The notes below the pieces were generated by a model. The model ran no database searches and was not told where the DNA came from. It saw only the letters and a program-made list of their open reading frames with translations. From contig DATMBG010000037.1 of NCBI GenBank assembly GCA_035559535.1, forward strand, positions 62,001 to 126,000: DNA of 64,000 bases. The letters run 5' to 3'. Within the stretch, counting starts at the first letter, position 1. The number at the start of each line of letters is the position of its first letter. Positions 1 through 64,000 of the stretch are shown in pieces. The position numbers and the translations under genes are program-made. This DNA is from Candidatus Limnocylindrales bacterium (GTDB lineage Bacteria > Moduliflexota > Moduliflexia > Moduliflexales > JAUQPW01).

Positions 1-2677
1 CATCCCAGTGCTCATCATCTATAGGAATGCCATAATCATCGGGCCGTATAAACGGATTGGAACTGACAATCACATTGGGCAGATAAGGCGTTGCTTCGGG
101 TCCTTCACGGTGTACAATGAAGTTCTCTCCATATTCAATGGCTTCTGGAATATCGGAATAAGCATGGAGGCGGCCTGTATCCGTGTAAAAGGGTTCATTA
201 TCATGGATCTGTTCGTAAAATGGGATGCGTGGATAAGTGCGGAATAACATCAACGCACCTCCCGGAGGGCCATATTTTCCGGCCATGATATCTTCCAGGT
301 TATACCCTGCTGTGGTGGTCGACGAATCCAGTAACCGCTGGATGTAAACCTTACGTTTACCTTCGTATTCAAATTTAAAATAATCGGTAAACCGGGTATC
401 CCCTGTTACTTTCGCCAGACTTTTGGCAATTCCTGCGATGATGGTCAGATCGTCTTTGCTATCGAATACCGGTGGGATGCCTCCTTTCCAGATTTGCAAA
501 AACGGATTAGAGCAACTGGCCGTTATTTCCAGGTCTTCAAACTCCAGCCAGGAGTTAGCCGGTAAAGCCAGATCAGAATACTCGATGGAAGCGGTCATCT
601 GGATGTCAATGGAGACGATCATCTCTACATTGGGATTGACGTTTTTGAGCATCTCGTAAACCCACTTGGCATTATTAATCAGATTGACGTTGGTAAACAA
701 CATGGCTTTAGTAGGCGTGGGCATATGGGTTTGGCCCGTGAAATTTTTCCTTCCATACTTGGGAGTTTCTACAATCAGGGCCTTGTCTCCATGATTCCAG
801 TAAGCCGGCTCTTCATCCTTGGTATAGGCATGGGCTTTAATATCTTTTCCATGGGCATTGGGATCCAGGTTGGGTTCAAAGGGATCTTCGGCTACCCAAC
901 CTTTAAAACCGGGTCCGGTCCAGGGGGAGCCCTGAAACAGAGCGGCTTTATAATTCCCTGCCCAGGTATGGCAACCCGCTCCGGGTTTTCCTATATTCCC
1001 TGTCAACATAAGAGGCAAATAGGCTGCCCGGTTCATTTCGGTAGCATGGAACCAGTGGTTAATCCCTTCACCCTGATGAATGGCTACCGGCTTGAGGGTT
1101 GCAATGTCTTCGGCCAACTGCTCCACCAGGTTCCGGGGTGCGTGGGTAATCTCACAAACGGTATCAATATCATAGTCTTTGAGATGGATTTGATACAACG
1201 TCCAGAGCGTGGCCACTTCGACCTCTTTACCGTCTATTAACTTAATTTTAAACTCTCCTTCCAGGGCCGGATTGATGCCTTTCTTCTCAAGGGTCTCACC
1301 CACATCGTCCCGGGTGACTGCCCGGGGTTTGTTACCGGTAAGGTCCCACACCACAAAGTCACCCAGCTTTTCATGCTGTTCCTTCGTGAATCCCTGGATC
1401 TTCATGGAAGGTCCTTCCGGGGAAAGATCGCTTTGATAATTGGGAAAGACTTCGTGGGCCCGCAACCGTTTAAGCGTATCCTTACGAATCAGCAGGGGAA
1501 AATCGGTAAACTGTTTAACAAACTTCTCGTCATACTGCTTACGGTCTATCATCAGTTTCGTAACTCCCAACCAGAGCGCTGCATCGGTGGCAGGGCGAAT
1601 GGGAATCCAATAATCTGCTTTGGTAGACGGAGGCCCGTACTCGGGGGCAATCACCACAATTTTGGCCCCTCGTTCCATGCATTCAATAAACCAGTGGGAA
1701 TCGGTCAGCTTGTTCTCCACCAGATTTTTGCCGTCCATGATGATTAACTTCGAGAACCTCAGGTCATTAAAATCGCAGTCCGAAGCTTGAAGGCCATGCA
1801 CCCAGGGTTGACCAGGGGCCTGATCTCCGTGCCAGGTATAATTAGACCAGGTACGTCCGGCAAGGGCTTTATCAGGACCTACGCCGCGAATCTTTGCATC
1901 CAGCAGAGCAAGGGAATTACACAGACGATACATTCCATATTTGCCCATGACCCCCAACAAACCCATACCACCTCGCATTTTGATACAGCGGGTACCGGCT
2001 CCTTGGGTAGCCTCTACCATTTCAGGCTGATAACCCTGAGCAAGAAGTCGCTTTTTTCCCTCCTCACCACTGTAACGTGTTGCAATGGCTACCAACGCCT
2101 TCGCGATACTGTCAAAGGCATCTTCCCAAGAAATCTGTATAAATTCATCCTCGCCCCGGCTGTCGAATTTGTATTTGGTTTTTAGTTCAGGTGTAAGGGC
2201 TGGAAATCCGGCATCTGCCCAGGCTTTCCAGCCTTTACGAACAATGGGATGTTTCAGTCGATAGGGACCGTAAATAACACGATGGAATGTATATCCCTTG
2301 GCACACTGACGAGGATTCCAGTTATGGGTGGCACGATTCCCGTAAAGATCCCTGTAATTCTGATAATCATAGGTAGCCCCCAGACGAGTTACAATACCAT
2401 TTCGGACATAGGCACGAACCCGACATGCATGGGTATCGTTGGGAGAGCAGACCCAATCAAACCAGGAGTCGTATTCATACTGGTTCCGATAAATTTTTTC
2501 CCAATCTCGATTTATGGAACCGGCCAACGGGTTTTCATTTGGATTAGCCGCTGCAAGAAGTTTAAGGGGCATATTGAGATTAAGGACGGTTGCCCCGGCA
2601 CCGGCTCCTAACCAGCGCAAAAATTGGCGTCGGTTTATAAGGTTAAAACCTTCCAGGCTGTGCTCAAAATTTTCCAT
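1..2677 (-). CDS. Type II molybdopterin oxidoreductase alpha subunit (NxrA/NarG-like), partial
   Basis: The N-terminal 892 codons are visible; the C-terminus lies beyond the window start. By family this is a Mo-bis-MGD oxidoreductase of the DMSO reductase superfamily, type II branch (NarG, NxrA, SerA, EbdA). A Tat signal (NRRQFLR, residues 15-21, then a Gly/Ala-rich stretch) predicts folded export to the periplasm. The N-terminal Fe-S motif reads C77-x3-D81-x3-C85 with C125 later, so an Asp sits where the second Cys is usual. A stretch NYTWHGDQAPGQP resembles the NxrA-type active-site loop as I remember it. The ATG at 2677 follows the cytochrome gene of the same strand. The beta Fe-S subunit expected next would lie outside the window. 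Nitrite oxidation, nitrate reduction or another oxyanion reaction are all possible; the substrate cannot be set from sequence. Confidence 0.88.
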   Translation of the reverse strand, partial: MENFEHSLEGFNLINRRQFLRWLGAGAGATVLNLNMPLKLLAAANPNENPLAGSINRDWEKIYRNQYEYDSWFDWVCSPNDTHACRVRAYVRNGIVTRLGATYDYQNYRDLYGNRATHNWNPRQCAKGYTFHRVIYGPYRLKHPIVRKGWKAWADAGFPALTPELKTKYKFDSRGEDEFIQISWEDAFDSIAKALVAIATRYSGEEGKKRLLAQGYQPEMVEATQGAGTRCIKMRGGMGLLGVMGKYGMYRLCNSLALLDAKIRGVGPDKALAGRTWSNYTWHGDQAPGQPWVHGLQASDCDFNDLRFSKLIIMDGKNLVENKLTDSHWFIECMERGAKIVVIAPEYGPPSTKADYWIPIRPATDAALWLGVTKLMIDRKQYDEKFVKQFTDFPLLIRKDTLKRLRAHEVFPNYQSDLSPEGPSMKIQGFTKEQHEKLGDFVVWDLTGNKPRAVTRDDVGETLEKKGINPALEGEFKIKLIDGKEVEVATLWTLYQIHLKDYDIDTVCEITHAPRNLVEQLAEDIATLKPVAIHQGEGINHWFHATEMNRAAYLPLMLTGNIGKPGAGCHTWAGNYKAALFQGSPWTGPGFKGWVAEDPFEPNLDPNAHGKDIKAHAYTKDEEPAYWNHGDKALIVETPKYGRKNFTGQTHMPTPTKAMLFTNVNLINNAKWVYEMLKNVNPNVEMIVSIDIQMTASIEYSDLALPANSWLEFEDLEITASCSNPFLQIWKGGIPPVFDSKDDLTIIAGIAKSLAKVTGDTRFTDYFKFEYEGKRKVYIQRLLDSSTTTAGYNLEDIMAGKYGPPGGALMLFRTYPRIPFYEQIHDNEPFYTDTGRLHAYSDIPEAIEYGENFIVHREGPEATPYLPNVIVSSNPFIRPDDYGIPIDDEHWD

Positions 2678-2696
2678 TTTATGCTCAGGCAATTAA

Positions 2697-2832
2697 GGAA
2701 AAGTAGGGGAGAGTGGAAGTATGGGAGTATGGGAGTGTGGAAGTGTGGGGGTAAATCCTTCCATCCCTCCATACCCCCTCCATACTCCCATCCCTCCATA
2801 CTTCCAATACTTCTCTGCCTCCCTACTTTCCC
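2697..2832. repeat. Inverted octamer-repeat hairpin, GTATGGGA family, copy 1
   Basis: Degenerate 8-mers (GTATGGGA, GTATGGGA, GTGTGGAA, GTGTGGGG) run toward the centre and complementary units (TCCATCCC, CCATACTC and variants) run away from it. Outer arms also pair (GGAAAAGTAGGGG against CCCTACTTTCCC). It lies between the cytochrome gene and the molybdoenzyme gene of one presumed operon, so it would be transcribed as a long hairpin. Related copies lie at 37234-37370 and 58790-58892. Confidence 0.8.
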
Positions 2833-2840
2833 TTGCCGCC

Positions 2841-4514
2841 TCAGGGGACTATAATAAGATCCTGCCAGATGGTTACAGATTTTTTTCCATCCCGATCTCC
2901 CGCATGCCCATTCCATACAGCAAAAGCAACACGTATCGTTCGACCCGAGATGAAATCAAAACTATTCGGACCGGTTCCTTTGAAGGAGCGACGAAACACC
3001 ACACGATAGGTACCTAAATTGTAAACTCCCTTAGCACGAACACTCTGATCCAGAGCAGGACGTGCTTTCAGGGTCCCAAATCCCTGTGCCGTGAGTTCTT
3101 CTGCGGCGGTTTGGCGAAGCGGGTCTGAGACGATATTGCCGGCTCCCCAACCCGTTACAAAGGTGGGATCGGACTCCAAAGTTAAAGCATGTCGGGTAGG
3201 TTGCTCAACGGGAGATTTCATTAGATTGGGATAGGAATCAATCCCTATATTGGGATAGACCTTGTCAATATCCTGAAATGCCGGCTCTAAATCGGCTTGT
3301 CGTTCTGATTTCCACATCCAGATGTTCACAACCTGCCCCGTTTGACCCATACCAAAAAAGGGGGGATCATCTGCTAATGAAAACTCTACGGCTGCGGCAT
3401 CTCGAAAATCTTGAGTACGAATGGCAGTGTGGTCGTAGGTTTCGTCTACCCACATCAACCGTAAAGCCAGTTCACTCCCATTATGCAGCGCTTTTACGTT
3501 TAAAATCTCCGGACGGTTTTCCCGCCACCAGAGGGGCATCATGTGTAAATTCACCCCCGGTACATCTCGCCAGATCCCTGCATCGGGATGGTCCGGAATT
3601 TCCTGGGCCCAGGGTACTACGATTCTGAATTTTTTCATTTCTACCCGTTCCCTTTGTTCTGGACTGGACATGGAAAGGACTAAATGAGTCAGATGCCAGG
3701 CATCCTGCCCATAGGCCCAATCACTCATGGGCATAGGAGATCCAGGCATGCCGGCCACAATCCTGCGATAAATATCTTTCGGGTCCGGATTTCCTTTAAA
3801 GATCCCCTGGGTCAGATCCCTGGGACGAATGGGGTAGCCCTTTTCATCAAACTGCTCCTGAACCCCATCTCCTCGACCTGTTTCTCCATGACAGGAGGCG
3901 CAGGCATCACGAAATATCTCTTTAGCCCGCGTCTGGGCTTCCATATCATAGGGAGGCTCCGGAGGTACCTTGATAATTCCAGGGTGTGTTTCCCCTTCGC
4001 TTTTTTCTGTACTCCCCTGCTGTTCGAGCTCTTCCTCAGTCTCTACAAGACTCGGCTGGATCGGTTTTTCTGCAAAGGTTTTAATGTAATGGACCAGAGC
4101 CCACCGGGTTTCTTCGGGTAAATGGGCCCAGGACGGCATAGCCGATCCTGGAATACCACGGGAAATAGTTACAAACAAATCTCTATCCGTTGGAACCCTT
4201 TCCCACGTGGAGACCATGCGATATTGGGCGGTAACAAAATCGCGAGGTTTTGGATACAGAAGGTAAGCCGCTGGTCCCTCACCACGACCATCCAGGCCAT
4301 GACAGGGTGAACACTCTTTATTGTAGACCGTTTTCCCCAAAGCTAAAAGCTCCTCAGAAGGGGCTATAGCCCGTGTGGGTACAATCGAAACAGGAATAGG
4401 ACCCGTCTGTAAGGCTTCTCCTTCGATCCCCTTGGAGTAGTTCAGAAACCAAAGCACCAAAATTAAATTGGACAACCCAAAACCTATTATTATAAATAAG
4501 GGAGGTTTTTTCAT
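2841..4514 (-). CDS. Diheme cytochrome c fused to an ethylbenzene-dehydrogenase-type heme b domain
   Basis: A 557-residue protein with an N-terminal hydrophobic segment (residues 6-25) that is an uncleaved anchor or signal peptide. Two cytochrome c domains follow, with heme motifs CSPCH at 68-72 and CASCH at 205-209 and likely distal Met ligands in GSAMPSW and GSPMPM. From about residue 290 the sequence resembles the heme b gamma subunits of type II Mo enzymes (EbdC/NxrC, EB_dh family). In that family the gamma subunit passes electrons between the Mo/Fe-S subunits and soluble or membrane carriers; here two c-hemes appear built into the same chain. It is the first gene of the unit, upstream of the alpha subunit. 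AAAGGAT sits before the ATG. Confidence 0.85.
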   Translation of the reverse strand: MKKPPLFIIIGFGLSNLILVLWFLNYSKGIEGEALQTGPIPVSIVPTRAIAPSEELLALGKTVYNKECSPCHGLDGRGEGPAAYLLYPKPRDFVTAQYRMVSTWERVPTDRDLFVTISRGIPGSAMPSWAHLPEETRWALVHYIKTFAEKPIQPSLVETEEELEQQGSTEKSEGETHPGIIKVPPEPPYDMEAQTRAKEIFRDACASCHGETGRGDGVQEQFDEKGYPIRPRDLTQGIFKGNPDPKDIYRRIVAGMPGSPMPMSDWAYGQDAWHLTHLVLSMSSPEQRERVEMKKFRIVVPWAQEIPDHPDAGIWRDVPGVNLHMMPLWWRENRPEILNVKALHNGSELALRLMWVDETYDHTAIRTQDFRDAAAVEFSLADDPPFFGMGQTGQVVNIWMWKSERQADLEPAFQDIDKVYPNIGIDSYPNLMKSPVEQPTRHALTLESDPTFVTGWGAGNIVSDPLRQTAAEELTAQGFGTLKARPALDQSVRAKGVYNLGTYRVVFRRSFKGTGPNSFDFISGRTIRVAFAVWNGHAGDRDGKKSVTIWQDLIIVP

Positions 4515-4552
4515 TTCCAGATCCTTTCTTTGAATCTGTTAAATTCAGGCGA

Positions 4553-4588
4553 GGCAAAAAGATAGGTAGACAGGTCTGTCTTTTTGCC
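4553..4588. other. Inverted repeat upstream of the cytochrome/Mo-enzyme unit
   Basis: Arms GGCAAAAAG and CTTTTTGCC enclose a second inverted pair, AGACAG-GT-CTGTCT. It lies about 40 bases before the cytochrome start codon, so it could be an operator or a 5' hairpin. No regulator is recognised by its sequence. Confidence 0.45.
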
Positions 4589-5093
4589 TACTGATTTCTG
4601 GTTCCTATATCAATTCACCATGAAAAGGTTACCTGATGACCTGTGGAACTTCCCCTACGGCTTATGTAAAGTTTCAATGAGGAAATGGCATAAGCCTCTT
4701 ATTCTTGTCATATCGGCCATAAGCTCCACAATAAATATCCTGAAAGGCCTTCTGTAACATCTTTTGAATTTGAATTACCTTCTGTCCTTTGACAGATAGG
4801 TATATATCGGGTTTACTGGTTGTTAAGGAGATATCGCAAAGGGTATGCCGGGTTTTAAAATACAAAGACCTCGGGGGAAGATACCGCTACGCCGAAGATT
4901 GCAGGTATAGGATTGGCTTCAGATTAGAAGGTTGGGGGTTATATTTCCTGCCTTAAAGTCGTACAACATCGATGAAAACCCAACGTCTCCGGAGGAGATG
5001 AGGTGGTGTCTTGAATCAGGACAAAAGACAGATCAGGTAAGGATTCTAAATACCTTGCTTTCAGAGTAAGCGGTTAGGCCATTTCTCCTATGG

Positions 5094-5121
5094 GTACGGG
5101 CGGGGGGCCCCCCGCCCCTAC
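5094..5121. repeat. 28-bp palindrome, GTAGGGGC type
   Basis: GTACGGGCGGGGGG is followed directly by CCCCCCGCCCCTAC, with one mismatch between arms. It shares its outer GTA-GGGC/GCCC-TAC ends with the palindromes at 5333-5360 and 50435-50463, suggesting one dispersed family. Confidence 0.7.
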
Positions 5122-5332
5122 TGCAATCATTTCTGTTTTGAAAGGTTGGCCTTTATCTTAGATCTTTGGATAAACTTGTTCTGAATTTATGGAAGGGTTC
5201 AGGATAGATTTATTACGGGAGGAAAGAGGAAAGGGTGATAAGGTTTTACCTTTCGACAGGCTCCGGGCGAACGGAGTACAGTCATTAATATTTCAAGTAA
5301 TACCAGGTTCATTTTGAAATTATCCCTGGAGG

Positions 5333-5360
5333 GTAAGGGCACGTTGCAACGTGCCCTTAC
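5333..5360. repeat. Perfect 28-bp palindrome overlapping a stop codon
   Basis: GTAAGGGCACGTTG is followed by its exact reverse complement. It overlaps the TAA of the M20 peptidase gene, so it may act as its 3' hairpin. It has the same outer ends as the palindromes at 5094 and 50435. Confidence 0.8.
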
Positions 5361-6523
5361 GCTTCAGCCAGGTGGATTTCCACCGTTCGGGCCAGTATTT
5401 CAGTTGCTTTTCGGATCTGGTCGATCTCTACGTACTCATCGGGTGCATGGGCCTGTTCGATGTTGCCGGGTCCGAAGACGAGACATTTTTGATTTCCGGT
5501 TTTAACGGAGATCATCCCCACATCGGTATAGTAGGGAACTCCAATTTCTTTAATCTCGCCGCCCATGGTTTCTCGATAAGCTTTTCGCATATCGGCCAGG
5601 ATTCTGGCATTGGGATCTATTCTTAAGGATGGCCGGGCGGCTGTCATGGGTTGAACTTCTCCACGAGTACCTGCTACTTCCTGACCGGCTGTTTGGACAA
5701 TCTCCTGGACCAGGGTCGTGAGCGACTCTGGAGTAAGGGGAGGTGGATAGCGAATATCGATTTCGGCACGGCAGGTCCCGCAGACCACGTTGGTTTTTTG
5801 CCCACCTTCTATTCTTCCAATAGAAACATAGGTTCGCCCTACCAGGGGGTCCTCGATCCCGAGTTCGGCAATTTTTTGTTTAATTTTAACCAGAATAAGG
5901 GCCATGGCATGGGCCGCATCAGCTCCCTTGTAGGGAGTTCCGGCATGGGCATTCTTTCCGTACGTTTTGATTTCAAACCAGGCCACCCCTTTATGGGCTA
6001 CAACCATATGGAGATTACTGGGTTCGGTGGCTATAAGGGTCATATCATTATCCACAATTCCGGCATCGGCCAGGTCTATGGCCCCCCGCATGTGGGACTC
6101 CTCGTCAATGGTTGCACAAAGGAGGAAATCTCCCTTTAAAGTCTTCCGATTCTGCGCCAGGTATTTGAGGGTGACCAAACTGGCTGCCAGACCGCTTTTC
6201 ATATCGGCGGCTCCCCGTCCATACATTTTACCGTTTTCTATCACCGCCTCATAGGGAGGTTTTGTCCAACCCTCTCCCAGGGGCACCGTATCCATATGGG
6301 CTACAATCGCAAGGGCCGGCCTCTGTCCACTTCCTCGAATACGACCGATAATATTATCCCGATCCGGAAGTACATTCTTCCTTATCACTTCAACTCCGGC
6401 TTCTTTCATATAACGCTCTACATAATAGCTGATCTCTTTTTCTCCGACGGTTGGATTTAAGCTGGGAATTTTAATTAAGTCCTGAGTGACCTGGACGGCC
6501 TCGTCAAGGTAGGTTTTATCCAT
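5357..6523 (-). CDS. M20 family metallopeptidase (ArgE/DapE-like)
   Basis: A 388-residue zinc aminoacylase or desuccinylase of the ArgE/DapE/CPG2 family, cytoplasmic, hydrolysing an N-acyl amino acid or a peptide. Zinc ligands and catalytic residues are visible: H76 and D78 in AHMDTVPLGEG, D107 in GRGAADMKSG, the E141/E142 pair in DEESH, and a late His in IEQAHAPDEY. A longer frame reaches an ATG at 6541, but those six codons are made of the AAAGTCC heptamer repeat, so MDKTYLDEA at 6523 is the likelier start. No arginine or lysine biosynthesis neighbour is present, so the substrate is open. The stop codon lies in a perfect palindrome. Confidence 0.85.
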   Translation of the reverse strand: MDKTYLDEAVQVTQDLIKIPSLNPTVGEKEISYYVERYMKEAGVEVIRKNVLPDRDNIIGRIRGSGQRPALAIVAHMDTVPLGEGWTKPPYEAVIENGKMYGRGAADMKSGLAASLVTLKYLAQNRKTLKGDFLLCATIDEESHMRGAIDLADAGIVDNDMTLIATEPSNLHMVVAHKGVAWFEIKTYGKNAHAGTPYKGADAAHAMALILVKIKQKIAELGIEDPLVGRTYVSIGRIEGGQKTNVVCGTCRAEIDIRYPPPLTPESLTTLVQEIVQTAGQEVAGTRGEVQPMTAARPSLRIDPNARILADMRKAYRETMGGEIKEIGVPYYTDVGMISVKTGNQKCLVFGPGNIEQAHAPDEYVEIDQIRKATEILARTVEIHLAEA

Positions 6524-6525
6524 GA

Positions 6526-6567
6526 AAAGTCCAAAGCCCAAAGTCTAAAGCCCAAAGTCCAGGGTTT
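6526..6567. repeat. Heptamer tandem repeat (AAAGTCC/AAAGCCC)
   Basis: Five heptamers in register: AAAGTCC, AAAGCCC, AAAGTCT, AAAGCCC, AAAGTCC, then AGGGTTT. It lies directly upstream of the M20 peptidase start and provides a false upstream ATG in the same frame. Confidence 0.85.
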
Positions 6568-6604
6568 ATTCGGCCTGGAACAGGAGGCTCTAAACTCTGC
6601 ACTG

Positions 6605-8317
6605 TTAAATTCGGTTCAGTTTGATTCGAAAGGTAGTTCCTCTTCCGACTTCGGATTCCACTTCAATCTCGCCTTTATGTTCATCGATGATCTTCTTAAC
6701 CATCGCAAGTCCTAATCCGGTCCCCTGCTCCTTCCCCTGGGTTACAAAGGAATCGAAAAGTCGATCTCGAATCTCCTCCGGGATTCCACATCCGGTATCG
6801 GATAATTCAACCACCACATGGGAATCTGTTAAGTAAGATTTAACATTAAAAACGCCTCCTTGTGGCATCGCTTCGATGGCATTTCGAATGATGTTGTAAA
6901 ATACCCGCTTCATCTTGGATTCATCCACATAGACATGAGACCTGTATTTCAGATCTACTTTCAATTGGATGTTTCTACTTTCAAAATCCGGTCGCATCAA
7001 ATCCAGGACGTCATTGACAATAGCAGACAGATAATATCTTCGCAGTAAGAGGTTCGTTTCTCCTTTGGCAAAATTGAGAATTTCCCGGGTCATGTTAGTC
7101 AGAGATTCGATTTCCCGAAGGATAATTTTACAAAATTTTTTTCGATTTTCCTCGGTAGTTTTATCCAGGCTGATAAGTTCGACAAAGCCGATGATACTGG
7201 AAATAGGATTCTTTAGGTCATGGATAATGCCGCTTACCATCTGCCCCACCATGGCCAACCTTTCCTCTTTGGCTTCTTTTTCTCTCAGTCTATGGGTCTC
7301 AATGGCCCTGGCTACCTGACTTCCTATAACCTCCAGGAGCTTCAGATCATCTTCGGTAAACACATTATCCTCACCTTTTTTATTAATGAGTTCCAAAGCT
7401 CCTAATATCCGATTATTCTCGACCAGTGGCACACAGATAATAGATCGCGTGGGAAATTGAATTTTAGCCGAAATATGACCGGCAAATCGAGGGTCCTCAG
7501 CCACATTGTTTACAATCACAGGGGTTTTGGTAGAAGCCACCCATCCGACAATTCCTTCTCCCATCTTAATCTTAAATTTTCGGAGTTCTTCGGCTTTTTC
7601 CCCGGTAATACTCTTGAAATAAAGGAGATTGGTTTTCTCTTCCAGCAGGAAAATGGATCCGGCTTCGGCATGCAGGGTCTGGGTAGTTTTGAAAAGGATT
7701 TTATCCAAAAGCTTATCTAAATCCCACGAACTACTGATTTCTTTTTCAATCTCGTACAAGATATCTAATTCACGAATTTTCTGCTCCAGTTGTCTTTTTG
7801 CCTCAACCAAAGCTCTGTTTTTAGCCCGAATATGCTGGTATAGCTGGGCATTTTCTATGGCTATGGCGGCTTGAGAGCAAAGGGCGTCCAGGAGTTTTTC
7901 ATCCCGCTCTGTAAAGGCCCCTCCTTTTTTATTTAAAACCTCGATGACGCCTATTCTCTGACCATAGGTATTGACCAGTGGTTTACAGAAAATGGTCTGG
8001 GTAAGATACCCTGTCTGCTCGTCGAAGGCACGATTAAACCTGGGATCTTTATAGGCATCGGTAATATTCAAGGTCTCACCGGTTGCCATTACAAAGCCCG
8101 CAATCCCTTCCCCTAATTTAAGTCGTATTTCCTTGATCTCAGAATCTTGAGCAATCTTCGACCATAGCTCTTGCTTTTCCTCATCATAGAGAAACAAGGT
8201 ACTTCGCTGGGCTTCTATCGATTTAGTAATTTTATTCATGATGAGGATGAGGAGTCGATTTAAGTCCACCGTTTCAATCACGGGTTCGGAATCCATAAAC
8301 TTCCAATTGTCTACCAT
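6605..8317 (-). CDS. GAF-GAF sensor histidine kinase
   Basis: A 570-residue kinase without membrane segments. GAF domains span about 20-165 and 195-345, joined by a coiled coil (about 160-195). A HisKA domain follows with phospho-accepting H366 in IIHDLKNP, then a HATPase domain with N box (NIIRNAIEAM), G1 (DTGCGIP) and G2 (GTGLGLAMV). It should autophosphorylate in response to a ligand or redox signal sensed by the GAF domains and pass phosphate to a response regulator, which is not encoded nearby. It lies between the GlgC-like gene and the M20 peptidase on the same strand, so control of carbon storage is possible but is inference. Confidence 0.92.
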   Translation of the reverse strand: MVDNWKFMDSEPVIETVDLNRLLILIMNKITKSIEAQRSTLFLYDEEKQELWSKIAQDSEIKEIRLKLGEGIAGFVMATGETLNITDAYKDPRFNRAFDEQTGYLTQTIFCKPLVNTYGQRIGVIEVLNKKGGAFTERDEKLLDALCSQAAIAIENAQLYQHIRAKNRALVEAKRQLEQKIRELDILYEIEKEISSSWDLDKLLDKILFKTTQTLHAEAGSIFLLEEKTNLLYFKSITGEKAEELRKFKIKMGEGIVGWVASTKTPVIVNNVAEDPRFAGHISAKIQFPTRSIICVPLVENNRILGALELINKKGEDNVFTEDDLKLLEVIGSQVARAIETHRLREKEAKEERLAMVGQMVSGIIHDLKNPISSIIGFVELISLDKTTEENRKKFCKIILREIESLTNMTREILNFAKGETNLLLRRYYLSAIVNDVLDLMRPDFESRNIQLKVDLKYRSHVYVDESKMKRVFYNIIRNAIEAMPQGGVFNVKSYLTDSHVVVELSDTGCGIPEEIRDRLFDSFVTQGKEQGTGLGLAMVKKIIDEHKGEIEVESEVGRGTTFRIKLNRI

Positions 8318-8372
8318 AGTCCCTCTTATTTTAGAAGGTTTGGTGGTTTTTAGGTAATTATTTCTCAGGTAA

Positions 8373-9638
8373 TTATAGGGTTCTTCCAGAAGGGATCTCA
8401 GAATATTTCGATTTTGAAACGACGATCCCCGGATGGATCAGGCAATTTCTGCCTATCTGAATGTGGTCCTCGACTTCAGCACCTTTACCCAAGACGGTAA
8501 TCCCGGTATGAAAGTAGGAGGGGTAAGATAAATTGGCAACTTGAGGGTCTCCAGTTCCTACAACAGCATGGGCTCCAATCAAAACATCTTTATCGGCAAC
8601 TACCCGGTCGACAAGGGCGCCGGTACCAATCTGAGTATCATGCATGATAACCGAATCACGAACTACGGCATCCTTTTCTACCACAACTCCCGGGGAAAGA
8701 ACACTTCTCTCTACTCTACCCCTGATCAGACAACCCGGTGAAATGAGGGAATTGATTACCTCGGCAGAAGGATCACATCTGGCCGGAGAACGGTCACCGA
8801 TATTTCTATCCTCTAAATTGGTCCGGACAGACCAGTTCCACAGATCGATCTCCGGTTGATCTTTAAGGAGATCCATATGAAGTTTCCAGTACTCATCAAT
8901 GGTACCACAATACTCCCAGGTTCCGGTAAATGGGTAAGCGTAGAGTCGATACTTCCCTACAAGGTTTGGGATAATATTATAAGCAAAACTATGGGAAGAG
9001 TCTTTCTGCTCGGCATCTTCTTGTAATCTCTCTAAAAGAAAGGGGGTATTAAATACATAGATCCCCAGAGAATAGTAATTCCCCTTAGGAACCTGAGGTT
9101 TTTCTTCGTAACGTAGAACTTTTCCGTCCTCATCCATAGCTAAGATTCCAAATCGGGATGGATTTAGAACGGGTAGCTTCTTACAAACAATGGTACAGTC
9201 GGCCTTTTTACTGATGTGAAAATCTATGACAGGAGAATAATTCATCGTATAAATATGCTCCGCCGATAGAACCAGCACATAGTCTGGATGGTGATCTTCA
9301 ATAAAATTTATATTTTGGTAAACGGCATCGGCAGTTCCTCTATACCAGTCTGAGTCTACCTCTCCTTTGTAAGGAGGTAAAATCCGGACATAGCGGGTTC
9401 TCCCTATAAAATCCCAGGGAGCCCCAATACCTACATGATCCATTAAAGAACTGGGTTTATACTGGGTGAGGATGCCGATAATATTGATCCGAGAGTTCAT
9501 CAAATTACTCAATACGAAATCAATGATCCGATAAATCCCTCCAAAAGGGATAGCCGCCTTGGCCCGCCTCTGGGATAAGATATTCAACGCCGGTACCATC
9601 CCCCCCGCCAGAACCATGGCTATAACTTTTCGTGTCAT
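8373..9638 (-). CDS. glgC: GlgC-like sugar-phosphate nucleotidyltransferase with altered signatures
   Basis: A 421-residue protein with the GlgC architecture: an N-terminal nucleotidyltransferase domain and a C-terminal left-handed beta helix (about 290-421, hexapeptide-like repeats). Conserved parts include PFGGIYRIIDF, LTQYKPSSL, GTADAVYQN and EEKP. Usual catalytic elements differ: the GGxGxRL loop reads GGMVPALNIL (residues 12-21), RAKPA reads RAKAA, and the GDH metal-site motif reads SAEHIYTMNY, with Glu127 where Asp is normal. GlgC makes ADP-glucose from glucose-1-phosphate and ATP; this copy may be a divergent enzyme, a GlgD-type regulatory partner, or use another sugar. A promoter-like pair sits at 9800-9829. 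Confidence 0.75.
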   Translation of the reverse strand: MTRKVIAMVLAGGMVPALNILSQRRAKAAIPFGGIYRIIDFVLSNLMNSRINIIGILTQYKPSSLMDHVGIGAPWDFIGRTRYVRILPPYKGEVDSDWYRGTADAVYQNINFIEDHHPDYVLVLSAEHIYTMNYSPVIDFHISKKADCTIVCKKLPVLNPSRFGILAMDEDGKVLRYEEKPQVPKGNYYSLGIYVFNTPFLLERLQEDAEQKDSSHSFAYNIIPNLVGKYRLYAYPFTGTWEYCGTIDEYWKLHMDLLKDQPEIDLWNWSVRTNLEDRNIGDRSPARCDPSAEVINSLISPGCLIRGRVERSVLSPGVVVEKDAVVRDSVIMHDTQIGTGALVDRVVADKDVLIGAHAVVGTGDPQVANLSYPSYFHTGITVLGKGAEVEDHIQIGRNCLIHPGIVVSKSKYSEIPSGRTL

Positions 9639-9799
9639 ATATCCTCAGGACTACCTTGGGTTCCGTACCCCCATAACGGGGAGCGCACGTTGCACAAACA
9701 GGGTTATTTACTTTATACTATAAGGTGTCTTTCTAAAATTTGTCCCCCTAAAAACTCATTTTTTATTTTCATTTCAAAGGATAGAGTAATACTGTGGAA

Positions 9800-9829
9800 A
9801 TTATGCTCCGTTTTCCAAAGGACTGTCAA
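9800..9829 (-). promoter_or_regulatory. Sigma-70-type promoter for the GlgC-like gene
   Basis: On the minus strand TTGACA (9829-9824) and CATAAT (9805-9800) are 18 bases apart. This would give a leader of about 160 bases before the GlgC-like ATG at 9638. Confidence 0.5.
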
Positions 9830-10196
9830 GATAATTTTCCTCGGCAGGATGTTTAACTGAAAGTATAACCTTTTCGTCCCTATATCTTTGTCAACCTTCA
9901 ATACCTCCAGGGATAAAAGCCATGAAACAGGCTCTTTGAGCCGGGAAATAGCTTCATTCCCTTCGCTTTACCCGGGACTTCGGCTTACACGGCAAGTAAC
10001 CGGTTTCCCTATCGAAGTTGTAAAGGAGGTGGGATGAAACGCCGGGTTTTGAACTTTTGGAAAAAAAGCTTCAATCCCACGAAGTTCTCTTGACTTTTAT
10101 GATAAGACACTCATAGTATAACTTAGGGTGAAATGCTTACTTTAATTAATTGAATTAAAATCCTTTGTAAAATGCCTTCTTATCTGTATCTTATCT
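9830..10196. other. Non-coding stretch, possible structured RNA
   Basis: No gene of normal size. From about 9940 to 10090 there are complementary pieces (CCGGGAAATAGC near CCCGGGACTTCGG; GGTGGGATGAA near TTCAATCCCACG) and a strong AAAGGAGGTGGG ahead of an ATG that opens only 18 codons (10034). It could be a leader or small RNA, but I match no known riboswitch class. Confidence 0.25.
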
Positions 10197-10310
10197 ATGG
10201 TGTTAAAAACCATTTTAGCCCTTCTAGGAATTGCTTTAGGATTATTGATAGGGCTCGCTATCGTTGCCGTAACCATAAAAACGAAACGGGTCATGCGGGG
10301 AAGAAGATGA
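10197..10310 (+). CDS. Small single-pass membrane protein
   Basis: A 37-residue frame beginning MVLKTILALLG, with one strongly hydrophobic helix (about 3-28) and a basic tail ending RVMRGRR. It has the look of a small bacterial membrane protein but no family is recognised, and the ribosome-binding site is weak. It lies just before two other short plus-strand genes. Confidence 0.4.
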   Translation: MVLKTILALLGIALGLLIGLAIVAVTIKTKRVMRGRR

Positions 10311-10358
10311 TGAAAGATTACTTTTTTCCGTCTACTTAAAGGAGTCGTGATTTTTTTT

Positions 10359-10631
10359 ATGAGTTTGTTTAGAGATGAGTCTATGTCTCATGAAGAGATG
10401 GTAGAAATCGAGAGCCGATTAACCAAATTAGAGAGTAGTCTTACGGCTAGCCGGGAAATGTTGGAGAAGTGGAGGGCCCAGGTGAATTTAATCAAAAAGC
10501 TACTGGGAGATCTGGAATTGAGTATTCGTGAGAGTCGCAAAGAAAGCTTCATGATGGACTTTGGGAGTCTCAATCGTGATGTGAATTTGAGCGAGTCGTT
10601 GGAGAAAGAGGATATAGAAGACGAATCTTAA
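10359..10631 (+). CDS. Small coiled-coil protein, unknown function
   Basis: A 90-residue acidic protein; most of its length (residues about 8-60) is a predicted helix with leucine-rich heptads. There are no Cys residues, no signal peptide and no recognised domain. AAAGGAG lies about 14 bases ahead of the ATG at 10359; a GTG at 10347 is also in frame but only two bases from that site. Its neighbours are another small hypothetical gene and pepP, which gives no clue to function. Confidence 0.6.
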   Translation: MSLFRDESMSHEEMVEIESRLTKLESSLTASREMLEKWRAQVNLIKKLLGDLELSIRESRKESFMMDFGSLNRDVNLSESLEKEDIEDES

Positions 10632-10644
10632 GCCGCACTAGAAT

Positions 10645-10708
10645 TCAGAGGCCAGGACTCAGACTCGAAATTGGGTTGTTTTCTGACTTCTGATTTCTGA
10701 CTCTGGAG
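10645..10708. repeat. Inverted heptamer repeat (TTCTGAC family)
   Basis: TTCTGAC, TTCTGAT, TTCTGAC and TCTGGAG lie in exact register at 10681-10708. A complementary arm (AATTCAGAGGCCAGGACTCAG) begins near 10642. It ends one base before the next start codon. A related copy lies at 44778-44860. Confidence 0.75.
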
Positions 10709-10709
10709 T

Positions 10710-10973
10710 ATGCTCGCAGAATCCAATGAAGAGGCCTTAGAAGCGAAGGTCCAAATGAAGAAGGAAACGGAATATAAATCCAGGATTGTTCGTAATCATA
10801 CTCCACTTATAACAGAGTTTTTAGATAGTTATAAGGATATCTTGAAAGACAAAAAGCTCTGCGAAGAAGGGGCCAGGGGTAAACTGGTTGAAATACCCAT
10901 GCAACCTTTTCTCCTTCAACTCCTTCTCGACTATGAAGATTTTAAAATAGAAAAGAAAAAGTTACTTTTTTGA
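10710..10973 (+). CDS. Hypothetical helical protein
   Basis: An 87-residue charged protein, largely helical, with no recognised domain, Cys pair or membrane segment. The ATG follows the heptamer repeat directly and no ribosome-binding site is clear, so the start is uncertain. The stop is 15 bases before pepP, whose GAAGGGGGA site overlaps the gene end, suggesting cotranscription. Confidence 0.45.
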   Translation: MLAESNEEALEAKVQMKKETEYKSRIVRNHTPLITEFLDSYKDILKDKKLCEEGARGKLVEIPMQPFLLQLLLDYEDFKIEKKKLLF

Positions 10974-10988
10974 AGGGGGAATGCTGAT

Positions 10989-12281
10989 ATGTTTCAGATG
11001 AGACGAGCTCAATTTATGGAAAAAATGGGGAAAGGTGTGGCCATCTTCAAGAGCGCACCTGTTGCTACTCGCAACCAGGACGTAGATCATGAATATCGTC
11101 AGGATAGTGACTTTTACTATTTGACCGGGTTTGAAGAACCTGAATCTCTGTGCCTGCTGGCTCCCGAGCATCCAGAACACCAGTTCGTCATGTTTGTGCG
11201 ACCCCGGGATAAAGAAAAAGAAACCTGGACCGGTAAACGAGCAGGTCCAGAAGGTGCCATAAAGGATTATGGAGCTCAACAAGCCTATACCATCGACAAG
11301 CTGGATGAAATGCTTCCTAAATATTTGGATCAGGTAGATAGAATTTACTATCGGATTGGAAAAGATCCGGAACTGGATCGCAAGATCATGGGTTTAGTCT
11401 ATTCTTACCGTACGAAGTCCCGGGCAGGTATTTCAGGTCCTTATATGTTAATCGACGCAGCCGAGATTCTCCATGAAATGCGCCTGATCAAAAAGGAGGA
11501 AGAATTATCTTTGCTGCGCCAGGCCGTGGATATTTCCTGCGAAGGTCACCTGGAGGCTATGAAGGCAGCCCGGGGAGGAATGTACGAGTATGAAATCGAA
11601 GCCCTTATAGAGTATACCTTTCGCAAAAGGGGTTCTCCTCGAAACGGCTACCCCAGCATCGTGGGCTCCGGTCCTAATACCACCATCCTTCACTACGATA
11701 CCAATAATCGACAAATGCAGGAAGGAGAACTGCTGTTGATCGATGCAGGGGCAGAATATGGATACTATACCGGTGATATTACCCGAACCTTCCCGGTTAG
11801 TCGAAAATTTTCTCCTGAACAAAAGCAGATCTACCAGATTGTTCTGCAAGCCCAACTGGAAGCCATCGACCGGGTTAAACCAGGGGCAAGTATCATGGAT
11901 GTGCATAACCGCGCTGTAGAAGTTATTACCGAGGGACTTGTAGCCCTTGGTTTTCTACGGGGGAATGTAAAAGATTTGATCGAAAAGGAAGAGTATCGTA
12001 AGTTTTATATGCATAAAACCAGTCACTGGTTGGGGATGGATGTCCATGATGTGGGAAAATACAACCTCAATGGGAAGTGGCGGGTGCTAGAGCCGGGGAT
12101 GGTTTTAACCGTAGAGCCCGGGATTTATATTCCTGAAGGAACCGAACAGGTGGATCCTAAATACTGGAATATAGGAATTCGAATCGAAGATGATGTTTTA
12201 GTCACCCCCCAGGGTCATGAAGTCCTGACGGCTAAAGTACCTAAACAAATAGAGGACATTGAGGCGATAAGAGGTTCCTAA
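10989..12281 (+). CDS. pepP: Xaa-Pro aminopeptidase, M24B family
   Basis: A 430-residue cytoplasmic enzyme that removes N-terminal residues linked to proline. An aminopeptidase P N-terminal domain spans about 1-135 and a pita-bread metallopeptidase domain fills the rest. The five metal ligands are in place: two Asp in IDAGAEYGYYTGDITR (about 252 and 263), His in TSHWLGMDVHD (about 346), Glu in TVEPGIY (about 378) and Glu in IRIEDDV (about 399). GAAGGGGGA precedes the ATG. Length and layout are normal for E. coli-type PepP. Confidence 0.93.
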   Translation: MFQMRRAQFMEKMGKGVAIFKSAPVATRNQDVDHEYRQDSDFYYLTGFEEPESLCLLAPEHPEHQFVMFVRPRDKEKETWTGKRAGPEGAIKDYGAQQAYTIDKLDEMLPKYLDQVDRIYYRIGKDPELDRKIMGLVYSYRTKSRAGISGPYMLIDAAEILHEMRLIKKEEELSLLRQAVDISCEGHLEAMKAARGGMYEYEIEALIEYTFRKRGSPRNGYPSIVGSGPNTTILHYDTNNRQMQEGELLLIDAGAEYGYYTGDITRTFPVSRKFSPEQKQIYQIVLQAQLEAIDRVKPGASIMDVHNRAVEVITEGLVALGFLRGNVKDLIEKEEYRKFYMHKTSHWLGMDVHDVGKYNLNGKWRVLEPGMVLTVEPGIYIPEGTEQVDPKYWNIGIRIEDDVLVTPQGHEVLTAKVPKQIEDIEAIRGS

Positions 12282-12313
12282 TCGTTGTCTTTGTCAATAA
12301 CCGGATGAAACCT

Positions 12314-12332
12314 ATCCTGGTTCCCCCAGGAT
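12314..12332. terminator. Hairpin between convergent genes
   Basis: ATCCTGG-TTCCC-CCAGGAT lies in the 61-base gap between pepP and the convergent CPBP gene. There is no clean T-run, so termination on either side is inferred from position. Confidence 0.4.
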
Positions 12333-12342
12333 CCTGGAAAAG

Positions 12343-13317
12343 CTACTGGAAAAATATGCGCCAGTAGCTATCCACCAGCCAATGGGTAATGGCAGCAGCC
12401 GTAACTTTTCCGGTTCTTATATAGGTAAGCCCATAAAACCATCCGGCCAGGGTGGCCAGAATCACATAGACCCAGTTCGGGGAATCGGGCCGGTGAATGT
12501 GAGATAGACCGAAAATGGCCGAGGAGATCATTAAAGCCACGTAGGGTTTTTCCTTCAATCGCTGAGAAATCAGGTTGTGAATCACTCCACGAAAGACCAA
12601 TTCTTCAGGTAAAGCAATGGAAAATGCAATAAGAACCAGAGAGATAAAGATCTGAGTACCTGATTTCAGGGTCGGGGGTATGGTAATGAAATGGGTAGGT
12701 ACGGCAATGGGAATGGCAAAAAAAGCGACAAATACGGCAAAGTAAAGACCTGCCCACCGGATATCGTTCCTATGCAACTGAAAAGTATAACCTACCCTCT
12801 CTAAAGGGCGTACAACCAGAAAAAGAAAAATCCCCCAGATCAGGCCCAGGACTCTATCCAGAGATTCCCCATGCTCTACCGGAATACTAACCAGCCGGAT
12901 CCACCCTCCCAGGAGGGGAACCCAGAGGGTCGTAATCACCAACACATCCTGGATGGTTAATCCATCCGTTTTTGGCCTCGCAACCAGGAGGATGAAAGCA
13001 GGAATGAAAAGATATAACGCATATATCCCCACATCTTCCCAACGAAATCCGGCAACGGAAAGTGCGTAAAAAGCATACATAATAAGCAGAATCAATGCTA
13101 TACCGAAAACCTTCGCGCAATTAAACCTGATGTTTTCCTTTAATTTTTCGACTAATTCAGGAATCCCGAGCAGAAGATAGAGGGATATAAGGAATATGAA
13201 CAGAGTAATGGCCGCAAGCTGACTTTGAAGATCTAATTTAAGAGTTAATACGTATACAGAAAAAATTGTCGTTAAAAAAACGATGAGTGGAAGAATAACC
13301 CAGTTCTTACCTTTCAT
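12343..13317 (-). CDS. CPBP (CAAX/Abi-type) intramembrane metalloprotease
   Basis: A 324-residue integral membrane protein with about eight hydrophobic segments. The C-terminal half carries the CPBP motifs: PEELVFRG (EExxxR, about residue 238), a His in FGLSHIHRPD and a late His in THWLVDS. Members are intramembrane glutamic/metal proteases related to the CAAX prenyl protease Rce1; bacterial members often act in peptide processing or self-immunity. No bacteriocin or prenylation gene is near, so the substrate is unknown. The start MKGKNWVILP fits a membrane N-terminus. Confidence 0.85.
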   Translation of the reverse strand: MKGKNWVILPLIVFLTTIFSVYVLTLKLDLQSQLAAITLFIFLISLYLLLGIPELVEKLKENIRFNCAKVFGIALILLIMYAFYALSVAGFRWEDVGIYALYLFIPAFILLVARPKTDGLTIQDVLVITTLWVPLLGGWIRLVSIPVEHGESLDRVLGLIWGIFLFLVVRPLERVGYTFQLHRNDIRWAGLYFAVFVAFFAIPIAVPTHFITIPPTLKSGTQIFISLVLIAFSIALPEELVFRGVIHNLISQRLKEKPYVALMISSAIFGLSHIHRPDSPNWVYVILATLAGWFYGLTYIRTGKVTAAAITHWLVDSYWRIFFQ

Positions 13318-13523
13318 GTCGATTTTCCTTTTCGCGTTAAAAAGACTCTGTCAAACAAGAGTTTTCTCTAAACCTATCTTCCCATTGTTTTTAACATGTT
13401 ATGGTAGGCTTAAAAAAGCAATATAACCCGATAAAAAAGGAAAAGATTGACTTAAACCTTGCAGAGTAAAGGGGATTTTGGATTCTCATTTTGCGTGGTT
13501 TAAGTAATCGAGGCTAACAGCTT

Positions 13524-14606
13524 ATGAAAATTACCCAAATCGCTTCGGCACTTTATCGGATTCCCCCTCTTCGTCCCAGGAAGGATGCTATTCAGGAGTT
13601 CAGTGCCATGGAACTCCTTCTGGTAGAGATCTTCACAAATGAAGGATTAACCGGGGTGGGTTACTCCTATACCATTGGACAGGGAGGCAAAGCAGCCAAG
13701 GTCCTGTTGGATGAAGATCTCGTTCCTTGCATTCTGGGCGAAGATCCTTCCAATGTGGAGCGTATCTGGCAGAAGATGTGGTGGCGAATTCATGCGGTCG
13801 TCGGTGGGATTTCTCCGGTTGCCATGGCTGCAGTGGATATAGCCTTATGGGATCTCAAAGCCAAGATGGCAAAATTACCGCTTTATAAACTCTTGGGAGG
13901 TTATCGAGATCAAATATCCGTGTACACCACAGAAGGCGGCTGGCTTAATATGAGTTTGGAGGAGATAAAGGAAGAAGCCATAAAAGCCGTCGAAGAAGGA
14001 TTTACAGGGGTAAAACTGAAGGTAGGCAAGGAAGATCCCCTTGAGGACGTTAAAAGGGTTGGTGAAGTTCGTAAAGTTATAGGGGATTCTGTGAAGCTTA
14101 TGGTCGATGTTAACCAAAAATGGACCTCTACGGAAGCCATTACCCGTGGGAAACAACTGGAAGAGTTTAATATTTTTTGGTTGGAGGAACCTCTCCCCCA
14201 CGATGATGTGAGTGGACACGCCACCTTAAAGGCACATCTGACCGTCCCTATTGCCCTGGGAGAGAGCCTTTACACAAAGCAGGCGTTTAAAGCTTATTTG
14301 GAGCAGAAGGCTGTGAGCATTTTACAACCCGATGTGGGTCGGGTCGGGGGGATTACCGAATGGATGAAGATTGCAGCCCTGGCTGAAGCCTGGAACCTTC
14401 CGATAGCCCCTCATTTCCTGATGGAAATCCATTTTCACCTTGCCGCTGCAGTCCCCCATGCTTTGTTCGTAGAATACATTCCGCAATTGGATCCCATTTT
14501 GGAAGAACCTTTTAAAATTAAAAAGGGAATCTTCGAGCTTCCTCCAACGCCAGGCCATGGGATTCGATTCGATAAAGGCAAATTAAAAGCTTATCAGGTC
14601 CTGTGA
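13524..14606 (+). CDS. Mandelate racemase/muconate lactonizing enzyme family protein
   Basis: A 360-residue enolase-superfamily enzyme with an N-terminal capping domain and a C-terminal barrel. Visible residues are the K-x-K pair in KLKVGK (about 167-171), the metal ligands Asp in LMVDVN (about 194), Glu in WLEEPL (about 220) and Glu in LGESL (about 246), and a His in APHFLMEIHFH (about 297). This pattern fits the mandelate racemase subgroup (sugar-acid dehydratase, racemase or lactonizing enzyme). The reaction starts by abstracting the alpha proton of a carboxylate. The substrate cannot be told from sequence; the next gene is a hydrolase 26 bases downstream, possibly cotranscribed. Confidence 0.88.
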   Translation: MKITQIASALYRIPPLRPRKDAIQEFSAMELLLVEIFTNEGLTGVGYSYTIGQGGKAAKVLLDEDLVPCILGEDPSNVERIWQKMWWRIHAVVGGISPVAMAAVDIALWDLKAKMAKLPLYKLLGGYRDQISVYTTEGGWLNMSLEEIKEEAIKAVEEGFTGVKLKVGKEDPLEDVKRVGEVRKVIGDSVKLMVDVNQKWTSTEAITRGKQLEEFNIFWLEEPLPHDDVSGHATLKAHLTVPIALGESLYTKQAFKAYLEQKAVSILQPDVGRVGGITEWMKIAALAEAWNLPIAPHFLMEIHFHLAAAVPHALFVEYIPQLDPILEEPFKIKKGIFELPPTPGHGIRFDKGKLKAYQVL

Positions 14607-14632
14607 AATTACTTTAACAAGGGTCAGGGGCC

Positions 14633-15586
14633 ATGTTATTTCGCCCAAACAGAAGGCAAAAATATGTGTGGTCCTCCCTCACCGTGATCATCCTTTTTTT
14701 ATCTCTGCTGTTTCTTTCCACGGAACTCTATAAGGAACGGGACTTCAGCCAGATTTTCCTGGATCGGAAAGGAAGTCTCGTCGAGATTGAAGAACGGTCC
14801 CTGGATCCTAAAAAGTATGAAATTCGGCTTCGTAGCTCAAATGGTCTTACCGTGGAGGGATTTATTAAAATTCCGGATTCTTCGACCCTATCTGCACCGG
14901 CGGTTATTGTTTTTAATGGGCTGGAGACCGGAGCCTGGGTGGTGGATCTGATCGGTGGCGTCCAGGAAGTTGAGGAGACGGTGATCATGGCGATGAATTA
15001 TCCTTACAAGGGAGAGGTTTCCCTGGAAGGAGCTCAACTCCTATTGACACTTCTTCAGTTTCGCCAGGCTATTTTTGATACCGTTGTCGGTGGTTTACTT
15101 ATGGTGGATTACCTGACCCAACGTAAAGGGGTAGACCCCGAACGGATTACCATGGTCGGGATCAGTTTTGGAAGTCCTTTTGCCGTGGTAGTGAGTGCCC
15201 TGGATCCTAGAATTCGGGGAGTGGCCATTCATTATGGCGGAGGGGATCTGGAAAAGCTTCTTTTCCATAATATTCAATCGGGAAATTGGATTTCCAGAAA
15301 GTTGCTGAGCTCTCTGGGTGCCCTGATTTTGGCACCCATAGAACCCCTCAAATATATCGACCGCATAGCGCCTCGACCTCTTTTTATGATTAATGGGGAA
15401 CAGGATGAAAGAATCCCCCAGGAGAGTGCCAGGACCTTGTTCCAAAAAGCCCATTTCCCCAAAGAGATGGTTTGGCTGGAGTCCGATCATGTTTATCCTT
15501 CCAAAACAGAGTTGATCCAGGAATTAACCCGCAGAACCGCTCAGTGGATGAAAAAGAACCATCTTCTTAAGGTCTTTCCAAAGTAA
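14633..15586 (+). CDS. Membrane-anchored alpha/beta hydrolase
   Basis: A 317-residue protein with an N-terminal membrane segment (about 15-31) after a basic start, so the catalytic domain probably faces the periplasm. The alpha/beta-hydrolase triad appears as Ser in VGISFGS (about 177), Asp in GEQDERIP (about 263) and His in ESDHVYP (about 285). The fold resembles dienelactone hydrolase or acyl-peptide hydrolase-type esterases. It follows the mandelate-racemase-family gene by 26 bases. The natural ester or peptide is unknown. Confidence 0.8.
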   Translation: MLFRPNRRQKYVWSSLTVIILFLSLLFLSTELYKERDFSQIFLDRKGSLVEIEERSLDPKKYEIRLRSSNGLTVEGFIKIPDSSTLSAPAVIVFNGLETGAWVVDLIGGVQEVEETVIMAMNYPYKGEVSLEGAQLLLTLLQFRQAIFDTVVGGLLMVDYLTQRKGVDPERITMVGISFGSPFAVVVSALDPRIRGVAIHYGGGDLEKLLFHNIQSGNWISRKLLSSLGALILAPIEPLKYIDRIAPRPLFMINGEQDERIPQESARTLFQKAHFPKEMVWLESDHVYPSKTELIQELTRRTAQWMKKNHLLKVFPK

Positions 15587-15645
15587 AAAAGTAAATAGCG
15601 TAGAATCCAAGACTTTGAAAAGTCAAATAGTTACAAATTTTCTAG

Positions 15646-15674
15646 TTGACAATTCAAGAATTTTCCGGTTAAAT
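15646..15674 (+). promoter_or_regulatory. Sigma-70-type promoter
   Basis: TTGACA (15646-15651) and TTAAAT (15669-15674) are 17 bases apart in an AT-rich gap, 100 bases before the hydrolase at 15774. Confidence 0.5.
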
Positions 15675-15773
15675 AATTTAAATAGTTTTAATCAAGTGCC
15701 TGATTATTTACAGGTATAAACAGACAGACCCCTTGAGAACTAACGCCGGAGTTAAAATATACCTACGCTTCAT

Positions 15774-16547
15774 ATGCCCTATATAAATATTAAAGACAAT
15801 AAGATTCGATATATTGTAGTGGAGAATACCCATAAAGTAGGACATGGCGAAAAGATTTTTTTCCTTCATGGGTTGGGAGGAAATATTTATAACTGGGCGT
15901 ATCAAATTAAATATTTCTCAGAATCTTATCAGGTGATTGCTTTGGAGTTACCCGGTCATGGAAGATCTCCGGGAAAAGGAGCCACCGCCATTTCCGATTA
16001 TACCAACTTGCTACGAGAATTTTTTGAAGTCATGGACCTGGATGAAGTGATTTTAGTGGGTCATTCCATGGGTGGGGCTATTGCTCTAGATTATGCGATT
16101 AAATATCAAGATTCATTAAAAGCCCTTGGACTTGTAGCTACAGGAGCGAAATTTGAGATTTCTACCCAAACCCTCATAAAAATGAAGGACAACATTGAGT
16201 CTATTTTTGGAGCTTTGGATAAAGCCAAGGAAAAAATGAAAGATATCGATGAACGGTTGGTGACCAACGATATCAATGTGATGCTGGGAGATGTGGTGGC
16301 TGCCAGAAAGTTTAACGTAACCTCCCAGTTATCGACCATTCAAATTCCAACTTTAGTCGTTTGTGGTACCGAAGATCCCTTAATTCAAATCTCAATGGCC
16401 GAATATCTCCGGGATCACATTCCGGGTGCTCAACTTGCCCTCATTAAAGGAGCCGGTCATATGGTCATGGTAGAATACCCCCAAGAGTTTAACACCATTT
16501 TGGAGCAGTTTGTTATTAACTTAATGGTAAACTCTTTATGGGACTAA
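15774..16547 (+). CDS. Alpha/beta hydrolase (esterase/lipase family)
   Basis: A 257-residue soluble hydrolase with an oxyanion-hole motif FLHGLGG, nucleophile Ser in VGHSMGG (about 97), Asp in GTEDPL (about 200) and His in GAGHMVM (about 228), ordered as in the BioH/MhpC/RsbQ group. Length is normal. No signal peptide is seen. Neighbours give no pathway, and the upstream promoter suggests it is transcribed alone or with the downstream EF-G gene. Confidence 0.85.
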   Translation: MPYINIKDNKIRYIVVENTHKVGHGEKIFFLHGLGGNIYNWAYQIKYFSESYQVIALELPGHGRSPGKGATAISDYTNLLREFFEVMDLDEVILVGHSMGGAIALDYAIKYQDSLKALGLVATGAKFEISTQTLIKMKDNIESIFGALDKAKEKMKDIDERLVTNDINVMLGDVVAARKFNVTSQLSTIQIPTLVVCGTEDPLIQISMAEYLRDHIPGAQLALIKGAGHMVMVEYPQEFNTILEQFVINLMVNSLWD

Positions 16548-16552
16548 AAGTT

Positions 16553-16622
16553 GAAGGGATAGTAAATTATTTGTAATAAGGAGTAAAAGGGTTTAGCTTC
16601 CTTTACTTCTTACTCTGGATAA
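16553..16622. repeat. Inverted short-tandem-repeat hairpin before EF-G
   Basis: GTAATAAGGAGTAAAAGG and CCTTTACTTCTTACTC form complementary arms built of degenerate heptamers around GGAGTAA/CTTTACT. It fills the gap between the hydrolase and EF-G and ends 12 bases before the EF-G ATG. Confidence 0.6.
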
Positions 16623-16633
16623 CTTACAGAATT

Positions 16634-18661
16634 ATGGAACCCTCCCTAGATAAGATCCGTAACCTGGGCATTATGGCCCATATCGATGCCGGTAAAACAA
16701 CCGTCACGGAGCGAATCCTGTACTATACCGGGCGCTCTCATAAAATGGGGGAGGTTGACGAGGGATCTGCCACGATGGATTGGATGCCCCAGGAACAGGA
16801 ACGGGGCATTACGATTACCGCGGCAGTTACAACCTGTACCTGGAAAGGTTGTCAGATTAATATCATCGATACGCCGGGTCATGTGGATTTCACCATTGAA
16901 GTCGAACGGGCTTTAAGAGTTCTGGATGGAGCCATAGCCGTTTTCTGTGGGGTAGAGGGTGTAGAGCCTCAATCTGAAAAGGTGTGGCGGCAGGCGGATC
17001 GTTACCATCTTCCCCGGATAGCTTTTGTCAATAAAATGGATCGGGTTGGGGCCGATTTCTTTCGGGCCATCCAGAGCATGGAAGAAAAACTGAAAGCCCG
17101 GGTTGTTCCTATTCAACTCCCCTGGGGAGGAGAAGGTGATTTCCGGGGGGTTATTGACCTTATTGAAATGAAGGGCCTTCTCTGGCAGGATGAATTGGGG
17201 ACGCAAATTGCAGAGGTTGAAATTCCGGTGGATAAGATCCAGGAGGCGAAAAAATACCGAGACAGGCTCATAGAGACCCTGGCCGAGACGGATGATGTTC
17301 TGCTCGATAAGTATCTCAATGAAGTACCTTTGACGGCCGAAGAAATAAAAGCCTCCTTACGGAAAGAGACGTTACAGGGCCGGCTCTTTCCCGTACTTTG
17401 CGGTTCAGCTTTAAAAAATAAAGGCATACAACCTCTGCTCGATGCCGTCATCGACTATCTCCCTTCTCCCATAGAAGTTCCTATAACCCGAGGAATAAAT
17501 CCCCTCACCCAGCAGGAAGAAATTCGTAAGCCGGATTCTACAGAACCTCTGTCGGCTCTTGTATTTAAAGTCATGACCCATCTGGAAGGTCCCACCATCT
17601 TTTATACCCGGATTTATTCCGGTACGTTGTCAGTGGGAGATACCGTCTATAATCCACGTTCGTGTAAGAGGGAAAAAGTTCTGAGGGTCCTTCAACTCCA
17701 TGCCAACAAAATCAACCAAATCGATAAGGCTTATCCGGGGGCCATCATCGGGATTATCGGCTTGAAGTTCACCACGACCGGGGATACCCTCTGTGACGAA
17801 GCCCATCCCATTCTCCTGCAATCCATTGAGTTTCCAGAACCGGTCATCTCCGTTGCTATTGAGCCGAGAACCCAGGCCGATCAGGAAAACCTGGACGAAG
17901 CTCTTCGAAAATTGGCCAACGAGGATCCCACTTTTCAAGTTAAGAAAAATGAGGAGACCGGCCAGACGATTATTTCCGGAATGGGGGAGCTCCATCTGGA
18001 AATTCTCGTGGATCGACTCCTGCGGGAACATAAGGTCAAAGCTCGGGTTGGAAAGCCCCAGGTGGCCTTTAAAGAGACGATTCGGAAGAAAGTAGAAGTG
18101 GAAGGGAAGTTCATCAAACAAACCGGGGGAAGGGACCATTATGGGCATGTGTGGTTGCGGGTAGAACCCAATGAAAGGGGAAAGGGTTTTAAGTTCGAAA
18201 CCGATCTAAAAGAAGGAACCTTACCGCCGATATATATTGCTGCAGTGGAAGCAGGGATTCGGGATACATTGGGAAGCGGGGTATTGGCCGGATACCCCAT
18301 AGTGGATGTCAAAGTCACCCTCTTCGGAGGTTCTTACCATGAAGAACATTCTTCGGAACTGGCTTTTAAGATCGCGGCTGCAACGGCCTTCAATGATGCC
18401 TGTCGAAAAGCAGATCCGGTGCTTCTAGAACCGATTATGCGGGTCGAGGTTAACACCCCCAAGGCCTATACCGGTGAGGTCATAGAAGATCTAAATACCC
18501 GTAAAGGAAAAATTCAAGGATTGGAAACCCGAGAAACTACGGAAATTATTAAGGCTCTGGTCCCTTTGTCGCAAATGTTCGGCTATACCACCAGTCTCAG
18601 ATCTCTGACTCAAGGCCGGGCAACCTTCTCTATGGAACTGTCTCACTATGACGAAGTCTAA
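16634..18661 (+). CDS. fusA: Elongation factor G (solitary, EF-G2-type)
   Basis: A 675-residue translational GTPase. G1 is AHIDAGKT (15-22), G2 includes RGITITAA, G3 is DTPGH and G4 is NKMD; domains II to V follow, with the typical C-terminal [22 protein letters not shown] translocates tRNA-mRNA on the ribosome or helps RRF in recycling. It is not in a str operon (no rpsL, rpsG or tuf nearby), so it is probably a second copy specialised for recycling, slow translocation or stress; that is inference. No clear Shine-Dalgarno site precedes the ATG. The following gene encodes L7/L12-CTD-like domains. Confidence 0.93.
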
Positions 18662-18689
18662 GCAAGAGCAAGGAAAAGGAAAAAGGGAA

Positions 18690-20333
18690 ATGATGGACAA
18701 AAATCAGCGTATAGAGAAGTGTGGACCTGTTGCCACTTTCTGTATGTTTGTCTGTGGCCTCTTCCTGGGTCTTGTGGGAGTTCTATCCTCTCACCTGGCC
18801 ATCAGTTTCTATAGGTATCATTTTGTCCTCTTATTTCCTGTCTGGATGGGAATACTCCTGGGAATGGGAGTTTCAATGGGGGCGCGGATAGGAAGATGTA
18901 CCCGACAGTTGTCTGGATTCTTGATGGTTACGCTGCTGAGTATCTTTTGCTACGCCCTGCTTTTAATCCTCAATAACTTTACCTCCCTGACAGAGCCGGG
19001 TACGGCTGTAAAAGAGTATTATTACTTGAGAAGAGATTTTGTAGAACCCCTTCAAAAAACCGTTTCCCAATACGGACTGGATCTCAAGACCTGGGATACC
19101 CTCAAAGAAGTTTGGTTCCAATGGGCTTCTTTATTACCGGCTTATGATGAAAAAGCCATGGTTTCTAACCATGAATTTTCAGTTTTTTTAGAGTATCCTC
19201 CCCTTACCAGGTGGCAGGCACAAAGGAAGATCTTAGAATTCGAGAAGGTCCAAAACTGGATGGTATGGGGTGTGGAACTTCTCGTTTTGATCCTGGTTGC
19301 CTGGGAAAAAACTCATAAAACGATCCAATACAACTACGCCAGGGCTTATTCCAGAAAAATGCTCCAATCCGAAGTGAAGAGCTCTCCGACCGAGACAAAA
19401 ACCCTGGAAAATCGGCTGGCTAACTTGAATCTGGAGCCTGGACGGGTTTCCGAAGCATCTCAGCAGGCCAAAAAGCCTGAGGCCCCTGTTAAAACGCCGG
19501 GTACAGAAACTCCCACGGTTACCATCCCCCCTATGCCGGTGGATCACACCGAAATCCCTGCAACCATGATCCTTGATCGGCAGGTTGATACCACCAAAAC
19601 CCTCACACTGCCTCAGCCAGATATGCCGGGTACTGGTCCAACAACCTCGACTTCTGCAACGCTTAACCGGCCAACTGATACCCCAAAAACCCAGGAGTCC
19701 CCGGAGATAAAGGCCCAACAACCACCGCCAGGCCCCGGGTATGCACTTTTACTTCGAGGATATGATCCAGCACGGACAGAAGCGCTGGTGGATTTCATGA
19801 CCAAATCCCTGAACATGTCCATGGATAAAGCTAAAGTCTTACTTAAAACCCCCTCTCTGTTAAAAGCTCCGGTAACGGACCTGGAAGCTCAGACTCTCGT
19901 AAAAGCGTTTAATCAATTGGGTGCTCGCGTTCAAGTTATCACCCTGGAGCAACTCCGAGCTATAGCCGAAAAACAAAGGAGGCAGAAGAGTAAAGAACCC
20001 TCGAGAACCCTATCGGAATCTGTTACCCAGGGTTTGGAAGTTCCAACCCTCATGACCCCTCCGTTCTCCAGGGATAATCCGAGATATGGGGTTTTATTAC
20101 AAAAATTTGATAAGACCTATGAAGAAGAAGTTCTTCACCTCCTTGCTTCGCTAACCGGATTAACCATAGAACGTCTGAAATCGGCTCTCAGAACTCCTGC
20201 CCTTGTAGTAAAAAATGTGACTCAAGAAGAAGCAGACCGGATCGGTCAACAATTTAAGGGTATCGGTGCAGAAGTAACTATTTTAACCATGCAGGAGGTA
20301 GAAAAATTGTTTGCCCCCAAACGATCTGCGTGA
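18690..20333 (+). CDS. Membrane protein with two tandem ribosomal L7/L12-CTD-like domains
   Basis: A 547-residue protein with three N-terminal membrane segments (about 12-35, 41-62, 72-95), a fourth near 188-207, a Pro/Thr-rich linker (about 250-345), and two repeats of about 70 residues (350-422 and 465-535). Both repeats line up without gaps with the L7/L12 C-terminal domain: repeat 2 has LTGLTIERLKSAL, TPALVVKNVTQEEA and GIGAEV where L12 has ATGLGLKEAKDLV, APAALKEGVSKDDA and EAGAEV. Four membrane passes with a basic N-terminus put the repeats in the cytoplasm. The L12 CTD recruits EF-G to ribosomes, and EF-G is the gene just upstream. The start at 18690 has a purine-rich site; an earlier ATG (18648) inside EF-G lacks one. 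Confidence 0.8.
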   Translation: MMDKNQRIEKCGPVATFCMFVCGLFLGLVGVLSSHLAISFYRYHFVLLFPVWMGILLGMGVSMGARIGRCTRQLSGFLMVTLLSIFCYALLLILNNFTSLTEPGTAVKEYYYLRRDFVEPLQKTVSQYGLDLKTWDTLKEVWFQWASLLPAYDEKAMVSNHEFSVFLEYPPLTRWQAQRKILEFEKVQNWMVWGVELLVLILVAWEKTHKTIQYNYARAYSRKMLQSEVKSSPTETKTLENRLANLNLEPGRVSEASQQAKKPEAPVKTPGTETPTVTIPPMPVDHTEIPATMILDRQVDTTKTLTLPQPDMPGTGPTTSTSATLNRPTDTPKTQESPEIKAQQPPPGPGYALLLRGYDPARTEALVDFMTKSLNMSMDKAKVLLKTPSLLKAPVTDLEAQTLVKAFNQLGARVQVITLEQLRAIAEKQRRQKSKEPSRTLSESVTQGLEVPTLMTPPFSRDNPRYGVLLQKFDKTYEEEVLHLLASLTGLTIERLKSALRTPALVVKNVTQEEADRIGQQFKGIGAEVTILTMQEVEKLFAPKRSA

Positions 20334-20388
20334 AACGTAGTCTTATAGAAAGACCTTACGTTTTACGCCCTATGGTTTACAGACAGGT

Positions 20389-20595
20389 ATGATTGAAAAA
20401 ACCACTATTTTCATCGAAGGAATGAGCTGCAATCATTGTAAAATGACCCTGGAAAAAGGTATCGGTGGCTTGAAAGGAGTCTCCTCGGTCAAAGTGGATC
20501 TCGATCAGAATCAGGCAGAAGTTCAATTTGATCCCGACGAGATATCCTTGACAGATATTAAAAAGAAAATTGTTGATTTAGGCTATAAGGTTTAG
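20389..20595 (+). CDS. Heavy-metal-associated (HMA) domain protein, CopZ-like
   Basis: A 68-residue single HMA domain with MSCNHC (M-x-C-x-x-C) near residue 14 and the normal ferredoxin-like length. Such proteins bind Cu(I) or similar soft metals and pass them to P-type ATPases, but no ATPase is close. It ends 16 bases before hflK, so it may be read with hflKC. Confidence 0.88.
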   Translation: MIEKTTIFIEGMSCNHCKMTLEKGIGGLKGVSSVKVDLDQNQAEVQFDPDEISLTDIKKKIVDLGYKV

Positions 20596-20611
20596 AACAG
20601 GAGGAATGATT

Positions 20612-21691
20612 ATGCCTTGGAAAGACAGAAATCCCAGACGAGGTCCTGGAGGGGATTTTGATGAAGAACCCGAGTTTAAATTACCCGGTTTAGATTTACC
20701 CCGGGTGTTCTGGCCGAAAACTTTTAATCTGGTAATTATTTTGGTGGTGGTTCTGGGACTTTTTATAGCCGCCGGAGTCTATAAGGTGAACCTGGGTGAG
20801 GTGGGAGTGGTCAAGCGTTTCGGTAAACTCAACCGGATCGTCAGTCCGGGCTTACATTATCGAATTCCCTTCATCGAAGAGGTAGCAACTCCCAAAGTAG
20901 AAGAAGCTAAACGCGAAGAAATCGGCTTTAGGACCATAGATCCGGGCCCCCCGGCCAAATATCAGGATGTACCTAAAGAATCCCTCATGCTCACCGGAGA
21001 TGAAAACATTATCGATATCGATGTCATTGTACAATATCGAATTAAGGATGCAGCCGCCTATTTGTTTAACGTGAGAGATCAACAAAAAACCGTGCGAGAT
21101 GCTGCCGAAGCGGCTATCCGAGAGATTATAGGGAATCGAACCATTGATGAAGCTTTAACGACCGGGAAAACAGATATTCAGAACAGCACCCGGGAACTCC
21201 TTCAACAGATTTTAGATAAATACCAAAGTGGAATCGTCATCGAAATGGTTCAGCTCCAAGATGTTCATCCCCCCCAGCAGGTTTTTGCTGCATTTCGAGA
21301 TGTAGCCAGTGCAAGGGAAGATCGCAATCGACTCATCAACGAAGCCCAAGGGTATCGAAACGACATTATTCCTAAAGCAGAAGGGGCGGCGGCTGAAATT
21401 ATTCAGCAGGCGGAAGCTTACAAGCAAGAGAGAATCAACCGGGCCCTTGGGGATGTTACCCGATTCCGCCAGATTCTGACGGAATACCAAAAGGCTAAGG
21501 AGATCACCAAGCAGCGGTTGTATCTCGAAACCATGGATGAGATCTTACCGGGTATCGATAAGTACATTATCGATGAAACTTCCCAAAAAGGATTGTTACC
21601 CATACTCCAGCTCAATAAAGAAGAATACCGTAAAGACGAGAATCATCCGGTTGGAAATGCATCCGAGGAAAGAAAAGGAGGAAATCCATGA
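20612..21691 (+). CDS. hflK: HflK, SPFH/band 7 membrane protein
   Basis: A 359-residue protein with an N-terminal membrane anchor (about 35-55), an SPFH domain (YKVNLGEVGVVKRFGK onward) and a helical C-terminal region with AEGAAAEIIQQAEAYKQ. With HflC it forms a periplasmic-side cage that encloses and modulates FtsH protease. AGGAGG lies eight bases from the ATG at 20612; the earlier ATG at 20606 is too close to it. The stop overlaps the HflC start (ATGA). Confidence 0.93.
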   Translation: MPWKDRNPRRGPGGDFDEEPEFKLPGLDLPRVFWPKTFNLVIILVVVLGLFIAAGVYKVNLGEVGVVKRFGKLNRIVSPGLHYRIPFIEEVATPKVEEAKREEIGFRTIDPGPPAKYQDVPKESLMLTGDENIIDIDVIVQYRIKDAAAYLFNVRDQQKTVRDAAEAAIREIIGNRTIDEALTTGKTDIQNSTRELLQQILDKYQSGIVIEMVQLQDVHPPQQVFAAFRDVASAREDRNRLINEAQGYRNDIIPKAEGAAAEIIQQAEAYKQERINRALGDVTRFRQILTEYQKAKEITKQRLYLETMDEILPGIDKYIIDETSQKGLLPILQLNKEEYRKDENHPVGNASEERKGGNP

Positions 21692-22596
21692 AGAGTTCAC
21701 TGAGTACCATTGCTCTCCTTGTTGTCGTCTTGATTCTGATAAACTCCCTTTTTTACACTGTGGATGAAACCGAGCAAGCCGTGGTCACCCAATTCGGTAA
21801 ATTTGTAAAAACAGTGACAGAGCCCGGTTTACATGTCAAAGTTCCTTTTCTTCAACAGGTTACCCTCTTCGAAGATAGGGTTCTGGGATATGATGCCGCT
21901 CCTAAAGAAGTGATCAGCCGGGATAAAAAGGCGATTGTCATGGACAATTATGCCAAATGGCGCATTGAGGATGCTCAAAAGTTCTATGAAAGTGTCCGGG
22001 ATGAGGCCCGTGCTCAATTCCGAATCGATGATATTATCTACTCCGAGCTGAGAGCGGAACTCGGTATGCACGATTTTGCCTCTATCATTGGAAAAGAGCG
22101 GAGCCAGATTATGGATAAGGTAACCGAGAACAGTAATCGACAGGCATCTAAATACGGAATTGAAATCGTGGATGTTCGGATTAAGCGAGCCGACTTACCC
22201 CCCGAAAACGAAAAATCTATCTTCGGGCGCATGGAAACAGAACGCCAACGAGAGGCCAAGCAATACCGCTCAGAAGGGGCAAGGGAAGCAACTAAAATAC
22301 GAGCTGAAGCCGATAAAGAAAGAGCCATTATTCTGGCAGAAGCTTATAAAAAAGAACAACAAATCAAAGGAGAGGGAGATGCTGAGGCTATTAAAATCTA
22401 CGCCGAAGCTTATCAGCAGGATCCAGAGTTTTACGGCTTTATCAGGACTTTAGAAGCCTACAAACGGTCCCTCAAAGAGAGATCAACCCTTGTGCTATCC
22501 CCGAATTCTGAGTTTCTAAAATATTTAACCCGGTTTAACCTGGATTCAGACTCCCGGCACAATCAGACGAACAATAAGGAAGACCATGGAAAATAA
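21688..22596 (+). CDS. hflC: HflC, SPFH/band 7 membrane protein
   Basis: A 302-residue partner of HflK: N-terminal anchor (about 6-24), SPFH domain with DETEQAVVTQFGK and LHVKVPF, then a long charged helix rich in RAEADKERAIILAEAYK. AAAGGAGGAAATCC precedes the ATG, which overlaps the HflK stop by four bases. FtsH is not in the window. A perfect hairpin follows at 22612. Confidence 0.94.
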   Translation: MKSSLSTIALLVVVLILINSLFYTVDETEQAVVTQFGKFVKTVTEPGLHVKVPFLQQVTLFEDRVLGYDAAPKEVISRDKKAIVMDNYAKWRIEDAQKFYESVRDEARAQFRIDDIIYSELRAELGMHDFASIIGKERSQIMDKVTENSNRQASKYGIEIVDVRIKRADLPPENEKSIFGRMETERQREAKQYRSEGAREATKIRAEADKERAIILAEAYKKEQQIKGEGDAEAIKIYAEAYQQDPEFYGFIRTLEAYKRSLKERSTLVLSPNSEFLKYLTRFNLDSDSRHNQTNNKEDHGK

Positions 22597-22611
22597 AAAA
22601 ACAAACTTCTC

Positions 22612-22629
22612 CCTTTAAGAGCTTAAAGG
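22612..22629. terminator. Palindromic hairpin between hflC and khpA
   Basis: CCTTTAAG-AG-CTTAAAGG followed by CTTTTC. It sits between convergent genes and can serve as a bidirectional terminator. Confidence 0.55.
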
Positions 22630-22657
22630 CTTTTCAGCAATTTTTGAGGAAAGAATC

Positions 22658-22888
22658 TTATTCTAAGATTTCAAGGATGCATCGGGTTCCAACTTTGCGT
22701 CCGGCAGCATTCAAAATCGTCCGTAAAGCACGTGCGGTCCTTCCCTGCTTTCCGATAATTTTTCCAATATCACTCTGGGCTACCCGAAGCTCGACAACAA
22801 TCGTTTTCTCACTCTGCACTTCCGTCGCTTGAACTTTCTCCGGTTCATCCACCAACAACTTAGCTATATACTCAACCAGCTCCTTCAT
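22658..22888 (-). CDS. khpA: KhpA-type KH-domain RNA-binding protein
   Basis: A 76-residue single KH domain with the GxxG loop in [18 protein letters not shown]. KhpA pairs with KhpB (Jag/EloR) to bind RNA and influence cell division and elongation in Gram-positive bacteria; it is usually found between rpsP and rimM, but is alone here. Upstream (22889-22905) the reverse strand carries AAGGAGGTACTTTCGG, a strong ribosome-binding site. Confidence 0.92.
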
Positions 22889-23226
22889 CCGAAAGTACCT
22901 CCTTATCCTATGAGATGATAGGAATTAGAACACTTGCACCAACTTAGGCACTACCTTAACTATTGACCGACCTACACAGCTACAACTTCTTAATTTGTCA
23001 AGGTTAGGATAACCTTGTTTTTATGTCAAGGGATTTTTTGCAAATAAGAGATAACTACGTATTAGTCGGTCGTTAAAATACATACAGAGTGTTATAATCC
23101 GACTATTTTCTATTTTTCAAAAAATTTTTTTGATTTTGATAAGAAATCTTAAAATTGAGTGGAATCAAACCGAAATCCTTCAAGAAAAGGTTTGACAAAA
23201 CCCTGAAAGGGCTATATCCCATAGGT
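22889..23226. other. Divergent promoter region khpA/pyrF
   Basis: AT-rich gap. A perfect TATAAT lies at 23093-23098 facing pyrF, with only a weak -35. AAGGTTA-GGA-TAACCTT (23010-23026) is a palindrome that could be an operator. On the minus strand TTGACA occurs on each side of it. Confidence 0.45.
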
Positions 23227-24105
23227 ATGGGAGAATCCTTTCAAAAACTTCTGGAGAGACGATGGGAAAAAGGATTTTTTGTCTGCATAGGTTTAGATTC
23301 AGAGCTCGGGAAAATTCCCAAGGTTGCCCGGGCAGGTTCTGTCAAGGAAACCCTTTTAAAATTTAATCGGGAAATTATTGAAGCTACGGGAGACCTGGTC
23401 TGTGCCTATAAACCCAATATAGCTTTTTATGAAGCGGAAGGACCCGAGGGTTTGGAAGCCCTTATCTCTACAGTGGGATTTATCCATGCTACTTATCCCG
23501 AGGTTCCCGTTATTCTCGATGCTAAACGGGCCGATATCGGACATACCAATGCCGCCTATGTAAAAGCCATGTTCGATATCTATGGCGGAGATGCTCTAAC
23601 CGTTCATCCTTATGTGGGACAAGAAGCCCTTCAAACTTTCCTGGATCGGAAAGAGAAGGGAATCTTTGTCCTCTGTCGAACTTCAAATCCAGGGGCCGGA
23701 GAATTCCAAGATTTACAGGTCCTCAAAGAAGGGCAAAGGTTACCCCTTTATCAAGTCGTTGCCCATCAGGTGGCAACAAAATGGAATCGTAACCAGAATT
23801 GTGGGCTTGTGGTAGGAGCCTCTTACCCGAGAGAACTTAAAGAAATCCGACGGATCGCAGGAGATCTGCCTGTTTTATTGCCCGGCATTGGAGCCCAGGG
23901 TGCCGAACTTACCCAGGCCCTCGCAGCCGGATTGGATTCGAAGGGTACTGGACTCATTGTGAACGCCTCACGGAGTATTATTTTTGCCTCTTCAGAAGCC
24001 GATTTTGCCCTGGCAGCCCGACGAGAAACCGAAAATCTCCATAAGGCTATCCAACAGTATAGATTAAGCCTTAATTTAGCTAAGTTAACAGGTCGAGAAT
24101 TTTAG
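23227..24105 (+). CDS. pyrF: Orotidine 5'-phosphate decarboxylase, type 2
   Basis: A 292-residue enzyme for the last step of UMP synthesis (OMP to UMP). The catalytic DAKRADIGHTNAAY motif (D-x-K-x-x-D) is intact, as are FVCIGLDS near the N-terminus and LLPGIGAQGAE near the phosphate site. A TTG at 23155 would add 24 residues with no family match, so I prefer the ATG at 23227, which places FVCIGLDS 17 residues from the start as in homologues. It heads a pyrimidine cluster. Confidence 0.92.
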   Translation: MGESFQKLLERRWEKGFFVCIGLDSELGKIPKVARAGSVKETLLKFNREIIEATGDLVCAYKPNIAFYEAEGPEGLEALISTVGFIHATYPEVPVILDAKRADIGHTNAAYVKAMFDIYGGDALTVHPYVGQEALQTFLDRKEKGIFVLCRTSNPGAGEFQDLQVLKEGQRLPLYQVVAHQVATKWNRNQNCGLVVGASYPRELKEIRRIAGDLPVLLPGIGAQGAELTQALAAGLDSKGTGLIVNASRSIIFASSEADFALAARRETENLHKAIQQYRLSLNLAKLTGREF

Positions 24106-24117
24106 TGTATAAAAAAT

Positions 24118-24146
24118 TTGACAACATAAAGAAAACATTATATCCT
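24118..24146 (+). promoter_or_regulatory. Sigma-70-type promoter before the pyrE-like gene
   Basis: TTGACA (24118-24123) and TATCCT (24141-24146) are exactly 17 bases apart, 71 bases before the GTG of the next gene. Confidence 0.5.
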
Positions 24147-24216
24147 TTAGCTTTAGAGTTAAACCTCATGGTTAAAGGAAATTTTTTTAAACTTCATCGA
24201 TCCCATCACTTCCATT

Positions 24217-24837
24217 GTGACCGAAAAGCAAGAAATTTTGGCTTCGGACCTTTTTGAAATCGGAGCCATTAAATTCGGAGCTTTTAAGCTCAAACTTCAT
24301 GAAAAAGTCCCTGATGCCCCTCTTTCTCCCATTTACATTGATTTGAGGATTCTCCGTTCCTTTCCCAAGGTCCTTCGAAACACCATCGAGGTCTTTAAAG
24401 AACTGATAATCGGATTAAAATTTGACCTCCTGGCCGATATTCCAACGGCTGTTACACCCCTTGTAGCCATTCTATCCTACGAAATGGGAATTCCCATGAT
24501 TTCTCCCAGAAAAGATGAAAAAACCCATGGATTATCTCGCCGAATCGATGGAGTCTTCCAAACCGGGCAAACGGTTCTTCTCCTGGACGATTTAATTACC
24601 AAGGCAGATAGCAAATTTGAAGCTATTCAAGCTCTTCAAGAAAATGGACTGCGCGTTCAAGATGTCCTGGTCTTAGTGGACCGGGAACAGGGAGGGGCTC
24701 AGCAGCTTGAAGCAGCCGGATATCGTCTCCATGCAGTTTTTAAGCTCAAAGATTTACTGAGTTACTATTTAAAGAAGGGCCAGCTTGAGCCCGCAAGATA
24801 TGAAGAAATTATGCGATATCTTGCGATGGGTACTTAG
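24217..24837 (+). CDS. pyrE: Orotate phosphoribosyltransferase-like protein
   Basis: A 206-residue type I phosphoribosyltransferase with the PRPP-binding loop VLLLDDLITKADS (about 123-135) and an SPRKDEKTHG-like flexible loop before it. In the family it joins orotate to PRPP to give OMP, the substrate of the pyrF product encoded just upstream. The start is GTG. The N-terminal part resembles the OPRT half of UMP synthase. Assignment to orotate rests on family resemblance plus the pyr neighbours. Confidence 0.8.
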   Translation: MTEKQEILASDLFEIGAIKFGAFKLKLHEKVPDAPLSPIYIDLRILRSFPKVLRNTIEVFKELIIGLKFDLLADIPTAVTPLVAILSYEMGIPMISPRKDEKTHGLSRRIDGVFQTGQTVLLLDDLITKADSKFEAIQALQENGLRVQDVLVLVDREQGGAQQLEAAGYRLHAVFKLKDLLSYYLKKGQLEPARYEEIMRYLAMGT

Positions 24838-24897
24838 GATAGGTCCACAGGACATCTTGTTAAATGCTGTAATCCCAGAGATCCAGGCTTTCTGGGG

Positions 24898-25020
24898 TAG
24901 GTTTTTTGGATCTAACCCTTCCAACTCTCCGCCCCTGGGAGGGAAGAGGAGAGTGGGGAAGAAAGGCCCTCTCCGATTTCCCCTTCCCGCATCGGGAAGG
25001 GGGGGTCAGGGGATTAGGTT
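24898..25020. repeat. GC-rich CCCTCTCC-type intergenic repeat
   Basis: Complementary runs such as CCGCCCCTGGGAGGGAAGAGG and CCCTTCCCGCATCGGGAAGGG form two or more hairpins. The text is of the CCCTCTCCC/GGGAGAGGG kind common between genes in environmental bacteria; similar text lies at 36175-36290 and 56400-56460. Confidence 0.45.
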
Positions 25021-25099
25021 ATAAAAAACCTGCCTCTGAGAACTCTGTATCCCCCTACAGAATCTTCATTGAAAGTACCTGGACAGGGTTTTAAAGGCT

Positions 25100-26164
25100 A
25101 TGGGTAAAAATAACCTTCTAAAACTCCCGGGACTCATTGATCCCCACGTGCACTTGCGAGATCCCGGGAGTACGGAGAAAGAAGATTTTTTTACAGGCAC
25201 CTGTGCGGCAGTAGCCGGAGGCTATACGGCTATTATAGACATGCCCAATAACCCCCATCCCATCACCAGCGAAGAAGCCCTCTCCGAGAAAATATCCCTG
25301 GCGAGCCGAAAAATCGTCTGCGATGTAGGGTTTCATTTCGGAGCGTCTCCCTCAAACTATCCGGTTTATAAGCAAATTGAAGCTAAAGTAAAAGGTTTGA
25401 AGCTTTACCTGAATCAAACGACGGGCCCTCTACTTATAAAGGATCTCGAAGCTATTCTAAATATTTTTCAACACTGGCCCGGTCAGAAACCTATTCTGGT
25501 CCACGCAGAAGGGGTCACGGTTGCCATGGTGCTGGCTTTAAGCTATTTATACCGAAAGTCGGTCCATTTTTGCCATATCAGCCAAAAATCCGAAATCGAG
25601 CTTATTAAAAAGGCAAAAGAGCAGGGCTTTCCTGTTACCTGCGAAGTAACCCCCCATCATTTGTTTTTAACTCAAGAGGATGTTAAAAGTCTCGGTGGAT
25701 TTGGCATTATGAAACCCCCCCTGCCCTCTAAACGAGATCAACAGGCGCTCTGGGAAAACCTGGCAGTTGTCGACCTGGTTGCTTCGGATCATGCGCCCCA
25801 TACCCTGGCTGAAAAGCAAAGTCCTCAACCCCCTTTTGGAGTCCCGGGTTTAGAGACCACCCTTCCTCTTCTTTTAACGGCTGTATTTGAAAAACGATTG
25901 ACCCTGGAACGTCTGGTTGAATTAACCTTCCTGAATCCCTCTCGTATTTTTAAGATTCAACAAGATCCGACCACATTCACAGAAGTGGATCCCCAGGAAA
26001 GCTATTTTATTCAAGGCTCCGAACTTAAAACCAAATGCCGTTGGTCTCCCTTTCAAGACTGGAGGGTCTGCGGAAGGGTCCGACGCGTAACCCTTCGAGG
26101 TCAAATCGTTTTTGAACAGGGACAGGTGCTGGTGCCCCCAGGTTTTGGGCGCATATTGTACTGA
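25100..26164 (+). CDS. pyrC: Dihydroorotase
   Basis: A 354-residue amidohydrolase that closes carbamoyl-aspartate to dihydroorotate. The metal site is seen in DPHVHLRDPG (HxH, about 15-17), Lys in LKLYLNQTTG, His in VHAEG, His in FCHIS and Asp in ASDHAPH; the last also marks dihydroorotases. It is shorter than type I PyrC (about 430) and closer in length to the dihydroorotase domain of CAD. The ATG at 25100 lies 263 bases after the pyrE-like gene. Confidence 0.88.
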   Translation: MGKNNLLKLPGLIDPHVHLRDPGSTEKEDFFTGTCAAVAGGYTAIIDMPNNPHPITSEEALSEKISLASRKIVCDVGFHFGASPSNYPVYKQIEAKVKGLKLYLNQTTGPLLIKDLEAILNIFQHWPGQKPILVHAEGVTVAMVLALSYLYRKSVHFCHISQKSEIELIKKAKEQGFPVTCEVTPHHLFLTQEDVKSLGGFGIMKPPLPSKRDQQALWENLAVVDLVASDHAPHTLAEKQSPQPPFGVPGLETTLPLLLTAVFEKRLTLERLVELTFLNPSRIFKIQQDPTTFTEVDPQESYFIQGSELKTKCRWSPFQDWRVCGRVRRVTLRGQIVFEQGQVLVPPGFGRILY

Positions 26165-26306
26165 TTTACCATAAAATAATAAATAATCTTAATAAGAGAT
26201 AAAATAAGTATACGCATGTGTATATTTTATCCTTATATAGTAAGAGGTTATCCAAAAACTATGGAACCCTTTTCCGCTTTTAACTATCTTATAAAAGGAG
26301 GTGTAT

Positions 26307-27332
26307 ATGCTTACAAAGGAAAATATTAAATCTCCAGCGGAGATACCGGTATTACCGGAAAAAATAGATGGACACTTTTACGGAAAAGATATTCTCTCTG
26401 TTGAGCAATTCTCCCGAAGGGATTTAGAGATTCTGTTTGCCCGGGCGCAAGAAATGAAAGCGCTTAAAGAACAGCAAGGGTCTATCGACCTTTTACATGG
26501 GAAAGTCCTTGTTAACCTTTTTTATGAAGCAAGTACTCGAACAGATGCGGCTTTCAGCATAGCCATGAAACGACTGGGAGGAGAAGTTCATAATATTGTG
26601 GGAGTTCAGTTCTCCTCGGTATCCAAAGGCGAGACCCTGGCGGATACGGTTCGGGTTTTAGCAACTTATGCCGATGTGATTGTCTTGCGCCATCACGAAA
26701 TGGGTTCTGCGCTCAAAGCGGCTACTTATATTCGGAAGTTAAAACTCCGGACCCATCAACCTCCGGTTCCCCTTATCAATGGAGGAGATGGCGTCGGTGA
26801 GCATCCAACCCAGGCGTTTTTAGATGCCTATACCATTGAGCAAAAGTTTGGAACCCTCGAAGGCCTCACCGTGGCTATGGTCGGTGACCTGAAACATGGC
26901 CGTACGGTTCATTCCCTGGCGAAACTTTTATCTCTTTTCAAAAATGTCCGCCTTATTTTCGTCTCTCCGGATAGCCTGCGGATGCCAAGAGAGTTGTTAC
27001 TGGAATTACAAAGAAAGGGGGTTTCGGTTTCTGAAGCAGATTCGCTCTCAAAGGTTGCCTTTGAAGCCGATGTGTTTTATATCACGCGGGTTCAACAGGA
27101 ACGGTTCAGTGATCCAGATCTGTACCATCAGGTACAAGGTTCTTACAAGGTGGATGCAGCCTTTCTGGAGAAAATAAAAGAAAACGCCATTATTATGCAC
27201 CCACTTCCCCGGGTTGGTGAAATCACGGAAGAGGTCGATGAGAGTCCCCATGCAGTGTATTTTGAACAGGCTGAAAATGGAATGTACATCCGAATGGCTT
27301 TGTTAACCAGTGTATTACTTAAATGCTATTAG
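26307..27332 (+). CDS. pyrB: Aspartate carbamoyltransferase catalytic subunit
   Basis: A 341-residue enzyme joining carbamoyl phosphate to aspartate. The phosphate loop reads FYEASTRTDAAF (STRT-D where most bacteria have STRTR, as in eukaryotic STRTSSSF), followed by GEHPTQAFLD, VGDLKHGRTVHSL and MHPLPRVGEI. AAAGGAGGTGTAT places the ATG at 26307; a GTG at 26301 overlaps the ribosome-binding site. No pyrI regulatory gene is next to it. Upstream, ATAAAATAAGTATAC and GTGTATATTTTAT form an inverted repeat near 26200-26231. Confidence 0.92.
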   Translation: MLTKENIKSPAEIPVLPEKIDGHFYGKDILSVEQFSRRDLEILFARAQEMKALKEQQGSIDLLHGKVLVNLFYEASTRTDAAFSIAMKRLGGEVHNIVGVQFSSVSKGETLADTVRVLATYADVIVLRHHEMGSALKAATYIRKLKLRTHQPPVPLINGGDGVGEHPTQAFLDAYTIEQKFGTLEGLTVAMVGDLKHGRTVHSLAKLLSLFKNVRLIFVSPDSLRMPRELLLELQRKGVSVSEADSLSKVAFEADVFYITRVQQERFSDPDLYHQVQGSYKVDAAFLEKIKENAIIMHPLPRVGEITEEVDESPHAVYFEQAENGMYIRMALLTSVLLKCY

Positions 27333-27348
27333 CGGTAGGAGTAGAGGT

Positions 27349-27477
27349 ATGACAAAAGTAAAAAACCGGGCTCAGTTTGAGAATCGTCCCTTTTTAAGTC
27401 TCCCACAGGAATCAAAGGTCTGGACGAAGTTACTGCTCCCGGTCCATTTTGTGTCCGGGTTATGGATGATAAGGTAA
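27349..27477 (+). CDS. Possible small ORF after pyrB
   Basis: A 42-codon frame beginning MTKVKNRAQF, starting 16 bases after the pyrB stop with a GGAG-like site. The C-terminal part is hydrophobic (LLLPVHFVSGLWMI). No family is recognised. The rest of the gap up to tatD (27478-27642) shows only a promoter-like pair. Confidence 0.25.
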   Translation: MTKVKNRAQFENRPFLSLPQESKVWTKLLLPVHFVSGLWMIR

Positions 27478-27584
27478 ATAGGGCAACAACCTGGGTTGGA
27501 GAACCGATGTTCTAAATCAAAAAACAAATCCCAGGTCAAAAGCCTGTTTCAGGCAATTTTCTTAACTCAAAAGAGAAAAATCCC

Positions 27585-27613
27585 TTGACCTTTAAAGGAA
27601 AATCTTTTAAGCT
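27585..27613 (+). promoter_or_regulatory. Promoter-like pair before tatD
   Basis: TTGACC (27585-27590) and TAAGCT (27608-27613), 17 bases apart, 30 bases before the tatD TTG. Confidence 0.4.
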
Positions 27614-27642
27614 TTTTTACGTTATCCACGGAGGTTTTTACA

Positions 27643-28413
27643 TTGCTTGTTGATTCCCATGCACATTTAGATGCTTCTCAATTCGATGAAGATCGAGATG
27701 AGGTTATCCAACGAGCCAGGCAGGATCAGGTTGAGTGGATTCTTACCGTTGGAACCAATCTGGTTGAAAGCCGGAGAGCTGTTGAGATTGCCCTCCGATA
27801 CCCGCAGATTTTAGCAGCCGTAGGGGTCCATCCCCATGAGGCTAAAGAGGTAACCGAAGAGGTCTATACAGATTTAAAAAACCTTTCCCAGTCCGAGAAA
27901 GTTGTCGCCATCGGCGAAATCGGGTTAGATTTTTATCGGCAGCTATCCCCTCCGGAAATTCAAGAGGAGGTGTTTCGCCGACAAATTCAGCTCGCCCGAG
28001 AACTTCATCTACCGATAATTATTCATGATCGAGAGGCTCATGGAGAAACCCTCCAGATACTCCGATCTGAAAAAGCTTCGGATGTGCGAGGAATCTTCCA
28101 TTGCTTTTCTGGAGATTATCAACTGGCCAGAGAGGCCATGGATATGGGATTTTATATCTCCATTTCGGGGATTGTAACCTTTCATAATGCAGCCTGGTTA
28201 CGAGACGTTGTTAAGGAAATTCCTCTGGATAACCTTCTGGTTGAGACGGATTGTCCCTATTTGGCACCTGTCCCTAAGCGGGGAAAACGAAATGAACCCG
28301 CCTATGTCACCTATACGGCAGCTAAAATAGCAGAGATCAAAAATATCGAGGTCGAAAAGGTCGAAGAGGCCACCTCTGAAAATTTTTTAAAATTTTTTAA
28401 CTTGAAAATATGA
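27643..28413 (+). CDS. tatD: TatD family metal-dependent DNase
   Basis: A 256-residue TIM-barrel hydrolase with the family motifs DSHAHLD (4-10), IGEIGLDF, IIHDREAH, IFHCFSGD and LVETDCPYLAP. Family members are Mg-dependent 3'-5' DNases and, in D-aminoacyl form, deacylases. The start is TTG after CGGAGG. The stop overlaps the next gene by four bases, so the two are translationally coupled. Confidence 0.92.
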   Translation: MLVDSHAHLDASQFDEDRDEVIQRARQDQVEWILTVGTNLVESRRAVEIALRYPQILAAVGVHPHEAKEVTEEVYTDLKNLSQSEKVVAIGEIGLDFYRQLSPPEIQEEVFRRQIQLARELHLPIIIHDREAHGETLQILRSEKASDVRGIFHCFSGDYQLAREAMDMGFYISISGIVTFHNAAWLRDVVKEIPLDNLLVETDCPYLAPVPKRGKRNEPAYVTYTAAKIAEIKNIEVEKVEEATSENFLKFFNLKI

Positions 28414-29156
28414 AAAAAACGGGAAAAAGTGCCGGTATCCTTATCATAGGAAATGAAATCCTCTCAGGTAAAACGGTAGATTCCAATTCGCCTTATTTAT
28501 GTCGTGAGCTTCGGAAGCTGGGAGTTGAGGTAAAAAAGATTTCGGTTATTCCTGATGACCTGGACGCTATTGCTAGAGAGGTTTCCCTTTTCTCTCAATC
28601 ATACGACCTGGTTTTTACGTCTGGGGGGGTAGGTCCAACCCATGATGATGTAACCATGGAAGGAATTGCTCGAGGGTTAGGAAGAAAAGTGGTGTTGCAT
28701 CCGGAATTGGAAAAGCTGGTAAAGGACTTCTATGGGACCGACATGAACCCGGCTAAACTGAGGATGGCAGAGGTACCTGAAGGTACCCAACTTATTAAAG
28801 ATGAAGGGCTCATTTTTCCGGTTGTAACCGTAGAGAACATTTATATCTTCCCGGGAATCCCGGAAATTCTTAGAAAAAAGTTTGAAGCCATTAAAAAGCA
28901 GTTTCTGGATGAACCCTTTTTCATGAAACAGGTTTTTGTGAATCAATGGGAAGTCGATATCGCCCATCATCTGAATCGTTTATTAGAAGCTTTCCCCCAG
29001 CTCTTATTGGGTTCTTATCCTGAGTTAAATAATGCTGAGTATAAGGTCAAGTTAACTTTAGAATCTAAAGATAAGAGTTATCTTGAACAGGCCTTTCGTC
29101 AACTCGTTACACTTTTACCGGCAGATGCTATTGTGCGAGTTGAAGGGTTTCCCTGA
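28410..29156 (+). CDS. CinA N-terminal / MoaB-MogA fold protein
   Basis: A 248-residue protein with the molybdopterin-binding fold of MogA, MoaB and CinA: GILIIGNEILSGKTVDSN near the start and FTSGGVGPTHDD at about 70-81. CinA-N proteins without the C-terminal deamidase domain act as COG1058-type nucleotide (ADP-ribose/NMN-related) pyrophosphatases; a MogA-like role in Mo cofactor synthesis is the other reading. The middle part matches the CinA N-terminal architecture better than MogA in length. Overlap with tatD suggests cotranslation. Confidence 0.85.
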   Translation: MKKTGKSAGILIIGNEILSGKTVDSNSPYLCRELRKLGVEVKKISVIPDDLDAIAREVSLFSQSYDLVFTSGGVGPTHDDVTMEGIARGLGRKVVLHPELEKLVKDFYGTDMNPAKLRMAEVPEGTQLIKDEGLIFPVVTVENIYIFPGIPEILRKKFEAIKKQFLDEPFFMKQVFVNQWEVDIAHHLNRLLEAFPQLLLGSYPELNNAEYKVKLTLESKDKSYLEQAFRQLVTLLPADAIVRVEGFP

Positions 29157-29165
29157 TTCTGAAAT

Positions 29166-29630
29166 ATGCCTAACCCAACCCCTATTCAAGATAAAATAAA
29201 CACCCTCAAGCGTATGCTTGATACCCAGCCGGAACAACTGGCTCAAATTCGAGATTCGTGTGCGCAGCTTATAGCAGAAATTGATAAGCATCTTCAGACC
29301 GAAAAACGTCAGTATGCCCGATTGGATTTAATTTTATCGGTTAAATACTCCCTGTATGGGGAAAATGAAACCCAGGCCGAACAACTGGGAGTTATTCGAG
29401 ATATCAGCCTGGGAGGCGCAAGTATTGAAATGAAGGAAAAGCCATCTCCAGAAACTCCCGTTGTCCTTAACCTCCTCCGGAATAATGGGAACCCCATTCA
29501 AATCAAAGGACGGGTGGTACGGGTGAGAGATTTTAAAGAAGGTACCTGGCTGGTCAGTGTGGAGTTTACCGAGATCGAAGAAAAAGATCTGAGAGCTATT
29601 TTCCGATTCCTGGCAGAGAATTACGGATAA
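29166..29630 (+). CDS. PilZ-domain protein (c-di-GMP binding)
   Basis: A 154-residue protein: a helical N-terminal part (about 5-45) and a PilZ domain with RQYAR (R48-x3-R52) and DISLGG (79-84), the two motifs that bind cyclic di-GMP. There is no output domain, so it probably acts by protein contact. It follows the CinA-like gene by nine bases and is likely in the same transcript. Confidence 0.85.
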   Translation: MPNPTPIQDKINTLKRMLDTQPEQLAQIRDSCAQLIAEIDKHLQTEKRQYARLDLILSVKYSLYGENETQAEQLGVIRDISLGGASIEMKEKPSPETPVVLNLLRNNGNPIQIKGRVVRVRDFKEGTWLVSVEFTEIEEKDLRAIFRFLAENYG

Positions 29631-29648
29631 ATGGCTCAAAATTAAATT

Positions 29649-30704
29649 TTAGAATCCCAGGGTTGGAGCGGCCACTCCCCCTTCTGGAATAATCCCAAGT
29701 TTTTTAAAATTTTCAACCAGTTCCCCGGTATTCTTGAAGATCTGGGTACACAGACGAGAGAAAAAAGGGGAGGGATTATAGGGAAATACCGCATAGACGT
29801 CTTTGTTGTAACGATGGGCAAAATTCATTTCGCTCAATACTCCCGGGGATAAATATTCGGTTGGATAAAGAACAATAATCATATCGCTTTGATAAATAAA
29901 CTGATAATCCCGATCGATCGTCCGAGTTTCAATTTTTTCTGCCTCGGTTTTGTCAATATACTCGATTTTCTGTCCTTCTTCATCACTTTGCTTCAAAAGA
30001 AGATCGGTGTCTTTAATATCCAAAGGATCAAAAAGAACCAGATATTTACGGAGATAGTTACCGAATTCCCGAATTTTGTCGATCTTCTCCGGGAACTCCC
30101 GTTCGATATGCGTAATGGGATAGCTTAAATAGACTTTCTTTTTATTTGAAAAAATCAGGTCATAGAAATTATCCAGAGGATGCTGCCGGGATACCAAATA
30201 GTAGGGTTTATTATACCGTTCTGCTAAGATCTGGGTAATGAATTTTTCCTCGTCCAGCCAGACATTAATCTCGTTGAGATTCAGTTTATCCCTCCACTGG
30301 GGATTTTCTTGCATCCGACGCTTAATATCGTCCAGATTATCTACGATATTGATATAAATATCCGGTCTGAGCCGATCCAGATTATTAAAGTCAAATCCCG
30401 GAAGAAGCAACCCCCGCCATCGAAAACAGGCATGAATGGTGATAAAAGAAGGCCCCGGGCTTTTCTCCAGTTCTCGGGTGATTCGTTCGAGGGCCAGAGC
30501 ACGCATGAGTTTCAAGACTTTCTCATCGACATCCAGAATCTTTTCTGTAGTCAGGGGGAGCCCCTGCTCTCTGGCAATATTCAGGATATGGCTTCCCATG
30601 TCAAAGAAGCTGATAGGCTGTCCCCGCCGGGTACAGTACTCCTGAAATTCACGCATAAAAATGCCTTTTTCACTACAACTTATTCCGGTACAGAGAACTT
30701 TCAC
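29649..30704 (-). CDS. P-loop kinase-like / nucleoside deoxyribosyltransferase-like fusion
   Basis: A 351-residue protein. The N-terminal half resembles adenylate-kinase-type P-loop proteins, but the loop is degenerate: GISCSEKG keeps the Lys while the usual Gly before it and the Ser/Thr after it are Glu and Gly. The C-terminal half (about 188-330) resembles nucleoside 2-deoxyribosyltransferase-like folds: KVYLSYPIT, SDMIIVLYP, and SPGVLSEMNFAH with a likely catalytic Glu. It lies downstream of the deoxyhypusine-synthase-family gene on the same strand, separated by a hairpin repeat. The function is unknown; a shared substrate with that neighbour is only suggested by order. Confidence 0.65.
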   Translation of the reverse strand: MKVLCTGISCSEKGIFMREFQEYCTRRGQPISFFDMGSHILNIAREQGLPLTTEKILDVDEKVLKLMRALALERITRELEKSPGPSFITIHACFRWRGLLLPGFDFNNLDRLRPDIYINIVDNLDDIKRRMQENPQWRDKLNLNEINVWLDEEKFITQILAERYNKPYYLVSRQHPLDNFYDLIFSNKKKVYLSYPITHIEREFPEKIDKIREFGNYLRKYLVLFDPLDIKDTDLLLKQSDEEGQKIEYIDKTEAEKIETRTIDRDYQFIYQSDMIIVLYPTEYLSPGVLSEMNFAHRYNKDVYAVFPYNPSPFFSRLCTQIFKNTGELVENFKKLGIIPEGGVAAPTLGF

Positions 30705-30722
30705 ATTAAAATCACGGAGCCA

Positions 30723-30825
30723 CAGGCAAAAGTAAAAAGCAAGGGAAGAAAATCAGGCCGATTTTCTTCTGAACCCTTCCTCTCCGGTCCGCTCCATTTT
30801 TACCTTTAGCCTTTGGCCTTTACTT
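30723..30825. repeat. Inverted heptamer repeat (TTTTACC family)
   Basis: TTTTACC, TTTAGCC, TTTGGCC and TTTACTT lie in register near 30798-30825, facing AGGCAAAAGTAAAAAGCA at the left end; a second hairpin GAAAATCAGGCCGATTTTC lies inside. It fills the gap between two genes of the minus strand and overlaps the last codons of the upstream one. Confidence 0.75.
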
Positions 30826-31911
30826 AGAAAGATATCCTTTCTTTAACTCGTCCAGTAACCGTTCCCTTTGGTCATAGAGTCGTTTTAATTTACGAGGTGG
30901 ATGTTTCGCCACTGCATAGGCCGTAATAATGGGAAGGGCTACCGTGGAATCCAGATAGCAAACCACCGTATCGGGTAGTTGATCCGGGTTTACCTTCCCC
31001 CAGCTCACGGCTTCGGAGGGAGTCGCGCCGGAAAGTCCACCGGTATCCGGTCGGGCATCGGTAATCTGAATAAAGTAATCGTGGCCCTTTTCCTGAATAC
31101 CTAAAACTTCCTGGAGTTGAGGCTCGGTTTGAAGCAGAAAGTTTTTAGGCGATCCTCCCCCTAGAATAAACACCGCACTTTTACCCCCTGAGCGCTTAGC
31201 ACCTAGGACGATGGCAGCCGTTTCGTTCACATCTCTGGAAACATCTATTTTTAGGCCATTTCCCTCCAGAGCTTTGGCTGCAATGTTCATCCCAATGGAA
31301 CTATCTCCAGGGGAAGGGGTATAAATGGGAACCCCATATTGATAAGCCGCCGAAAGGAGGGATCTGGTTCCAAGGCCTAAAGCCTTCTCCCGTTCATGAA
31401 CATAGCGACCAGCCAGATAATGGAACTCTGCCGTACTCATCTCGCGTTGAAATTCCGGAGCGGTTATTATCTGTTGGAAGAAGGCATCAGTTGAAAGTAG
31501 TACCTCGTAATCAAAAAAAATATCATAAATGCGAATAACCCCTTCCTGACGAAGGACTACGTCGTTAACCTGGTGGGTTCCTTGATACAAATCCAGGCCG
31601 ATTCCAAAGTGTATGTCGTGATAAAGATTGGCTCCGGTACTCACGATCCAGTCGATGAACCCATGGGTAATAAGGGGGATAAGCGATGAAATACCCAAAC
31701 CGGCCGGCGTTAAAGCACCGGTCAAGCTCATTCCTACCGTGACATTGTCTTCTAATATTTTCCGGGTAAACAGGTGACAGATCTCACGAAGCCGGGCCGC
31801 GTTATAAGCCATAAAAGTCCTATCCACAAGATCAACAATGGATATGGACGGATGAATAGGTTGTGGATCGATTTTATTTCCTCGTAGAAATTTGCTTTTC
31901 GATTTCATCAA
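30820..31911 (-). CDS. Deoxyhypusine synthase family protein (bacterial)
   Basis: A 363-residue NAD-dependent spermidine-using enzyme family member. Family landmarks are [26 protein letters not shown] and SEAVSWGK; the last contains the Lys that forms the covalent aminobutyl intermediate in deoxyhypusine synthase. Bacteria lack the eIF5A substrate, so bacterial members probably modify another amine, for example making homospermidine, or another protein. The active-site loop differs around DTGGLSGA (DGSDSGA in eukaryotes). The degenerate kinase-like fusion is encoded downstream. No other polyamine gene is seen. Confidence 0.85.
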
Positions 31912-31998
31912 AAATAAAATATAAAAGATAGAACATGGCCGGAAACCATAATTTATCTTTTACATTTTATGATTTAGGTTTTACGTTATGTAACATAG
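31912..31998. repeat. Inverted heptamer repeat (TTTTACG family)
   Basis: TTTTACA, TTTTATG, ATTTAGG, TTTTACG and TTATGTA follow one another in exact register (31969-32003), facing AAAATAAAATATAAAAGATA at the left. It begins one base upstream of the deoxyhypusine-synthase-like start codon. Confidence 0.7.
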
Positions 31999-32116
31999 TA
32001 CAAAATTAAAGAGCAAAGCGTCAATAGAAAATCCCTTTTTATGATAATAGATTAACCTCTAATCAGATTTCCTGGCTCAAATGCGGCTTTATAACTCATT
32101 AAAGGGAGGAACTATC

Positions 32117-33070
32117 ATGAAGGTGGCTTTAAGTGCACTCGATCTCATCGGCCGTACCCCTCTTGTGGCTTTGGATAGGCTTACAGAAGGTTTGAATGGG
32201 CGCGTATTAGCTAAGGTCGAGTACTATAATCCCGGAGGGAGTATAAAGGATCGGATTGCCCTTCGGATGATCGAAGATGCCGAAAAGAAAGGATTATTAA
32301 AAAAAGGGGGTACAGTAGTGGAATTAACCAGTGGAAATACCGGAATCGGTTTGGCTATCGTTTGTGCCGTAAAAGGGTACCGGATGATCGCAGTTATGTC
32401 CGAGGGGAACAGTGTAGAACGCCGACGCATGCTGGAAGCCTTCGGAGCTGAAGTGGTTTTGGTTCCCCAGGTCGGTGGCCATCGACCCGGTCAGGTTTCT
32501 AAAGAAGACCTGGAAGCTGTGGATAGAAAAACGGCCGAGCTGGTTAAAGAACTTAATGCCTTTCGTCCCGATCAATTTAACAATCCAAGCAATGTAGAAG
32601 CCCACGAGTTTACCACCGGGGAAGAAATTTGGGAACAAACGGAAGGAAAGGTAGATATCTTCGTAGCCATTGTAGGAACAGGTGGGACCTTTGTGGGAGT
32701 CTCTCGCGCTTTAAAGAAACATAATCCAAAGATTAAAGCTTACGCCGTAGAACCGGCCAATACCCCTTTCATAGCCGGAAAGGAAATCAAAACCACCAAA
32801 CATAAACTTCAAGGTGCCGGCTATGCCTTGATCCCTCCCCTCTGGCAACCCGAACTTTGCGATGGGTTCCTTACAGCAACCGACGAGGAAGCCATCACAA
32901 CTGCCAGATTATTGGGTACTCGAGAAGGAATCTGTGCAGGATTTTCTTCCGGAGCCAATGTGGCCTGCGCCCTTAAATTGGCCAGGGAAGTCGAAAAAGG
33001 AACTACCATTGTAACAATTTTATGTGATACCGGATTAAAGTATTTAAGCACGGACTTATATCCTGATTGA
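32117..33070 (+). CDS. Cysteine synthase/CBS family PLP enzyme
   Basis: A 317-residue fold-type II PLP enzyme. The PLP Lys lies in NPGGSIKDR (about 37), the substrate loop is TSGNTGIGLA, the phosphate loop is GTGGTF and the C-terminal GFSSGANVA is typical. In the family, activated serine plus sulfide gives cysteine, or serine plus homocysteine gives cystathionine. It differs from CysK in SEGNSVERRR (usual PETMS-type) and in a longer segment VGGHRPGQVSKEDLE, so another amino-acid substrate is possible. AAAGGGAGG places the ATG at 32117; one at 32081 has no site. Confidence 0.85.
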   Translation: MKVALSALDLIGRTPLVALDRLTEGLNGRVLAKVEYYNPGGSIKDRIALRMIEDAEKKGLLKKGGTVVELTSGNTGIGLAIVCAVKGYRMIAVMSEGNSVERRRMLEAFGAEVVLVPQVGGHRPGQVSKEDLEAVDRKTAELVKELNAFRPDQFNNPSNVEAHEFTTGEEIWEQTEGKVDIFVAIVGTGGTFVGVSRALKKHNPKIKAYAVEPANTPFIAGKEIKTTKHKLQGAGYALIPPLWQPELCDGFLTATDEEAITTARLLGTREGICAGFSSGANVACALKLAREVEKGTTIVTILCDTGLKYLSTDLYPD

Positions 33071-33128
33071 ATTTGCCGAAAGGGATAAATAGACCGTCAT
33101 CGAATTATACTTTTACTTACTAAGGTAA

Positions 33129-33343
33129 ATAGATAAGGAGCCCCGAAAAAACGATCCATATTGGCCCCTTGTTTACTCACACCTAAAGGCTCAGGAAGCC
33201 TTGGGTAAGTATATTCAGGATCTGGCCCCATTGAGGCTCGATCCATTCCCTTAACCGAAGAGCTGCAAACGTTAGGGGATATCCAGGGCTGGTTGACTTT
33301 CGGGGAGGAAATGGCGGAGGAGGAATTGGAGCGGATGGAGTGA
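33129..33343 (+). pseudogene. Frameshifted remnant of an unidentified gene
   Basis: One frame reads through YWPLVYSHLKAQEALG and stops at LDPFP; the next frame takes over with LTEELQTLGDIQGWLTFGEE and ends EEELERME before a TGA at 33341. Both parts look coding and join naturally with one frameshift. There is no start codon. The family is not recognised. It overlaps the GTG of the thermonuclease gene. Confidence 0.4.
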
Positions 33344-33933
33344 ACAGGACGTTATTAAGAATCATATATGTGGTCTTGATCTTAATTATTTTTGTTGTTT
33401 CCTATTATTCGACAAGGTCGATGGGTCGACGGCCATCGGCTCGCGGATCTTCAAAGGATCAGGTAGCCAAAATACCCCGGAGCTTAGAAGGGCAGGTAGT
33501 TGAAGTCAAAGACGGGGATACCATTAAAGTACTGGGAGAAGATGGACAGGCGATAACGTGCAGATTATACGGAATTGATGCACCGGAGGTTCCCCACAGG
33601 CGTGAAAATGGACAGCCCTATGGAGAGGAAGCTTTAGAGGAATTATCCCGTTTAGTTTATGGAAAGGTAGTCTACATTGAAACCACCGGGGAGAGAACTT
33701 ACAACCGGGAAGTTTGCCATGTTTTTTTGAAAAATGGGACAAAACAAGATGTAAGTCTTGAAATGGTCAAACGAGGCTACGCCTGGGCCTATCGGCAGTA
33801 TTTGGGAAGAGCCTACGCCTCTGACTATCTTGAAGCAGAAGAAAAGGCAAGGGAAGCGGAAAAGGGACTGTGGAAGCAAAAAAATCCACAACCCCCCTGG
33901 GAGTTTAGAAAACTCAATTCGAGAAGGGTATAA
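33340..33933 (+). CDS. Membrane-anchored thermonuclease (SNase-like)
   Basis: A 197-residue protein with an N-terminal membrane anchor (about 6-24) and one staphylococcal-nuclease domain (about 48-185). Catalytic-type residues are present: Asp in VKDGDTIKV, the LYGIDAPEVPH segment, GEEA and Arg in RTYNREVCHVF. It is a calcium-dependent nuclease by family, probably facing the periplasm and tethered. The start is GTG. Downstream, to 34216, is a gene-free stretch with a heptamer-like run. Confidence 0.85.
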   Translation: MNRTLLRIIYVVLILIIFVVSYYSTRSMGRRPSARGSSKDQVAKIPRSLEGQVVEVKDGDTIKVLGEDGQAITCRLYGIDAPEVPHRRENGQPYGEEALEELSRLVYGKVVYIETTGERTYNREVCHVFLKNGTKQDVSLEMVKRGYAWAYRQYLGRAYASDYLEAEEKAREAEKGLWKQKNPQPPWEFRKLNSRRV

Positions 33934-34216
33934 ATAAATGCCACCTCTGTTTCAAGACCAACATACGGACAAAGAAGTTCATAGGGAAGATATTAAAATC
34001 GAAGACTAAGATCGCGGCAATCCAGGGGAGGCTCTTATGGTTAGTAAACAGAAAGTAGGAAACAAAGAGAGAAGGTAACCTAACCTGTTAGGTTGGTTTA
34101 AACCATGGAGTAGGGCATTACAGTGCGGAAAAAGAGTTGGGGGCGGGGGTGAACCGTTACCGTTTTATAACCGTTTACCCCTTGCTACCCGCTATTTACT
34201 GCTTGTGGTCTTTTAA
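33934..34216. other. Gap with degenerate heptamer-like repeats
   Basis: Contains AACCTAACCTGTTAGGTTGGTT (34078-34099 region, self-complementary) and GTTACCGTTTTATAACCG followed by TTTACCCCTTGC and TATTTACTGC units up to 34205. A 24-codon ATG frame at 33938 has no support as a gene. Confidence 0.35.
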
Positions 34217-34510
34217 ATGGGTTTTCTAAATACTTTTAAAGAGACCGCCGGATTTTTGGCGGGGCATGGAAAGGAATTTGCAAAAATAGCAAAGTTAAAT
34301 GTAGATCTCTCGGGTCTTGAAAGAAGACTTGAAAAAGCCTATGCCGCCATCGGAGAACGGATTTATAACACGGAATTACGTCATCGAATTCAAGACCCGG
34401 AGTTAGAAAAGCTTTATCTGGAAATCGGGGAGATCCTGCATCTTATTCAGCAAAAGGAAAAAGAGAAGGAAAGAATTAAAGATTCTATCAAAAAAGGAGG
34501 TACCGCGTGA
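34217..34510 (+). CDS. Small helical protein encoded ahead of gpmI
   Basis: A 97-residue protein with an amphipathic start and a coiled-coil C-terminal half (LYLEIGEILHLIQQKEKEKE). No membrane segment or known domain is seen. The stop overlaps the GTG of gpmI by four bases, so translation is coupled. Its role is unknown. Confidence 0.6.
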   Translation: MGFLNTFKETAGFLAGHGKEFAKIAKLNVDLSGLERRLEKAYAAIGERIYNTELRHRIQDPELEKLYLEIGEILHLIQQKEKEKERIKDSIKKGGTA

Positions 34511-36099
34511 GTGTAAAAGAAATCAAGCTACCCTATAGGCCCATTACCCTGATTATTCTGGATGGATGGGGAATTAATCCGAGGACAGAGGGAAATGCCA
34601 TTGCCCAGGCTCGAAAACCTAACTGGGATGAATTAACAGCCCGCTATCCTCATACTTCTTTATGTGCTTCCGGGGAGTGCGTGGGGTTACCTTCAGGCCA
34701 GATGGGTAATTCAGAGGTTGGGCATACCAACATAGGGGCCGGTCGGATCGTGGATCAGGATTTGGTTCGAATCAGTAAGGCTATTAAAAGCGGTGAATTC
34801 TTTCAAAATCCGGTTTTACTTCAAGCCATGTCTAAAGCGAAGTTGGCTCAGCTTCACCTGATGGGATTAGTTTCCGATGGTGGAGTTCACAGTTCCATCG
34901 AGCACCTGTTTGCCTTACTTGAGTTAGCCAGGAGAGAAAAAGTCGAGCAGGTTTATATCCATGCTTTTTTAGACGGTCGGGATACTCCCCCAACGAGTGG
35001 ATTGGGATATATTCAGCAGTTGGAGGATTTTATAACACGACTGGGGACAGGTCGGATAGCAACGGTCATGGGACGTTACTATGCCATGGATCGGGACAAG
35101 CGGTGGGATCGAACTCAAAAAGCATATCTGGCCATGGTTACCGGTGAAGCAGGAACTCCCGATGTTCCACGTTACTTTGCTACAGCTTCAGAAGCTGTAG
35201 AGTATGGCTACAAGCATGGTGAGACCGATGAGTTTCTCATTCCTTCTGTTATCGGCTCCATGGGGAAGGGGGGTAAACCGGTTGCTCCGATGACTCTGAT
35301 TCGAGACCGGGACGTAATTGTTTTCTTCAACTTCCGTGCAGACCGTGCCCGTCAGCTCACCCGTGCATTTATTCAAAAGGACTTTTCAGAATTTGAACGT
35401 AAAGTCCATCCCGAGTTGGGTATGTTTGTTTCGATGACCCTGTATGATGAGACCTTTGATATTCCCGTAGCTTTCAAGCCGGTTGAACTGCACAAAATTA
35501 TGGGAGAGCTGGTAAGTCAGGCTGGTCTTGTCCAACTCCGCATTGCAGAGACCGAGAAATACGCCCATGTCACCTATTTTTTTAACGGAGGAGAAGAAAA
35601 ACTTTTTCCCAACGAAGATCGATGCTTGATCCCTTCTCAAAAGGTGGCTACCTATGACTTAAAACCGGAGATGAGTGCCTATGAAATAACCCAGGAGGTT
35701 GTCCGGAGAATTAACTCCGGTCGTTACGACTTTATTGTACTCAACTATGCGAATCCGGATATGGTAGGGCATACGGGAATTATGGAAGCTGCCGTTCGAG
35801 CCATTGAAGTGACCGATGATTGTATCGGAAGAACGACCCGGGCCACCCTTCAACAGGGGGGAATTACCTTAATTACCGCCGATCATGGTAATGCCGAACA
35901 GATGCTGGATTATGAAACCGGCCAGCCGCATACAGCCCATACCACCAATCCGGTTCCGTTCATTTTAGTTGGGGAGAAATATCGAGGGGTTTCTCTGGCA
36001 GAAGAAGGAATCCTGGCAGATGTAGCCCCCACCCTGTTAGAGATCATGAATTTCCCTCAACCACCGGAGATGACGGGGAAATCATTGATCAGAAGATAA
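34507..36099 (+). CDS. gpmI: 2,3-bisphosphoglycerate-independent phosphoglycerate mutase
   Basis: A 530-residue, two-domain, Mn-dependent mutase that interconverts 3- and 2-phosphoglycerate in glycolysis. Motifs: LIILDGWGIN, MGNSEVGHTNIG (phosphoserine region), HAFLDGRDTPP, GRYYAMDRDKRWDR, NYANPDMVGHTG and ADHGNAEQM. The start is GTG, overlapping the upstream small gene. Length is normal. Confidence 0.95.
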   Translation: MSVKEIKLPYRPITLIILDGWGINPRTEGNAIAQARKPNWDELTARYPHTSLCASGECVGLPSGQMGNSEVGHTNIGAGRIVDQDLVRISKAIKSGEFFQNPVLLQAMSKAKLAQLHLMGLVSDGGVHSSIEHLFALLELARREKVEQVYIHAFLDGRDTPPTSGLGYIQQLEDFITRLGTGRIATVMGRYYAMDRDKRWDRTQKAYLAMVTGEAGTPDVPRYFATASEAVEYGYKHGETDEFLIPSVIGSMGKGGKPVAPMTLIRDRDVIVFFNFRADRARQLTRAFIQKDFSEFERKVHPELGMFVSMTLYDETFDIPVAFKPVELHKIMGELVSQAGLVQLRIAETEKYAHVTYFFNGGEEKLFPNEDRCLIPSQKVATYDLKPEMSAYEITQEVVRRINSGRYDFIVLNYANPDMVGHTGIMEAAVRAIEVTDDCIGRTTRATLQQGGITLITADHGNAEQMLDYETGQPHTAHTTNPVPFILVGEKYRGVSLAEEGILADVAPTLLEIMNFPQPPEMTGKSLIRR

Positions 36100-36358
36100 T
36101 CGTTAGAACAAGGATCTTGCCATGATCTGGAAGGTGTTGAGGGTTACCAGCAGTGGCATTAAGTTAAGGCCCTCCTTCCTGCCCCTCCCCTTCCCCCCGT
36201 CCACGGGGGGGGAAGGAACGCCGCGGTCAAAGTTCCCTCTCCTGCGAAGCGGGGAAGGATTAGGGTAGGGGTGTCTTTCGTAGGGGCTTCCATCCTTAAC
36301 TTAATGCCATTAAGGATTACCAGGGGCCTGTAGCCACGTGCCCCGGGTTAAGTAAAGT
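36100..36358. other. GC-rich hairpins after gpmI
   Basis: CCTTCCCCCCGT-CC-ACGGGGGGGGAAGG (36189-36216) is a strong hairpin that could end gpmI transcription. Near 36325 GGGGCCTGTAGCCACGTGCCCC is a second inverted repeat. No coding signal. Confidence 0.5.
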
Positions 36359-37216
36359 TTATCCCTTAGGTACCAGGGCCAGAACCCTTACCGGACTTCC
36401 CGATCCCCCTTCCAGTTTCATAGGCATGGCGATGAGCAGGGCTCCCTTAGCGGGTAGCTTGTCTACATTGGCCAGGCTTGTTAACATATACTTCCCGGCT
36501 CCCAGCATCACATAGTGGGCCGGAAAAGGTGGATTAAAAGAAGCGGCATTACCTGCATCCAGTCCCACGGCCTCCGTTCCAATCCCGTTTACATTCCGTT
36601 CTTTTACGAGGAATTCAGATACTTCCATGGAGAACCCGGGCCATTTAGGTTTTCCGTCGGGATCTAAACCCAGAAATTTTTTAGCATCAGATTGCAGATC
36701 TCCCCAGCCTGTTTTCATGATAACCACAGCGTTTTCCGGAACTTTACCGTTTTTCTTCTCCCAGTCCAGAACATCCTGCTTCGTTAAAAGATAATTCGGA
36801 TTTGCTTTGGCTTTTTCGACCACGTCGATAACAACCGCTTGAGAAATCAACTGATCTACCGGAACTTTATCTACGCAGGCTTTGTCTTTGCCTGTGATCC
36901 AGTGGCAGGGCGCATCGAAATGGGTTCCGGTATGTTCTCCCACTTCAATCCAGTTCCAATACCAGGCAGGACCCTTCTCGTCATACTTGGAAATCAAATG
37001 GCTTGTGTAGCCGGGACTATTGGCCAGGGGAGGTGGAAGTTGAATAACCGGTATCTTTTCATTGAGAGCATGGGACATATCCAGAACCAGGATATCTTTC
37101 TTGACAATGGCCTGGGCAAGCTGATTAAGGTCTACTCCCGGGTTGGAACCGGCCCAGGTGGCCAGGGCTAAAATTAAGGTAACGGCAGAAATAATATAAG
37201 GTAGTTTGTTAGTCAT
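36359..37216 (-). CDS. Exported cyclase-family (kynurenine-formamidase-like) metallohydrolase
   Basis: A 285-residue protein with a signal peptide (about 1-22). The PF04199-type motif HTGTHFDAPCHW (H-x-G-T-H-x-D-x-P-x-H) gives the metal site. Relatives hydrolyse N-formylkynurenine, isatin or cyclic amides. It follows an SBP-ATPase-permease-permease set on the same strand, so it may prepare the compound that this transporter imports. A large inverted repeat lies just upstream (37234-37370). Confidence 0.82.
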   Translation of the reverse strand: MTNKLPYIISAVTLILALATWAGSNPGVDLNQLAQAIVKKDILVLDMSHALNEKIPVIQLPPPLANSPGYTSHLISKYDEKGPAWYWNWIEVGEHTGTHFDAPCHWITGKDKACVDKVPVDQLISQAVVIDVVEKAKANPNYLLTKQDVLDWEKKNGKVPENAVVIMKTGWGDLQSDAKKFLGLDPDGKPKWPGFSMEVSEFLVKERNVNGIGTEAVGLDAGNAASFNPPFPAHYVMLGAGKYMLTSLANVDKLPAKGALLIAMPMKLEGGSGSPVRVLALVPKG

Positions 37217-37233
37217 CCTCTCAACCCTCCTGC

Positions 37234-37370
37234 AGGGGAGTGTGGGGTATGGAGGTATGAAGGTATGGAGGTACGGGAGTGTGGAAGTATCGGTATGTCA
37301 ATGTATACTCTCATACTTCCACATCCCCATACCCTCCTGCTCCCATACCCCCATACTCCCACACTCTTTA
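37234..37370. repeat. Inverted octamer-repeat hairpin, GTATGGAG family, copy 2
   Basis: Units such as GTATGGAG, GTATGAAG, GTATGGAG and GTACGGGA on the left face CATACTTC, CCCATACC and CCATACTC on the right. It is the same family as 2697-2832 and 58790-58892. It separates the cyclase gene from the permease gene of the same strand. Confidence 0.8.
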
Positions 37371-37382
37371 GTAGTAACGCCC

Positions 37383-38150
37383 TCACACAGCGACCTTCTC
37401 AGGTCGCCACCGACCCAGACGTTTTTCTAACATCCGGAGACTTTCGTTTATTACAATGGCCAATACACAGATAAGACCTACCAGGCTATACAAACTTGCC
37501 GTTTCAAAACTGCTGGTAAGAACAATGATTAAAGTCCCGAGACCTTTTTGAGAAACTACCAGTTCTGCCAGGAATACCCCTAGAAGGGTAAAGTTCATCC
37601 CCAATCGGAGCCCGGTGATCAGGGTTGGGAGCATCCATGGAACTATCACTTTACTGAAAAGTTGAAGCCGACTGGCACCCATGGATCGACTGGCCAGGAG
37701 AAGCGATGGATCAACCCCTCGAACACCGGCCATGGTATTCAGTATAATGGGAAAAAATCCATGGGTAAATCCAAACGCAATTTTAGAGGCTGCTCCAATA
37801 CCAAACCAGAGGACAAAGAGATAGTAAATAGTTACCTGGGGAATGGCGAAAAGGATCAGAATAATCGGACTAAAAAACTGGTAAATTTTATTTTTAAGTC
37901 CGATCAGAAGGCCCATAGGTATGGCTATGCCGGCTGCCAATGCAAAAGCCACCACAATTTCATAAGCCGTGATGGCAAAGGCTGCATGAATATCTGATCT
38001 CGCGAGCAGAACCCAGGTCTTCTGCAAAATCTCACTGGGGGGTACCAGAAATAATCGATCGATATACCCTGCTCTGCAGGTCAGTTCCCAGGCCAGTAAA
38101 CCGGTGCCTATTACCAGCATTCGCAGGGTAAAAATCCATTTTTTCGGCAA
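37383..38150 (-). CDS. ABC transporter permease (SsuC/TauC type)
   Basis: A 255-residue inner-membrane protein with about six membrane segments and the binding-protein-dependent EAA-type loop (SRSMGASRLQLFSKVIVPWMLPTL, near residue 165; only part quoted by key residues). Family members import nitrate, sulfonates, taurine or other small organics. It lies behind a second, different permease, so the pore is probably a heterodimer. A substrate cannot be assigned. Confidence 0.88.
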   Translation of the reverse strand: MPKKWIFTLRMLVIGTGLLAWELTCRAGYIDRLFLVPPSEILQKTWVLLARSDIHAAFAITAYEIVVAFALAAGIAIPMGLLIGLKNKIYQFFSPIILILFAIPQVTIYYLFVLWFGIGAASKIAFGFTHGFFPIILNTMAGVRGVDPSLLLASRSMGASRLQLFSKVIVPWMLPTLITGLRLGMNFTLLGVFLAELVVSQKGLGTLIIVLTSSFETASLYSLVGLICVLAIVINESLRMLEKRLGRWRPEKVAV

Positions 38151-38290
38151 GGGTCATTCAAACCACGAAGGAGCCGAAGAACGGGTCGCGTATAAGAATG
38201 GAAGCGATAGGGCGATACGTTTCATGTTCCTCGGGCTCTTCGGGGAGGGAACATTGTTTTTCCAAATTCTAATACCGGGTCTTTGCCCTC

Positions 38291-38989
38291 CTAAGGGATA
38301 TTGAATTTTCGCTCCATCAGGGATAATAGCATATTAATACCTGCAGCCAGGATCAAAACCACCCAGATATAACTGAACAATAGAGGGGTATCCAGCATGT
38401 CCGAGGCCTGGGCAATTTTGTAACCGATCCCGGCTTTGGCACTGATAAATTCTCCGCCTATGACTGCCAGCAAGACAAAAACCATTCCGATCCGAAATCC
38501 TGAGATCATGGTCGGAAGAGCGGCAGGAAAGATAACTTTAAAAAAGAGCTGGTGAGGTCCGGCCCCCATAGATTTAGCAGCCTTGATAAACTCCGGGTTA
38601 ACCGTACGAACCCCCCAGGTTGTGTTGATCACCACAGGGAAAAAACCGGATAAGGCTGCAAAGGCGATTTTAGAGGCAGAGCCGATTCCAAAAAATAGAA
38701 CACTAAAGGGATATAGAATTACAATGGGAACCGTCGAGATGGCTACCAAAAGGGGTTCAAAGATCTCACCCAAATAGGGGATTCCGCCTAACAGGAACCC
38801 CAGGAAAGTTCCTATCAGAACGGCAATTAAGTAAGCCAGGAGGATCTCTCGCAAGGTAACGGCCAGGTGGATATAAATATCTCCCTCCCTGAACAGTCCC
38901 ACAAAGGTTTTCAAAACCTCGACAGGTGGAGGAAGCAGGGCCGGTAGAACCCATTCATAGGCCGTGGCTATTCCCCAAAAAGCCAGCAA
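38291..38989 (-). CDS. ABC transporter permease (SsuC/TauC type), unusual start
   Basis: A 232-residue permease with the same fold and EAA loop (SMGAGPHQLFFKVIFPAAL) as its neighbour at 37383. The best start codon is TTG at 38989, inside the first hydrophobic segment. The frame stays open upstream to about 39046 and encodes KVKIILVSLWGLLLAFWG, which looks like the true N-terminus, but it contains no ATG or GTG. A rare start (ATT), or a lost start codon, is possible. Its partner ATPase is encoded upstream. Confidence 0.82.
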   Translation of the reverse strand: MLAFWGIATAYEWVLPALLPPPVEVLKTFVGLFREGDIYIHLAVTLREILLAYLIAVLIGTFLGFLLGGIPYLGEIFEPLLVAISTVPIVILYPFSVLFFGIGSASKIAFAALSGFFPVVINTTWGVRTVNPEFIKAAKSMGAGPHQLFFKVIFPAALPTMISGFRIGMVFVLLAVIGGEFISAKAGIGYKIAQASDMLDTPLLFSYIWVVLILAAGINMLLSLMERKFNIP

Positions 38990-39048
38990 AAGTCCCCATA
39001 AACTGACAAGTATAATCTTTACTTTCTGACCGGAAATAGCACCGGGTC

Positions 39049-39140
39049 ACTGTCATTGCGAGTCAGAAAGAGGCCGAAATAACCTGCCAGAGTTAACCCT
39101 GAGCTTTACCCAAGGGTTCTCGCAAGGACAGCTTGCATGA
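39049..39140. repeat. Degraded GTCATTGCGAG-type inverted repeat
   Basis: CTGTCATTGCGAGTC and a later TTCTCGCAAGGACAG are partial reverse complements. The motif resembles the dispersed GTCATTGCGAG repeat seen in several bacterial genomes. It lies between the ATPase gene and the first permease gene. Confidence 0.4.
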
Positions 39141-39208
39141 GGCTTTGTTCTCGTGTTTCAAGGGTTCATAGAGAAGTTCGTAACCTGCAGCTCAAAAGAA
39201 TCGCTGAA

Positions 39209-40012
39209 TCAGGCCTTATTTTCCTGGAGTACTGCCTTCTTGGATTCTTCATAGAGATTTTTTAACAATTGAATCCGAAGATCTTCAAAGGCATCGGTGG
39301 TCATAATCTCCGGACGTCTTGGATGTGGGAAATCGACCTTTAAAACCTCTTTGATCCGCCCCGGACGGGCCGTCATCACCACAATTCGATCGGAAAGATA
39401 CACGGCTTCTGAAAGACTATGGGTAACAAAGATAATGGTCTTTCGGGTTTCTTCCCAGATTCTCATGAGTTCCTCTCCCAAAACCAGGCGGGTCTGTTCG
39501 TCCAGAGCTCCAAAGGGTTCATCCATCAAAAGTATCTCAGGATCGATGGTTAAGGCGCGGGCGATGGCAACCCTTTGTTTCATTCCTCCGGATAGCTCAT
39601 GGGGATATCGGGTTTCAAATCCCTGGAGCCCAACCAGTTTAATTTTCTCCAAGGCCTTTTCTCGCCGTTCCTGCTTAGAAATCCCTTTAAATTCAAGTCC
39701 AACTTCTACATTCTCTAACACGGTTCGCCAGGGAAAGAGGGTATATTCTTGAAAAACCATGGCGACTTTGTCCGGCCGGGGAGTTTCGATCCTTTCCCCC
39801 TCGATAAGAACTTCTCCCTGGGTAGGTCTCTGGAGTCCAGCCAAAATATGGAGGAGGGTGGACTTTCCACAACCACTGGGTCCTATGATGGTCAAAAATT
39901 CTCCTTCCTTGACCGTCAAATTAAAATTTTCTAACGCAGAAACCGGAGCCAGGGTACGTGAGAGATAGGTTACTGAAATGTTTTGTAAATCGATGAAAGC
40001 CTCCTGACTCAT
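39209..40012 (-). CDS. ABC transporter ATP-binding protein (SsuB/TauB type)
   Basis: A 267-residue ATPase with Walker A GPSGCGKST (about 42-50), Q loop VFQEYTLFPW, signature LSGGMKQRVAIARAL, Walker B LLMDEPFGALD and the switch His in FVTHSL. It powers the two permeases encoded downstream with the binding protein encoded four bases upstream. Confidence 0.93.
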   Translation of the reverse strand: MSQEAFIDLQNISVTYLSRTLAPVSALENFNLTVKEGEFLTIIGPSGCGKSTLLHILAGLQRPTQGEVLIEGERIETPRPDKVAMVFQEYTLFPWRTVLENVEVGLEFKGISKQERREKALEKIKLVGLQGFETRYPHELSGGMKQRVAIARALTIDPEILLMDEPFGALDEQTRLVLGEELMRIWEETRKTIIFVTHSLSEAVYLSDRIVVMTARPGRIKEVLKVDFPHPRRPEIMTTDAFEDLRIQLLKNLYEESKKAVLQENKA

Positions 40013-40016
40013 GTTC

Positions 40017-41018
40017 TTAATCTATTTTTACCGGTATAAACTGGCTTGAATAAAGTGTGTGAGGTTCTGGAACCGTTTTGGAAAAGCCCAGATCTGGAAG
40101 AGAGACTGCTACAGCTTCCCAGCCTTTCAGATTCCAGGTTCCGTCGGGAGAGAGTAAAGGTGCTTGAAGTTCATAGGATCTGACCGCTACGGTCTCCGGA
40201 AGTTCTAGTTTTTGCATCATCATTTTTATAGTGTAGTCTTTATTTTCTTTGATGTACCGAACGGCCCGGTACCACCCTCTCAGAAAACGCTGAACCAGTT
40301 GGGGATCGTTCTGAATCGTCTCGTTTTGAGCAAAGAGCACTTCGAAATTGAAATCGGGAATGACCGTATCAAAGGTAAGTAAGATTTTGGCCTTTCCTTC
40401 TTCTACCAATTGAAAACCCCCATCGGCACTCCATACAAAACCCTGGCTTTGACCGGTAGTAAGGGCTGCTACCTGTTCTTTAAATCCGCCCAGCGCCAGG
40501 ATGTTTATTCCCGTTTTAGGATCCCAACCCTGTTGCCTGGCTAATGTTCTGACTAAGTAATCCGTTAAGGCTCCATGGCGGGTTACTCCAATAGATTTTC
40601 CCAGCAAATCCTGAACAGATTGAATACCGGATTGAGGAGCCACCAGTACCATCATGGTTGTTAAGGGGGATATAATGGAAGATACTGCCGTAATGGGGAT
40701 TTTCTTGGAGATGGCATTACCGGCGTCGACTCCGGTTATGGCTCCAAAATCGACGCTCTTAGAGGCCATAGCCACGACAACTTCGCTTCCCCCACGAAAC
40801 GATACCACTTCTACGTCTAAGCCTTCCCTCTTCCAGAAGCCTTGATCCAAAGCAACTTCGGCAGGAATGCGAAAACCAAAATCTTTAGCTACTCCAAGTC
40901 CTAACGTGATCTTTTTGAGTTCCTGAGCAAAAAGATTTGAAGGGATAATAGATCCCAAAATCCAAGCGGAAATAGCCACTCTCCAGCAAAATTCAAAGAG
41001 TTTTTGAGCCACTTTCAT
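40017..41018 (-). CDS. ABC transporter substrate-binding protein (NMT1/SsuA-like)
   Basis: A 333-residue periplasmic binding protein with a signal peptide (about 1-30, cleavage after a Gln-less small-residue stretch is not certain). The type II periplasmic fold is suggested by the VVVAMASKSVDFGAITG and IQSVQDLLGKSIGVTRHG segments, typical of NMT1/SsuA/TauA proteins. It is the first gene of the transporter unit. The ligand could be a sulfonate, a pyrimidine precursor or an aromatic compound; the exported cyclase downstream hints at an amide or formyl compound. Confidence 0.88.
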   Translation of the reverse strand: MKVAQKLFEFCWRVAISAWILGSIIPSNLFAQELKKITLGLGVAKDFGFRIPAEVALDQGFWKREGLDVEVVSFRGGSEVVVAMASKSVDFGAITGVDAGNAISKKIPITAVSSIISPLTTMMVLVAPQSGIQSVQDLLGKSIGVTRHGALTDYLVRTLARQQGWDPKTGINILALGGFKEQVAALTTGQSQGFVWSADGGFQLVEEGKAKILLTFDTVIPDFNFEVLFAQNETIQNDPQLVQRFLRGWYRAVRYIKENKDYTIKMMMQKLELPETVAVRSYELQAPLLSPDGTWNLKGWEAVAVSLPDLGFSKTVPEPHTLYSSQFIPVKID

Positions 41019-41077
41019 GTTTTCAAAGGCCTCCGGAAAAGCGCGTAGATTTTACCCTTGACCCTACAACTACCTCA

Positions 41078-41422
41078 CTATAAGTAGGTTCCCTGATCTA
41101 AATTCGTAATTCCATCTTCTTCAAGATTAAATCCTTTTCGATAGGGGAAGTAAACAATGGATTTGACATTTCCCCATGGAATTAAAACTTCCGCAATATG
41201 AGTTTCTTTCTGACGTTCCGAGACGGGAATGAGAGATCCGTCTTCCCTCCGCACGTTTATCACCTCAAACTTGGGATTCTCAATCCATAAGCCAATTTGG
41301 TCATAGCCGACTAATTTGGCGTAGAAATTCCGATCTGTAATTCCAGCTTTTTCTAACCCTTCATGGGAAAATAAAACAATGAGCACCTTTCTGTTAATAA
41401 CCTTTTCGATGTCCATTCTCAT
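41078..41422 (-). CDS. Hypothetical protein
   Basis: A 114-residue protein with no membrane segment, Cys motif or recognised domain. The central part alternates hydrophobic and charged residues (KLVGYDQIGLWIENPKFEVI) as in a small beta-barrel. It lies 60 bases ahead of the transporter genes on the same strand. An ATG at 41416 is also possible. Confidence 0.5.
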   Translation of the reverse strand: MRMDIEKVINRKVLIVLFSHEGLEKAGITDRNFYAKLVGYDQIGLWIENPKFEVINVRREDGSLIPVSERQKETHIAEVLIPWGNVKSIVYFPYRKGFNLEEDGITNLDQGTYL

Positions 41423-41830
41423 TCTCGATTCTAATAGCTTCTTTCTTCTTCCTATGAATTATTAGGAATCGATTTATCGAACATAACCCAATGGGTTTTA
41501 TTCTGTCAATACAAAAACTGAAAATTAACATGCAAATTGACTTTTCTAAATGATAGAATAGGTTAACCTTTTAGGATTTGACAACAAATTATTACCAGGA
41601 ATCTTTTGTAGGAGGAAATACTTTTTTGCCTCGCGGACGACCCGGCCTGACATTCTGGTCTATAACCTGTTTTCCCACTGGAAAGGTTAAAATTTTAAGA
41701 TTTTTTAAAGCAACTATACCAATTTAGTAGGTGTCACTTTTTCTGTCTGAACACCTCCCCTCCCCCCTGGAGGGGGGAGTGTTTTTTTTAACCTACTAAA
41801 TGGATACGGATACTTTTTTAAATAAGGGTA
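41423..41830. other. AT-rich stretch with a GC hairpin
   Basis: No gene is seen. It contains an AT-rich run, the hairpin at 41744-41791, and upstream context of the cold-shock promoter. On the minus side it would hold the promoter of the 41422 gene, but no clear pair was found. Confidence 0.4.
41744..41791 (+). terminator. GC hairpin with T-run
   Basis: ACACCTCCCCTCCCCCCT pairs with GGAGGGGGGAGTGTT, followed by eight T on the plus strand. No plus-strand gene precedes it closely, so it may end an unseen transcript or insulate the cold-shock gene. Confidence 0.55.
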
Positions 41831-41858
41831 TTGACAAAAATCCTTTTAAGCGTATTAT
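41831..41858 (+). promoter_or_regulatory. Promoter of the cold-shock gene
   Basis: TTGACA (41831-41836) and TATTAT (41853-41858) with a 16-base spacer. It gives a leader of about 140 bases before the TTG start, as usual for cold-shock mRNAs that fold in a temperature-dependent way. Confidence 0.6.
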
Positions 41859-42003
41859 ATTACTGTTTGTTTATCTTAAGAGTAAGTTGTTAGTTTGTGA
41901 TGGTAAGTTTTTATTTTTAGAAAAAGAAGCGAGACCAGTTTTTTATTCCTAAAGATGAAGGCTGCTATGAAAGCAAACTAACTGAAAAAGGAGGATAGAT
42001 TCT

Positions 42004-42207
42004 TTGAGGCAAACGGGTAAAGTTAAATGGTTCAATGAAAAGAAAGGTTTTGGGTTCATTGAACAGGAGAATGGGCAAGATGTATTTGTTCATTTTTCGG
42101 CTATCCTGGGTGATGGATTCAGGACTTTAGCTGAAGGGCAGAAAGTTGAATTTGAACTTCAGAATGGTCCGAAAGGGATCCAAGCAGCCAAGGTTGTAAA
42201 GCTATAA
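42004..42207 (+). CDS. csp: Cold-shock domain protein
   Basis: A 67-residue single cold-shock domain: [15 protein letters not shown] holds RNP1 (KGFGFI) and DVFVHFSAI holds RNP2 (VFVHF). It binds single-stranded RNA or DNA and melts RNA structure. The start is TTG, nine bases after AAAGGAGG. It has its own promoter (41831) and a perfect terminator (42228). A fused cold-shock domain also occurs in the HPF protein at 62531. Confidence 0.95.
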
Positions 42208-42227
42208 TAGATCTATTATAGGACAGT

Positions 42228-42262
42228 GAAAAACCCCTTGGGTAATACCCAAGGGGTTTTTT
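42228..42262 (+). terminator. Rho-independent terminator of the cold-shock gene
   Basis: ACCCCTTGGGT-AAT-ACCCAAGGGGT followed by TTTTTATTT. It is a perfect hairpin with T-run, 21 bases after the stop codon. Confidence 0.9.
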
Positions 42263-42379
42263 ATTTATGTTGATTCAGGATCCGGGTTGTGGGGCCGACT
42301 CATGGGAGCCTGTCCGGAGTTCATCCAGGATTCAGCCTGAAGGGGGTTTTGAGTCCTTAGGGCCTTTCGATCTAAAGTA

Positions 42380-43435
42380 TCAGGTTTGAAAGGGAACGGG
42401 TACCTGAAGCTCTCGGGCGATAGTTAAAATTTGATTCCAGGTCTCTTCTTCCACAAAAATCCCTTCTTTTTGTCGGCGTTGGGTCTCCTTGAGCTCCGGT
42501 TCACCGGGGACCAGTACTTCTTCAAACCCCGGCATCGGAGGACAGGTTTTTATATATCGAATCAAATCGGCCACCTGATCTTTAAAAATGGAGATGGGGA
42601 CAAAGTTTTCGACATCAATTACAATAAGAAAAGTCCCATTACCCAGACGACGGGCATCCTCTCGAGAATATCCGGCTGTAGTCAGGATTCCCGAGAAGAT
42701 TTCAATCATAAAAGCCAGACCAAACCCTTTGTAACCGACGGAACCTCCCAGGGGAAGCAGAGCTCCGGGAGGCGTTTTATATAAAACCTCCGGGTCCGTC
42801 GAAGGATTCCCTTCAGGGTCGATCAACCATCCTTGCGGAACCGGCTCTTTCCGATTCACCTTAACCCGGATTTTTCCTTGAGAGACGGTACTGGTAGCAA
42901 TGTCCAGGACAAGGGGAATTTCTCCTTTAGAAGGAACTGCAATGGCTATGGGATTCGTGGCCAATCGCGGGGCCCGCCCTCCGAAAGGGGCTACATTTTG
43001 AGCCTTACCGCAGGCATTAACCATACAAATACCTATCAGGTCTTGTTGAGCAGCCATGAGACAGTAATCCCCTAAGCGTCCCACATGGTTAGAGTTAAAA
43101 ACCCCTACGGCACTGATTTTATGAGTCCTGGCTTTTTCAATAGCCAGCTCCATTGCCTTTCGCGCAATCACCATACCAAATCCCCAATTACCATTTACCA
43201 GGGCTGTAGAAGGCGTCTCCCGGACTACCTCAAATTTGGCTCCTGGAATCAACTGTCCCTTCCGAATAGCCTGAACGTATTGGCTGATCCGAATAACCCC
43301 ATGGGAATCATGACCCGCCAGGTTAGCGGAAACAAGTGCCTCCATAACAAGGGTGGCTTCTTCCTCTGAAGCTCCACTGGCTTTAAAAATATCCCTTCCA
43401 AGTTGCTTGAGCTGTTCTGCAGTAAATCTAGGCAT
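42380..43435 (-). CDS. Malate/L-lactate dehydrogenase family (Ldh2/YlbC/AllD) oxidoreductase
   Basis: A 351-residue NAD(P)-dependent 2-hydroxyacid dehydrogenase of the second (non-Rossmann) family. AGHDSHGVIRISQYV (about 35-50) carries the catalytic His, and GVFNSNHVGRLGDYC and LVLDIATSTVSQGK are family marks. Members oxidise malate, sulfolactate, ureidoglycolate or 2,3-diketogulonate. No neighbour gives the substrate. Length is normal. Confidence 0.88.
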   Translation of the reverse strand: MPRFTAEQLKQLGRDIFKASGASEEEATLVMEALVSANLAGHDSHGVIRISQYVQAIRKGQLIPGAKFEVVRETPSTALVNGNWGFGMVIARKAMELAIEKARTHKISAVGVFNSNHVGRLGDYCLMAAQQDLIGICMVNACGKAQNVAPFGGRAPRLATNPIAIAVPSKGEIPLVLDIATSTVSQGKIRVKVNRKEPVPQGWLIDPEGNPSTDPEVLYKTPPGALLPLGGSVGYKGFGLAFMIEIFSGILTTAGYSREDARRLGNGTFLIVIDVENFVPISIFKDQVADLIRYIKTCPPMPGFEEVLVPGEPELKETQRRQKEGIFVEEETWNQILTIARELQVPVPFQT

Positions 43436-43683
43436 GGCTTAACAGGGCATAGTGGGTGGTGGACAGTCAGCCTGTGAGAGGGGTCGATGACCGGAACGTT
43501 AACCTGAGGTTGCAGAACGGAATGACATTTTCGACCCGAAGAATCGTGGATTCGTCTTACCGGTCGTATCAACTACCGATTCACGAACATGAAGGGTTAA
43601 GTCGGCAGCCTTGAGGTTCAACCAGGGAAGAAAAGATTCCTCTTCCGTGAGGGACCGGTCTCCTACTACTCACTGCCCATCGC
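43436..43683. other. Gap with tandem-repeat text
   Basis: CTACTACTCACTGCCCATCG and CCTACTGCCCAC (43665-43697) are degenerate units of the same kind as in the sugar ABC gap at 57565-57669 (GGGCAGTGGA). The left part (43445-43470) has the reverse complement in rough form (GGGCATAGTGGGTGGTGGAC), so the gap is a loose inverted pair. Confidence 0.4.
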
Positions 43684-44778
43684 CTACTGCCCACTTTTAT
43701 CTAATAATTTTTCCAAAATCTTTTTATTGGCTTTTGGAAAGGCATACCGGGGTAAATCATCTGGCGAAACCCATTTCCAGTCTATACATCCCAGGGGCTT
43801 GGGGTCCCCCGAAAGGTAAGTACAATGAAAACTATGCAACGTAATTCGAAAATGGGTATAAGCATGCCGGACCACCATAAACGGTTTGTCAACTTTGACC
43901 TCAATCCCAAGTTCTTCGCGTACTTCCCGCACTACACACGCTTCCAAAGATTCCCCTTCCTGGAGCTTACCACCCGGAAATTCCCAAAGTCCCCCTAAAA
44001 GCCCCTCCAGGGGACGCAAGGCAATAAGAACTTGACGATCCTTCCAGATAATTCCTACGCAAATATGATAATGGGGAAGGGTTTTTTTGGGGGCTTTTAC
44101 CGGTAGGGCAGTGGGATCTCCTGACGCCCGAGCCTGGCATAAAGATCTCAAAGGACAGAGAAGACAAATGGGTCCTTGGGGCCTACAAACTAAGGCCCCT
44201 AATTCCATGAGAGCTTGATTAAAAATACCGGCCTTGCCAGGTGGCAGAAGTTCTCCTGCCAGTTGAAGCAACTCCCTTTTAACCCCCCCAGATCTGGGAT
44301 CTTTATCGATATGAAAGACCCGACAAAGGACGCGAATCACATTTCCATCTAAAACCGGATAATCTTGATGGTAGGCAATGCTCAGAATAGCCCGGACTGT
44401 ATAGGGACCGATTCCCGGCAGTTGGGATAACTCTTTAAACGTATCTGGAATTTTTCCCCCATAATCTTCTACAATTCGCTGAGCAGCTTTGTGAAGATTT
44501 CGAGCCCGGGCATAGTACCCCATTCCTTCCCAAACCTTTAAAACCTTAGAAAGAGAAGCCCGAGCCAGGGCTTCCACCGTTGGAAAGGCTTCAATAAATC
44601 GGTAAAAGTAAGGAAGAACCTGATCCACCTGGGTTTGTTGTAGCATAACTTCAGATACCCAAATCTGATAAGGATCTTGGGTTCGACGCCAGGGAAGATC
44701 TCGTTTCTGATCTTGAAACCAGGTTAAAAGATTTTGTTGAAAATTTTGTTTGAGTTCTGAGGAAATCCCCATAACCAT
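43684..44778 (-). CDS. mutY: A/G-specific adenine glycosylase MutY with intact Nudix box
   Basis: A 364-residue base-excision glycosylase removing A opposite 8-oxoG. The helix-hairpin-helix LPGIGPYTVRAI (about 117), the catalytic Asp in LDGNVIRV and the [4Fe-4S] motif C-x6-C-x2-C-x5-C (CRPQGPICLLCPLRSLC) are present. The C-terminal MutT-like domain (about 236-360) has a complete Nudix signature: GKLQEGE, seven residues, then REVREELGI. Most MutY C-terminal domains have lost these catalytic residues. The protein may thus also hydrolyse an oxidised nucleotide. Starts at 44778 or 44772 are possible. Confidence 0.93.
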   Translation of the reverse strand: MVMGISSELKQNFQQNLLTWFQDQKRDLPWRRTQDPYQIWVSEVMLQQTQVDQVLPYFYRFIEAFPTVEALARASLSKVLKVWEGMGYYARARNLHKAAQRIVEDYGGKIPDTFKELSQLPGIGPYTVRAILSIAYHQDYPVLDGNVIRVLCRVFHIDKDPRSGGVKRELLQLAGELLPPGKAGIFNQALMELGALVCRPQGPICLLCPLRSLCQARASGDPTALPVKAPKKTLPHYHICVGIIWKDRQVLIALRPLEGLLGGLWEFPGGKLQEGESLEACVVREVREELGIEVKVDKPFMVVRHAYTHFRITLHSFHCTYLSGDPKPLGCIDWKWVSPDDLPRYAFPKANKKILEKLLDKSGQ

Positions 44779-44860
44779 CAGAATTCAGGAGTTAGAATTC
44801 AAGGATCGGAAGCCAAAGGTCGTTCTGACTCCGACTCTGGCTTCCTGAATTCTGTAGCCT
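44778..44860. repeat. Inverted heptamer repeat (ATTCTGA/TTCTGAC family)
   Basis: CAGAATTCAGGA at the left faces TCCTGAATTCTG at the right; between them GTTCTGACTCCGACTCTGGC repeats the 10645-10708 units. It starts at the mutY start codon and lies in the divergent gap with the TPR gene. A short relative, ATTCAGA twice, lies at 53643-53656. Confidence 0.75.
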
Positions 44861-44874
44861 TCAGGTTTTTTCAT

Positions 44875-44903
44875 TTGACAAGTGTTAAAGAACATGATAA
44901 AAG
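44875..44903 (+). promoter_or_regulatory. Promoter-like pair before the TPR gene
   Basis: TTGACA (44875-44880) and TAAAAG (44898-44903), 17 bases apart, 70 bases before the TPR protein ATG. Confidence 0.45.
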
Positions 44904-44973
44904 AAGAACTAACGTTAGTAAATTGTGGGGGATGGTTTCCATCTGGTCTTTTAAGGAAAAATAAACAAGAACT

Positions 44974-47013
44974 ATGTTGAGTTCTAAATTATTTATTTCC
45001 ATTATCTGTCCTCATTGTCAAACCAGGTATCGGGTTCCTTCTGAGAAAATTCCATGGGATAAGACCCGTTCTTCAGATCGCCCACTCAAAACCCGGTGCT
45101 TAAAATGTCAATATATCTTCACTTTTTCAAAAAAACCACTGACTTCGGAATTCCCTTCAAAAGAAAAGATTCCTCCTTTTCCCAATTTAACAGAGCAGGA
45201 CCCAGAATCCAGAGAAGGTTTCAACTTAACCCAGAGCCGGCAAACCCAAGACACAGCTTCATCGGTGCGATCAACCCAGAGAAATCTCAAGGACCGGACT
45301 CAGACAAGGTCTAAAAAATTTAAATTCTTTCTCGTTCTCCTTATGGCCTTGTTAACCGGACTTCTTTTTTATGGGCTTTACGACCTCTCAAAATGGATTT
45401 GGATAGGGATACAAATGAAACGTCTGGATATCCAAAGAAATGGAATGGGATTAGCAAAAAAATTTGGTGTTGAAGAAGGCTTAACGGCACAAGGTTACTA
45501 CGAGAAGGGGCGACAATATTTTTTGTTGGACAACGAAGACGGCTACGCCCGGGCAGAAACTTATTATATCAAAGGGATATCCTTAGATATCCATAATCCC
45601 CTATTTCTTGCTGCCTTGGCGGAAAATTATGTAGCCTGGGGACAAAACCGGGAAGATACAGAACTTTTAGAAAAGGGCTATCAGTTGGCAAAAAAAGCCC
45701 TCGGTCTGGCGTCCAACCAGGTTGAAGGGTATCGGGTTATTGCAGACCTTCTGAAGTACCATCATCAGTATGATGAATCCGAGAAAATGATAAAAAAGGC
45801 CTTAGAATTAAAACCTGAAGATGCAGATTCTCAATATGTTCTGGGAAGCCTGGTTCTGGCGAAGGGAGACAACTATGGAGTGGCCTATGAACATCTTAAA
45901 AAAGCACTGGATTTAAATCCTACTTTAGTCCGGGCGTATGCCGATTTAACGACTCTTTTAGCAGATCTTGAACTTTACGAAGAAACCCTGACCTATGCCC
46001 GTAAAGGGCTTGAACTGAATCCAGAACATCTACGTTTAAAAATTAATCTGGCAACAGCCTACAAAGGAGTCAAGGATTATGTCGGAGCCCTTCAGATTTA
46101 TCAACAACTCCTGGAGGTAAGACCCCGACATTTCCAGATTCTTAATAGATTAGGAGAACTCTTTAATACCCTGGGTAATTATGATAATGCCATCTGGTAC
46201 CTGACTCAAGCCACAGAATTTAATCCCTATGAAGCCCTGGGGTATGCCAATTTAGGGGATAGCTATTTCGGAAAAGGGGATTATAAAACGGCGACCCAGA
46301 TGTATCAGAAAGCCATCCAGTTGAGTCCTCAATCGGCTAGTTACCATTATAAATTGGGAGGTACTTACCTGAAACAGCGCAAATTCGAATTGGTTAAGAG
46401 CAGTTATCAGAGGGGGCTGGAACTGGATCGTAATAAGTTTAACTATTATATGGCCATGGGCAAAATGTATCGGGAGCAGCAATTCCATCAGCTTGCCCTG
46501 GAGGCTTATCAGCGGGCCTTTATTTTACAATCCAGAAATAAAGAGGTTTTGGAAGAGTTGGTTAAGACTTATCAAGATCTGAATCGGATTGATGAGGCCA
46601 GGCCTTACCAACAACTCCTGGGACTTCCGGGTCTTGAAAAAATTTCTAGAGCGGTGGAAGGAGGCATTCGCTGCCTGGAAAAAAAGACTTATTCACTGGC
46701 TATTCTCAAATTCCAGGAGGCCTTGGAATGGGATAAAAATTATGCCCAGGCTTATTTTTATCTGGGTAAAACCTACGAATTGTCCGGCAATCCAGAATCA
46801 GCGTTAAGCGCCTACGTTTCTTCACTCAAAGTTCCCGATACCCTGTCGCCGGAAGCTAAGAGTTATCTGGTCAGTTATGTAGAAACCCATGCCGCTGAGT
46901 CTGGAATTTCTGTTCTCATCGATCTTCTAAAAAATGACCCAAATCCAGAAATACAGACTAAAATAACCGAATTGCTTCGGAAAGGAAAGATTCCCGGTTC
47001 GGTCGGCAATTAG
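44974..47013 (+). CDS. MJ0042 zinc-ribbon, membrane, TPR-repeat protein
   Basis: A 679-residue protein. The N-terminus has a zinc ribbon of the MJ0042 type: ICPHCQTRYRVP and CLKCQYIFTF. A membrane segment (about 116-135, VLLMALLTGLLFYGLYDL) follows, then about ten or more TPR units from about residue 165 to the end (for example AQAYFYLGKTYELSGNPESA). Such proteins are scaffolds; the zinc ribbon is cytoplasmic and the TPR array periplasmic if the single segment is the only pass. No partner is identified by the neighbours (mutY divergent, a small gene convergent). Confidence 0.85.
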   Translation: MLSSKLFISIICPHCQTRYRVPSEKIPWDKTRSSDRPLKTRCLKCQYIFTFSKKPLTSEFPSKEKIPPFPNLTEQDPESREGFNLTQSRQTQDTASSVRSTQRNLKDRTQTRSKKFKFFLVLLMALLTGLLFYGLYDLSKWIWIGIQMKRLDIQRNGMGLAKKFGVEEGLTAQGYYEKGRQYFLLDNEDGYARAETYYIKGISLDIHNPLFLAALAENYVAWGQNREDTELLEKGYQLAKKALGLASNQVEGYRVIADLLKYHHQYDESEKMIKKALELKPEDADSQYVLGSLVLAKGDNYGVAYEHLKKALDLNPTLVRAYADLTTLLADLELYEETLTYARKGLELNPEHLRLKINLATAYKGVKDYVGALQIYQQLLEVRPRHFQILNRLGELFNTLGNYDNAIWYLTQATEFNPYEALGYANLGDSYFGKGDYKTATQMYQKAIQLSPQSASYHYKLGGTYLKQRKFELVKSSYQRGLELDRNKFNYYMAMGKMYREQQFHQLALEAYQRAFILQSRNKEVLEELVKTYQDLNRIDEARPYQQLLGLPGLEKISRAVEGGIRCLEKKTYSLAILKFQEALEWDKNYAQAYFYLGKTYELSGNPESALSAYVSSLKVPDTLSPEAKSYLVSYVETHAAESGISVLIDLLKNDPNPEIQTKITELLRKGKIPGSVGN

Positions 47014-47027
47014 ATTTTTTGTTTCTT

Positions 47028-47327
47028 CTATTCCTTCTCAAGTTTCCGCCAATCCATGATGAACCAGCTTTTTTCATGGAGCATAGTAGCCAGAGCATCG
47101 ATTAATGTGGTGGTGATTTCCGAGTCTTCTTCTGTACCGTTTACCACCAACGTTTGTTGGACATCTTCGATTTTGTAAGCGGTTAATCCATCCTGGCTGA
47201 TCCAGAACACAGGCCACTTTCCCAGAACTTCTAAAAAATCCGCTCTGGTTATATGGGCTGTTTTGGCGGCTTCTTCTAAGGATAAGGTCCCTGCCTGAAA
47301 TGCTTTAATCACTTCCTTCATATCCAT
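47028..47327 (-). CDS. Small protein with UPF0175-like N-terminal part
   Basis: A 99-residue protein. Residues 1-35 (IKAFQAGTLSLEEAAKTAHI then TRADFLEVLGKW) resemble the UPF0175/HTH motif of small antitoxin-like proteins. The rest (EEDSEITTTLIDAL and a Trp-rich end) is unrecognised. The ATG at 47327 follows GGAGCAGG; an ATG at 47357 is less well placed. No toxin gene is adjacent. Confidence 0.5.
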   Translation of the reverse strand: MDMKEVIKAFQAGTLSLEEAAKTAHITRADFLEVLGKWPVFWISQDGLTAYKIEDVQQTLVVNGTEEDSEITTTLIDALATMLHEKSWFIMDWRKLEKE

Positions 47328-47704
47328 ATTACCTGCTCCCGGACGGATCTGGTCCAACTCAAGGAACCTGTTAAGAGGATCACTGAGTCCTACCCCCGGT
47401 ACTCTTAACGGAACTTATCACTGAGTCCTACCCAAGTACCCTGGTAAAGATGCAAACCGTGTTCCACCAAGGGACTAGGAACGATATTTTACGGAGACAG
47501 CCAAACCCTGGGGTGAGAGTTGGCTTGACACCTCTCAAAGAGAGGTGAAGGGTTTCCTTACCCTGAAATCTTTTTCATTTTCAACGGAATCCCTTTCGCT
47601 TCATTTTCCGGAATTTCATGGTGTTTACTTAAAGATAGAGGTCAAAGTAAGTCGTTTCACGATGAAAGAACATAATTTCCCGGGATTCCTTTTCTAAAAA
47701 CTCC
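47328..47704. other. Gap with short direct repeat and hairpin
   Basis: ATCACTGAGTCCTACCC occurs twice in direct orientation (47379-47395 and 47417-47433), within an inverted pair GTTAAGAG/CTCTTAAC. CACCTCT-CAAAG-AGAGGTG (47529-47547) is a hairpin. No tmRNA gene was recognised here in spite of smpB next door. Confidence 0.5.
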
Positions 47705-47733
47705 TTGAACTATCTCATTTTTGGTTATATAAT
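47705..47733 (+). promoter_or_regulatory. Strong sigma-70-type promoter for smpB
   Basis: TTGAAC (47705-47710) and a perfect TATAAT (47728-47733) exactly 17 bases apart, 39 bases before the smpB ATG. Confidence 0.75.
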
Positions 47734-47772
47734 GCATGTAGCATTTAGCGATTCCTCCGGGGAAATTAAAAA

Positions 47773-48231
47773 ATGGCCGAAGAAAAAATTGTATGTACCA
47801 ATAAGACTGCCCGGCATGATTATTTCATAACGGATACCTATGAAGCTGGGATTGTCCTCCAGGGGACCGAAGTTAAATCCCTTCGAGAAGGACGAGCTAA
47901 CTTAAAGGATAGTTATGCCCAGATCAAAGATGGCGAGTTGTTCCTGGTCAACTGTCATATCAGCCCTTATACCCACGGGAACCAATTTAATCACGATCCG
48001 ACCCGTCCTCGTAAACTGTTGCTCCATAAAAAAGAGATCCGTCGGCTCATTGGTAAAGTGGCCGAAAAAGGTTTTACTCTCATTCCCTTGAAGATCTACT
48101 TTAAAAATGGAATCGCTAAAGTAGAGCTGGGCCTGGCTAAAGGTAAAAAAGCCTATGATAAGCGTGAGGATATGAAGGAGCGAGATGCACGACGGGAAGT
48201 TGAAAGGGCCCTTAAAAAGAGCCTTCGATAG
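47773..48231 (+). CDS. smpB: SsrA-binding protein SmpB
   Basis: A 152-residue tmRNA partner for rescuing stalled ribosomes. [31 protein letters not shown] and the basic tail ([20 protein letters not shown]) are diagnostic. The promoter at 47705 is directly upstream; the ssrA gene itself was not found in the window. Confidence 0.96.
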
Positions 48232-48243
48232 GTGAGAGGCGAA

Positions 48244-48283
48244 AGGCAAGAAATAAAGAAGAAGGATTTCTTATTTCTTGCTT
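48244..48283. repeat. Hairpin of short repeats after smpB
   Basis: GGCAAGAAATAAAGAAGAAG faces TTCTTATTTCTTGCTTC. It can end smpB and directly precedes the amidase start; it also creates the false TTG start at 48278. Confidence 0.6.
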
Positions 48284-48289
48284 CTGGTC

Positions 48290-49777
48290 ATGTTATACAC
48301 CCGGCTTAAATTAAGCATTGTATTGATTCTTCTGCTTGGATTTGTTCCTTCTTCTTCCCAGGCAAATACACTGGAACTCGTTTTTGAGGATGGGCGATCC
48401 CGGAGTACCCTTTATACCTTATCTGAAGGTGGGGTCGAATATATTCCTTTAAACCAGGTAGTTCAGGCCTTTAATTTAAGCAGGAACTGGGATTCCCTCA
48501 ACGGGATGATTCTTTTGAGTTATCGAGGCAGAACGGCTTCCATCACTCCCGATCAACCCATTGCTATCGTTGAGCGGCGTTCTTATTCCTTTAAAAATTC
48601 CCCAAAATATATAGAAGGTATTTTGATGATCCCCCTGGACTATGTCATAAATATTCTTCCCCTTCTGTATGATAAAGAGATGAGTTGGGATTCTTCCCGG
48701 CGGGTGCTGAGAATTGGTAGCAGTCGAATCGAAATTGCTTCCATTCAACATGCCGTTTATACTGACTACACGCGGATTGTTATCCAGACCAATAAATCCA
48801 TTGCCTACAAAGTGGTCGAGAAACTTCCAGCCCTTCTCATCCTCGATCTTCCTGAAGCCAGTTTTATACTTCCCAATAATCCCCTTCAAGTAGGGAGTAA
48901 CGTGGTAAAAACCGTCAAAGTTATCAACAGTTATGGGACTACTCAGGTTTTGATCAATTTAGGGGAGCAATTTGCCAGCTATAATCACTTTGCCTTGAAC
49001 GATCCTCCTCGTATTGTGGTGGATGTGTATAGTACGCCGGGAGGAGGGAATATGGCAAGAAAAGAAGAGAAAACGCCTCCGGAAGGTGAATCGCTAAATC
49101 CTCTGAATATTCTTCCGAAGGCAAAGACTCCGACCACGGTAAGGGCCGTTATTATAGACCCCGGACATGGTGGAAGAGATAATGGCATTGCTCTAGGTCC
49201 CGACCTTTGGGAAAAAGATATTACGCTGACCGTGGCCCAAAAGCTGAGCGAATCCATTCGGCGAAGATTAGGAGTGCGCGTGATTTTAACCCGGAATGCC
49301 AACGAGAATCTTTCTCCTGTCGAACGGACGACCTTAGCCAACAGTACCAAAGCAGATTTGTTTATCAGCCTGCATGTGAATAATAGCTTTTCTCCCAATA
49401 CCCGAGGGTTTGAAGTTTATACCCTGGATGCGCCCGGTATCTCAGATAATACGAACCCGGAGGCCCTTTTGGTTAAGGCCTCAGCCCTGGATCATGCCCA
49501 GGAAACCTATTTAGATAAAAGCGAACGTCTGGCAAATTATATTGTCACGGCTTATAATGAAGAAACAAAATCTAAAGATGCCAGAAGTAAAAAAGCCCCT
49601 CTTTTGGTTCTAAAAGGAGCCACAATGCCAGCCGTTCAAATTGAAATGGGTTATTTTTCCAATCCTGTAGATAAAGAAAAAATCACCCAGGAAGACTTTC
49701 AAAGGCTGATCGTTAAGGTGATTACAGATGGGATTGTAAACTTTAAAAGATATCTGGAGCAAGTCAGTTTGAACTGA
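48290..49777 (+). CDS. N-acetylmuramoyl-L-alanine amidase with AMIN-type N-terminus
   Basis: A 495-residue cell-wall amidase exported by its signal peptide (about 1-25). A copper-amine-oxidase-N-like/AMIN region (about 28-245) targets it to the envelope. The Amidase_3 catalytic domain (about 280-490) has the zinc His in IIDPGHGGRDNG, Glu in LWEKDITLTV, His in ISLHVNNSF and the late Glu in IEMGYFSNP. It cuts the amide between MurNAc and the stem peptide, as in daughter-cell separation. A GerM-domain gene follows by 10 bases and RNase PH after that, an order also known elsewhere. Confidence 0.9.
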   Translation: MLYTRLKLSIVLILLLGFVPSSSQANTLELVFEDGRSRSTLYTLSEGGVEYIPLNQVVQAFNLSRNWDSLNGMILLSYRGRTASITPDQPIAIVERRSYSFKNSPKYIEGILMIPLDYVINILPLLYDKEMSWDSSRRVLRIGSSRIEIASIQHAVYTDYTRIVIQTNKSIAYKVVEKLPALLILDLPEASFILPNNPLQVGSNVVKTVKVINSYGTTQVLINLGEQFASYNHFALNDPPRIVVDVYSTPGGGNMARKEEKTPPEGESLNPLNILPKAKTPTTVRAVIIDPGHGGRDNGIALGPDLWEKDITLTVAQKLSESIRRRLGVRVILTRNANENLSPVERTTLANSTKADLFISLHVNNSFSPNTRGFEVYTLDAPGISDNTNPEALLVKASALDHAQETYLDKSERLANYIVTAYNEETKSKDARSKKAPLLVLKGATMPAVQIEMGYFSNPVDKEKITQEDFQRLIVKVITDGIVNFKRYLEQVSLN

Positions 49778-49787
49778 GGTTATGTAA

Positions 49788-50375
49788 ATGCGTGAACGGC
49801 GTTGGTTTTTACCGATTGTATTGACGACAATTGGGATACTCTCTCTGGGACTTGCCCTTTACTTCCTTTACTTTTCCAGTCACTCTGGTTCTTTGAGCTT
49901 AATTGGAAATGAGACGACCCAGGATGCCGGTATCCGGCTGTCAGGTCCTACTAAAAAGATAGCTGTATTTCTTATTGCCGGTGATGGGGGTTCTTTAACA
50001 ACTTTAGAAAAAGAGATCCCCGGGGATCTGACTCTCATTGAGCAGGTTAAGGCAGCGGTTCAAAACCTTCTCAGCAAACCCCCTGAAGGGTTGATGACTC
50101 CTCTTCCAGACGGTACCCGGCTTCAAAGTTTGTTTATAGATTCTTCGGGAAACGCTTATTTAGACTTTAGTCGTGAAATTCAGCAGAGCCACATCGGAGG
50201 TTTGACGGCAGAGCTCCTGACGGTGGGAGCCATTGTAAATACCCTTCTGTTTAATTTTAAGGAAATTAAAGGAGTTCAATTATTGGTGGAAGGCTCTGAA
50301 ATTGAAACTTTGGCCGGTCATATAGACTGTACAAAACCTTTTTCCCAGATGCTTATGCTTGAAAATAAAACCTAA
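49788..50375 (+). CDS. GerMN-domain membrane protein
   Basis: A 195-residue protein with an N-terminal membrane anchor (about 8-28) and a GerMN domain (about 60-185: VAVFLIAGDGGSL-type start, LQSLFIDSSGNAYLDFS). GerMN domains occur in spore-germination and cell-wall proteins and often follow an amidase gene, as here. It is probably periplasmic. There are no spore genes nearby, so a wall role is likelier than sporulation. Confidence 0.82.
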   Translation: MRERRWFLPIVLTTIGILSLGLALYFLYFSSHSGSLSLIGNETTQDAGIRLSGPTKKIAVFLIAGDGGSLTTLEKEIPGDLTLIEQVKAAVQNLLSKPPEGLMTPLPDGTRLQSLFIDSSGNAYLDFSREIQQSHIGGLTAELLTVGAIVNTLLFNFKEIKGVQLLVEGSEIETLAGHIDCTKPFSQMLMLENKT

Positions 50376-50434
50376 GGAACTATTCAGCAACCCAAAGGCC
50401 CTTGAAGAGTAAAAAAGTTTTCTATCCCTTCAGG

Positions 50435-50463
50435 GTAGGGGCAGGTTTAAAACCTACTCCTAC
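50435..50463. repeat. 29-bp palindrome, GTAGGGGC type
   Basis: GTAGGGGCAGGTTT and AAACCTACTCCTAC with one base between and two mismatches. Same outer ends as 5094-5121 and 5333-5360. Confidence 0.7.
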
Positions 50464-50510
50464 TGGGTAGTGAGATCATGGGGGGCTGGATAGTTACAAT
50501 TTATTCATCC

Positions 50511-51248
50511 ATGCGAGTTGATGGACGACAACCCAATAAACTAAGGCCTGTTAAGATTACCCGAAATTATATCAAATATGCCGAGGGATCGGTATTGATA
50601 GAAGTCGGAGATACCAAAGTTATCTGTACGGCCAGTATTGAAGATAAAGTACCTCCGTTTCTGAAGAATACGGGGGAAGGATGGATTACGGCAGAGTATG
50701 CCATGTTACCCAGGTCTTCAGATACACGCATTCCCCGGGATATTACCAAGGGAAAAATAGGTGGGAGAACCCATGAAATTCAGCGTCTTATCGGAAGGTC
50801 GTTAAGGGCGGTGGTGGATCTAACAAAATTAGGAGAACGTACTATCTGGCTGGACTGTGATGTAATCCAGGCCGATGGGGGTACCCGGACTGCTTCTATT
50901 ACAGGTTGTTGCATTGCGTTGTTTGATGCCTTTACCACCCTGCGAAAGGCCGGAAAGTTAGATTCTCTACCTTTACTGGATTTTGTTGCTGCAACCAGTG
51001 TGGGTATCGTAAACGGCAAGGTCTTGTTAGATCTAAACTACGCCGAGGACTCGAAAGCTGAAGTGGATATGAACATTGTGATGACAGGAAGCGGAAAGTT
51101 TGTGGAAATTCAGGGAACTGCAGAAAAGACTCCTTTCACCCCCGAGCAGATGAACGAGATGATTGCTCTGGGGACTCAAGGGGTGAAGGAGCTGATTCAA
51201 ATCCAACGAAGCATCATTGGTCAAGGTTTGTTGGGTTCTTCCCTGTAA
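50511..51248 (+). CDS. rph: Ribonuclease PH
   Basis: A 245-residue phosphorolytic 3'-5' exoribonuclease that trims tRNA 3' ends. [14 protein letters not shown] at the start, [19 protein letters not shown], and [17 protein letters not shown] are diagnostic. An ATG at 50478 would add 11 residues with no family match; neither start has a clear ribosome-binding site. It follows the amidase and GerM genes; the usual rdgB partner is absent. Confidence 0.94.
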
Positions 51249-51315
51249 CCGATGAAGGTTACCTGCCGATTTGGTGTCAGAATCCAACAAGAAAATAACC
51301 TGGCATGGGATTACC

Positions 51316-51404
51316 ATTTATTCTAAAACGACCTGCACCGGCTCTTCCCCCCATAGGGGGCTCGTTGGACGTGGAACAGAGCTGTGATTTATTCTAAAAC
51401 GACC
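51316..51404 (-). pseudogene. Duplicated 3' end of the biotin carrier gene
   Basis: ATTTATTCTAAAACGACC occurs at 51316-51333 and again at 51387-51404. On the minus strand the real gene ends GEPLVVLE-stop; the outer copy would end EEPVQVVLE-stop. The match includes the codons before, so it looks like the relic of a second biotinyl-domain gene or of a partial tandem duplication. Confidence 0.5.
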
Positions 51405-51898
51405 AGCGGTTCACCGGAATTCACGGCCATACCTTCGGAGACCTTGATTTCTTTCACAATGCCACGGGTCGAAGCACGAAGTTCATTCTCCATTTTCATG
51501 GCTTCCACCACCACCACCCCCTGACCTGCTTCCACCGGGTCCCCGACCTTCACCAGGAGCTTGATAACCTTTCCCGACATGGGGGCAGAAATAATCTGCT
51601 GGCCCGGTAAGGTGGAGGCCCTGGAGATTCTGAGTCGTTTACCGGCTTCATCCAAAATCTGAATGGAATACGTTTTTCCTTTCAGGTCCACCAGGTAGCT
51701 CCCCTCTGCTTTATAGACAAAGGCCTGGTAAGAACGACCCTGAATAATCAAAGAATAAAGCAGCGGGTCCAGTTGCCGGTAATCTACCACATATTCTTTA
51801 TCCCCTATCTGAACTGTCCCAGTGGAACCGGCTGAATATTGGGCTTCTTTAATTTCCAGGGTATAAATCCGGTTGTTTACCAGAAGTTCCAGGGTCAT
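51389..51898 (-). CDS. Biotin carboxyl carrier subunit
   Basis: A 169-residue biotinyl carrier. The biotin acceptor is Lys135 in VVVEAMKMENELRAS, within a lipoyl/biotinyl domain (about 98-169) that follows a beta-rich linker part (about 1-90). It is encoded three bases after the biotin carboxylase and carries CO2 from there to a carboxyltransferase, which is not in the window. A relic of a similar 3' end lies downstream. Confidence 0.9.
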   Translation of the reverse strand: MTLELLVNNRIYTLEIKEAQYSAGSTGTVQIGDKEYVVDYRQLDPLLYSLIIQGRSYQAFVYKAEGSYLVDLKGKTYSIQILDEAGKRLRISRASTLPGQQIISAPMSGKVIKLLVKVGDPVEAGQGVVVVEAMKMENELRASTRGIVKEIKVSEGMAVNSGEPLVVLE

Positions 51899-51901
51899 CC
51901 T

Positions 51902-53431
51902 CTAAAATCCCCGTCTTAACGCCTGTTGTCGACCTATCCATTTCCAGGGGTTCAAGATATTCCGATCGGTTGAAGGAGTAAGTGGGGAAGAGTCTTTTCG
52001 GTTTTTATAGGCCAAAAAAGCAGCTATTAGCGCGACATCCCGAAGTTCATCGGCATCCGTTTCCTCCTGGAGGGGATACCCGGCTGAGCCATCCAGAAAT
52101 TGAGAGTCGATAAAATGGGTATGAAAATTTCCGGCGATAAAGTGGGGATTCTTCATCACCTTTTTGTGGAAAGGGATCGTAGTTTTAATTCCTAGAACCT
52201 TAAATTCATCCAGGGCCCGGGACATTCTTTGAAGGACTTCCTGGCGGTCACGTCCCCAAACGATTAACTTGGCGATCATGGAGTCGTAATATACGGAGAT
52301 CTCATCTCCCTGGAAGGTTCCACTATCAACCCGGATCCAGGGTCCAAGGGGAGGTTGTAAAACTAGAATTTTACCGGGGGAAGGCATAAAGTGATTTTCC
52401 GGGTCTTCAGCGTAAATCCGACACTCCATGGCAGCCCCGTTTAACCGGATTTCCTCCTGGGAGTAGGAGAGTCTTTCCCCGGCGGCTATTCTAAGCTGCT
52501 CCTTGACCAGATCGATTCCCGTCACCATTTCGGTTACCGGATGCTCGACCTGCAATCGGGTATTCATCTCCAGGAAATAAAAATTCTTGTTCTTATCTAC
52601 TAAAAATTCAAGGGTTCCGGCGTTGTAATACCCTGCGGCCAGGGCTGCTTTTACTGCTGTTTTGCCCATCCTTTGACGCAGGTCTGGATCTACAATGACC
52701 GAGGGGGATTCTTCGATAAGCTTTTGATGTCGACGCTGGATAGAACATTCCCTTTCTCCCAGATAAACCATTTTCCCGTACTTATCCCCCAGAACCTGAA
52801 TTTCTATGTGTCGGGGCTCTTCGATATATTTTTCCAGATACACAGAGGGATCCCCAAAGGCAGATCGGGCTTCGGAGCGAGCACTTCTCAGGGCACTCTC
52901 CATATCCCGGGAGTTCCGGACAATACGCATACCTTTTCCGCCGCCCCCCGCAGCCGCCTTGATAACAACAGGAAATCCTATCTCTTCGGCCAGGCGCATG
53001 GCCATACGGTCGTCTTCAATTACATCTTCTGTCCCCGGAACTACCGGAACCCCCTCCTGAAGAGCTATCTTCCTGGCCGCCGTTTTATTTCCCATCGCCT
53101 GGATAGCCTGACTGGATGGACCGATAAAAACCACTCCTTCTTCCTCACATCTTCGAGCAAAGGTTGCGTTCTCGGATAAGAATCCATATCCCGGATGAAT
53201 TGCTTCGACTTTGGTCGCTCGTGCAATCTCCAGAATTTTTTCTATATTGAGGTAGCTCTGAATCGCCGGAGGCGGACCGACGCAATAGGCTTCGTCGGCA
53301 TATCGTACGTGAAGGGCCTTACGATCTGCTTCGGAATAAATGGCGACTGTTGTAATCTCCAGATCCCTGCAGGCCCTGATAATCCTCAGAGCAATTTCCC
53401 CACGGTTGGCAATAAGAATTTTTTTGAACAT
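51902..53431 (-). CDS. Acyl-CoA carboxylase biotin carboxylase subunit
   Basis: A 509-residue ATP-grasp enzyme that carboxylates biotin. KILIANRGEIALRIIRA at the start, the ATP loop VVIKAAAGGGGKGMRIV (about 155-172), EKYIEEPRHIEIQVLGD, and FLEMNTRLQVEHPVTEM are standard. The C-terminal tail after residue about 450 is linker. With the carrier gene downstream it makes a split acetyl/propionyl/methylcrotonyl-CoA carboxylase alpha half; no beta (carboxyltransferase) gene is adjacent, so the substrate is open. Confidence 0.94.
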   Translation of the reverse strand: MFKKILIANRGEIALRIIRACRDLEITTVAIYSEADRKALHVRYADEAYCVGPPPAIQSYLNIEKILEIARATKVEAIHPGYGFLSENATFARRCEEEGVVFIGPSSQAIQAMGNKTAARKIALQEGVPVVPGTEDVIEDDRMAMRLAEEIGFPVVIKAAAGGGGKGMRIVRNSRDMESALRSARSEARSAFGDPSVYLEKYIEEPRHIEIQVLGDKYGKMVYLGERECSIQRRHQKLIEESPSVIVDPDLRQRMGKTAVKAALAAGYYNAGTLEFLVDKNKNFYFLEMNTRLQVEHPVTEMVTGIDLVKEQLRIAAGERLSYSQEEIRLNGAAMECRIYAEDPENHFMPSPGKILVLQPPLGPWIRVDSGTFQGDEISVYYDSMIAKLIVWGRDRQEVLQRMSRALDEFKVLGIKTTIPFHKKVMKNPHFIAGNFHTHFIDSQFLDGSAGYPLQEETDADELRDVALIAAFLAYKNRKDSSPLTPSTDRNILNPWKWIGRQQALRRGF

Positions 53432-54349
53432 GACCGGTAACCCTCTACTTTACAACCAGGATATGATACTTCCTAAGCTTAGACCCATTCCGGGGCAATA
53501 GCCTTTAATAACGGTGCAGTTGTCATCAAAGTACTATACGCTTTGGAAAGCTTCAAGTAAATTTTTTCTATAAAGATAATCCAGAAAGTGGGAAAGAGGC
53601 CCCCCAGGCCTTGGTAAACTAACACGCCCTTCCTGTCGAGGGATTCAGAATTCAGAATTTTCTTCAAGCTTCCTGGCCGTGTCCTGTTAGACAGGTTGCC
53701 CTGCCGGGGCTGACCTTTTCCCTTCAGTCAGGGTTTCCCAGGTCTTATCGGCCTTAACCGTCGTTTTGTGGGTTCCTTCCCATCTAACAAAGTGTTTTCT
53801 TCAATGAAGCCTATACGGTTGCTTTTCCACCTCCTTCCCGGTAAGCACCGTATCTTTTTACAGAGCAAATTTTATGCTATATTCCCAAAGGGAGACTTTA
53901 TTTGTAAAAGGGATCTTTTTTCAATAACTTATAAAAAATTATTTTAGGGAAGCCTTCTTTCTGTCTTGCTAAAGGAGACAATAAAAGAGCTATAGAGACC
54001 TACAAGTTATTTTTTATTAAATAATTGTTTGATGTCTCAGTTTCTAAGACATCTTTCTCCCTGAGAGAGATCTTTATTTTCTTGACAATTCAGACCGGGA
54101 ATATTAGTTTTCACATAAATCCTTATCCAGAATAGATAGATTTTCCCAAGAAACTTATGGAAATGACAGAATTCTTTAACCCTACAGGATGACCGAAGGG
54201 AACTTACCGATATAAGCGTTTCTGGGATGATCCTCCTTTTAAACCGTGGAAAGCGGTAGAGGTGTCTGTATTGCTTAATTTTATAAATTGTTCAGTGTCC
54301 GTTGCAAGGAACAGCAGACAACGGACAAAGGACAATGGATAGCGGACCG
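53432..54349. other. Gene-poor stretch ahead of thrC
   Basis: About 900 bases. It holds ATTCAGA twice (53643-53656), a possible short gene with an in-frame TGA on the minus strand (53687-53830), a TTGACA near 54083 without a good -10, and the heptamer repeat at 54302-54350. The 53479-53667 minus frame is not supported as a gene. Confidence 0.45.
53687..53830 (-). pseudogene. Short frame with in-frame TGA at codon 10
   Basis: GTG at 53830 after GGGAAGGAGGTG, then MEKQPYRLH, a TGA at codon 10 (53803-53801), and 37 further codons (RKHFVRWEGTHKTTVKADKT and on) to TAA. The part after TGA looks coding in composition. It could be a nonsense-mutated small gene, chance, or (unlikely) a recoded TGA; no SECIS-like hairpin is evident. 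Confidence 0.25.
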
Positions 54350-54350
54350 A
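54302..54350. repeat. Heptamer tandem repeat (ACAATGG family) before thrC
   Basis: ACAACGG, ACAAAGG, ACAATGG, ATAGCGG and ACCGATG follow in register, preceded by the reverse piece GTGTCCGTTG. It runs into the thrC ATG and encodes a false 16-codon extension. Confidence 0.75.
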
Positions 54351-55609
54351 TGAGTTACGTACGTGGATTAAAGTGTCGGGAATGTGGGCGAGAATATCCT
54401 AAGGAACCCTTACATGTCTGCGAGTTTTGTTTCGGACCATTGGAAGTTGTTTATAATTATGAAGAGATCAAACGGAATATCAGTAAGGAGAAAATTGCCG
54501 AGCGGCAGAAGAACATGTGGCGGTATAAGGAGCTCCTCCCTTTAGAAAAAGACAGCGGAATCGGTATCGATATCGGATTTACGCCGTTAATTCGTGCCCA
54601 TAACCTGGCTCAGGCTCTGGGAGTTTCTGAACTTTATCTTAAAAATGATGCGGCCAATTATCCGACCCTCTCCTTCAAAGATCGGGTTGTATCGGTAGCC
54701 TTGTCCAAGGCCAAAGAGTTCGGCTTTGATACCGTTGCCTGTGCATCTACCGGAAATCTGGCGAATTCAGTGGCAGCCATTGCAGCAGCCAGTAGCCTTC
54801 GTAGCTTTGTTTTTATCCCCTATGACCTGGAGCAGGGAAAAGTTCTTGGAACCATGATCTACGGGACCAATTTAGTAGGCATCAGGGGAAGCTACGATGA
54901 AGTCAACCGCCTGTGTAGCGAGATTGCCGGTAAATACGGTTGGGCCTTCGTCAACATCAACCTGCGCCCTTACTATGCTGAAGGTTCTAAAACCTTTGGC
55001 TACGAAATTGCCGAACAACTGGGGTGGAAGGTTCCCAAACATATCGTGGTTCCCATGGCAGGTGGATCTCTCATTACCAAGGTCTGGAAAGCCTTTAAGG
55101 AGCTGGAAAAGCTGGGTTTTGTTTCCGAGGTGGATACTAAAGTTTATGGCGCCCAGGCGACGGGGTGTGCACCTATTGTGACTGCCGTTAAGAAGAAAAG
55201 CGAGCTGATTACCCCTGTTAAACCGTCTACCATTGCCAAATCCCTGGCTATCGGTAATCCCGCCGATGGCTTTTATGCCATGGGAGTAATCCGAGAAAGT
55301 GGCGGCTGGGCCGAGGATGTATCCGATGAAGAAATCATCCAGGCCATGAAACTTTTAGCTGAAACCGAAGGAATTTTCACAGAAACTGCCGGTGGCGTCA
55401 CATTGGGGGTGACCAAGAAACTCCTGGACCAGGGAGTCATTCCCCGAGATGAATCCATTGTGGTCTCCATTACAGGAAATGGTCTAAAAACCCAGGAGGT
55501 GGTCATAGATCGTGTGGGTAAACCCATCGTCATTGAAGCTAAGCTCTCCCAATTTGATGCCCTTTATAAAGAAAAAGGGGGCAGAAAATCCATTAACCAC
55601 GAAGAATAA
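54350..55609 (+). CDS. thrC: Threonine synthase
   Basis: A 419-residue PLP enzyme converting O-phosphohomoserine to threonine. It starts with a zinc ribbon (C9, C12, C24, C27) and has the PLP Lys in TLSFKDRVVS (about 105), CASTGNLANSVAA, and VPMAGGSLI near the phosphate loop. The start at 54350 excludes the repeat-coded extension from 54302. It is followed by a hairpin repeat and a MoaD-NIL gene on the same strand. A role in threonine supply is standard, but the next gene could tie it to sulfur transfer. Confidence 0.92.
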   Translation: MSYVRGLKCRECGREYPKEPLHVCEFCFGPLEVVYNYEEIKRNISKEKIAERQKNMWRYKELLPLEKDSGIGIDIGFTPLIRAHNLAQALGVSELYLKNDAANYPTLSFKDRVVSVALSKAKEFGFDTVACASTGNLANSVAAIAAASSLRSFVFIPYDLEQGKVLGTMIYGTNLVGIRGSYDEVNRLCSEIAGKYGWAFVNINLRPYYAEGSKTFGYEIAEQLGWKVPKHIVVPMAGGSLITKVWKAFKELEKLGFVSEVDTKVYGAQATGCAPIVTAVKKKSELITPVKPSTIAKSLAIGNPADGFYAMGVIRESGGWAEDVSDEEIIQAMKLLAETEGIFTETAGGVTLGVTKKLLDQGVIPRDESIVVSITGNGLKTQEVVIDRVGKPIVIEAKLSQFDALYKEKGGRKSINHEE

Positions 55610-55685
55610 AAGATAGAAGATCAAAGGTCGAGGATAAAGCCTGTAGGAACTATCTTCCCTGCTTGATCTTCTATCCTCAAAGAGT
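55605..55685. repeat. Inverted heptamer repeat (GATAGAAGATC family)
   Basis: AAAAGATAGAAGATCAAAGG faces TTGATCTTCTATCCTC, with AGGATAAAG inside. It begins in the thrC stop region and ends just before the MoaD-NIL start, supplying a false extension (MIFYPQRV) in that frame. Confidence 0.7.
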
Positions 55686-55686
55686 T

Positions 55687-56202
55687 ATGAGCGTGATTGT
55701 CAGAATTCCAACGCCTTTAAGGAAATTAGCCGGGGGAAACGCCGAAGTTGAAGTTCAAGGAAGCACCATTTCTGAAGTTATCGACAATCTGGAAAAGTCC
55801 TATCCAGGGCTCAAGGAGCGGATCTGCGATGAAAAAGGAGCCATACGTAGGTTTGTAAATATCTACGTTCGGGAGGAAGATATTCGGTTCCTTAAAAATA
55901 TGGAAACCGAGGTAAAAGACGGAGATGTGGTCTCGATTGTACCGGCCATTGCCGGAGGTGCTATAGAAAAAAGACGGGTTTATTTAACTTTTCCTAAGGA
56001 GTTGGTTAAAGAGCCGTTGATTTATCGGGTAGGACATAAATTTGAAGTGGTTACCAACATCCGTCAGGCCAGCGTTTCCGATGAAATCGGACTTGTAGCT
56101 CTGGAGCTGGAAGGTGAACGAGAGGAAATTAAGAAAGCCATTGCCTACTTCCAGGAACAGGGGGTGAAGGTAGAACCTATCGAGATGGATGTAATCGAGT
56201 AA
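55687..56202 (+). CDS. MoaD/ThiS-like sulfur carrier fused to a NIL domain
   Basis: A 171-residue protein. Residues 1-91 are a ubiquitin-like MoaD/ThiS domain ending at a Gly-Gly (90-91) in PAIAGGAIEK. Residues about 96-168 match the NIL ligand-binding domain (VYLTFPKELVKEPLIY and IKKAIAYFQEQGVKVEP), the C-terminal domain of MetN. A sulfur carrier is normally used with its Gly-Gly free at the C-terminus as thiocarboxylate, so cleavage after GG or a non-catalytic carrier role must be assumed. Similar carriers serve cysteine (CysO) or homocysteine synthesis; thrC is the upstream neighbour. The start at 55687 ignores the repeat-coded extension. Confidence 0.82.
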   Translation: MSVIVRIPTPLRKLAGGNAEVEVQGSTISEVIDNLEKSYPGLKERICDEKGAIRRFVNIYVREEDIRFLKNMETEVKDGDVVSIVPAIAGGAIEKRRVYLTFPKELVKEPLIYRVGHKFEVVTNIRQASVSDEIGLVALELEGEREEIKKAIAYFQEQGVKVEPIEMDVIE

Positions 56203-56584
56203 TTTTTAACCAACCATTCCCTGAATTTCACGAATTTTATCCTCCCAATTCGTGAAATTCTCTCCTTCTCCCCTTCTCCCCTTCTCCTTACCTCGAAGAT
56301 AAATTTTTTCTGCTTGACATTCCTATCTTGTCTGTTTATGAAAGAGTTATATCCCTTCACCACGAAAATAGGACCTGATCAGACAGGATGATCCTGACCT
56401 TACCTCCCATTTCCCTCTCCTGAAACCTCCAAAGAGGGAGCGTGAGGGGAGAGAGGATAGGCCCTCTGGGATTGTCCTTACAGGTGATGGGGCATTTCAA
56501 TGGGAAAGGGTATTCATCGTTCTTCATTAACTTTTCTACTTACTTCCTCACCCCATTTAAGTATAACTTTAAAGGAGGAAAGGC
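56203..56584. other. Promoter region of the sugar transporter
   Basis: Contains repeats of the CCCTCTCC type (56225-56290 and 56400-56460: TTCCCTCTCCTG facing GAGGGAGCGTGAGGGG) and the promoter at 56314. No gene is seen. Confidence 0.45.
56314..56342 (+). promoter_or_regulatory. Promoter of the sugar ABC unit
   Basis: TTGACA (56314-56319) and TATGAA (56337-56342), 17 bases apart, 240 bases before the binding-protein ATG. Confidence 0.5.
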
Positions 56585-57565
56585 ATGAGACGAGTTATTT
56601 TAAGTTTGCTTTGTGGGCTTTTAGTAAGTTCTGTGATAAGTGATGGTTTGGCGGCAGAGAAAAAATTAAAATTTGCCTTTGTAGCCGGAGTAGCAGACCC
56701 CTTTTACTTCACCATGGAAAAAGGAATCCGAAAAAAGGCTCAGGAATTAGGGGTTGATCTGGTTGTTTCAGAGTATCCAAAAGCCTGGGGACCGGAAGTG
56801 CAGGTTCCTATCCTGGAAGCGGTTGCGGCCCGTGGAGATATCGATTTGATTATGACCGCTCCGACCTCCACCGAGGCGTTGATTCCGGTCCTTAAAAAAA
56901 TCCACGATCAGGGGATCGAGATCATTACCGTGGATACCTTCATCGGAGATGGGGATTATACCAAGGAAAGTAATTATAGCTTCCCTCTGGCTTATATTGG
57001 AACAGACAATAAATTGGGCGGCATCCAGGTTGCCGAACGGCTGGCCAAAATGATCGGTGAAAAGGGGAAGGTCTATATTAATACCACAAATCCCGACGTC
57101 TCCAGTGTAAGGGATCGGGTCGAAGGGTTTAAGGAAGGGATCAAAAAATATCCCAACATTGAGCTGGTAGGAATAGATTACAATCTAGATAGTCAGGAAA
57201 AGGCCCAGGCTCAAACTTTAGCCAAGCTTCAGGCTAATCCAGATATTGTAGGGATCTTCGGAACTAATCTGTTCAGCGCCCAGGGGGTTTATCAGGCTGT
57301 GGTCAATGCAGGCCTGACAGGTACCGTAAAGATCGCTTCCTGGGATGCTACCCAGGATTTGATCAATGCTCTCAAAAAAGGTCAGGTGGATCTGGTACTG
57401 GCACAACTCCCGGCTGAAATAGGTAGCCTGGCAGTGGAATGGGGTTATAAGTATTTTAAGGATAAGACTCCGATTCCTAATAAAAGGGTCGTCCCCGGTT
57501 TCCAGTTCTTTACCAAAGAAAACGTGAATGACCCTGAGATGCAGCAGTATATCTATTCCAAATAG
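56585..57565 (+). CDS. Sugar ABC transporter substrate-binding protein (RbsB-like)
   Basis: A 326-residue periplasmic binding protein (type I, Peripla_BP_4 family) with a signal peptide (about 1-23). GTDNKLGGIQVAERL and INTTNPDVSSVRDRVEGFK are typical of the ribose/xylose/galactose group. AAAGGAGGAAAGGC precedes the ATG. Permease and ATPase genes follow. The sugar is not determined. Confidence 0.9.
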   Translation: MRRVILSLLCGLLVSSVISDGLAAEKKLKFAFVAGVADPFYFTMEKGIRKKAQELGVDLVVSEYPKAWGPEVQVPILEAVAARGDIDLIMTAPTSTEALIPVLKKIHDQGIEIITVDTFIGDGDYTKESNYSFPLAYIGTDNKLGGIQVAERLAKMIGEKGKVYINTTNPDVSSVRDRVEGFKEGIKKYPNIELVGIDYNLDSQEKAQAQTLAKLQANPDIVGIFGTNLFSAQGVYQAVVNAGLTGTVKIASWDATQDLINALKKGQVDLVLAQLPAEIGSLAVEWGYKYFKDKTPIPNKRVVPGFQFFTKENVNDPEMQQYIYSK

Positions 57566-57669
57566 GGGATAATGGGCAGTGGATCATAAGTCTTAAAAAG
57601 GGAAGGTCCTGAGGGGTCTATTGGTCCCTTCTCCCCCTGTGGATCCACCGCCCATTGTCTACTACCCCC
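57565..57669. repeat. Inverted repeat (GGGCAGTGGA family)
   Basis: GGGGATAATGGGCAGTGGATC faces GATCCACCGCCCATTGTCTACTACCCCC (key matches GGGCAGTGGATC/GATCCACCGCCC). It fills the gap between the binding protein and the permease and supplies a false in-frame TTG start at 57655. Confidence 0.75.
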
Positions 57670-57681
57670 GGTACAATCACC

Positions 57682-58746
57682 ATGAAATCCGGCCTGAGAA
57701 GATTCCTGATCCGAGTGGGTCGGAACTGGGCCTTGTTCTTTCTCATTTTGATGCTAACTTACTTTAGCATCTTTGGGCTTGGGTTCTTCAGCCTTAAAAA
57801 CTATCAAAACATTCTCGTTGCCTCTACGACCACCCTTATGCTGGCAGCCGGGGAAACCTTCGTTATCATTACCGGAGGAATTGATCTCTCTGTAGGTTAC
57901 GTCATGGGAGCCGCAACGGTTATCGCTGCCCTTGTCATGAGAGATCTTTACAATTCCGGGGTTTCAGAATCCTTGAGTATCCTCCTGGGATGCCTGGCCG
58001 GGCTTTTTTCGGGGATAATTCCGGGATTTATCAACGGATTTCTCATCGCCAGGTTAAAAGTCCCCCCTTTTATTGCAACTCTGGGTATGTTTGGCGTAGC
58101 CCATGGGGCCGGGCTTATCCTGTCTGGTGGTTTTCCGGTTGTTAACCTGCCTCCTTCCCTGGGTTTTATTGGAAACGGTTATATTTTCTATTATCTGCCG
58201 GAAAAAGGGTTCTCTTTTCTTCAACGTCCGGAGATGGAAAGAACCGAAGTCCGAAATCTCGTTGGAATTATTCCTATCCCTGCCGTTATAGCAGCCATTG
58301 TCTTGATTATTTTTGGTTTTATATTGGCCCAGACCCGATTTGGTCAGCATACCTATGCCATTGGGGGAAATGTAGACGCGGCTCTAAGGGCCGGTATTCC
58401 GGTTTCCCGACACCTGATGATTATCTATATTATCTCGTCCATGTTTGCAGCACTGGGAGGGGTTCTGTACGTGCTTCGCTTTACTACCGGAAGTTCCCTG
58501 GCCGGAGAAGCCAGGATGCTGGATTCTATCGCAGCGGTTGTTATAGGAGGTGCCAGTCTGTTCGGAGGTACCGGTAATCTCAAGGGAACGGTGATTGGAA
58601 CCTTGATCATCGCCACTTTAGAAACCGGATTGGTTATTTTGGGCGTTCAACCCTTTTATCAATTCTTTGCCGTGGGTATCATTATTATTATCGCCGTCCT
58701 CATCGATCAGTTCTTTCCCGAAATGATCTATGAAGATGAATCCTGA
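57682..58746 (+). CDS. Sugar ABC transporter permease (RbsC-like)
   Basis: A 354-residue BPD_transp_2-type inner-membrane permease with about eight to ten membrane segments. GETFVIITGGIDLSVG (about 70) and the late GGVLYVLRFTTGSSLAG are family marks. The ATG at 57682 (MKSGLRRFLIRV) is preferred to the TTG at 57655, which lies in the repeat; neither has a clear ribosome-binding site. It partners the binding protein upstream and the ATPase downstream. Confidence 0.9.
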   Translation: MKSGLRRFLIRVGRNWALFFLILMLTYFSIFGLGFFSLKNYQNILVASTTTLMLAAGETFVIITGGIDLSVGYVMGAATVIAALVMRDLYNSGVSESLSILLGCLAGLFSGIIPGFINGFLIARLKVPPFIATLGMFGVAHGAGLILSGGFPVVNLPPSLGFIGNGYIFYYLPEKGFSFLQRPEMERTEVRNLVGIIPIPAVIAAIVLIIFGFILAQTRFGQHTYAIGGNVDAALRAGIPVSRHLMIIYIISSMFAALGGVLYVLRFTTGSSLAGEARMLDSIAAVVIGGASLFGGTGNLKGTVIGTLIIATLETGLVILGVQPFYQFFAVGIIIIIAVLIDQFFPEMIYEDES

Positions 58747-58789
58747 CCCCTTAGAAACAGAAGGTCAGAATTCTAAAATCGGCGTAATG

Positions 58790-58892
58790 AAGAAAGTAGG
58801 GGAGTATGGGGGTAAGGGAGTATGGGGGTATGGAGGGGTGGGTGTGTAAGAGAATTTACCCCCATACTCCCCTACTCCCACACCTCCTCTTC
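58790..58892. repeat. Inverted octamer-repeat hairpin, GTATGGGG family, copy 3
   Basis: GTAGGGGAGTATGGGGGTAA with further GTATGGGG units faces TTACCCCCATACTCCCCTAC and CCCACACC. Same family as 2697-2832 and 37234-37370. It lies between the permease and ATPase genes of one unit. Confidence 0.8.
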
Positions 58893-58989
58893 ATGGATGA
58901 GGATTTAAAAACTGCAAAAGTATCATTAAAACCGAAACTTTTAACTGAACAGGACGTCTTAAAAATAAGAATAGAGAGGAGATAAAAAT

Positions 58990-59745
58990 TTGGAATCGTC
59001 TACGCCTATTTTAGAAGTTATCAATTTAACCAAACGATTCGGTGGATTGGTGGCCGTAGATCGGGTCCATATGCAGGTCTTTCCAGGTGAAGTGGTGGGA
59101 TTGCTGGGAGATAACGGAGCCGGTAAGTCCACTCTTATTAAAATGATCTCTGGAGTTTATCAGCCCGATGAAGGACAAATTCTCTTCCAGGGAAAGGAAC
59201 TCAAACTCTCAAACCCCATGGAGGCCTTGAAACTGGGTATTGAAACCATCTATCAAGATCTGGCTCTGGCAGAGAATCTAAATGTCTACGCTAATATTTT
59301 TTTGGGGCGAGAGAAAGTCAAAAAAGTTTTGGGTTTTATTAACGTATTGGATAGAAATTATATGTTAGAGGAATCCAGACGAGTCTTAAAGCGGTTAGAT
59401 ATCGAGATTCCTTCGCTACGGAACAAAATTCAGAAGCTTTCCGGTGGTCAACGACAGGCCGTTGCGATCTCCCGGTCGATTTATTGGAATGCAAAATTTT
59501 TAATCATGGATGAACCTACGGCTGCCCTGGGAGTTGCCGAACAACAGAAGGTTCTGGCCCTTGTTCGAACCCTAAAGGCTCAAGGAGTTCCGGTGATTAT
59601 TATCAGTCATCAACTCCACGATGTCTTTTCCGTAGCAGATCGGTTAATTGTGATGCGTAGGGGAAGGAAAGTGGGCGAGCGCTTAACCCGGGAAACGACA
59701 CCCGATGAAATCGTTGGGCTCATTGTCGGTTCAATCCGGGAATAA
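58990..59745 (+). CDS. Sugar ABC transporter ATP-binding protein (single-domain)
   Basis: A 251-residue ATPase with Walker A GDNGAGKST (about 38-46), Q loop TIYQDLALAENL, signature LSGGQRQAVAISRS, Walker B FLIMDEPTAALG and switch His in IISHQLHDV. It is one ABC domain, unlike the two-domain RbsA, as in FrcA/XylG-split systems, so two copies probably act per transporter. The start is TTG after GAGGAG. It completes the binding protein-permease-ATPase set. Confidence 0.92.
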   Translation: MESSTPILEVINLTKRFGGLVAVDRVHMQVFPGEVVGLLGDNGAGKSTLIKMISGVYQPDEGQILFQGKELKLSNPMEALKLGIETIYQDLALAENLNVYANIFLGREKVKKVLGFINVLDRNYMLEESRRVLKRLDIEIPSLRNKIQKLSGGQRQAVAISRSIYWNAKFLIMDEPTAALGVAEQQKVLALVRTLKAQGVPVIIISHQLHDVFSVADRLIVMRRGRKVGERLTRETTPDEIVGLIVGSIRE

Positions 59746-59768
59746 CAAGATAAAAAGGAGGCCGTACC

Positions 59769-60167
59769 ATGGCTAGTTATAAAAATAAAGGGTTATGGAT
59801 TTATCTGGGAATTATCTTTTTAGTCGGTCCTGTTTTTCTTGCCGGCTGCCACGATGAGGATAATGGGCCTACAAGTGTCGTTGTATTAGATACTACCCAG
59901 CAATTGGCCCCGGGGGGTTGCGCTTCTCCCCTCTTTAATGGAGAGGCCGGGGTTCCTGTAAAGGTTGAGGCTACGGGACCTTCCAATGAAAATCCAGACT
60001 TAACCATATTCGATCCTAATAATAATCAAGTTGCTACGGCGACCAATTCAACCCTTGGATCGGAAACTCTGGGCTTTACACCCAGTATCACGGGGGGTTA
60101 TACTGTCAGAGTCTGTGATGCGAATAATGTCGGCGGTGCAATCCGGATTGTGGTAACCCAGAGGTAA
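59769..60167 (+). CDS. Small lipoprotein with a beta-rich domain
   Basis: A 132-residue protein with a lipobox LAGC (about 26-29) after a hydrophobic stretch, so it is probably lipid-anchored. The mature part (NPDLTIFDPNNNQVATA, GGYTVRVCDANNVGG) resembles pre-peptidase C-terminal-like beta domains, and two Cys in it could form a disulfide. AAAGGAGG precedes the ATG. It follows the sugar ATPase by 23 bases, but belongs just as well to the small-protein group after it. Confidence 0.65.
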   Translation: MASYKNKGLWIYLGIIFLVGPVFLAGCHDEDNGPTSVVVLDTTQQLAPGGCASPLFNGEAGVPVKVEATGPSNENPDLTIFDPNNNQVATATNSTLGSETLGFTPSITGGYTVRVCDANNVGGAIRIVVTQR

Positions 60168-60509
60168 TCCTTTGCCCATCTTTATTCTGTTCAACTCTTA
60201 CCATTCCTTATGGGGGCGCCTGAAATATGCCCCTGCCTCCTTTATTTCTATCCCTTTTAAAATCCCTAAAGGACTCATTTTTACCCCTTGAAGGGTCTTC
60301 CTTAACCTCTTTCTTCGCTTCTTCTGCCTCCTGGACTTGAAATAATCCTACCAAAGGATAAACCCAAGAAAACTTGTAGAATTCGGATCTACCGGCTTGT
60401 CCTTGTCTTTGGTTACTTTATTGGAATTTGGGCTTATTAAAATCTTATTTTGGCATAAAAAATGAATAATTAAGAAAATAATAACTAAAAAATAAAAAAG
60501 GAGGAAAGT
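60168..60509. other. AT-rich gap
   Basis: No gene is seen. The end (60440-60500) is very AT-rich (AATAATTAAGAAAATAATAA), as in a strong promoter upstream region, but no clear -35/-10 pair was found. Confidence 0.35.
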
Positions 60510-60698
60510 ATGGCTGAGATACATATTCAGAGAAAACGATCCGGTGGTTGGCTTTGGTTTCTGCTGATCCTGGTACTCATGGTTCTGGCTATTATCTTTT
60601 TTTCATGGCGTCGTACTCCAGCTCAAGGAATAAATACCCTATTTACCGGCCAATCCACTTCAGTAATTACAATCTATCCGGTCATTATACCTCATTGA
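60510..60698 (+). CDS. Small single-pass membrane protein
   Basis: A 62-residue protein with a basic N-terminus and one strong membrane helix (about 13-30, WLWFLLILVLMVLAIIFF), then a short Thr/Ser-rich tail. AAAAAGGAGG is well placed before the ATG. It opens the group with the PRC-barrel protein, a DUF2795-like protein and an lmo0937-like protein. No family is recognised. Confidence 0.6.
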   Translation: MAEIHIQRKRSGGWLWFLLILVLMVLAIIFFSWRRTPAQGINTLFTGQSTSVITIYPVIIPH

Positions 60699-60753
60699 AT
60701 AGGCTCTTTAGGGTAGCCTGAAGGAGGATTTCAGCAAACAGGAGGTAAGAACT

Positions 60754-61575
60754 ATGGCTTTAGCTGAATTATCAAAATTGGATGATTTTGAGGTAGCCGA
60801 TGAAAGCGTCGATATTCGAGGATTTCCGGTTTATAATAAAATGGGAGATTATCTCGGCGATATTGACGAGCTTCTGGTGGATCCAGTCGCCATGAAGGTT
60901 CGGTATGTCATCATCGATGCGGGGACCTGGTTGGAAAGTAAAAAGTTCATCGTACCTGTAGGAATGATTGAGATTGATGATGCTTCTAACCGGGTGTATC
61001 TGGGTACGCTGACCCGGGAAACCATTCATCGACTACCCGTTTATGATGAGTCCCGATGGACGGATCCCGACTATGAACGGGAGTTATTGGGTATTTACTA
61101 CCCAAACAGAGCAGGAAGTTTTGACCAATTTACTTACGAAACCGATGAAGCGTTCCGGTATCCCAGGCGGTTTGAAACCCACGAAACGCCTTTTCGACGA
61201 AGGGATATCTATCGCCCAGGTGAATCCACATGGGGTTGGTTAGACACCTGTAGGATAAATAATCATCAGTGGGATCTTAAAGGGTATGAAGTTTATGGAA
61301 AAAATAACGAGTATCTGGGAGTTGTAACCCGTTATTGTGGCTATAAGGATACCCAACAAACAGAGTATCTGGTTGTAGATACCGGTGGATGGCTCATCAG
61401 CGAAAAATTTCTGGTTCCGGTTAACCGGATTCGGATTGATCCCACAGCAAGAAAAATTTACATCGATAACCTGACCCGGGCTCAGGTAGAAACTTTACCC
61501 AGGTATGATGAAAGTAGGCTCTTCACGCCAGAGTATGAAAACGAATGGCGTAAAGCCTATCAGTATATCGTATAG
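60754..61575 (+). CDS. Two-domain PRC-barrel protein
   Basis: A 273-residue protein made of two related halves. Each has a PRC-barrel-type core: residues about 22-100 (FPVYNKMGDYLGDIDELLVD, then FIVPVGMIEIDD) and about 180-262 (YEVYGKNNEYLGVVTRYC, then FLVPVNRIRIDP), with repeats of the LPVYDES/LPRYDES kind after each. Such domains bind RNA or protein and are common in stress-linked bacterial proteins. There is no signal peptide. CAGGAGG lies upstream of the ATG. Its neighbours suggest a stress regulon. Confidence 0.82.
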   Translation: MALAELSKLDDFEVADESVDIRGFPVYNKMGDYLGDIDELLVDPVAMKVRYVIIDAGTWLESKKFIVPVGMIEIDDASNRVYLGTLTRETIHRLPVYDESRWTDPDYERELLGIYYPNRAGSFDQFTYETDEAFRYPRRFETHETPFRRRDIYRPGESTWGWLDTCRINNHQWDLKGYEVYGKNNEYLGVVTRYCGYKDTQQTEYLVVDTGGWLISEKFLVPVNRIRIDPTARKIYIDNLTRAQVETLPRYDESRLFTPEYENEWRKAYQYIV

Positions 61576-61592
61576 AACCAGGAGGTAGAAAG

Positions 61593-61847
61593 ATGGCCGA
61601 GAAAACTCGAAAAGATCAAACTCAGGAAGATAAACAAAAAACCCAAAAGGACTCCCAGGCACCTAATCCTATTCAAGTCCAAAAATATCTAAGCGGAATT
61701 GACTACCCTACCGATAAGCAGGGTTTACTGGAAGCGGCAAGAAGAAATGGAGCCGATGAAAAGGTCTTGAATATTCTCAATGAACTTCCAGAGAAAAGCT
61801 ACGCCAGCCCCAAGGAGGTATCCCACGAGATAGGACAGGTCGAGTAA
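61593..61847 (+). CDS. DUF2795-like protein
   Basis: An 84-residue protein with a charged, disordered start (about 1-27) and a helical domain (IQVQKYLSGIDYPTDKQGLL and AARRNGADEKVLNILNELPE) of the DUF2795 type, found in stress-linked actinobacterial and other proteins. GGAGGTAG is well placed. It follows the PRC-barrel gene by 17 bases. Confidence 0.75.
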   Translation: MAEKTRKDQTQEDKQKTQKDSQAPNPIQVQKYLSGIDYPTDKQGLLEAARRNGADEKVLNILNELPEKSYASPKEVSHEIGQVE

Positions 61848-61947
61848 ATCCCAGGTTGAATCTATCAGGTTTCAGGTAGTAGAAAAAATACAGATCGGTA
61901 TCCAACTTAATTTTAAATAAACCCTCCCCGGTAAGGAGTAGCTGCTT

Positions 61948-62094
61948 ATGTTGTGGACGATTCTGTTGATTCTTTTGGTGCTTTGGGCTCTTGGTTTTGG
62001 CTTTAGTATAGGAGGTAATCTCATTCACTTGTTATTGATTGTTGGGCTTGTTGTGCTGATTGCCCAGTTGATACGGGGACGGAGAGGAGTCTGA
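61948..62094 (+). CDS. lmo0937-like small membrane protein
   Basis: A 48-residue protein with two hydrophobic helices around FGFSIGGNLIH and a short basic tail, matching the small lmo0937-type membrane proteins (MLWTILLILLVLWALGF start). GTAAGGAGTAG precedes the ATG. Such proteins often occur near PRC-barrel and other stress genes. It is too short for standard gene finding but looks real. Confidence 0.75.
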   Translation: MLWTILLILLVLWALGFGFSIGGNLIHLLLIVGLVVLIAQLIRGRRGV

Positions 62095-62530
62095 GACCCT
62101 TCAGAGAACTATCCAGACCAGTCTGACCGGTTTTCAGAAGCTCTGGTGGGGTGACCTGCTAAGAAATATCTTGCCAATAGGAAGTTTTTGGAGCAAGAAG
62201 TATCTTAAAAAGATTTTAGTCGGCTGTTTATAAAAGTAGCCTGTCCTTCCGTAGGGGGCCCGTTCTGTTTCTGACTTGAGGTTGTACCGGTTGCATCCCG
62301 TTCGTCCTGGGCAGGTGAAAGGGTTCAGGACGAACGGGAAAGGATTTCCTTCGCTGAACTTTTAAAACAGAAAGGATAGGAGAGGTTCCTTCAGTAGGGG
62401 GAACAGACGAGGAAGGGGCCTAAAACCCATTTGTCGATGGAGCAGTTCTGAAGGAGTACTTCGGGTCTGAGCAACTCCGTAAGGTTTTTTGCTTTTTCTC
62501 CCTTTGTATTTCCCTGGCTTTAAAACTTCA
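62095..62530. other. Gene-free stretch with hairpin
   Basis: Contains the hairpin at 62297-62338. Otherwise no coding signal; GC-rich runs such as GTAGGGGGCCCGTTC occur near 62253-62270. Confidence 0.4.
62297..62338. repeat. Hairpin with perfect 13-bp arms
   Basis: CCCGTTCGTCCTG faces CAGGACGAACGGG with a 16-base loop. The arms resemble part of the CGACAGGCTC-GGGCGAACGG type at 5249-5275. It could end transcription after the small-protein group. Confidence 0.65.
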
Positions 62531-63049
62531 CTAAAACACGGCTACCCGGGTGGCCTGGGGTCCTTCTCTACCCTCTTCAAGATCAAACTCTACCGGAATC
62601 CCCACTTCAAGGTTTTCAAAAGAGACGCCTCGAACAGAATTTTTATGGAAATAAACTTCTGTTCCTTCCTCTGTAAGAATAAAGCCATATCCTTTATCCT
62701 TAAAAATTTGGCTGATGGATCCTCTAGGTTGAGTAGACGGCGGCTTGATGGCATGAATCTGTTTTTCCTTGATATAGTCTTTAAGTTCCCTTTCGATGGT
62801 ATCGAAGGCCTTAAAGAGTGCGTTCTCTAGCGTATCATCGGTCTTGTTCGCGACCAGGGTATTACCCGGAACCAGCAGCACAATACGTACACAATCATTC
62901 CCCTTCTGATGGTGGGGATCTTTTTCTAGCGTAATGCGGATATGAATGAGATCGATATCGTATTTAGTAAGTTTGGAGAGTCTTTCTTCAATTAAAGCCC
63001 TTCGTGCCGGGGTTACCTCATCATGGAGTCCTTCAATCTGAATGTTCAT
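62531..63049 (-). CDS. HPF/RaiA ribosome hibernation domain fused to a cold-shock domain
   Basis: A 172-residue protein. Residues 1-105 match the HPF/RaiA (sigma-54 modulation) family (MNIQIEGLHDEVTPARRALI, RIVLLVPGNTLVA), which blocks the A/P sites of resting ribosomes. From about 110 a cold-shock domain follows with KGYGFI (RNP1-like) and EVYFHKNSV (RNP2-like). The fusion joins ribosome inactivation to RNA melting. AAGGAGGC places the ATG at 63049; one at 63067 is less well placed. Confidence 0.88.
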   Translation of the reverse strand: MNIQIEGLHDEVTPARRALIEERLSKLTKYDIDLIHIRITLEKDPHHQKGNDCVRIVLLVPGNTLVANKTDDTLENALFKAFDTIERELKDYIKEKQIHAIKPPSTQPRGSISQIFKDKGYGFILTEEGTEVYFHKNSVRGVSFENLEVGIPVEFDLEEGREGPQATRVAVF

Positions 63050-63232
63050 ATCAAGCCTCCTTCCCAAAGAAGTGGATGCAAAAAGACGTTCCGATTTTAA
63101 TTTAATACAAATCCTGCATAGTTTGTTCCAACTAAATAGGTTTTGAGAGTTTTTCTGTTTAAATTTCTCGCGTAGAATCCTGCCTTCAGAAGGATAAGCG
63201 ACGAAAAGAGAGCTACCTGAAGGATATGCCGG

Positions 63233-64000
63233 TTATTCCAAATTTTCTGCCTGCAAATAATCAAAATCACAGCCTTCGTCGGCCTGGAGAACGTGTTCCA
63301 GGTACATCTTCACATAACCCCGTTTATAGGGGGATAGGGGCGGTTTCCAGGCGGCCAGACGACGTTGGATTTCTTCATCGGGTACCAGTAAGTTAAGTTT
63401 TCGATTGGGAACATCCAGTTCAATGAGATCTCCGGTTTGTACAATGGCTAAGGGACCTCCTGCGGCAGACTCGGGGGTTACGTGGAGCACAATGGTTCCA
63501 TAGCTGGTTCCGCTCATACGAGCATCGCTAATTCGGACCATATCCTCGATTCCTCGCTTTAACAATTTAGCCGGAACCGGTAATCTTCCCCACTCCGGCA
63601 TACCCGGTGCTCCTTTGGGTCCTGCATTTCTTAAAACCAGTACGGTATTTTCATCTACCTCCAGATCAGGATCATCAATCCGTTCATACATTTCTTTATT
63701 ACTTTCAAAAACAAGGGCACGTCCTCGATGCTGAAGTAATCTGGGTGATGCGGCAGTTTGTTTAATCACTGCCCCCCTGGGGGCCAGGTTTCCATAGAGG
63801 ATAGCCGTTCCTCCCTCTTTATAGAGGGGTTCTTTCATCGTTCGAATGACATCGGGGTTATAGCATTGGGCATTCCGGATATTTTCTCCCAGGGTTTTAC
63901 CGGTACAGGTCAGGGTATCCAGGTGCAGGAGGGGAGAAATTTCTTTCATGACGGCCTGAACTCCGCCCGCATAGAAGAAATCTTCCATCAGATATTTCCC
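63233..64000 (-). CDS. IlvD/Edd family dehydratase, partial
   Basis: About 256 C-terminal residues; the N-terminus lies beyond the window. KYLMEDFFYAGGVQAVMKEI, GPKGAPGMPEWG and ISDARMSGTSYGTIVLHV are typical of the Fe-S dehydratase family (dihydroxyacid, 6-phosphogluconate, or sugar-acid dehydratases). The ending (HVLQADEGCDFDYL) resembles the sugar-acid branch (arabinonate/xylonate) more than classical IlvD. The mandelate-racemase-family gene and sugar transporter in the window would fit sugar-acid use, but they are far away. Confidence 0.88.
   Translation of the reverse strand, partial: GKYLMEDFFYAGGVQAVMKEISPLLHLDTLTCTGKTLGENIRNAQCYNPDVIRTMKEPLYKEGGTAILYGNLAPRGAVIKQTAASPRLLQHRGRALVFESNKEMYERIDDPDLEVDENTVLVLRNAGPKGAPGMPEWGRLPVPAKLLKRGIEDMVRISDARMSGTSYGTIVLHVTPESAAGGPLAIVQTGDLIELDVPNRKLNLLVPDEEIQRRLAAWKPPLSPYKRGYVKMYLEHVLQADEGCDFDYLQAENLE

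Follow-up and report, generated by a model that had tools for sequence, protein, structure and literature searches.

The window, a stretch of 64,000 nucleotides, contains a cassette of three genes that encode an alpha/beta hydrolase, a duplicate elongation factor G (EF-G) and a membrane protein with two repeats resembling the C-terminal domain (CTD) of ribosomal protein L7/L12. The three genes lie side by side in all the genomes of the order that we examined, and the EF-G combines its GTPase motifs with an altered domain IV tip. We believe that the best explanation, with a probability of about 0.5, is an order-specific conserved operon in which a specialised duplicate EF-G works with a membrane protein carrying docking repeats. 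A sequence-only reading of this DNA had proposed a membrane-bound dock that recruits the EF-G or ribosomes. A dock for this EF-G is possible; the conserved operon with its specialised EF-G is the stronger and better-supported finding.

A conserved three-gene operon

The hydrolase and EF-G genes precede the membrane-protein gene.

15774..16547, + strand: alpha/beta hydrolase, first gene of the trio, conserved in four genomes
16634..18661, + strand: second EFG I-type EF-G, 675 aa, GTPase motifs intact (profiles, alignment, tree)
18690..20333, + strand: membrane protein with two L12-CTD-like repeats, 547 aa (ORF, Pfam, hydropathy)

All three genes lie on one strand with intergenic gaps of 5–87 bases. 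They are found in the same order and orientation in the four genomes available for the order (4/4), namely that of the window, G001 from the same genus, and G002 and G003 from another family, a comparison that effectively covers two families. The sequence-only reading had placed the EF-G 28 bases upstream of the membrane protein; the spacing was the same when re-measured, and our survey showed that the pair is kept across both families. Between the families, the trio are the only genes in common within the 17–18 kb read, and the outer flanks differ. Between-family identity is about 59% for the hydrolase, 61–64% for the EF-G and 28–32% for the membrane protein. The positions of the Ser-Asp-His motif of the hydrolase (GHSMGG, (E/D)D and GHM) are kept in all four genomes.

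The three proteins are under purifying selection, with dN/dS values between two sister species of 0.04 for the hydrolase, 0.05 for the EF-G and 0.25 for the membrane protein, the last being about five times that of the EF-G. Within the membrane protein the value is 0.075 for repeat 1 and 0.41 for repeat 2, the latter based on few synonymous changes. A 68-codon frame with a GMSCNHC heavy-metal-binding motif (read by eye) is located at 20389–20595, between the membrane protein and an HflK/HflC-like pair and outside the shared trio. RNA elements and tRNAs were searched for in the window and none was found.

A second EFG I-type EF-G with fixed loop changes

The window's genome has three EF-G genes, of which the other two are 61% and 44% identical to the window EF-G. 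The 61% copy adjoins rpsG, rpsL, rpoC, rpoB and rplL, which is the normal str-rif context, and in each of the order's four genomes the str-operon EF-G and the cassette EF-G are separate genes. The sequence-only reading was therefore right that the window EF-G does not belong to a str operon. It had also called this EF-G solitary, which is true of the gene context but not of the genome, where it is one of three. The third EF-G (contig C22, L026:5416-7500) carries RQVSI in place of the RGITI of other EF-Gs. RGITI is absent from the EFG II class of Margus and colleagues (PMC3150367), and the C22 sequence fits an EFG II type. Additional EFG I genes located beyond the str operon are already known (PMC3150367).

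The window EF-G scores 990.4 bits against TIGR00484 (EFG I, cut-off 659.4), its G motifs including RGITI are intact, and the solved structures nearest to it are ordinary bacterial EF-Gs. We rejected its identity as EFG II because RGITI is present, and as spdEFG1 because switch I has no KDG insertion; a tetracycline-protection protein was ruled out by motifs and scores. Phylogenetic analysis placed the four cassette EF-Gs in one clade (100/100 support) and the four str EF-Gs from these genomes in a second, separate clade. Resolution deep in the tree is low, with 20 of 34 inner branches open, and we therefore make no claim for the origin of the cassette clade.

An inspection of near-invariant positions, defined on 30 ordinary EF-Gs, showed replacement at 19 of 199 throughout the four cassette EF-Gs, against 0 of 203 in the four str EF-Gs of the same genomes, which served as the control. 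The two tip loops of domain IV contain ten near-invariant positions, and four of the 19 fall there (Fisher p 0.009, a value to be taken as indicative, the loop limits having been picked after the changes were seen). Changes in domain II and in these loops are as follows.

17579..17599, + strand: EF-G residues 316-322 in domain II, DP..G.L replaced by H(L/I/V)..P.I in 4/4 genomes (alignment)
18134..18139, + strand: EF-G residues 501-502 in loop I of domain IV, DH or EH in place of GQ (alignment, pattern search)
18344..18349, + strand: EF-G residues 571-572 in loop II of domain IV, EH, QN or QH in place of the VD that follows HE (alignment)

Loop I is changed from GRGQYG to GR(D/E)HYG, and loop II from HEVDSS to HE(E/Q)(H/N)SS with its histidine retained. 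In E. coli numbering, we take the GQ of loop I to be G506-Q507 and the retained histidine of loop II to be H583. One ordinary EF-G also has a histidine at the Q507 position, but without the preceding D/E. When 385 genomes were searched with a DNA pattern for loop I, matches were obtained in the four genomes of the order (4/4) and in one of the 381 others (G183). The G183 match lies in an unrelated frame and is not an EF-G, and this pattern search did not find the loop I change in the EF-Gs of the 381 other genomes.

The tip of domain 4 of E. coli EF-G (Q507, H583) touches the tRNA–mRNA complex, and replacements of Q507 promote −1 frameshifting (PMC9307594). Because mutation at the same position has this effect in E. 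coli, its replacement here is notable. The duplicate EF-G deserves attention by itself, with a histidine fixed at Q507 and changes in the neighbouring loop on a GTPase that in other respects appears fully active.

The membrane protein and its repeats

The features of the membrane protein are listed below.

18729..18785, + strand: predicted membrane pass 1 (hydropathy peak, residues 14-32)
18822..18878, + strand: predicted membrane pass 2 (hydropathy peak, residues 45-63)
18915..18971, + strand: predicted membrane pass 3 (hydropathy peak, residues 76-94)
19248..19304, + strand: predicted membrane pass 4 (hydropathy peak, residues 187-205)
19740..19964, + strand: L12-CTD-like repeat 1 (residues ~350-424; profile, model)
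20085..20309, + strand: L12-CTD-like repeat 2 (residues ~465-541; best PF00542 match)

The ORF starts with an ATG at 18690 or 18693 and ends at 20333, and the orthologs start at the equivalent of 18690. A longer start at 18648 was rejected, as a stop interrupts it in the ortholog of the sister species G001. The four passes are followed by a long proline- and charge-rich linker and then by the two repeats. We found the four hydropathy peaks expected from the earlier description of a protein with four passes, and the protein is membrane-anchored. As the number of passes is even, the C-terminus, and hence the repeats, would be cytoplasmic. The full-length AlphaFold model (pLDDT 50.6) is of low quality except in the repeats, and structural interpretation was confined to the latter.

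In a Pfam-A search, the membrane protein matched a single family, Ribosomal_L12 (PF00542), at 31.9–32.0 bits for the whole protein (E 1.7e-7; cut-off 25.9). Repeat 2 supplies most of this score, reaching 25.5 bits alone (E 1.7e-5), whereas repeat 1 by itself matches weakly (15.1 bits, E 0.029). At E ≤ 1, PF00542 matches two of the four membrane-protein orthologs. The cut-off of TIGR00855, the NCBIfam equivalog for bL12, is not reached by the membrane protein (27.2 vs 84.4 bits). The two repeats can be aligned to each other and to the orthologous repeats. A profile built from the repeats together with two domains from G107 had ribosomal L7/L12 as its top match among PDB sequences (E 1.8e-5), and its matches in other genomes are mostly ribosomal L12.

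AlphaFold predicted a beta-alpha-alpha-beta-alpha-beta arrangement for both repeats, with pLDDT mostly 72–89 in models built from four sequences only. The solved structures nearest to the repeat model are L7/L12 CTDs (1ctf, TM 0.89, rmsd 1.2 Å, 69 columns), and on these models the claim of an L12-CTD fold appears good. The resemblance to the L7/L12 CTD noticed in the sequence-only reading is borne out by the PF00542 score of the whole protein above the cut-off and by the 1ctf-like model; neither a failed match nor another fold was encountered. The alignment to L12 is not free of gaps as had been stated, since both repeats are one residue short before the conserved proline. The GAEV and TGL positions put forward earlier are present in repeat 2 of the window genome, but the other family's orthologs have QAE/QAD and SGT/SNT there.

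Factor-binding residues and related proteins

The CTDs of L12 bind factors, while its N-terminal domain fastens L12 to the ribosome. As this ribosome-attaching domain is absent from the membrane protein, the earlier suggestion that the repeats recruit ribosomes gains no specific support. In helices 4 and 5, the basic residues K65, K70 and R73 are present both in E. coli L12 and in the order's own ribosomal L12. Our alignment showed them as a set in none of the eight repeats, where basic residues occur singly: T, Q, E or R is found at K65, D, W, R, H or E at K70, and T, Q, A or S at R73. A 2023 study found weaker binding of elongation factors after single replacement of K65 or K70, even by R (PMC10602876). 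The L12 contact site on EF-G is the G' subdomain (PMC7395135), which the alignment showed to be ordinary in the duplicate EF-G, with no compensating or cassette-fixed change. These residues make docking by L12's own mode appear disfavoured. Of the proposed dock for this EF-G, the conserved gene pair and the membrane anchor are supported, but the L12 mode of docking is not.

L12-like domains were also found in the following proteins.

L027:8537-9373 (contig C6): 278-aa protein with an L12-like domain, adjoining an SNF2-type helicase
L028:7800-9197 (contig C33): SH3, coiled coil, membrane pass and C-terminal L12-like domain
L089:1018-1860 (G232): zinc ribbon, L12-like domains as a tandem pair, C-terminal membrane pass
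L082:8181-8897 and L083:4436-5803 (G107): membrane-anchored proteins with a single L12-like domain each
L063:7957-8712 (G007) and L113:940-1719 (G294): two membrane passes, zinc ribbons and C-terminal L12-like domain

The first two belong to the window's genome, are non-ribosomal and score above the Pfam cut-off. Membrane or zinc-ribbon L12-like proteins are present in G107, G232, G007, G294 and G038, with one architecture shared by G007 and G294 in two lineages. The G107 domains are the closest to the window's repeats that we found beyond the order, where a search for the membrane protein likewise yielded only these G107 proteins, which carry a domain of that kind. In the tail-anchored G232 protein, the first L12-like domain retains K65, K70, R73 and K84 (by eye), so residue loss is no general rule of non-ribosomal L12 domains. 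A neighbour of this G232 protein resembles bactofilin.

No EF-G-like sequence was detected in the 3–18 kb flanks of the other L12-like proteins, with three cassette controls positive; two stretches are just 3.2 kb and several contigs are short, which makes the absence partial there. Literature searches on L12-like domains in membrane proteins gave nothing relevant. Because L12-like domains occur elsewhere without EF-G in the stretches read and the K65/K70/R73 set is absent, the repeats are better read as a general, reusable docking module. A role specific to EF-G is suggested by gene order alone.

Proposed role and alternatives

In the explanation that we prefer, the duplicate EF-G would be a specialised translocase in use under some condition, and the membrane protein would cooperate with it. 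The two repeats might dock proteins on the inner side of the membrane through a surface that differs from that of ribosomal L12, with this EF-G, the hydrolase or another protein as candidate partners. The genetic linkage argues for a connection between the membrane protein and this EF-G, although it could also reflect shared expression alone.

Indeed, the three genes might merely be co-transcribed, with the membrane protein serving the envelope or signalling independently of EF-G. L12-like domains in other membrane proteins, in the same genomes and elsewhere, with flanks read without EF-G, would suit this possibility, as would the roughly fivefold faster dN/dS of the membrane protein relative to EF-G. 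However, the three genes have remained adjacent in both families, the only neighbours read that these share, and the EF-G has diverged as a copy dedicated to the cassette, so we regard mere co-transcription as rather unlikely. Alternatively, the repeats could be true L12 mimics that bind G' of the neighbouring EF-G and concentrate EF-G, or ribosomes bearing it, at the membrane. Their L12-CTD fold and cytoplasmic placement, the conserved adjacency and the intact G' of the duplicate EF-G are all consistent with mimicry. It is nonetheless unlikely in our view, even with a rewired interface included: the K65/K70/R73 set is in no repeat though the G232 protein keeps it (by eye), G' has no matching change, and the closest outside relatives of the repeats, in G107, are without EF-G on the contigs read. 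That L12-derived repeats bind a dedicated, tip-modified EF-G through such a rewired interface and so give a membrane-local pool of specialised translocase is likewise doubtful.

The repeats might also be adaptor domains of the ClpS type that deliver substrates to a protease, as ClpS has the same fold and is the second-best structural match. Its TM value is about 0.65 against 0.89 for the L12 CTD, Pfam ClpS does not match the membrane protein at E ≤ 5, and the hhalign probability is 10% (with one ClpS sequence) against 38% for L12. With both the structural and the sequence match weaker than those of L12, we rejected this identity as highly improbable.

If the membrane protein and the duplicate EF-G do cooperate, the operon would provide an elongation factor with a membrane partner of its own, and an L12-type domain would have been reused off the ribosome.

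Comparison with known systems

The repeats share with the bL12 CTD the fold and part of the sequence pattern, with a profile score above the curated cut-off. The window protein differs from bL12 in being membrane-anchored, in carrying a tandem pair of CTD-like domains without the N-terminal L10-binding domain, and in the one-residue deletion of its repeats, which do not keep K65, K70 and R73 as a set. ClpS is alike in overall fold, with a weaker structural and sequence match. The proteins of G107, G232, G007, G294 and G038 likewise place L12-like domains on a membrane anchor, in G232 also as a tandem pair, but they have other anchors, some have zinc ribbons, and their flanks were read without EF-G.

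EFG II, spdEFG1/2 and Bacteroides EF-G2 resemble the window EF-G as extra EF-Gs beside, or replacing, the main one, whereas the window EF-G has RGITI, lacks KDG and scores far higher with TIGR00484 than with the EF-G2 models. Its profile score, its complete GTPase motifs and its nearest structures, those of ordinary bacterial EF-Gs, ally it with EFG I (TIGR00484), from whose ordinary members it is set apart as a second copy beyond the str operon with fixed changes in the domain IV tip and domain II.
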